From positions 1 through 27,237 of the IMG/VR virus record IMGVR_UViG_3300027902_000244: a DNA stretch of 27,237 nt; one strand, 5' to 3'. The DNA comes from a virus. Below, one piece after another: positions 1 through 27,237 of this stretch. Each line of letters begins with the position of its first letter. The first letter of the stretch is position 1. A program made the position numbers and the translations under genes. The notes beneath the pieces were generated by a model that ran no database searches, was not told the origin of the DNA, and worked only from the letters and a program-made list of their open reading frames with translations.

Positions 1-8357: not shown

Positions 8358-8499
8358 TGGTTGCACTAGATGGAACACTTCAAACCACCGACCTGCTAAT
8401 TATCAATTAGCTGCTCTCTTACAGTGTAACTAGGACAACATTGAGCCGGCGGCGCCGCCTTGTGTCTAGAGGCTGTTCGTTTTTCTGAGCTATAGTGCA
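8358..8499 (-). tRNA. tRNA-Ile(GAT)-like RNA with a 70-nt D-loop; functional status uncertain
   Basis: Read on the minus strand, the 5' strand TGCACTA pairs perfectly with TAGTGCA, followed by A and an encoded CCA. TA and the D-stem GCTC follow the 5' acceptor strand; its partner GAGC lies far downstream. The anticodon arm is a perfect 5-bp stem (GCTAA/TTAGC) with loop TTGATAA, giving anticodon GAT (8402-8404). The variable region is AGGTC, and the T-stem is GGTGG/CCATC with one G-U pair. Two parts are abnormal. The D-loop is 70 nt instead of about 8-11 and contains a GC-rich palindrome (GGCGGC-GCCGCC). The T-loop is 11 nt and lacks the exact TTCRA. It could be a functional but divergent tRNA, an interrupted pseudogene, or a tRNA-mimicking ncRNA. 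Confidence 0.6.
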
Positions 8500-8517
8500 G
8501 CAGTAAATGTAACAGAT

Positions 8518-8844
8518 TTATTCTAAATCTTCAAGGTGTTCAAGGATGATTTTGTCATATCCATTCTTGATTGCAAATTCGATGAGTTCGGACAGAACAA
8601 CTTCATCATCCGTTGTTGCATACCATAAAACTGTATTTGGATTTACTTCTTCAAATCCAGATAATACAGCAACTGATTTTTCAATATACTCTTGAAGTGT
8701 GCCGAATGCTTCTGTATACTTTCCCAATGCAGCTTCTAAAATTTCTGTTTGTGGAATAACCTGTACAACTTTTAAAACCTTCCCATTTTGATCTGCAACA
8801 GTGTAATCTGTGCCCAATGAATCGATACTTGTAATTTTAAACAT
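8518..8844 (-). CDS. Small acidic hypothetical protein, 108 aa
   Basis: The protein is compact and acidic (pI low by eye). It has an N-terminal beta-rich part (MFKITSIDSLGTDYTVADQ) and a central helix around residues 40-60, and it ends in ILEHLEDLE. The SD is CCGGAG, about 7 nt before the ATG, with a late promoter box at 8891-8898 and a small hairpin between. I do not recognise the family. It is followed after 18 nt by the tRNA-like RNA. Confidence 0.75.
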   Translation of the reverse strand: MFKITSIDSLGTDYTVADQNGKVLKVVQVIPQTEILEAALGKYTEAFGTLQEYIEKSVAVLSGFEEVNPNTVLWYATTDDEVVLSELIEFAIKNGYDKIILEHLEDLE

Positions 8845-8871
8845 TTTGTTTCTCCGGCTGGATTGAGATGG

Positions 8872-8898
8872 TGCGGCTTGTCCGCATTATTATTTATG
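8872..8898 (-). promoter_or_regulatory. Late promoter box (CATAAATA) plus leader hairpin
   Basis: CATAAATA (8891-8898) overlaps the stop codon of the SufBD-like gene. It is followed by a 5-bp hairpin TGCGG/CCGCA (8872-8886), then the SD of the 108-aa gene. Confidence 0.5.
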
Positions 8899-9931
8899 GA
8901 AAATGGAGGAACTTGATCTTATTGTCATAGAACCTCTTTACACCAACCATTCTATCGAGTGTGGCACGTTCTGTGAGATCATTTATATACTTTTTGATCT
9001 CAATTTCTACAGCCTCATTCATCATACCCTCTAATGTAATATTAGATACACAAATGGTTGCTTTCTCTCCCGGAAGTTGTCCCATAATCATAGGAAAGAA
9101 TGTAACATTTGCCTTACCATATAAAACATCTCTATAGTCAACATTTACCGAATAATCTTCACTGGCAGGTTGGACATATAGGATAGAATGGAAATTTCTA
9201 GAACCAGAATTTACAATTCCAAGAAATTCTGATTTAGATAAATTATGTGCATGTACTTTGTTTTCATCAATTACATTCGATGAGCCTTTTCCAAATAACA
9301 TATGGTTATAGGATGCTCCATCTTGTGCTATAATATTTCTATAAACAAAAGACAATGCAGAAATATGATTTTGATAGAAGGTTGTAAGATTGAGCTTTGA
9401 AGCAGGATGTAAAATATAATTCGTTACAGCATTCAATGCACTGAAGCTTTCAATTTCTTCAACAATCTCAATTTCAATATTTTCTGATACTTCAAATACA
9501 ACAACCGAACTATAGAATGCTTCATAGTCGGATTTATATTTCAGATAGATGGGTTCATCTACACCTCCAGTAACTTGGAACATTGTATGATTTTGACATA
9601 CAAGGTATGCAAGTGTAGGGAATGTTTCCGGATTATATAAACTACGTGGATTACTATTCTGATCCGGGTTCTCTAAAGAATTTGTAATTAATACATTAGG
9701 ATGATCATACAATTCTTTACTGATATGAATCTCATTACCCGATATTAAAACCGTAAGGCCAGACATAGTAGGATCTACTATCATCTGTACTTTATTATTC
9801 TGGATATAAAATCTTTGTTCGAAAAATGTATCAAGTTTTGTATTCTTATACTTGTCTTGAACAGATGCATAATGCAACTCTGGATAATATTTTCCTAGGA
9901 AAGCTTTAATTGGTATTAGGTTTTCTGACAT
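8894..9931 (-). CDS. SufB/SufD-like Fe-S cluster assembly protein
   Basis: This 345-aa protein fits the SufBD core pattern across its middle and C-terminal parts. Near 105-160 there is a segment ending in EPIYLKY, then VVVFEVSENIEIEIVEE, like the start of the SufB/D beta-helix. At 236-283 the order FLGIV, a short gap, SILYVQP, DVL and FFPMI matches the SufD block that begins YKGIL and runs through IVVRP. A short helical tail follows. In known systems SufB and SufD form a scaffold with the ATPase SufC to build Fe-S clusters. Only two cysteines (112 and 294) are present, and the His/Glu usual near the SufB/D interface is not evident, so the catalytic role may differ. No SufC or SufS is visible here. 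Confidence 0.65.
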   Translation of the reverse strand: MSENLIPIKAFLGKYYPELHYASVQDKYKNTKLDTFFEQRFYIQNNKVQMIVDPTMSGLTVLISGNEIHISKELYDHPNVLITNSLENPDQNSNPRSLYNPETFPTLAYLVCQNHTMFQVTGGVDEPIYLKYKSDYEAFYSSVVVFEVSENIEIEIVEEIESFSALNAVTNYILHPASKLNLTTFYQNHISALSFVYRNIIAQDGASYNHMLFGKGSSNVIDENKVHAHNLSKSEFLGIVNSGSRNFHSILYVQPASEDYSVNVDYRDVLYGKANVTFFPMIMGQLPGEKATICVSNITLEGMMNEAVEIEIKKYINDLTERATLDRMVGVKRFYDNKIKFLHFP

Positions 9932-9936
9932 TTATT

Positions 9937-9962
9937 TCCCGTATCACTACGAGATATTTATG
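9937..9962 (-). promoter_or_regulatory. Late promoter box plus hairpin before the SufBD-like gene
   Basis: CATAAATA (9955-9962) is followed at once by a 7-bp hairpin (TCTCGTA / TACGGGA, one G-U pair) with a GTGA tetraloop (9937-9954). The SD CGGGA lies in its 3' arm. Confidence 0.5.
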
Positions 9963-9963
9963 G

Positions 9964-10269
9964 TTATAACTCTTCAAATGTAGGAGTTAATGGAAACCCA
10001 TTCGCTCTTGCAAGCAGGATTGTTTCCAGAGTTTTTTCTTCAGCAACTTCATGTGTATATGGTGCTCCAGCAATACCTTGCCCTTGCACATGAATGAGTT
10101 TTGTTACCTCTATTGCCTCTTCAGCAGTCTTATGAAAGATCTGAGTTAAGACCATGATAACAAAATCAAAGGTAGTAGTATTGTCGTTATGAAGCAACAC
10201 CTTATACATCTTAGGGATGGCTACCTTAATAGTCTCATCTATTTTTTCAATAACTTCAATATCTGGCAT
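9964..10269 (-). CDS. clpS: ClpS, N-end rule adaptor protein
   Basis: This 101-aa protein is the ClpS fold along its whole length. VLLHNDNTTTFDFVIMVL (from about residue 24) carries the N-degron pocket residues Asn28-Asp29. KLIHVQGQGIAGAPYTHEVAE holds pocket His60 and the conserved G-x-A turn. Known ClpS binds proteins with Phe, Leu, Trp or Tyr N-termini and hands them to ClpA (or ClpC) for ClpP. No ClpA is visible here, so it probably acts on the host ClpAP. The N-terminal extension, which modulates ClpA, is present but short (about 18 residues). It has its own sigma70-like promoter and lies next to Hsp20. Confidence 0.92.
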   Translation of the reverse strand: MPDIEVIEKIDETIKVAIPKMYKVLLHNDNTTTFDFVIMVLTQIFHKTAEEAIEVTKLIHVQGQGIAGAPYTHEVAEEKTLETILLARANGFPLTPTFEEL

Positions 10270-10304
10270 GTTTTAAATCCCCAGGAGTTTGCACTATTAC
10301 GTCT

Positions 10305-10333
10305 AGTGTACACTGCCTGGGGCCGATTGTCAA
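10305..10333 (-). promoter_or_regulatory. sigma70-type promoter for clpS, overlapped by a palindrome
   Basis: TTGACA (10328-10333), a 17-nt spacer and TACACT (10305-10310). A CCCCAGG/CCTGGGG inverted repeat (10279-10285 and 10316-10322) has one arm in the spacer and the other over the clpS SD. A perfect 10-bp palindrome (AGTGTACACT, 10305-10314) covers the -10 box. This is an operator-like arrangement. Confidence 0.65.
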
Positions 10334-10339
10334 GGAATA

Positions 10340-10750
10340 TTACTTGATGGCAATAAGCTTAGGCTTGGCTTCTTCAGGAACATTCTTTACAAACATTACT
10401 GTAAGGATACCATCTTCCATTGTAGCATTATTTACCTCAAAATATTCAGCAATTCGGAAACTCTTAGTAAAAGAGCGTGCTGCGATTCCGCGGTATTGAT
10501 AATCAGAGTCGGAAGTTGTTTCCTTAGCACCACTAATTGTTAATAACCCCTGATGTTCTTCCATACGAATTTCACCCTTCTTGAAGCCTGCTACAGCAAG
10601 TTCGAGGTTGAATTCATTGTCGGAAAGGGTAACAATATTGTGTGGTGGATAATTTGTAGTAGGGACCTGAAAGTCTCTAAATACAGGACCAAAACCAATT
10701 GATAAAGCCTCAAGCTGGTCAAAGAGGCGCTGAAAGTCGTTTCTAGACAT
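10340..10750 (-). CDS. Small heat-shock protein (Hsp20/IbpA family)
   Basis: This 136-aa chaperone has a central alpha-crystallin domain, from NIVTLSDNEFNLELAVAGF (about 38-56) through GLLTISGAKE to GILTVMFVK. It ends in an I-x-I type motif (LIAIK) that links oligomers. The N-terminal arm MSRNDFQRLFDQL resembles IbpA. Known members hold unfolding proteins for refolding by other chaperones; T4-like and cyanophage genomes also carry Hsp20 genes. It is preceded by a late promoter box (10809-10816) and a leader hairpin, with SD GGAG about 8 nt from the ATG. ClpS follows downstream. Confidence 0.93.
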   Translation of the reverse strand: MSRNDFQRLFDQLEALSIGFGPVFRDFQVPTTNYPPHNIVTLSDNEFNLELAVAGFKKGEIRMEEHQGLLTISGAKETTSDSDYQYRGIAARSFTKSFRIAEYFEVNNATMEDGILTVMFVKNVPEEAKPKLIAIK

Positions 10751-10777
10751 AATTTACTCCATAAAGCAAGTTTAAGT

Positions 10778-10816
10778 GTAAGGCCTCCCAATGAGCACCT
10801 TACAAATTTATTTATC
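10778..10816 (-). promoter_or_regulatory. Late promoter box and leader hairpin of hsp20
   Basis: GATAAATA (10809-10816) precedes an inverted repeat GTAAGG/CCTTAC (10778-10803) and the hsp20 SD. It is consistent with a T4-like late promoter. Confidence 0.55.
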
Positions 10817-10826
10817 TCAGATCTTT

Positions 10827-11753
10827 TTAATGCAAGAAGAAAATGAGCAAAGCTACTACTACCACCGCAAGAACAATAAGTAGGGATTTCGAATTATTTT
10901 GTGGCATGGCCACTGCATCCGGTGTAATAAGAACAGATGGTGGAATTACAAAACTAAACGGTTCTAGAAATTTCTGATCATACAACGAAGAGTCGCCATC
11001 AAGCTCTGGTACCTGAGTATACTTGTTGTCAAGCATAAATTTATCCATTGATGTTATGAGTTCTTTGTACGAAATCGCCGAATTTGCGGCCACTGCTTGC
11101 AAGAGTGATGCTGTGGCAGCACCGCAAGGTTGTCCGTTTATAGTTGTATCCGCTGAGGTTTGGTCTGAATGACATCCTGCAATCAATAGCGCAGTTGCAT
11201 TAACATCCTTTGAAGTGCTCCATGTGGCATGGACTAAATCTTGACTTACAACTCCGGCAGGTGGCGGCAAGAATCTATCACTTTTTGTTTCTACATCAGG
11301 AGTTAAATCTTTTGTTGCTGTATCAAAATGTTGGGTTTGTTCTAGCATTGTTCCACTATGGCAGCAATCTAGAATAACCGTTGTATTCACACCATTAGGA
11401 ACCTTATTAAAAATATCACGCAATGTGGTATCTGTAATAATCTTATCCATCCAGTTTAGATCTATGGGACAAATAATTTCTTCGAATGTAGTTGGTGCAG
11501 ATGCACGTGGCATTTGTGAACCGTGTCCACTATAGTGAAATGCAATTACATCGCCCGGTGTTGTACCAGAAATAAGCCATTGTAGACCAGCAGTGATACC
11601 AGCAGTGGTAGCATCGGCTTCTAATATTTGCTTGACATCTGTAAATCCGCGGCCTGTCAATAAAGCCTTCATATTATTTGAATCATTAATGCAACCATGC
11701 AATTCATGATCTGTACCAACGTAATTAATTCCAACAAGTAGTGCGCGTTTCAT
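10827..11753 (-). CDS. Metacaspase (peptidase C14-like) with C-terminal membrane anchor
   Basis: This 308-aa protein starts directly with the caspase p20 fold: RALLVGINYVG, the helix NDSNNMKALLTGRGF, then the catalytic His77 in HYSGHGS and the catalytic Cys131 in DCCHSG. IICPIDL (about 93-99) is the loop typical of metacaspases, which cut after Arg or Lys. No prodomain and no signal peptide are present. A Pro-rich linker leads to a hydrophobic C-terminus (about 287-306, LLIVLAVVVVALLIFF), so the protease would face the cytoplasm as a tail-anchored protein. It follows an L,D-transpeptidase-like gene and has a late promoter box and an 11-bp palindrome over its start. Phage copies are rare, and the substrate is unknown. 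Confidence 0.93.
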   Translation of the reverse strand: MKRALLVGINYVGTDHELHGCINDSNNMKALLTGRGFTDVKQILEADATTAGITAGLQWLISGTTPGDVIAFHYSGHGSQMPRASAPTTFEEIICPIDLNWMDKIITDTTLRDIFNKVPNGVNTTVILDCCHSGTMLEQTQHFDTATKDLTPDVETKSDRFLPPPAGVVSQDLVHATWSTSKDVNATALLIAGCHSDQTSADTTINGQPCGAATASLLQAVAANSAISYKELITSMDKFMLDNKYTQVPELDGDSSLYDQKFLEPFSFVIPPSVLITPDAVAMPQNNSKSLLIVLAVVVVALLIFFLH

Positions 11754-11782
11754 ATGTAATCCTCCGGGATTACATATTTATC
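11752..11782 (-). promoter_or_regulatory. Late promoter box and 11-bp palindrome at the metacaspase start
   Basis: GATAAATA (11775-11782) overlaps the stop codon of the upstream gene. A perfect 11-bp inverted repeat with a 4-nt loop (11752-11777) runs from the promoter box into the ATG. The SD GGAGG lies across its loop and stem. Confidence 0.6.
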
Positions 11783-12152
11783 TAATAATTAATGTTTCCT
11801 TTGTACAGCAGTCTACCAATTTATTGTAGACTTCTGGTTCAACGTTGATACATCCAGAACTAATGAAATGGTCCTTGATATCTAAACTTTTCAACCGATC
11901 CAACCTCTTCTGTTCAGGTTTTAATAACCATACTCGATGAATGGCATATAACATATCTTTATTTTCATGAAACTGCAATATGTCTCCGCCATATCCTCGA
12001 GCATTTGTTCTAACGTGTTTTAATGTATATTCCCCAACAGGTGTAGGTATATTTTTACCTAAAAGCACCGGATGACACTCCTCGGTACCATTATTGGTAA
12101 AGCAGATCGTCGCAAGTGCTATGGTGACTAAAATTGACATATTTTTACTCAT
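11778..12152 (-). CDS. Secreted L,D-transpeptidase-like (YkuD family) protein
   Basis: This 124-aa protein begins with a hydrophobic signal-like segment (MSKNMSILVTIALATICF). TPVGEYTLKHV (about 37-47) matches the TP-x-G-x-(F/Y) motif of L,D-transpeptidases. His72 (AIHRVW) and Cys101 in SSGCINV match the catalytic His and the S-x-G-C-(I/V) signature. Known family members form 3-3 crosslinks in peptidoglycan, attach lipoproteins or release D-amino acids. The domain is compact. I start at 12152 because the residues behind it form the signal peptide; an in-frame ATG at 12170 lies in a hairpin loop. No strong SD is visible. It is the last gene of a run of secreted proteins and precedes the metacaspase. 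Confidence 0.8.
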   Translation of the reverse strand: MSKNMSILVTIALATICFTNNGTEECHPVLLGKNIPTPVGEYTLKHVRTNARGYGGDILQFHENKDMLYAIHRVWLLKPEQKRLDRLKSLDIKDHFISSGCINVEPEVYNKLVDCCTKETLIIR

Positions 12153-12154
12153 TA

Positions 12155-12180
12155 AGAAGCCGGGTATCATCCCGGCTTCT
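12155..12180 (-). other. Intercistronic 10-bp hairpin
   Basis: A perfect stem AGAAGCCGGG / CCCGGCTTCT with a 6-nt loop lies between the 139-aa gene and the L,D-transpeptidase gene. The T run after it is poor, so it may be a partial terminator or an mRNA-stabilising element. Confidence 0.55.
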
Positions 12181-12197
12181 AGGTTGATTGCACGATA

Positions 12198-12617
12198 TTA
12201 CTCGCCAATCTTCTTTGTTACCAACGGAAGCTCTTTAGGAACTTCTTTAACAATAACAACCGGTACTTCCTTAATTACCGTTACAACAACAGGCTTCGGA
12301 ACTTCTCTGACAACCGGACGGATCATCAGATATTCACCACGGCCCAACTCAGGTAACCAGTTATAACCCTTGCATTGAAGACCTGTTGCAGTCTTAACAC
12401 ATTCCACATCAATTACTCTTGGAAAGAGCGTTGCTGCGGTTGGGTAACCCGGCATGTATTGTGGGGCATGATAGATATCATTACTCCACTTTGTAGCATT
12501 TTCAACACCTTGTGTTCCGGGAGTACCAGAACCAAGTTCTTGACGGCCTACGCTCACCTGAGCTATCGCCGAACCTGTAAGCACCAATAGTGCCAAGGTT
12601 GAGATTACTTTCTTCAT
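12198..12617 (-). CDS. Secreted hypothetical protein with Val/Pro/Lys repeat tail, 139 aa
   Basis: A Sec signal peptide (MKKVISTLALLVLTGSAIA, cleavage before Q20) is followed by a short domain with two cysteines (VECVKTATGLQC), likely a disulphide in the periplasm. The C-terminal 45 residues carry an imperfect repeat of the type V-P-x-(P/V)-V-V-x-V-(I/V)-K-E (about 100-135), as in extended, TonB-like linkers. It is the third of three consecutive secreted genes. The SD AAAGGAG lies 8 nt before the ATG in a small hairpin loop. I do not recognise a family. Confidence 0.8.
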   Translation of the reverse strand: MKKVISTLALLVLTGSAIAQVSVGRQELGSGTPGTQGVENATKWSNDIYHAPQYMPGYPTAATLFPRVIDVECVKTATGLQCKGYNWLPELGRGEYLMIRPVVREVPKPVVVTVIKEVPVVIVKEVPKELPLVTKKIGE

Positions 12618-12641
12618 ATAAGTCTCCTTTAGACAGTTGAC

Positions 12642-13418
12642 TTACTTAGCGGCTACTTGTGCGTCGAGTCCTAGACGTGCGCGAACAACCGGATCGGTAC
12701 CAGTATAGTCACTTGTCGATGATGTCTGAACATTGGTAGCAGGTTGTGCAGCAGCGGCCTTGGCCTTGTTGTCACGTTCAGTTTGCGGGCAGACAAAACC
12801 AGTCAGCTCAAGAGCTTCCTTGTTAGCCTTATCGTTACACATCAGTGCCAATGCAGCAGCCTTCATACCCATGTTCCACATTTCACGACTGTTCTTTAAC
12901 ATCTTGCAGTTTTCGTCAACCCAGCTTGTACCGAAACCAATACCAATACCAGGAACGTTAGCCGAACCCGATGTTGAACCCATGCAAGTATCGTTAGACG
13001 ACACTAAGTTAGGACCAAGTACGGCCGGTGTGTTCTTGATAGTGACGGTAGTAGCGGCCACATCACGCATAGCTTGTGCTGTAATAGCAGCGGCCTGGAC
13101 GGTTGAATCGGCAAGTGCCTTGGTACTTGCAGTAGTATCGGTACAATTTACCAAACAACCGATATTGTTGGTATTGGTACCGCTGGATGTTACACCACTA
13201 ACTGCACCACCAGTCGCCGAGCCACCAGTTGCAGTTGTTCCGGAGACAGAAGCACCGGAAGTCGAGCTAGAATTGCCCGACTTATTAACAGCAGCACCAG
13301 CCACGGAAGTGGATGATGTAATAGCGGTAGACGAGGAACCGGAGACAGCAGTGGTGTCATCAGCAAATGCGCTGAAACCAGCTGCGCACATTGCGATAGC
13401 GAGAATTACTTTCTTCAT
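12642..13418 (-). CDS. Secreted Ser/Thr/Ala/Gly-rich protein, 258 aa
   Basis: A signal peptide (MKKVILAIAMCAAGFSAFA) is followed by about 100 residues of Ser/Thr/Gly/Ala low complexity. A defined domain follows (about 135-215), with SNDTCMGSTSG, GIGFGTSWVDENCKMLKNS and ALALMCNDKANKEAL. Its four cysteines suggest disulphides. I recall similar secreted domains in several phages, all uncharacterised. The last part is Ala/Lys/Gln-rich. SD AAAGGAAA precedes the ATG. It sits between two other secreted genes and may act in the periplasm or outer surface of the infected cell. Confidence 0.8.
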   Translation of the reverse strand: MKKVILAIAMCAAGFSAFADDTTAVSGSSSTAITSSTSVAGAAVNKSGNSSSTSGASVSGTTATGGSATGGAVSGVTSSGTNTNNIGCLVNCTDTTASTKALADSTVQAAAITAQAMRDVAATTVTIKNTPAVLGPNLVSSNDTCMGSTSGSANVPGIGIGFGTSWVDENCKMLKNSREMWNMGMKAAALALMCNDKANKEALELTGFVCPQTERDNKAKAAAAQPATNVQTSSTSDYTGTDPVVRARLGLDAQVAAK

Positions 13419-13426
13419 ATATTTCC

Positions 13427-13442
13427 TTTGTTTGTTTGTTTG
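13427..13442 (-). repeat. (AAAC)4 tetranucleotide repeat in a leader
   Basis: Four tandem copies of TTTG on the plus strand (AAAC on the coding strand) lie just upstream of the SD of the 258-aa secreted protein. Confidence 0.7.
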
Positions 13443-13450
13443 TTACTAGA

Positions 13451-13495
13451 GTAGGGGATTTCTCCCCTACTTAACACTTTCTCAGCTTGCGCTGA
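13451..13495 (-). other. Two intercistronic hairpins with GNRA-type tetraloops
   Basis: On the minus strand TCAGC/GCTGA with loop GCAA (13482-13495) is followed by GTAGGGGA/TCCCCTAC with loop GAAA (13451-13470). They have no T run, so they are better read as processing or stability elements than as terminators. Confidence 0.6.
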
Positions 13496-13500
13496 TTAGA

Positions 13501-13887
13501 TTAGTTACCGTGGTTCTGTGGAGCAGAGTTGGTAACGGTAACGTTGGTGACGTAACCAGAAGCGTTACCACCGACATAACCAGCGGTTGCACCGCGAGTT
13601 GCACCAGCCAGGCCGCCAGTAGCAGCAGCATTCAAACCACCCGAAGCAGCTTGTGTGCCCGAACCATTCGAACTACCTTCCGAACCGGCAACTGCGCCCG
13701 AACCGCCAAGCAGAACGGCACCAGAAGCAACAACCGGAGTACGGTTGCTGGTTTGGCCAGCAGCGAAGGTACCACCGCCGCCGACAGCGCCAGTGGAAGT
13801 AGTCGAGGTAACAGTGTTGCTCGAACCATGAGCAAAAGATGCGCCAGCAACAACAAGAGCGGCAACAGCGATAAGAGTCTTCTTCAT
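13501..13887 (-). CDS. Secreted Gly/Ala/Ser/Thr-rich protein, 128 aa
   Basis: A clean signal peptide (MKKTLIAVAALVVAGASFAHG, probable cleavage after AFA or AHG) precedes a body made almost only of Gly, Ala, Ser, Thr, Val and Asn, with no cysteine. That composition resembles surface or adhesin-like low-complexity chains. SD AAAGGAAA lies before the ATG. It is the first gene behind a sigma70-like promoter with a leader of about 150 nt, and its codons are richer in G and C than the neighbours. The function is unknown. Confidence 0.8.
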   Translation of the reverse strand: MKKTLIAVAALVVAGASFAHGSSNTVTSTTSTGAVGGGGTFAAGQTSNRTPVVASGAVLLGGSGAVAGSEGSSNGSGTQAASGGLNAAATGGLAGATRGATAGYVGGNASGYVTNVTVTNSAPQNHGN

Positions 13888-13915
13888 TTTAAATTTCCTT
13901 TAAGTTATTTGATCA

Positions 13916-14023
13916 AACGACCTTATTGTCGTTATGTGTAGCTTTAATTAGCCTATCTAATTATTGTCACACAATTTTTCTGAACTAACGAACTTTGTAG
14001 TCCGATGCACCGTACTTACAAAG
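13916..14023 (-). promoter_or_regulatory. Structured 5' leader of the secreted-protein operon
   Basis: Between the promoter (14047-14075) and the ATG at 13887, the minus strand holds four stem-loops: CTTTGTA/TACAAAG (13993-13999 with 14017-14023), ATTGT/ACAAT (13963-13975), TAATTAG/CTAATTA (13945-13963) and AACGAC/GTCGTT (13916-13933). The second and third share base 13963 and may be alternative folds. I see no match to a known riboswitch. Confidence 0.45.
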
Positions 14024-14046
14024 CTTGTGTGTTAGTGCATGACCAG

Positions 14047-14075
14047 ACTATAACAAACTGAGCTGAAAAGGTCAA
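14047..14075 (-). promoter_or_regulatory. sigma70-type promoter of the secreted-protein operon
   Basis: TTGACC (14070-14075), a 17-nt spacer and TATAGT (14047-14052) lie just after the terminator of the clpX operon. Each box is one base off consensus. Confidence 0.75.
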
Positions 14076-14097
14076 GCATTATTCAAGCATTCAAAGA

Positions 14098-14122
14098 TAA
14101 AGGGCCGACAAGCGGCCCTTTA
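14098..14122 (-). terminator. Terminator of the clpX/bS21 operon
   Basis: A perfect 10-bp stem TAAAGGGCCG / CGGCCCTTTA with a 5-nt loop lies 22 nt past the bS21 stop. The downstream U run is short, but the GC-rich stem and its position support termination. Confidence 0.75.
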
Positions 14123-14143
14123 TGTGCGATAGTTAACAGACTA

Positions 14144-14404
14144 TCAATATTTCTTATCTTTATGCCACAATCCGGTCTCAATCATTTCTTCAACCGTTCT
14201 TTCCCAACGCTTACGAGCTTGCTTTTTTAGACGCTGTCTTAATACAGCTGGCTTCTCATACGCCATTCTGTCCTTAACTTCTTTCAAGATACCAGAATCT
14301 TGGACCTTCTTAGACCATGTACGCAATGCACGACCAAAATCGTCGCCCCTAACTTCCACGGTCAGCCCTCGATGTTTTCTGCCATCTTTATATCTATTTG
14401 TCAT
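14144..14404 (-). CDS. rpsU: 30S ribosomal protein bS21 homologue
   Basis: This 86-aa basic protein carries the bS21 core from about residue 15 to 70: TVEVRGDDFGRALRTWSKKV, GILKEVKDRM and YEKPAVLRQR, aligning with the host pattern of paired helices and YEKP. Known bS21 sits on the 30S platform near the anti-SD of 16S rRNA and helps mRNA binding. Phage-encoded bS21 is described in large phages and is thought to bias ribosomes toward phage messages. I start at the ATG inside the last codons of clpX (11-nt overlap); longer open extensions upstream lack similarity. It is the last gene of the operon before a terminator. Confidence 0.88.
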   Translation of the reverse strand: MTNRYKDGRKHRGLTVEVRGDDFGRALRTWSKKVQDSGILKEVKDRMAYEKPAVLRQRLKKQARKRWERTVEEMIETGLWHKDKKY

Positions 14405-15635
14405 TGTTTGCTCGTTTCTTTGCCTTATGAACATGTTTAATTTTACCATTCTCGTCAACAAGGATTTTATTGACGCCTTCCTTTGCAAGTCTTGGCAGAA
14501 TATATTGTGTGGCCTGGAGATCTCTTTCCATAATCGAACGCAACCCTCTTGCACCGACTTTTTGCTTCAAACAATCCTCTGCAACATTCTGTAGGTATTT
14601 ATCATCGAAGTCAAGAGTAACGCCTTCAAACTTAAATAGGGCTTTAAATTGATCAACAATACTATTTTTTGGTTCTTTGAGGATTCTAATCATCATGTCT
14701 GGAGTTAGATCATCAAAAACAACAGTAATTGGACAACGTCCAACAAACTCTGGAATGAGACCATATTTAATGAAGTCATCAGGTAATGCTGTCTTGGCAA
14801 CCATAGAGAATGCTTTCTTTGTATTTAATACAGCACCAATACCTATACTGGTCTTGGATCTATTCTTCCTAATAATCTCATCAAGTCCTACAAATGCACC
14901 GCTACATATAAACAATACATCTTTAGTGTCAAAATCAATGGTATCACCATATTCATCATCAAGTTTTAATATGGTACCTTCGATAAGTTTTAGTAATGCC
15001 TGCTGTACACCTTCACCAGATACATCTCTGCTGACTGTGGCAGATTCGCTCCTGCGACTCTTCTTATCAACCTCGTCAATAAAAATAATTCCGTGTTGTG
15101 CCTTTTCCAAATCATCTTCTGCATGTAATAATAGACGCTTAACTAGATTTTCTACATCCTCTCCAACATATCCTGCTTCGGTTAATGTAGTAGCATCAGC
15201 AATTACATATGGAAGGTCATATAACTTGGCAATAGTCTTAACAGTGAGTGTTTTGCCACATCCACTCTCCCCTATCATTAACAAATTAGATTTTTCAATC
15301 TCTGTTTTTGACTTACTATGCATTCGTTTAAAGTGATTATATACCGCAACAGATATTGCAATCTTAGCATCATCCTGGCCTATAATATATTCATCAAGAC
15401 TTGCTTTAATTTGCTCAGGAGTAGGGATTTTCTCCCTTCTTTTCTTGATAGATTTTTCTGGAGCTTCTGTATGAAGAATTTCATGAGTAACATCTACACA
15501 TTCATTACAGATATATAAAATCTTACCATTGAATTCTGGACCTTCGATCATCTGTTCAACCTGGTGGCGGCCTTTATTACAGAATGAACAATTGATAATT
15601 TTCTTTACGTTGCCATCGTCTTCTATTTCATTCAT
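14394..15635 (-). CDS. clpX: ClpX, ATP-dependent unfoldase
   Basis: This 413-aa AAA+ protein is full length. The N-terminal zinc domain has Cys16, Cys19, Cys43 and Cys46. Walker A is GESGCGKT (122-129), the pore loop GYVG is at 155-158, Walker B is IIFIDEVD (183-190), the Arg finger is Arg300 in GLIPEFVGR, and sensor 2 is GARGLR. Known ClpX unfolds tagged proteins for ClpP. The loop that docks ClpP reads I264-G265-I266 where E. coli ClpX has I-G-F, so the ClpP contact may be weakened or tuned. It lies 1 nt after a membrane protein and overlaps bS21. No phage clpP is visible, so it would use host ClpP or act alone as an unfoldase. Confidence 0.95.
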   Translation of the reverse strand: MNEIEDDGNVKKIINCSFCNKGRHQVEQMIEGPEFNGKILYICNECVDVTHEILHTEAPEKSIKKRREKIPTPEQIKASLDEYIIGQDDAKIAISVAVYNHFKRMHSKSKTEIEKSNLLMIGESGCGKTLTVKTIAKLYDLPYVIADATTLTEAGYVGEDVENLVKRLLLHAEDDLEKAQHGIIFIDEVDKKSRRSESATVSRDVSGEGVQQALLKLIEGTILKLDDEYGDTIDFDTKDVLFICSGAFVGLDEIIRKNRSKTSIGIGAVLNTKKAFSMVAKTALPDDFIKYGLIPEFVGRCPITVVFDDLTPDMMIRILKEPKNSIVDQFKALFKFEGVTLDFDDKYLQNVAEDCLKQKVGARGLRSIMERDLQATQYILPRLAKEGVNKILVDENGKIKHVHKAKKRANNDK

Positions 15636-15636
15636 T

Positions 15637-17085
15637 TTAGGTCCTCTTGAATTCAGTTAACCAGCTTAAGGCTTTGGGATACTTATGATCGGAACCCCGG
15701 GAAACGCTATTGATAAGGACTCCCTGAACTTCCGGCGGAGTAACATTCTCTCCCTGTCCTTCTTGTTGTATCTTTTTAATTTCCGACGCTTGCCCCCGGG
15801 TCTCGGGCGGCGGTGCCTCGGCGGTGGTGGTGGGTGTTTCCACCTGTGCAAGCTTTTCTTCTTCATGTACTTTTTGTGGTATAAAATGTGGAGAAGAGCC
15901 AAATACTTCTCTCATTATAGCATCCTGCATTCGTGGTTTCTCTATCTCCCTAATCTTATCTTGTACCGGCGGCGATATGCTGGCAACAGGTGGTCGAATC
16001 GGGGTGGAATCTTCCCGCATAACTCTTGAAAGATTTGGTTGACGTATGATGGGGAGCGACACACTGGCCCTATGTTGCTGAAATTCCTCCAATGTTGGCA
16101 CTTTTTCTTCATCTAATAATCCCACAGCTTCCGGCAATATCGGAACATGTACCGTGTTTTCTTCTGGTGGCGGGCTTGTGTCCTCCACGCTGATTGTATC
16201 CCCAGTTTCGATGTCTTCAACCCCATCACTCTCTGCAATCGTATTAGGTGTTTCGCTAGGCGCTTCCTCAATGGTGGGAGATTCGTGAAGTTCACTCTGT
16301 CTATAAATTCCTTGTGGCGGAAGTTTTTCCTTTTTCTCATTCTCTCGCCTCATTATAGTATGGTTTGCCGCAACTAACAATATAACAGCAAGTGGGTCAA
16401 GAGTCGATACAATAAGAAGCGTGAATATCCTTACCGCTGCCTCAATATTCTTAGAAGCATCCTCTGTTACACCGTAAAATAGTTCAGCAATATACCTAAT
16501 TGGACCTACATCCAGTTGTTGTTTTCTAACTTCAGATTGCAACTTTAATTTTTCATCACTAAATGCATCAATTCGCTTCTGCGAAGCATCAATATCATCT
16601 CTTAATTGTTTACGTTGTGGGGCCTGGCTCTTTCTAACTGCTAAAGATTTATCTGTTCTATCTTTTTCAATGTAAGAATTAATAGTTGCATCCAATTGAG
16701 TGATAACTTTTTCATCGTCTGAGATAGTAGATTTCTCTCGTGTAATTTGCTGATCTAATCTTTCTACCTTGGCACTGTTATCTATAGTGCTGGCACCTTG
16801 TTCTAAGTGTGCCTTTGAAAGGAAACCAAATGTCCCAATGCTTGTTGCAATCATAAGTGCTAATATGAAACCAATAAGCGGGGTTTTAAGTTTCCAATCA
16901 GCGAATTCCCAATTTCGATAGACCCAACTGGTTGTTACCAGTTTGGCTAATGCCAACACTATACCCATAATAAGGGCATGTGTTGGGGCGGCAGCATAAA
17001 TTGCTATAAATCCAATTATTGAAAACCAGTCAGCAATGGCGGCCAAAGATAAGGCCGCCAAAAGAGTTATTAGTGCAAATATCAT
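15637..17085 (-). CDS. Membrane protein with coiled coil and long Pro/Glu-rich tail, 482 aa
   Basis: Four hydrophobic segments are visible: about 2-24, 30-52, 69-90 and 215-240. Between the third and fourth is a long charged coiled coil (about 103-195, with VERLDQQITREKSTISDDEK as part). The last 240 residues are acidic, Pro-rich and disordered, and end in a Trp-containing basic tail (YPKALSWLTEFKRT). This layout is seen in uncharacterised membrane proteins of other large phages. It may organise phage proteins at the inner membrane. It sits between a small unknown gene and clpX with 1-nt spacing on the clpX side, so co-expression is likely. Confidence 0.8.
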   Translation of the reverse strand: MIFALITLLAALSLAAIADWFSIIGFIAIYAAAPTHALIMGIVLALAKLVTTSWVYRNWEFADWKLKTPLIGFILALMIATSIGTFGFLSKAHLEQGASTIDNSAKVERLDQQITREKSTISDDEKVITQLDATINSYIEKDRTDKSLAVRKSQAPQRKQLRDDIDASQKRIDAFSDEKLKLQSEVRKQQLDVGPIRYIAELFYGVTEDASKNIEAAVRIFTLLIVSTLDPLAVILLVAANHTIMRRENEKKEKLPPQGIYRQSELHESPTIEEAPSETPNTIAESDGVEDIETGDTISVEDTSPPPEENTVHVPILPEAVGLLDEEKVPTLEEFQQHRASVSLPIIRQPNLSRVMREDSTPIRPPVASISPPVQDKIREIEKPRMQDAIMREVFGSSPHFIPQKVHEEEKLAQVETPTTTAEAPPPETRGQASEIKKIQQEGQGENVTPPEVQGVLINSVSRGSDHKYPKALSWLTEFKRT

Positions 17086-17098
17086 TTAGTATTTAGCC

Positions 17099-17368
17099 CT
17101 AAATCAGCCCCTTCAATTTTAGAATGATTGAATCTGCTTCAGCTAATTCATAAACATTGACGTCACATCCAATTACAAGTGCGGATCTTCCTTCTGGCAA
17201 AGATTTTCTAACAGAATCCATTGCACCCTTAACATAGCTATCACTCAACATTTTTGTTTCACGCGGTAATTGAAAAATAAGGATACTACGTGGTTCGTTG
17301 CATTCTACTTCGTGTAGATAGCCAACAATACCACGTGTTGGACTAACAACCTCAGTGATTTTAGACAT
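17099..17368 (-). CDS. Small hypothetical protein, 89 aa
   Basis: It starts 1 nt after the queD-like stop, with SD AAGGAT ahead of the ATG. The chain alternates short strands and helices (ILIFQLP near 30-36, SALVIGCDVNVYELA near 62-76), like a small alpha/beta fold. It has two cysteines, one in each half. I do not recognise a family. It is translationally coupled to the pterin genes upstream and to the membrane protein downstream. Confidence 0.75.
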   Translation of the reverse strand: MSKITEVVSPTRGIVGYLHEVECNEPRSILIFQLPRETKMLSDSYVKGAMDSVRKSLPEGRSALVIGCDVNVYELAEADSIILKLKGLI

Positions 17369-17369
17369 A

Positions 17370-17849
17370 TCAATCCTTGAATTCGTTATCTTCCCTATGT
17401 CCTATTCGCATTGCCATATTAGAATCAGTCTCGCGAACCTCTACTTTACAACACCATACACGCTCGGCTGTATCGGCACCATAACTCGGTAAAAATATTG
17501 TATTGACATATTCGTATAAGAAATCTGCAATACCTTCACATCCAGTTTTCTCAACTTCCACAATCTTAGCTAACTTTAGCTTACCGAGATTGATTAAATG
17601 TTCGTGCATCGGATCATCCTGTGCTACAAGTAAAGTATGATCAAACCATTCTTCTAACATACCTTTAAGTGGTTTCAATCCACCATAATCCATACACCAA
17701 TTACGTGCATCTAATGTATCACATTCAAAGTCAAATTTGAATGTCATTGCATATCCATGGATTAGATTACAATGAGAATCTGCACGCCATTGACGGTATG
17801 CTACAGGACCAATTTGTTTATATTCTTTTGTGCTGATAAATTTTGCCAT
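17370..17849 (-). CDS. queD: QueD/PTPS family (6-carboxy- or 6-pyruvoyl-tetrahydropterin synthase-like)
   Basis: This 159-aa protein keeps the T-fold signature. Cys27 is in the HCNLIHGY stretch, the MDYGGLKPL strand is conserved, and the Asp70-His71 pair is in EWFDHTLL; Cys, Asp and His are the family's catalytic residues. Of the usual zinc histidines, His31 is kept but position 33 is Tyr, and a His at 26 may substitute. Similar HGY forms occur in phage proteins. The substrate is dihydroneopterin triphosphate, the product of the FolE gene immediately upstream (2-nt gap). In hosts QueD leads to queuosine and preQ0, but no queC or queE is visible here, so the end product is uncertain. Confidence 0.85.
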   Translation of the reverse strand: MAKFISTKEYKQIGPVAYRQWRADSHCNLIHGYAMTFKFDFECDTLDARNWCMDYGGLKPLKGMLEEWFDHTLLVAQDDPMHEHLINLGKLKLAKIVEVEKTGCEGIADFLYEYVNTIFLPSYGADTAERVWCCKVEVRETDSNMAMRIGHREDNEFKD

Positions 17850-17851
17850 GA

Positions 17852-18529
17852 TTATTCCTTAACCGATACTAATCTCATAAATTCGGTTCTAACATTTGGA
17901 TCTGTCTTGAAAACACCACCTAGCTTACTTGTTACAGTGCTAGATCCTGTATCTTCTACGCCTCGGCTCTTAACACAGAAATGTTGAGCATGTACCACTA
18001 CACCGATATTATCTGTTTCTAAGATATATTGTAATGCGTGATAAATTTGTTCTGTTAATCGTTCTTGGATTTGTGGTCTCTTGCTGAAATATTCAACCAC
18101 TCGATTTATTTTACTAAGTCCCAATACCTTCTGGTTAGGAATATAAGCAACTGTTGCAACACCATCGATGACAACAAAGTGATGTTCGCAGTTAGATTGG
18201 ACATTGATGTTCCTTTCGATTACCATCTCATCGTATTTCATTTTGTTATCTACTGCTGTGCATTTTGGAAATGCATCATAGTCTAGACCCCAAAATATTT
18301 CATTGACGTACATTTTAGCAACACGTTTTGGTGTTTCCTCTAAACTATCATCAGTTAGATCCAAGCCCAATTTTTCCATAATTTTTGCAAAATGATATTC
18401 TATGGCTTCAATCTTATCTTTACGATCTACTCCATTATCAATTACAGGAGTTTCAACACCACATTTTACGAGGTGAGCGTGAACTTGTTGACCCAGAATG
18501 GGGTCGCATTTTGTTTTATTGTATGACAT
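17852..18529 (-). CDS. folE: GTP cyclohydrolase I
   Basis: This 225-aa enzyme converts GTP to 7,8-dihydroneopterin triphosphate. The zinc ligands are Cys114 and His117 in CEHH, and Cys185 in QHFCVKSRG. KVLGLSKINRVVE and SRGVEDTGSSTVTS match the conserved strands around the active site. An in-frame extension runs upstream to 18613, but the ATG at 18529 has the SD AAGGA 7 nt ahead and gives the normal length. A leader with a 7-bp hairpin and an 8-bp outer inverted repeat lies upstream. It feeds the QueD-like gene that follows and stands near thymidylate synthase, so it serves pterin or deazapurine synthesis. Confidence 0.95.
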   Translation of the reverse strand: MSYNKTKCDPILGQQVHAHLVKCGVETPVIDNGVDRKDKIEAIEYHFAKIMEKLGLDLTDDSLEETPKRVAKMYVNEIFWGLDYDAFPKCTAVDNKMKYDEMVIERNINVQSNCEHHFVVIDGVATVAYIPNQKVLGLSKINRVVEYFSKRPQIQERLTEQIYHALQYILETDNIGVVVHAQHFCVKSRGVEDTGSSTVTSKLGGVFKTDPNVRTEFMRLVSVKE

Positions 18530-18559
18530 ATAGAATCCTTCCTTAAGCGGATATGAGTT

Positions 18560-18606
18560 TTGAAACGTTGTCACCTTTGTGTGACAAATGTATTTATGCG
18601 TTTCAA
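18560..18606 (-). promoter_or_regulatory. folE leader: late-type box within nested inverted repeats
   Basis: An outer 8-bp repeat TTGAAACG/CGTTTCAA (18599-18606 and 18560-18567) encloses CATAAATA (18591-18598) and a 7-bp hairpin TTGTCAC/GTGACAA (18568-18587). The late-type box would start a transcript just before folE. Confidence 0.5.
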
Positions 18607-18929
18607 TAGACATTGTGCTTTTGTTTTAGATTCTGAAAATCCTGATTATATGTCGGTGTGAAAATAACTTGATTCAATATCTTCATCAAGGATTGAAAAT
18701 CATTCTTCAACGTTAATATCTCAGTCTTCGCATTCGTAAGATCTAAAGAATAGATATCATGTTCTTGAATTAGACGCTTAAAGATTTCTGGATTCTGATC
18801 AGTCCCCTTTAATCTAGCAACAACTTGTTCCGATTCTGTAAATTCTTTTAGTTGTTGGACACTAAATGCACCAAAGAGCTTATCTAATAAGGTAATCTTT
18901 TCCAATTGCTCATTGGTCATGGTAATCAT
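18603..18929 (-). CDS. Small hypothetical protein, 108 aa, helical
   Basis: The ATG overlaps the TGA of thymidylate synthase (ATGA), so translation is coupled. The first residues could start at M1 or at the MTNEQLEK position; both are in frame. The chain is helical with probable coiled-coil stretches (LEKITLLDKLFGAF, DLTNAKTEILTLKNDFQSL). I see no cysteine and no recognised domain. It lies between thyA and folE and may be a small accessory protein of that nucleotide block. Confidence 0.75.
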   Translation of the reverse strand: MITMTNEQLEKITLLDKLFGAFSVQQLKEFTESEQVVARLKGTDQNPEIFKRLIQEHDIYSLDLTNAKTEILTLKNDFQSLMKILNQVIFTPTYNQDFQNLKQKHNVY

Positions 18930-19825
18930 GTTGCCATCTCCGGCTTATTCTGTACATCAGGATATGGATCGTAACCAATAAGTTCAATATCTTCCCATTC
19001 TAAGGCCAGAATATCCTTAAAAGTAGGCAGATTTTTCTTAATAACAAGTGTTGGCAATGCTCGCGGAATACGTGGCATCATTTCATCAACCATAGCCATC
19101 TGATTTTGGTAGATATGAACGTCCCAACCCATATAAACAAGCTCTCCCGGAGTTAATCCAAGGTGTTTTGCGAAAATATGATTTAGGAGGGCGTATGATG
19201 CAATGTTAAATGGTAGACCAAACGGTACATCATTGCTACGCATAACGAAACAGTTGTTTAGTTTACCATTTCCTATAGTAAAATCTCCCTCCACAGAATA
19301 CATGTGAAGCATATGGCATGGAGGCAATGCCATTTCATCTAATTGTCCCGGATTCCAACCTGTAACCACATGACGGCGACCATATGGGTCTTTCTTCATA
19401 CCAGAAAGAAGTTCAGCAATTTGATCAACCTCTGATACAACACCGCAATCTTCAGTTTGATATTCTACAAGCTTATCAAACTTTTCCCAATGTCTCCATT
19501 GATAACCATAACCCTTACCCATATCACCTTCTGGCAAATAGGTGAGGCCACGCTTATCTAGGAACTCACGAGATGTGTTTCCCTTCCAGATATTGATTCT
19601 TTTCTCTTCTAGTAACTTTGTGTTCGTTTCTCCACGGAGGAAAAACATTGTCTCTTCAAAGGCAATACGCAAAGGAACTTTGCGTGTGGTCTGAATGGGA
19701 AAGCCTTGCGCTAAATCCCATCGCAGCAATCTCCCGAATACTGCTCTCGACCCTATACCAGTTCTATCTGGTTTGTCTACACCATTTTCTATGATGTCTT
19801 TTAATAAATCAATGTAGTTCTGCAT
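18926..19825 (-). CDS. thyA: Thymidylate synthase
   Basis: This 299-aa enzyme makes dTMP from dUMP with methylene-THF. The catalytic nucleophile is Cys170 in LPPCHMLHMY, and the pterin/dUMP-binding strand is FNIASYALLNH. RSNDVPFGLP and GYGYQWRHW are conserved blocks. The length is that of the T4 and bacterial ThyA type. I start at the ATG at 19825, where AAGG precedes the codon closely; an in-frame TTG at 19837 is possible. The 5' end overlaps the upstream gene by 17 nt. Together with folE it keeps phage DNA precursor supply going. Confidence 0.96.
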   Translation of the reverse strand: MQNYIDLLKDIIENGVDKPDRTGIGSRAVFGRLLRWDLAQGFPIQTTRKVPLRIAFEETMFFLRGETNTKLLEEKRINIWKGNTSREFLDKRGLTYLPEGDMGKGYGYQWRHWEKFDKLVEYQTEDCGVVSEVDQIAELLSGMKKDPYGRRHVVTGWNPGQLDEMALPPCHMLHMYSVEGDFTIGNGKLNNCFVMRSNDVPFGLPFNIASYALLNHIFAKHLGLTPGELVYMGWDVHIYQNQMAMVDEMMPRIPRALPTLVIKKNLPTFKDILALEWEDIELIGYDPYPDVQNKPEMAT

Positions 19826-20099
19826 CCTTAAGCCCAAAGTTATGAGCCCTGGCAGCGTTCAACATACGTTCAAATGCATCATCTATGTGTCCCTGATCCA
19901 TACCATTGATAATATTCCCTTTTAGAGATTCAATGATATAATCGATGGTGCTGATGAGTCTAATTGTATATACCGGATCGATCACAGGTAGATCGAGATG
20001 CACTTCATAGTAGTCTTTAAACCAAATCTTCTCACCACTACTAAGGGTTTTCGGAAACCATGCAAACCGGAGGTAATACTTGCCAAGCTCTTGTGTCAT
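19809..20099 (-). CDS. Hypothetical protein, 96 aa, paralogue of the next gene upstream
   Basis: Residues 9-32 include RFAWFPKTLSSGEKIWFKDYY, which matches the same block (RFAIIP, about 10 residues, KLWFKFYY) in the gene at 20131-20388. Both then run into an acidic stretch and an IRLIS/VERIT-type helix with IIESL or ICRRL. Aromatic-rich strands like these are common in small phage proteins of unknown function. The C-terminus extends about 20 residues beyond the paralogue. A sigma70-like promoter lies upstream at 20106-20134. It overlaps thyA. Confidence 0.75.
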   Translation of the reverse strand: MTQELGKYYLRFAWFPKTLSSGEKIWFKDYYEVHLDLPVIDPVYTIRLISTIDYIIESLKGNIINGMDQGHIDDAFERMLNAARAHNFGLKDAELH

Positions 20100-20105
20100 T
20101 TCCCA

Positions 20106-20134
20106 ATGTTACAAGAACTTCTAACGAAAGTCAA
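20106..20134 (-). promoter_or_regulatory. sigma70-like promoter ahead of the 96-aa gene and thyA
   Basis: TTGACT (20129-20134), a 17-nt spacer and TAACAT (20106-20111). The -10 box has 4 of 6 matches. The ATG lies 7 nt past the -10 box, so the transcript would be nearly leaderless. Confidence 0.5.
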
Positions 20135-20388
20135 GTACCTTCTATTAATCTTCTGCAGATGTATTCTGCTTCAGTAATACGTTCAACAAAATCAGTATGA
20201 TGATAATAATTATCATCTTCATAAATTTTGTGTCCGTGTGAAACTGTCCAAATATCATATTTCGAATAATAGAATTTGAACCATAACTTTGTACCATCTG
20301 AGCATTCTGTAGGAATAATAGCGAAACGCTTCTTATATAATGGATAAGAAATCAATTCATCTCTCCAATTTGATGGTATAATTGACAT
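20131..20388 (-). CDS. Hypothetical protein, 85 aa, paralogue of the 96-aa gene
   Basis: It has the RFA...P...G-x-K-x-WFK-x-YY block (about 21-41) shared with the downstream gene at 19809-20099, and ends in a VERITEAEYICRRLIEG helix. I choose the ATG at 20388; a longer in-frame start (20418) would run through a terminator hairpin and is unlikely. A clear SD is missing before 20388. The function is unknown. The two adjacent genes look like a local duplication with divergence. Confidence 0.65.
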   Translation of the reverse strand: MSIIPSNWRDELISYPLYKKRFAIIPTECSDGTKLWFKFYYSKYDIWTVSHGHKIYEDDNYYHHTDFVERITEAEYICRRLIEGT

Positions 20389-20392
20389 ATTG

Positions 20393-20413
20393 AAAAATGG
20401 GGCCGAAGCCCCA
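20393..20413 (-). terminator. Terminator after the SleB-like gene (UUCG loop)
   Basis: A 6-bp stem TGGGGC/GCCCCA with a TTCG tetraloop is followed by TTTTT. It lies 7 nt past the stop of the cell-wall hydrolase gene. Confidence 0.85.
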
Positions 20414-20419
20414 TCCAAG

Positions 20420-20962
20420 TTATTCCTCTTTCGGAGGAGGTAATTTGTAAAAATCGTGGTTTCCCACTCGCATTGTCTTCGTTAATTCTCTTCTCCAAGC
20501 CGGTTGACTTGTAAAAGGATTATGGAAGTGGGTTGCCCCGTGTGTGTTATCCTCGACATCGCCGCCAAGTACCGTAATAGCTACAATACTTGCAATCTGA
20601 AACTGATCAACCACTTGCTGGTTAACGGATCCGTCTCTGTTTCTAACAGGTATTTCCTTACCCCTCTTGTCATTTTCGCAATACCAGGAAAACGCGCAGA
20701 CAAGCTTCTTACTAACTCTAGATAGGGCAGTCTGTTTAACCACCCCACAGATAGTATTCGGGAACCGTGCATCATTAGCACGATTTAGGGTAACAGAAGC
20801 AACTGCAAATTGACCTTGTATATCTTCGTTTCTAGCTTCATAGTAGATATTTTCAGCTAGGCAATAAGCCTGTTCTGGATCTATCTTTGATGTGTCAATG
20901 TCGATTCCGACAATGTTAGCTGTGCTTAGAAAATACGCAAGGAGAAGTTTTGCTGTTATCAT
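20420..20962 (-). CDS. SleB-like cell wall hydrolase (Hydrolase_2 family)
   Basis: This 180-aa protein has the SleB/CwlJ catalytic domain. Glu42 in AENIYYEARNE is the probable catalytic acid; GQFAVASVTLNRAND is the conserved strand, and GATHFHNPFTSQPAW is the C-terminal signature. Residues 1-20 are hydrophobic (MITAKLLLAYFLSTANIVG) and could be a signal peptide or signal-anchor, so it may reach the periplasm. I start at the ATG with GGGAG 8 nt upstream; an in-frame GTG further up lies at a hairpin. Known members are lytic transglycosylases or amidases acting on peptidoglycan, so an endolysin role is likely. A near-perfect sigma70 promoter drives it. Confidence 0.88.
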   Translation of the reverse strand: MITAKLLLAYFLSTANIVGIDIDTSKIDPEQAYCLAENIYYEARNEDIQGQFAVASVTLNRANDARFPNTICGVVKQTALSRVSKKLVCAFSWYCENDKRGKEIPVRNRDGSVNQQVVDQFQIASIVAITVLGGDVEDNTHGATHFHNPFTSQPAWRRELTKTMRVGNHDFYKLPPPKEE

Positions 20963-20984
20963 CTTACTTTCTCCCAAATTTTCC

Positions 20985-21001
20985 ACCTGAAATTTCCAGG
21001 T
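20985..21001 (-). other. Leader hairpin of the SleB-like gene
   Basis: A 5-bp stem ACCTG/CAGGT with a 7-nt loop lies between the sigma70 promoter and the SD. Confidence 0.45.
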
Positions 21002-21030
21002 AGATGTTATTTAGCCCAATGGCATATGTC

Positions 21031-21059
21031 ATTATACACAAAGTGAAGTCTAGTGTCAA
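21031..21059 (-). promoter_or_regulatory. Consensus sigma70 promoter for the SleB-thyA-clpX block
   Basis: TTGACA (21054-21059), a 17-nt spacer and TATAAT (21031-21036) match both consensus boxes exactly. It points to the minus-strand genes and lies back-to-back with a plus-strand late box. Confidence 0.9.
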
Positions 21060-21065
21060 TAAATG

Positions 21066-21073
21066 GATAAATA
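21066..21073 (+). promoter_or_regulatory. Late promoter box (GATAAATA) for the plus-strand gene
   Basis: GATAAATA lies 24 nt ahead of the ATG at 21098 and just beside the -35 box of the opposite promoter. AAAAGGA serves as SD. Confidence 0.6.
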
Positions 21074-21097
21074 GCACAACCGGAAAAGGATTCTAAA

Positions 21098-22624
21098 ATG
21101 AAGATACATCAGTTCGAGTCAGAGCAAAGAAGAAATGACGACTTTGGTGACAGACCTTGGAGAAAAGATGCTGCTCCATTAAATAAACCACCAAGCAATC
21201 CTAACTATCCTAAGAAACCATTCAATCACGACGAATGGATGAAGAGTTCTAAGCCTATGGAAGAGGATGAAAGCGATACCCCTAAGGTAGGTGACACCAT
21301 TCGAACCAATAAGTCGGGAGTAGACGGAAAGGTCGAACAGCTCGGAATGAGCCGTGGAGGATATACTGAAGTCTATTTCCGTATTGCCGATGGCAGACTA
21401 ATGAAAACTCCACTAGACAACGTAATTGTTGTCGAAAAGCTTGCTGACGAAGATGAAGATATGATGGAAGAAATCATCGATGAAGTTTCTACAGAACTTT
21501 TAGCCAAATATAAGACCGCGGCGGGCAAAGATGCATCGGCTGCTGATAAGGCAGGTGATTATAAACGTGGTGATAAGAGATTCAGTGGTATTATAAAGGC
21601 CACAAAGAAACAGTTCGCTAATGATGCCAAACCAAAAACAGAAGGTACGATGGGTGGTATCAACCGTTCAAGACCTGCTCAAGATGTCAGTTATGAAAAA
21701 GTTCTAGATAGAAATCCAAAGACCGCTCATTCAAGAGTTGTGGGTGAAGATACTATCCTAAATGATGTAATGGAAAAGTGGCAACATGTAAATGAACTGA
21801 GTGTTGATAAGATGAGGGCATATAAACAGAAGGCCGCATCTTCAGATAGTTTTAGAACCCGTCCATTAAGAAAATTAGCTAAATCAGCACAAGGTGTTAA
21901 CCAAGCGACTCAGAAGATTAATGTAAAGACAGGTAACAGAGTAGGTAATACATACGAAGAAAAACTCTCTGAATTTCTCGATGTTGAAGAAGGCAAGGCC
22001 AAGAAACAACCAGCTAGACCTGGTGCAACCAAAGATGACAAGTATAAAGGATGGAATCTACGTTATCAGGTAAGACCACGCGAAGGATCTAATGAATTCG
22101 AAGGGATGGCTGTTCATTCAAAATCTGAAAAAATGCAACCTATTAAGGCAAAAGGTAGTTCCGCAGAAGAAGTTATTACAGATATCAAATCACAGATAGA
22201 TAATATGCGTGGTTCGGCACAGATTACAGCACCAAGAGTAACGGTCGATTTCAATGCACAGATAGCACAAGATATAATTGGACACGGTGGTGATATATAT
22301 GCTGAAATTTCAAAGATCGATGGAGAACCTACACTTCTATTGAGTTCGCAGGATGCAGGTGGAATGAAACTTGCTCAAGATAGAACAGCAACCGTAAATA
22401 GAAGAGAAGGAAAGATAGGACAACAAGCATTTGCTATGAGTGGTGCAGAAGCAAGAGCAGCTGGGTTAACTCATGCACGTTATACATTAGGAAAACCATT
22501 CACATATACAGAAGGAGTCGTAGGATATCCGTTGGTATTTCATAGTGAGGTATATCCGGGGGAAATTATCCCAATGGGTGACTCAGGGGTAACGATAGCA
22601 TATCCTAAGGGAACAGGTAATTAA
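21098..22624 (+). CDS. Plus-strand phage protein, 508 aa, probable virion-associated
   Basis: This is the only plus-strand gene of the window. Residues about 60-115 (PKVGDTIRTNKSGVDGKVEQ, then MKTPLDNVIVVEK) look like a KOW/SH3 barrel, as in the 1134-aa protein. Two copies of a helical Lys/Ala motif of the form L-x(2-4)-YK-x-(K/A)A, with a later R-x3-KA or K(S/A)A turn, start at about 133 (LLAKYKTAAGKDA) and 236 (DKMRAYKQKAAS). The C-terminal 190 residues form an alpha/beta part with no catalytic motif I recognise. It has its own late box (21066-21073) and a terminator shared with the converging gene. It is probably a late virion or core protein; inference. Confidence 0.75.
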   Translation: MKIHQFESEQRRNDDFGDRPWRKDAAPLNKPPSNPNYPKKPFNHDEWMKSSKPMEEDESDTPKVGDTIRTNKSGVDGKVEQLGMSRGGYTEVYFRIADGRLMKTPLDNVIVVEKLADEDEDMMEEIIDEVSTELLAKYKTAAGKDASAADKAGDYKRGDKRFSGIIKATKKQFANDAKPKTEGTMGGINRSRPAQDVSYEKVLDRNPKTAHSRVVGEDTILNDVMEKWQHVNELSVDKMRAYKQKAASSDSFRTRPLRKLAKSAQGVNQATQKINVKTGNRVGNTYEEKLSEFLDVEEGKAKKQPARPGATKDDKYKGWNLRYQVRPREGSNEFEGMAVHSKSEKMQPIKAKGSSAEEVITDIKSQIDNMRGSAQITAPRVTVDFNAQIAQDIIGHGGDIYAEISKIDGEPTLLLSSQDAGGMKLAQDRTATVNRREGKIGQQAFAMSGAEARAAGLTHARYTLGKPFTYTEGVVGYPLVFHSEVYPGEIIPMGDSGVTIAYPKGTGN

Positions 22625-22648
22625 AAAAGGGCCCTTAGGGCCCTTTTT
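22624..22648. terminator. Bidirectional terminator between converging genes
   Basis: An 11-bp stem (A5-GGGCCC / GGGCCC-T5) with a 3-nt loop lies between the plus gene stop and the minus gene stop. A and T runs on the two sides allow termination in both directions. Confidence 0.92.
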
Positions 22649-23747
22649 ATTTGCATGTTTTGTAGTATTTTTCAAAAGCCTCTGTGTCAGTAAAGTCTTT
22701 GAGGCAGACTGTAGAGTGATCTACAATACCAGTCATTTTTCCTTCTAACATCAGTTCCAACATAGCAACACCGGAACCAGCTGTAGTCGATTGAATGCCG
22801 GTTAATCCGTTTACTCCATAAAACTTATTGGAATAACTTCTGCGGACAGGAACACCGTCCTTATCCTTACCTTGTGCATTCGCATATACAACAATAACAT
22901 CATCATCAGTGAATGGAAATGTTTTAGCAAAAATATTCTTGATTGTATCGAAGTTAGAGTGGTTATCTTGTACAATTCCGCGAATATATTTGTAATGTCC
23001 TGGATATCTTAGTGTCATGTAGTGAACATTAGGCACATTGGTTAGATCACGGGCAAGACTACCTATACCACCAGAAGTATAGGCTGCTTCATATTCAATT
23101 CCGTCTAGAACAACCTTAACCAAACCTCCTAGGGCCGGAACTTCCATCTCCTCACCGTTTTTTCTAATTCGGCAAGGGCGAATATATTCATTTACAAGTC
23201 CATCTACACTCCAACTTAGATTATAAGAGTTTTCTGGATGAGCTCTATCATAAGAAACTGTCCTAGGTAGCGCACCAACGCTAATCAATAGTGAGTCAGG
23301 TGTATCCATTTTGCCAACTAAGTCATATCCGACATAGTTAATAAAGCCTGGCGCTAATCCGCACTTCACAGCGCAATTAAGACTACTACCTTTGAAAATT
23401 TCCTGAACCTTATCCGCCATAACATCGTCTTCAGTGAAGTCAATGTACGAACAATTCGCAGCAGCGGCAGCAGACGCCACTTTTACGTTAAAAACGAAAG
23501 GTAACGCATTGATTACATGCGTTACCTTCCCATCAACTAACAATTTTGTAATTTCTTCCTGAGTAGAAACTGTTAAATCCACCACATAATGTGATCCATA
23601 TACCAACTTATGGATACTATCCTCACTAGAATCTACTACAAAGGCATCAATGCCGGCATAGGTATCGGAATCTTCCCTAAGATCAGTGATAATCTTATAT
23701 ACTGCTCTTCCAACTTGTCCTGCACCTAGTATTGCTACCTTTGTCAT
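22647..23747 (-). CDS. Saccharopine-dehydrogenase-like oxidoreductase
   Basis: This 366-aa protein has an N-terminal Rossmann fold (VAILGAGQVGRAV, GxGxxG) and the family's HVINALPF and CGLAPGFINYVG blocks. Its C-terminal half (about 150-330) is the catalytic/dimer domain of the saccharopine dehydrogenase superfamily. Known members are lysine-pathway dehydrogenases, carboxynorspermidine synthase and homospermidine synthase; I cannot tell which reaction applies. It uses NAD(P)(H), and it sits directly after NAMPT with a 28-nt leader that folds into a hairpin, so it shares the NAD block. It ends in the bidirectional terminator. Confidence 0.85.
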   Translation of the reverse strand: MTKVAILGAGQVGRAVYKIITDLREDSDTYAGIDAFVVDSSEDSIHKLVYGSHYVVDLTVSTQEEITKLLVDGKVTHVINALPFVFNVKVASAAAAANCSYIDFTEDDVMADKVQEIFKGSSLNCAVKCGLAPGFINYVGYDLVGKMDTPDSLLISVGALPRTVSYDRAHPENSYNLSWSVDGLVNEYIRPCRIRKNGEEMEVPALGGLVKVVLDGIEYEAAYTSGGIGSLARDLTNVPNVHYMTLRYPGHYKYIRGIVQDNHSNFDTIKNIFAKTFPFTDDDVIVVYANAQGKDKDGVPVRRSYSNKFYGVNGLTGIQSTTAGSGVAMLELMLEGKMTGIVDHSTVCLKDFTDTEAFEKYYKTCK

Positions 23748-23754
23748 ATAAACT

Positions 23755-23771
23755 CCGCATTAAGTATGCGG
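23755..23771 (-). other. SD-containing hairpin before the saccharopine-dehydrogenase-like gene
   Basis: A 6-bp stem CCGCAT/ATGCGG with a 5-nt loop lies 7 nt before the ATG. The SD GCGGAG overlaps its 3' arm. CTAAATAA, a degenerate late-type box, precedes it. Confidence 0.5.
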
Positions 23772-23775
23772 TTAT

Positions 23776-25164
23776 TTAGCGGGCAACCTCTCTGGACTTC
23801 TCACGAACCTGAACAAAGGTTGTTTCGTTATACATCCTGCCATCCATGTAGCGACTCTTCAGAAGATCATCGCGGCCTGACCTGTATTCTAACGGTCCGG
23901 TAACATACTTGCCGGTATCTTCATCTAGTGTAAGCATCAAACGACCCTTTTTGCTCTTCTTCATTGAAGAGGTAACCGGATCCTTATATACATCAACCCA
24001 TTTTCCGTTAATCATTGCGGCAGAGCACTTCATTGCAAATTCCAAATCATCACGATTAACAATTTGCAACAATGCACCACCCTGACCAAACGCAATGTTA
24101 TCGGCACTATAACCCTTTAGATGCATTATAGTGAGGATTGCTCGGATCATTGAATGATCAATACCATCGCCTTGGATAACACGAACATTATTAAGAACGC
24201 GGAATCCCTTTGCATTGATAGTGTGACCGAAATATTTGTCAAGGATGGCCAAACAATCACTCACAACCTGAACAGGATCACCGCTATCCGGACGAATAAC
24301 AACAACTGCCTTGCTATCAATCACTTCCTGTTTGAGCTCGGTTCCCCACAACTTGCAGGCCTCGTAGATATCATAGCTATCGCTAACGCAAGCAAGAATC
24401 TTACCTTCCTTTGCGTAATGCTTCAACATATTTCTATATGAATCTACCTCATGTTCACGACCCCAACTAGTAACAGTGCTGTGTTCCATAGCAGGAATAC
24501 TAAAGCCACTTACTTCTGCGTCATAATACTCCATTGCAGCCATAACACCCGAAACAGTATCAGTGCCCATGAAGTTAATCAAGTGAGCCGCACCACCAAG
24601 TGCTGCACTTTCCAAACTTGATACACCACGTGCGCCGAAATCATGTAGCTTGAAATCAATCAAGCTTGGATCACCATTCTTTTCCAAGAATTCCATGATG
24701 ATTTCTTTACTATGATAGCTGTTGCTTGCAACAGTGGTAGGATACCAGATTGCGCGAAGCAATGCAGTTTCCAGAAAGCTGGTCAACCAGAAGCACTTCG
24801 GATCGGTATTCACAATCGACACCAAAACGTTCTTTAGGTACATAACGCTACCTTCATCAACGGATTTGATCTCAACTGGTAAAACACCACCGTGGACATT
24901 CAGGATATATTCCCAGCCTGAGCGATTAAATGGCTCACCGTGTAATCGCATAACCTGTTCGGCTTGGTCAATCATTTCTCGGGTAATTGGGATGGTCATA
25001 TATTCGCGCAGGAAAGCCTGCAGACCGAAAAACACGAGCTTGTCGTACTTTCCACCACGTGATTCGATATACGAGTACACATATTCGGTGCCTTCGGGAT
25101 ATTGCACCCACTGGCTGTACTTGTAACTATCGCTATTTAGAATAATATTCTTTGCAAATTTCAT
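23776..25164 (-). CDS. nadV: Nicotinamide phosphoribosyltransferase (NAMPT/NadV)
   Basis: This 462-aa enzyme makes NMN from nicotinamide and PRPP. SDSYKYSQWVQYPEGTEYVY (about 11-30), the FGLQAFL strand, EHSTVTSWGRE with the catalytic His, VVIRPDSGDP and FGQGGALLQ are all family blocks in order. The length matches eukaryotic and phage NAMPT. I start at the ATG at 25164, which has GGAG in the loop of a small hairpin; the open frame extends 11 codons further without an SD. With the NMN adenylyltransferase upstream it rebuilds NAD+, the two-step pathway described in phages as NARP2 that restores NAD+ depleted by host immune enzymes. Confidence 0.95.
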   Translation of the reverse strand: MKFAKNIILNSDSYKYSQWVQYPEGTEYVYSYIESRGGKYDKLVFFGLQAFLREYMTIPITREMIDQAEQVMRLHGEPFNRSGWEYILNVHGGVLPVEIKSVDEGSVMYLKNVLVSIVNTDPKCFWLTSFLETALLRAIWYPTTVASNSYHSKEIIMEFLEKNGDPSLIDFKLHDFGARGVSSLESAALGGAAHLINFMGTDTVSGVMAAMEYYDAEVSGFSIPAMEHSTVTSWGREHEVDSYRNMLKHYAKEGKILACVSDSYDIYEACKLWGTELKQEVIDSKAVVVIRPDSGDPVQVVSDCLAILDKYFGHTINAKGFRVLNNVRVIQGDGIDHSMIRAILTIMHLKGYSADNIAFGQGGALLQIVNRDDLEFAMKCSAAMINGKWVDVYKDPVTSSMKKSKKGRLMLTLDEDTGKYVTGPLEYRSGRDDLLKSRYMDGRMYNETTFVQVREKSREVAR

Positions 25165-25179
25165 GATAAACTCCTTATC
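25165..25179 (-). promoter_or_regulatory. Hairpin with SD in the loop before nadV
   Basis: GATAA/TTATC (5 bp) flanks the loop GGAGT and touches the ATG. Confidence 0.5.
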
Positions 25180-25210
25180 GTTAATTGCCCAACTCACTGT
25201 CGGGACTTGT

Positions 25211-25238
25211 ACTATACTAACACTGCCCTTAGTCTCAA
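25211..25238 (-). promoter_or_regulatory. Possible sigma70-like promoter before nadV
   Basis: TTGAGA (25233-25238), a 16-nt spacer and TATAGT (25211-25216) lie in the last codons of the upstream gene. This is weaker than the other promoters and may be chance. Confidence 0.35.
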
Positions 25239-25442
25239 AACAACCTCTTCTTCTGAGCTATATTGATAGTTTGTGCCGTATCGATCCTTAAAATATCCAG
25301 TAACTCCAAATTTAATATCAAAAATTCTTTCTGCGCAATGTCTCCATTCTTCTGGCATATTAAGCATAGAGAGATTAGTTTGAATTAGGGTCGGAACCCC
25401 TGCTTCTTCAGCTCTCTGCTCATTAAATTCCAGAAAAATCAT
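25212..25442 (-). CDS. Small hypothetical protein, 76 aa
   Basis: The ATG overlaps the TGA/TAA region of the upstream 139-aa gene by 4 nt (ATGA type). The N-terminus (MIFLEFNEQRAEEAG) is mixed, and EEWRHCAERIFDIKF forms a likely helix. No cysteine pair or named motif is visible. It belongs to the NAD-salvage operon by position only, so a role there is not shown. Confidence 0.7.
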   Translation of the reverse strand: MIFLEFNEQRAEEAGVPTLIQTNLSMLNMPEEWRHCAERIFDIKFGVTGYFKDRYGTNYQYSSEEEVVLRLRAVLV

Positions 25443-25858
25443 TTTATGCCCAGAATCTTCCTATCTTCAGAAGAAAGTTTAGAAAGAGCTTCTTGTTTCC
25501 TACGCTCAACCTCCATTTTCTTTCTACGTTCTTCAGAAGCTTTGCGTTTCTTCTCAGCTTCAGAGGCGCGATGCTTGGCATCAAGTTCTTTATGATGAAT
25601 AAGCCATTCTTCAAGTTGAGGCTTGGTAATGCCAGCTTCCTTATAGTCAATGTAATCCAGCGGATTCACAAAAACCTTGTCATCGTAATCCTTTCTGACA
25701 TTCAATAATGCCTTTTCAAATGCCGCGATCGTCTGGCAAAGGGCACTTTCAGCAAAACTGACCTGCTTCTTTAGCTTGTCAATTTCTGCGTCTTTTGATT
25801 TCAGTTGAGGACCATAATACTCTTGTGGATGGTCATCATAATAGTCTCTGCAGGGCAT
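25439..25858 (-). CDS. Small coiled-coil protein, 139 aa
   Basis: It begins MPCRDYYDDHPQEYYG, a Tyr/Asp-rich start I have seen in hypothetical proteins of large phages. Residues about 22-65 and 85-130 are coiled-coil-like, with heptad leucines and a Lys/Glu/Arg run (AEKKRKASEERRKKMEVERR). SD AAGGAG lies 5 nt before the ATG. It is soluble and helical, and unrelated by sequence to any NAD enzyme. Its role in this operon is unknown. Confidence 0.75.
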   Translation of the reverse strand: MPCRDYYDDHPQEYYGPQLKSKDAEIDKLKKQVSFAESALCQTIAAFEKALLNVRKDYDDKVFVNPLDYIDYKEAGITKPQLEEWLIHHKELDAKHRASEAEKKRKASEERRKKMEVERRKQEALSKLSSEDRKILGIK

Positions 25859-25873
25859 ATTAATCTCCTTAAG

Positions 25874-26137
25874 TTATGCTCTTGGTAGAAAATGATCGCC
25901 TGGAGCCATCTCCGGAAGATCTTTACTAACTTCTCCACCGTGTGCCAATACATAGGCAATGGCATCATCTTCACTTTCAAATTTTAGGTGTGGGGCAATA
26001 GTTCCTATGTGTCTATCTTCCCACCCACCCGAATTATATTCAACTCTATCGTCAAAACCTTTTGGTTCAAGTTTAGCAGCAAGCATAACCAGGTCATGCC
26101 TACCATTTATCCTTTCGATTTTAACGTATACGGTCAT
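25874..26137 (-). CDS. Small hypothetical protein, 87 aa
   Basis: The ATG overlaps the TGA of the NMN adenylyltransferase gene (ATGA), so it is translated by coupling. The chain carries two short strand-rich parts and one amphipathic helix (ESEDDAIAYVLAHGGEVSKD). No recognised domain is visible. It is the second gene in the operon. Confidence 0.7.
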   Translation of the reverse strand: MTVYVKIERINGRHDLVMLAAKLEPKGFDDRVEYNSGGWEDRHIGTIAPHLKFESEDDAIAYVLAHGGEVSKDLPEMAPGDHFLPRA

Positions 26138-27210
26138 TTCTTTGCTCTCGCAACCATTGTGTCGATAATATGAGCATGATCTTCGAACATTGCCTCTTCC
26201 ATATCAGCAATTTCCGCGAGAGAAAACCAATGTGCCTTCTTCGCATCATCAGAACCCTTCACTCTCGGAAGTGAACCATCTCCACCATCCAGTTCAATCA
26301 GGAATGCATGGGTAATAGTACGGCCGCGCAATGAACGATCCGGATAATCAAACACCTTATCGTAGGTAATACCCTTACGAAGCACAATTTCCGGAACCTT
26401 AATCTTGGTTTCTTCAACCAATTCACGAATGCAGCAATCTTCCAATGTTTCCTTTGGGTTTAAGAAGCCGCCTGGGAGTGCCCAAAGACCCATACCCGGA
26501 GAAAAACCACGTTGAATAAGAAGAATGTGTCCTCCCTGAACAACCACTGCATCAGTTGTGTGAAAAATCACAGGAAATGGAGCAACTTCCCACATCTTCT
26601 TGTAATCCTTGTAGAATTTGTGTTCAGCCGCCAACCATTTGTATTCATCGCGCTTGGCGAATTCTTTCAAATATTGGAAAACCGCAGGAGTTACAGCACC
26701 CTGGATGTAATCTATGTGCCCTTCGAAGAATAATTCGCGGATTTTGGTTGCATCAATGGGATTAGAACCAAATTCAACAAATCCCTTTAACGGGATAAAT
26801 TTCCAACTAGGGAAAGCATGGTTATACCAGCTGCTATCATCCTTATCGTAGCCCATGATAGCAATTTCACTATCATCTACGCCAGGATTAGCATTCTGGA
26901 CAACAACTTGAACCTGGCGGATCCAGTTATTGTTGCTGTATTTGAAGTCGCGGATGGGAAGAATCTCATAATCTTGAGTTTCTTCGTCATATTTTGCGTT
27001 GCATCTCTCTTCATAGATCGCGTTCTGGATCATTTCCCTGCGTTCGGGAAACTTAAACGGATTTTTTGGAGTGCGTGGTTGAAAAGAACTTCCAACCAGA
27101 ATTTGGACTTTATCAGCAAGCTCTGCAGCCTGCATAAAGTTAGCGAGGTGGCCCTTGTGGGCGGGTTCGAAGCGGCCGATCAGGACCACTACCTTGTAGC
27201 GTTTTGTCAT
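26134..27210 (-). CDS. nadM: Bifunctional NMN adenylyltransferase / Nudix hydrolase
   Basis: This 358-aa protein has an N-terminal nucleotidyltransferase domain (1-200) with GRFEPAHKGH (12-21), and a C-terminal Nudix domain. The Nudix box is GX5E-X7-REUXEE, from Gly248 through Glu254 to R262-E263-L-x-E266-E267, with Lys where the last Gly usually sits. The first half makes NAD+ from NMN and ATP. Known Nudix partners in such proteins hydrolyse ADP-ribose or similar; the exact substrate here is unknown. Its product completes the pathway begun by NAMPT, in line with phage NARP2. The ATG directly follows a hairpin whose loop contains the SD GGGAG. Confidence 0.93.
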   Translation of the reverse strand: MTKRYKVVVLIGRFEPAHKGHLANFMQAAELADKVQILVGSSFQPRTPKNPFKFPERREMIQNAIYEERCNAKYDEETQDYEILPIRDFKYSNNNWIRQVQVVVQNANPGVDDSEIAIMGYDKDDSSWYNHAFPSWKFIPLKGFVEFGSNPIDATKIRELFFEGHIDYIQGAVTPAVFQYLKEFAKRDEYKWLAAEHKFYKDYKKMWEVAPFPVIFHTTDAVVVQGGHILLIQRGFSPGMGLWALPGGFLNPKETLEDCCIRELVEETKIKVPEIVLRKGITYDKVFDYPDRSLRGRTITHAFLIELDGGDGSLPRVKGSDDAKKAHWFSLAEIADMEEAMFEDHAHIIDTMVARAKK

Positions 27211-27225
27211 ATTTGGCTCCCAAAT
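27211..27225 (-). promoter_or_regulatory. Hairpin with SD in the loop before nadM
   Basis: ATTTGG/CCAAAT (6 bp) with the 3-nt loop GAG touches the ATG. The SD GGGAG is half in the stem. Confidence 0.55.
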
Positions 27226-27237
27226 AAGTTAAGTGCA

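Follow-up and report, generated by a model that had tools for sequence, protein, structure and literature searches.

Gene content of the metacaspase locus

The window, by which we mean the whole stretch of DNA analysed, is an IMG/VR virus record of 27,237 bases. On its minus strand, an open reading frame at 10827..11753 encodes from an ATG start a protein of 308 aa that is near certain to be a metacaspase, consisting of a p20 region with His77 and Cys131, a short linker, a p10 region, a spacer and a predicted C-terminal transmembrane helix. Directly upstream on the same strand lies the gene for an exported YkuD-family L,D-transpeptidase-like protein (11778..12170), identified by its matches to Pfam YkuD (1.6e-05) and phrog_38499 (1.8e-37) and by synteny, and the same cassette continues with genes for two exported proteins of unknown function (12198-12617 and 12642-13418, minus strand), whose N-terminal signal-peptide-like segments were recognized by eye. 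Downstream, again on the minus strand, are the genes for Hsp20 (10340-10750) and ClpS (9964-10269), which belong to a conserved core. The window also encodes RNA and DNA ligases, a SufB/D-like protein, ribosomal protein S21, a ClpX-like ATPase, QueD, FolE, ThyA (assigned by inspection), a SleB-type endolysin, NadV and an NMNAT-Nudix protein. At 14144-14554 the phage S21 gene overlaps the gene for the ClpX-like ATPase, and two large proteins encoded at 739-5927 (1141 and 587 aa) are conserved across the phage group without a Pfam or PHROG match.

Fold, active site and domain architecture

The frame at 10827..11753 matched Pfam Peptidase_C14 at 2.5e-31 (109.6 bits; cut-off 21.4) over residues 1-251 of the scanned stretch, and its best solved relatives by sequence were Arabidopsis metacaspase 4, yeast and Candida metacaspase 1, T. 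brucei MCA2 and Arabidopsis metacaspase 9. The initial annotation had called the protein a metacaspase with an intact catalytic dyad and had proposed profile searches, Foldseek and structure prediction as a check of the caspase fold; these were run, and both the profile match and the predicted structure agree with that reading. An AlphaFold2 model computed from an input of 35 sequences reached a pLDDT of 86.1 and a pTM of 0.82, with the C-terminal helix at residues 288-307 set apart. With this model, Foldseek returned AtMC9 at E 7.9e-21 and VIA aligned AtMC9 with a Z of 30.6 over 258 residues; the metacaspase structures matched by these programs were MC9, MC4, Yca1 and MCA2, followed by MALT1, legumain and caspases.

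Both dyad motifs of metacaspases, HYSGHG and DxCHSG, are present in the 308-aa protein. The catalytic His77 (codon 11523..11525, minus strand) lies within HYSGHGS and the catalytic Cys131 (codon 11361..11363, minus strand) within LDCCHSG, and each occupies an invariant column of the 35-sequence alignment. Ser75 and Asp129 are likewise invariant (35/35), as are Ser200 and Asp202 of p10, and Asp24 is retained wherever its alignment column exists. In TbMCA2, residues D95, S156 and D211 make up the acidic S1 pocket that sets Arg/Lys specificity. The phage protein has a full set of acidic-pocket residues (D24, S75, D129, S200 and D202), which point to an enzyme directed at Arg and Lys. The corresponding S1 pocket of AtMC4 consists of Ser84, Asp137, Ser350 and Asp352 (PMC7206013). 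At the p20/p10 boundary, position R160 is Arg or Lys in 35/35 sequences and is a candidate self-processing or gating site, comparable to Lys225 of AtMC4.

The architecture departs from that of the recognized classes. No type I prodomain was found, the first core beta-strand of the AlphaFold2 model starting at residue 2; no type II long linker (about 160-180 aa) was found, there being ~50 residues from the Cys loop to the p10 strand at 188-192; and the p20-only orthocaspase/metacaspase-like class was not matched, given that a p10 region exists and aligns with the p10 of MC4, Yca1 and MCA2. By its predicted architecture, the phage metacaspase is thus neither type I nor type II nor a p20-only orthocaspase.

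A putative C-terminal tail anchor

Residues 288-307 (10833..10892, minus strand) form a hydrophobic helix of 20 residues with one residue behind it, and the AlphaFold2 block (pLDDT about 90), hydropathy and conservation in relatives all mark it as a putative transmembrane tail anchor. The Kyte-Doolittle mean over the last 19 residues of the window metacaspase is 3.05, and C-terminal hydropathy exceeds 2.5 in 8/9 independent phage relatives of the clade, L006 being weaker at 1.83. In the close group, the hydrophobic helix stands at the C-terminus or at most one residue from the end, except in L006, where six residues follow the segment; the spacers of these metacaspases vary in sequence while the hydrophobicity of the tail is kept. 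These features support the membrane anchor that had been read at the C-terminus. By sequence and model, the protein has the features of a tail-anchored protein, namely a single C-terminal transmembrane segment, few trailing residues, no signal peptide and an N-terminus that is itself a core strand. Because the anchor is C-terminal and there is no signal peptide, the metacaspase would be positioned at the inner membrane, facing the cytoplasm. No transmembrane segment was present in the nearest bacterial homologues, and the sole case among 38 bacterial loci was a distant cyanobacterial protein of 1295 aa.

Metacaspases of unrelated phages have amphipathic helices in place of a tail anchor, located at the N-terminus in L018:7854-8783 and L026:7803-8810 and at the C-terminus in L022:7998-8912; the last of these, which falls outside the tailed clade, is encoded two genes downstream of a GH25 endolysin. 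Given these amphipathic ends, phage metacaspases may have become membrane-associated on more than one occasion.

Late promoter motif and a hairpin over the ribosome site

A T4/cyanophage-type late promoter motif, GATAAATA, lies at 11775..11782 (minus strand), 29 nt before the metacaspase ATG, where it overlaps the stop codon of the upstream YkuD gene. The late motif NATAAATA occurs nine times in the window, and seven of the nine copies precede a correctly oriented gene start by no more than 110 nt, as compared with 0.6 expected and a maximum of 3 in 300 simulations. This enrichment, together with the position of GATAAATA, supports the late-type promoter that the initial annotation had assigned to the gene. 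A hairpin with a 9 bp stem (11754..11775, minus strand) begins with its 5' arm at the last base of GATAAATA and ends with its 3' arm abutting the start codon, such that the Shine-Dalgarno sequence GGAGG (11761-11765) sits in the loop and 3' arm. The stem covaries in 7 phages: 61/63 cells are paired, both sides have changed at 6/9 positions, and among 5040 re-pairings of the arms only the true one itself pairs as well as the true pairing (1/5040). The shuffle z of the hairpin is -5.3 in the window, about -4 to -6 in 6/7 phages and -1.8 in L011.

T4 late transcripts begin about five bases past the late motif, and a late mRNA would therefore lack most of the 5' arm that a read-through mRNA carries. 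On read-through mRNA arriving from upstream, the hairpin would cover the metacaspase ribosome site and prevent translation, while initiation at GATAAATA would give transcripts that begin within the 5' arm, escape the hairpin and are translated, by analogy with lysozyme gene e of T4. In gene e the late promoter is located within the 5' side of a stem masking the ribosome site, a structure that lowers early lysozyme synthesis about 100-fold and guards against premature lysis, and the same hairpin layout is found at soc, gene 49 and homing endonucleases of T4 (PMC3014915). The metacaspase locus resembles gene e in that, as judged by sequence and covariation, the stem sequestering the ribosome site takes its 5' arm from the late promoter region; it differs in that a metacaspase rather than an endolysin would be gated and in the motif itself (GATAAATA as opposed to TATAAATA in T4). 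With the gene e layout at the metacaspase, its expression should be late only.

A second gene e-like switch was observed at the SufB/D-like gene, in the window (9932-9962, minus strand) and at about 20 related loci, where a CATAAATA-type late motif is followed by a hairpin at the ribosome site whose arms carry compensatory changes (TCTCGTA..TACGAGA, TCCTGTA..TACAGGA and TCCCGTA..TACGGGA). Since the SufB/D-like gene is gated likewise across the group, the switch appears to be a habit of these phages rather than specific to the metacaspase, and since the layout is shared with this gene and with the T4 genes listed above, gating is no proof of a lethal product.

Phage origin, relatives and selection

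A first scan yielded three contigs with proteins 63-64% identical to the window metacaspase, and an alignment-based scan yielded 31 loci, about a dozen of them close; the tailed metacaspase was found on eleven IMG/VR phage contigs. In the maximum-likelihood tree, the tailed proteins formed one clade (99/98) with the untailed phage protein L014 as its sister, and phage metacaspases were scattered at several places among bacterial ones, so that phages probably acquired metacaspase genes more than once. The 385-kb contig with L011 encodes a T4-type major capsid protein (gp23, 5.7e-78) and a T4-type S77 prohead protease (1.7e-25), and the phage group is therefore T4-like; these genes and the source of the window in a virus record confirm that the metacaspase is carried by a phage, as first proposed. 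Larger records with the metacaspase had one C14 gene each (8/8). A contaminating bacterial gene was considered and rejected, given that the phage synteny is common to nine IMG/VR contigs and that the tailed proteins form a single clade.

The core dN/dS of the metacaspase was 0.08-0.17 among unsaturated pairs, which indicates purifying selection. With dN/dS at about 0.1 and an invariant dyad, the possibility of a pseudogene or inactive homologue was rejected. Among the metacaspase relatives only L011 has a frameshift near the start, where an extra G (L011:7975-8010, GTCGGGTATTAAC) breaks the frame, either through a sequencing or assembly error or as a real frameshift. Another phage metacaspase frame, L027:4801-6795, is 664 aa long and contains an apparent intein directly behind the catalytic His motif (HFSGHG, C...VHN, SQVPDQ).

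Accessory status and alternative functions

A scan with the SufB/D-like protein yielded 29 loci, and presence of the metacaspase was scored where the interval from S21/YkuD to Hsp20/ClpS was intact. Within intact intervals the metacaspase was present in the window, L001, L002, L006, L007, L008, L009 and L011 and absent from L091, L097, L100, L101, L102, L105, L106, L107, L109, L110 and L111, some of which are near-copies. ClpS and the SufB/D-like gene were present regardless of the metacaspase, as was Hsp20 except in L011. Because these core genes stay while the metacaspase is missing in about half of the group, we regard it as accessory cargo, which sits in a variable envelope-enzyme cassette apart from the Hsp20-ClpS core. 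In L102, L105 and L111 a polysaccharide deacetylase and a GH16 enzyme are encoded between YkuD and Hsp20, with a GT2 glycosyltransferase nearby in L105 and L111 as well, and L006 has no exported cassette upstream of its metacaspase.

The GH16 enzymes of these three members (L102:981-1838, L105:5337-6092 and L111:5170-6099) have no signal peptide but possess an amphipathic N-terminal helix and a Pro-rich spacer, and they fill the slot used by the metacaspase in other members. Homing-endonuclease-like genes lie between Hsp20 and ClpS at L091:4112-4756, L100:3525-4145 (with a NUMOD3 motif), L090:505-1143 and L110:2850-3485. The exported protein upstream of YkuD at L001:135-1310 has long collagen-like Gly-X-Y repeats (GDKGDKGNNG), which occur in this protein in some members and not in the window copy.

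The distribution of these genes bears on a proteolytic cascade in which cuts at Arg/Lys would create N-degron N-termini for recognition by the phage ClpS, encoded two genes downstream, and delivery to host ClpAP. The order metacaspase-Hsp20-ClpS in most metacaspase-bearing members of the group and the ClpX-like ATPase close by would suit such a pathway, but the link to ClpS and ClpX is weakened because ClpS and Hsp20 remain where the metacaspase is missing (L011, with a metacaspase and no Hsp20, being the exception noted above). Furthermore, metacaspase phages outside the group mostly have no ClpS in their records, and the metacaspase has a late-promoter/hairpin unit of its own; we therefore consider the cascade improbable. 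A part in virion morphogenesis, in which a head or tail protein would be processed late and at the membrane, the site where assembly of T4-type heads begins, would accord with a T4-like group and with the late expression suggested by the promoter motif, yet the 385-kb relative has its own S77 prohead protease and about half of the close relatives dispense with the metacaspase while keeping the same surrounding genes, which makes this role very unlikely.

Patchily distributed phage peptidases have been proposed to target host proteins (PMC7824862), and the accessory presence and repeated acquisition of the metacaspase by phages are as expected for arms-race genes. The protease could accordingly be imagined to counter host defence by cleaving a membrane defence effector or a caspase-linked immune protein. 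Such genes are normally early, and this role fits less well with a late promoter motif and an RNA gate against early translation; moreover, the gene sits in an envelope-enzyme cassette and its PADLOC match was to a generic caspase model only, so that counter-defence seems unlikely. As regards known caspase-based defence systems, the NCBIfam EACC1 caspase scored far under its cut-off and no partner genes were recognized in the neighbourhood. Phage membrane proteins often serve exclusion, and bacterial caspases are defence effectors; an accessory, membrane-held late protease might thus act when a second phage injects, in superinfection exclusion or inter-phage competition. For such a function, to which we assign little probability, neither a sensor domain nor a partner gene was seen.

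Proposed role of the metacaspase

From the evidence above we infer the membrane insertion, topology, Arg/Lys specificity, late timing, target and role of the metacaspase as follows. Late in infection, the tail would insert into the host inner membrane with the protease in the cytoplasm, where it would cut host and/or phage proteins at the membrane, and this cleavage would help to dismantle or remodel the envelope around lysis. We put at roughly one half the probability of this reading, in which an Arg/Lys protease made late and tethered to the inner membrane acts there around lysis. Late gating and the envelope-enzyme cassette favour such a membrane effector over counter-defence and head maturation. 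The metacaspase would belong to a set of envelope-active enzymes that can replace one another at the locus, and we advance only tentatively the broader idea that a T4-like lineage uses it as a late, RNA-gated, membrane-tethered envelope executioner, exchangeable with envelope-degrading enzymes. Because it is missing in about half of the group, the metacaspase is not required for lysis, and no holin-metacaspase linkage was found. Of the three roles originally suggested, host killing and processing of a membrane protein are compatible with late RNA-gated expression and an envelope cassette, whereas the countering of a caspase-based defence fits these features worse. The hairpin, the shared synteny, the accessory nature of the gene and the retention of the tail throughout the lineage go beyond the initial annotation.

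Comparison with known metacaspases

Only one related protein was found in INPHARED (LR745208, 32% identity, no tail), and caspases are missing from a survey of jumbo-phage functions that does list peptidases and ClpS (PMC7824862); the class therefore looks overlooked. No description of a phage metacaspase was found in the open-licence literature searched, in which viral metacaspases were described only from giant eukaryotic viruses, and Foldseek against the viral structure library found no phage caspase in that library, the named strong matches being the metacaspases of Fadolivirus, Medusavirus and Clandestinovirus. In plants, fungi and protozoa, metacaspases are investigated as proteases of cell death and of the response to damage; in bacteria, caspase-like proteases are investigated as effectors of defence. 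A conserved, membrane-anchored phage metacaspase under a lysozyme-type switch would reverse this usual relation, in that the virus brings the executioner, and it raises the question whether phages employ controlled proteolysis inside the cell, at the membrane, for lysis or host takedown. The phage protein is also attractive as a compact one-chain metacaspase that brings its own putative membrane tether.

With AtMC9 and AtMC4 (type II) and with Yca1 and TbMCA2 (type I), the phage protein shares the caspase fold, a single chain of p20 and p10, the His/Cys dyad and an acidic S1 pocket, but it has neither an N-terminal prodomain nor a long linker and it ends in a tail anchor. The calcium ligands D173, D189, D190 and D220 of TbMCA2 align with E91, T107, D108 and E138 of the phage protein, of which three of four are acidic, T107 opposite D189 being the exception; the window protein does not have the acidic L5 loop of AtMC4, which is partly present in relatives. 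In damaged plant cells AtMC4 is activated by calcium upon membrane breach (PMC9950082). A similar calcium trigger on membrane breach is possible for the phage metacaspase, but we do not claim it because the canonical ligands are kept only in part. Small bacterial metacaspase-like proteins of 260-290 aa, from Chlorobiaceae, Bacteroidota, Deltaproteobacteria and others, are 30-37% identical to the phage protein and share the order p20 - RYLPPP - p10, but they stop shortly past p10 without a transmembrane segment. The giant-virus (NCLDV) metacaspases named above are virus-encoded too, but they belong to unrelated viruses with eukaryotic hosts. Bacterial and giant-virus metacaspases are thus already known, and what appears to be new here is a tail-anchored, putatively late-gated phage metacaspase, in which the late motif GATAAATA is coupled to a covarying hairpin over the metacaspase ribosome site.
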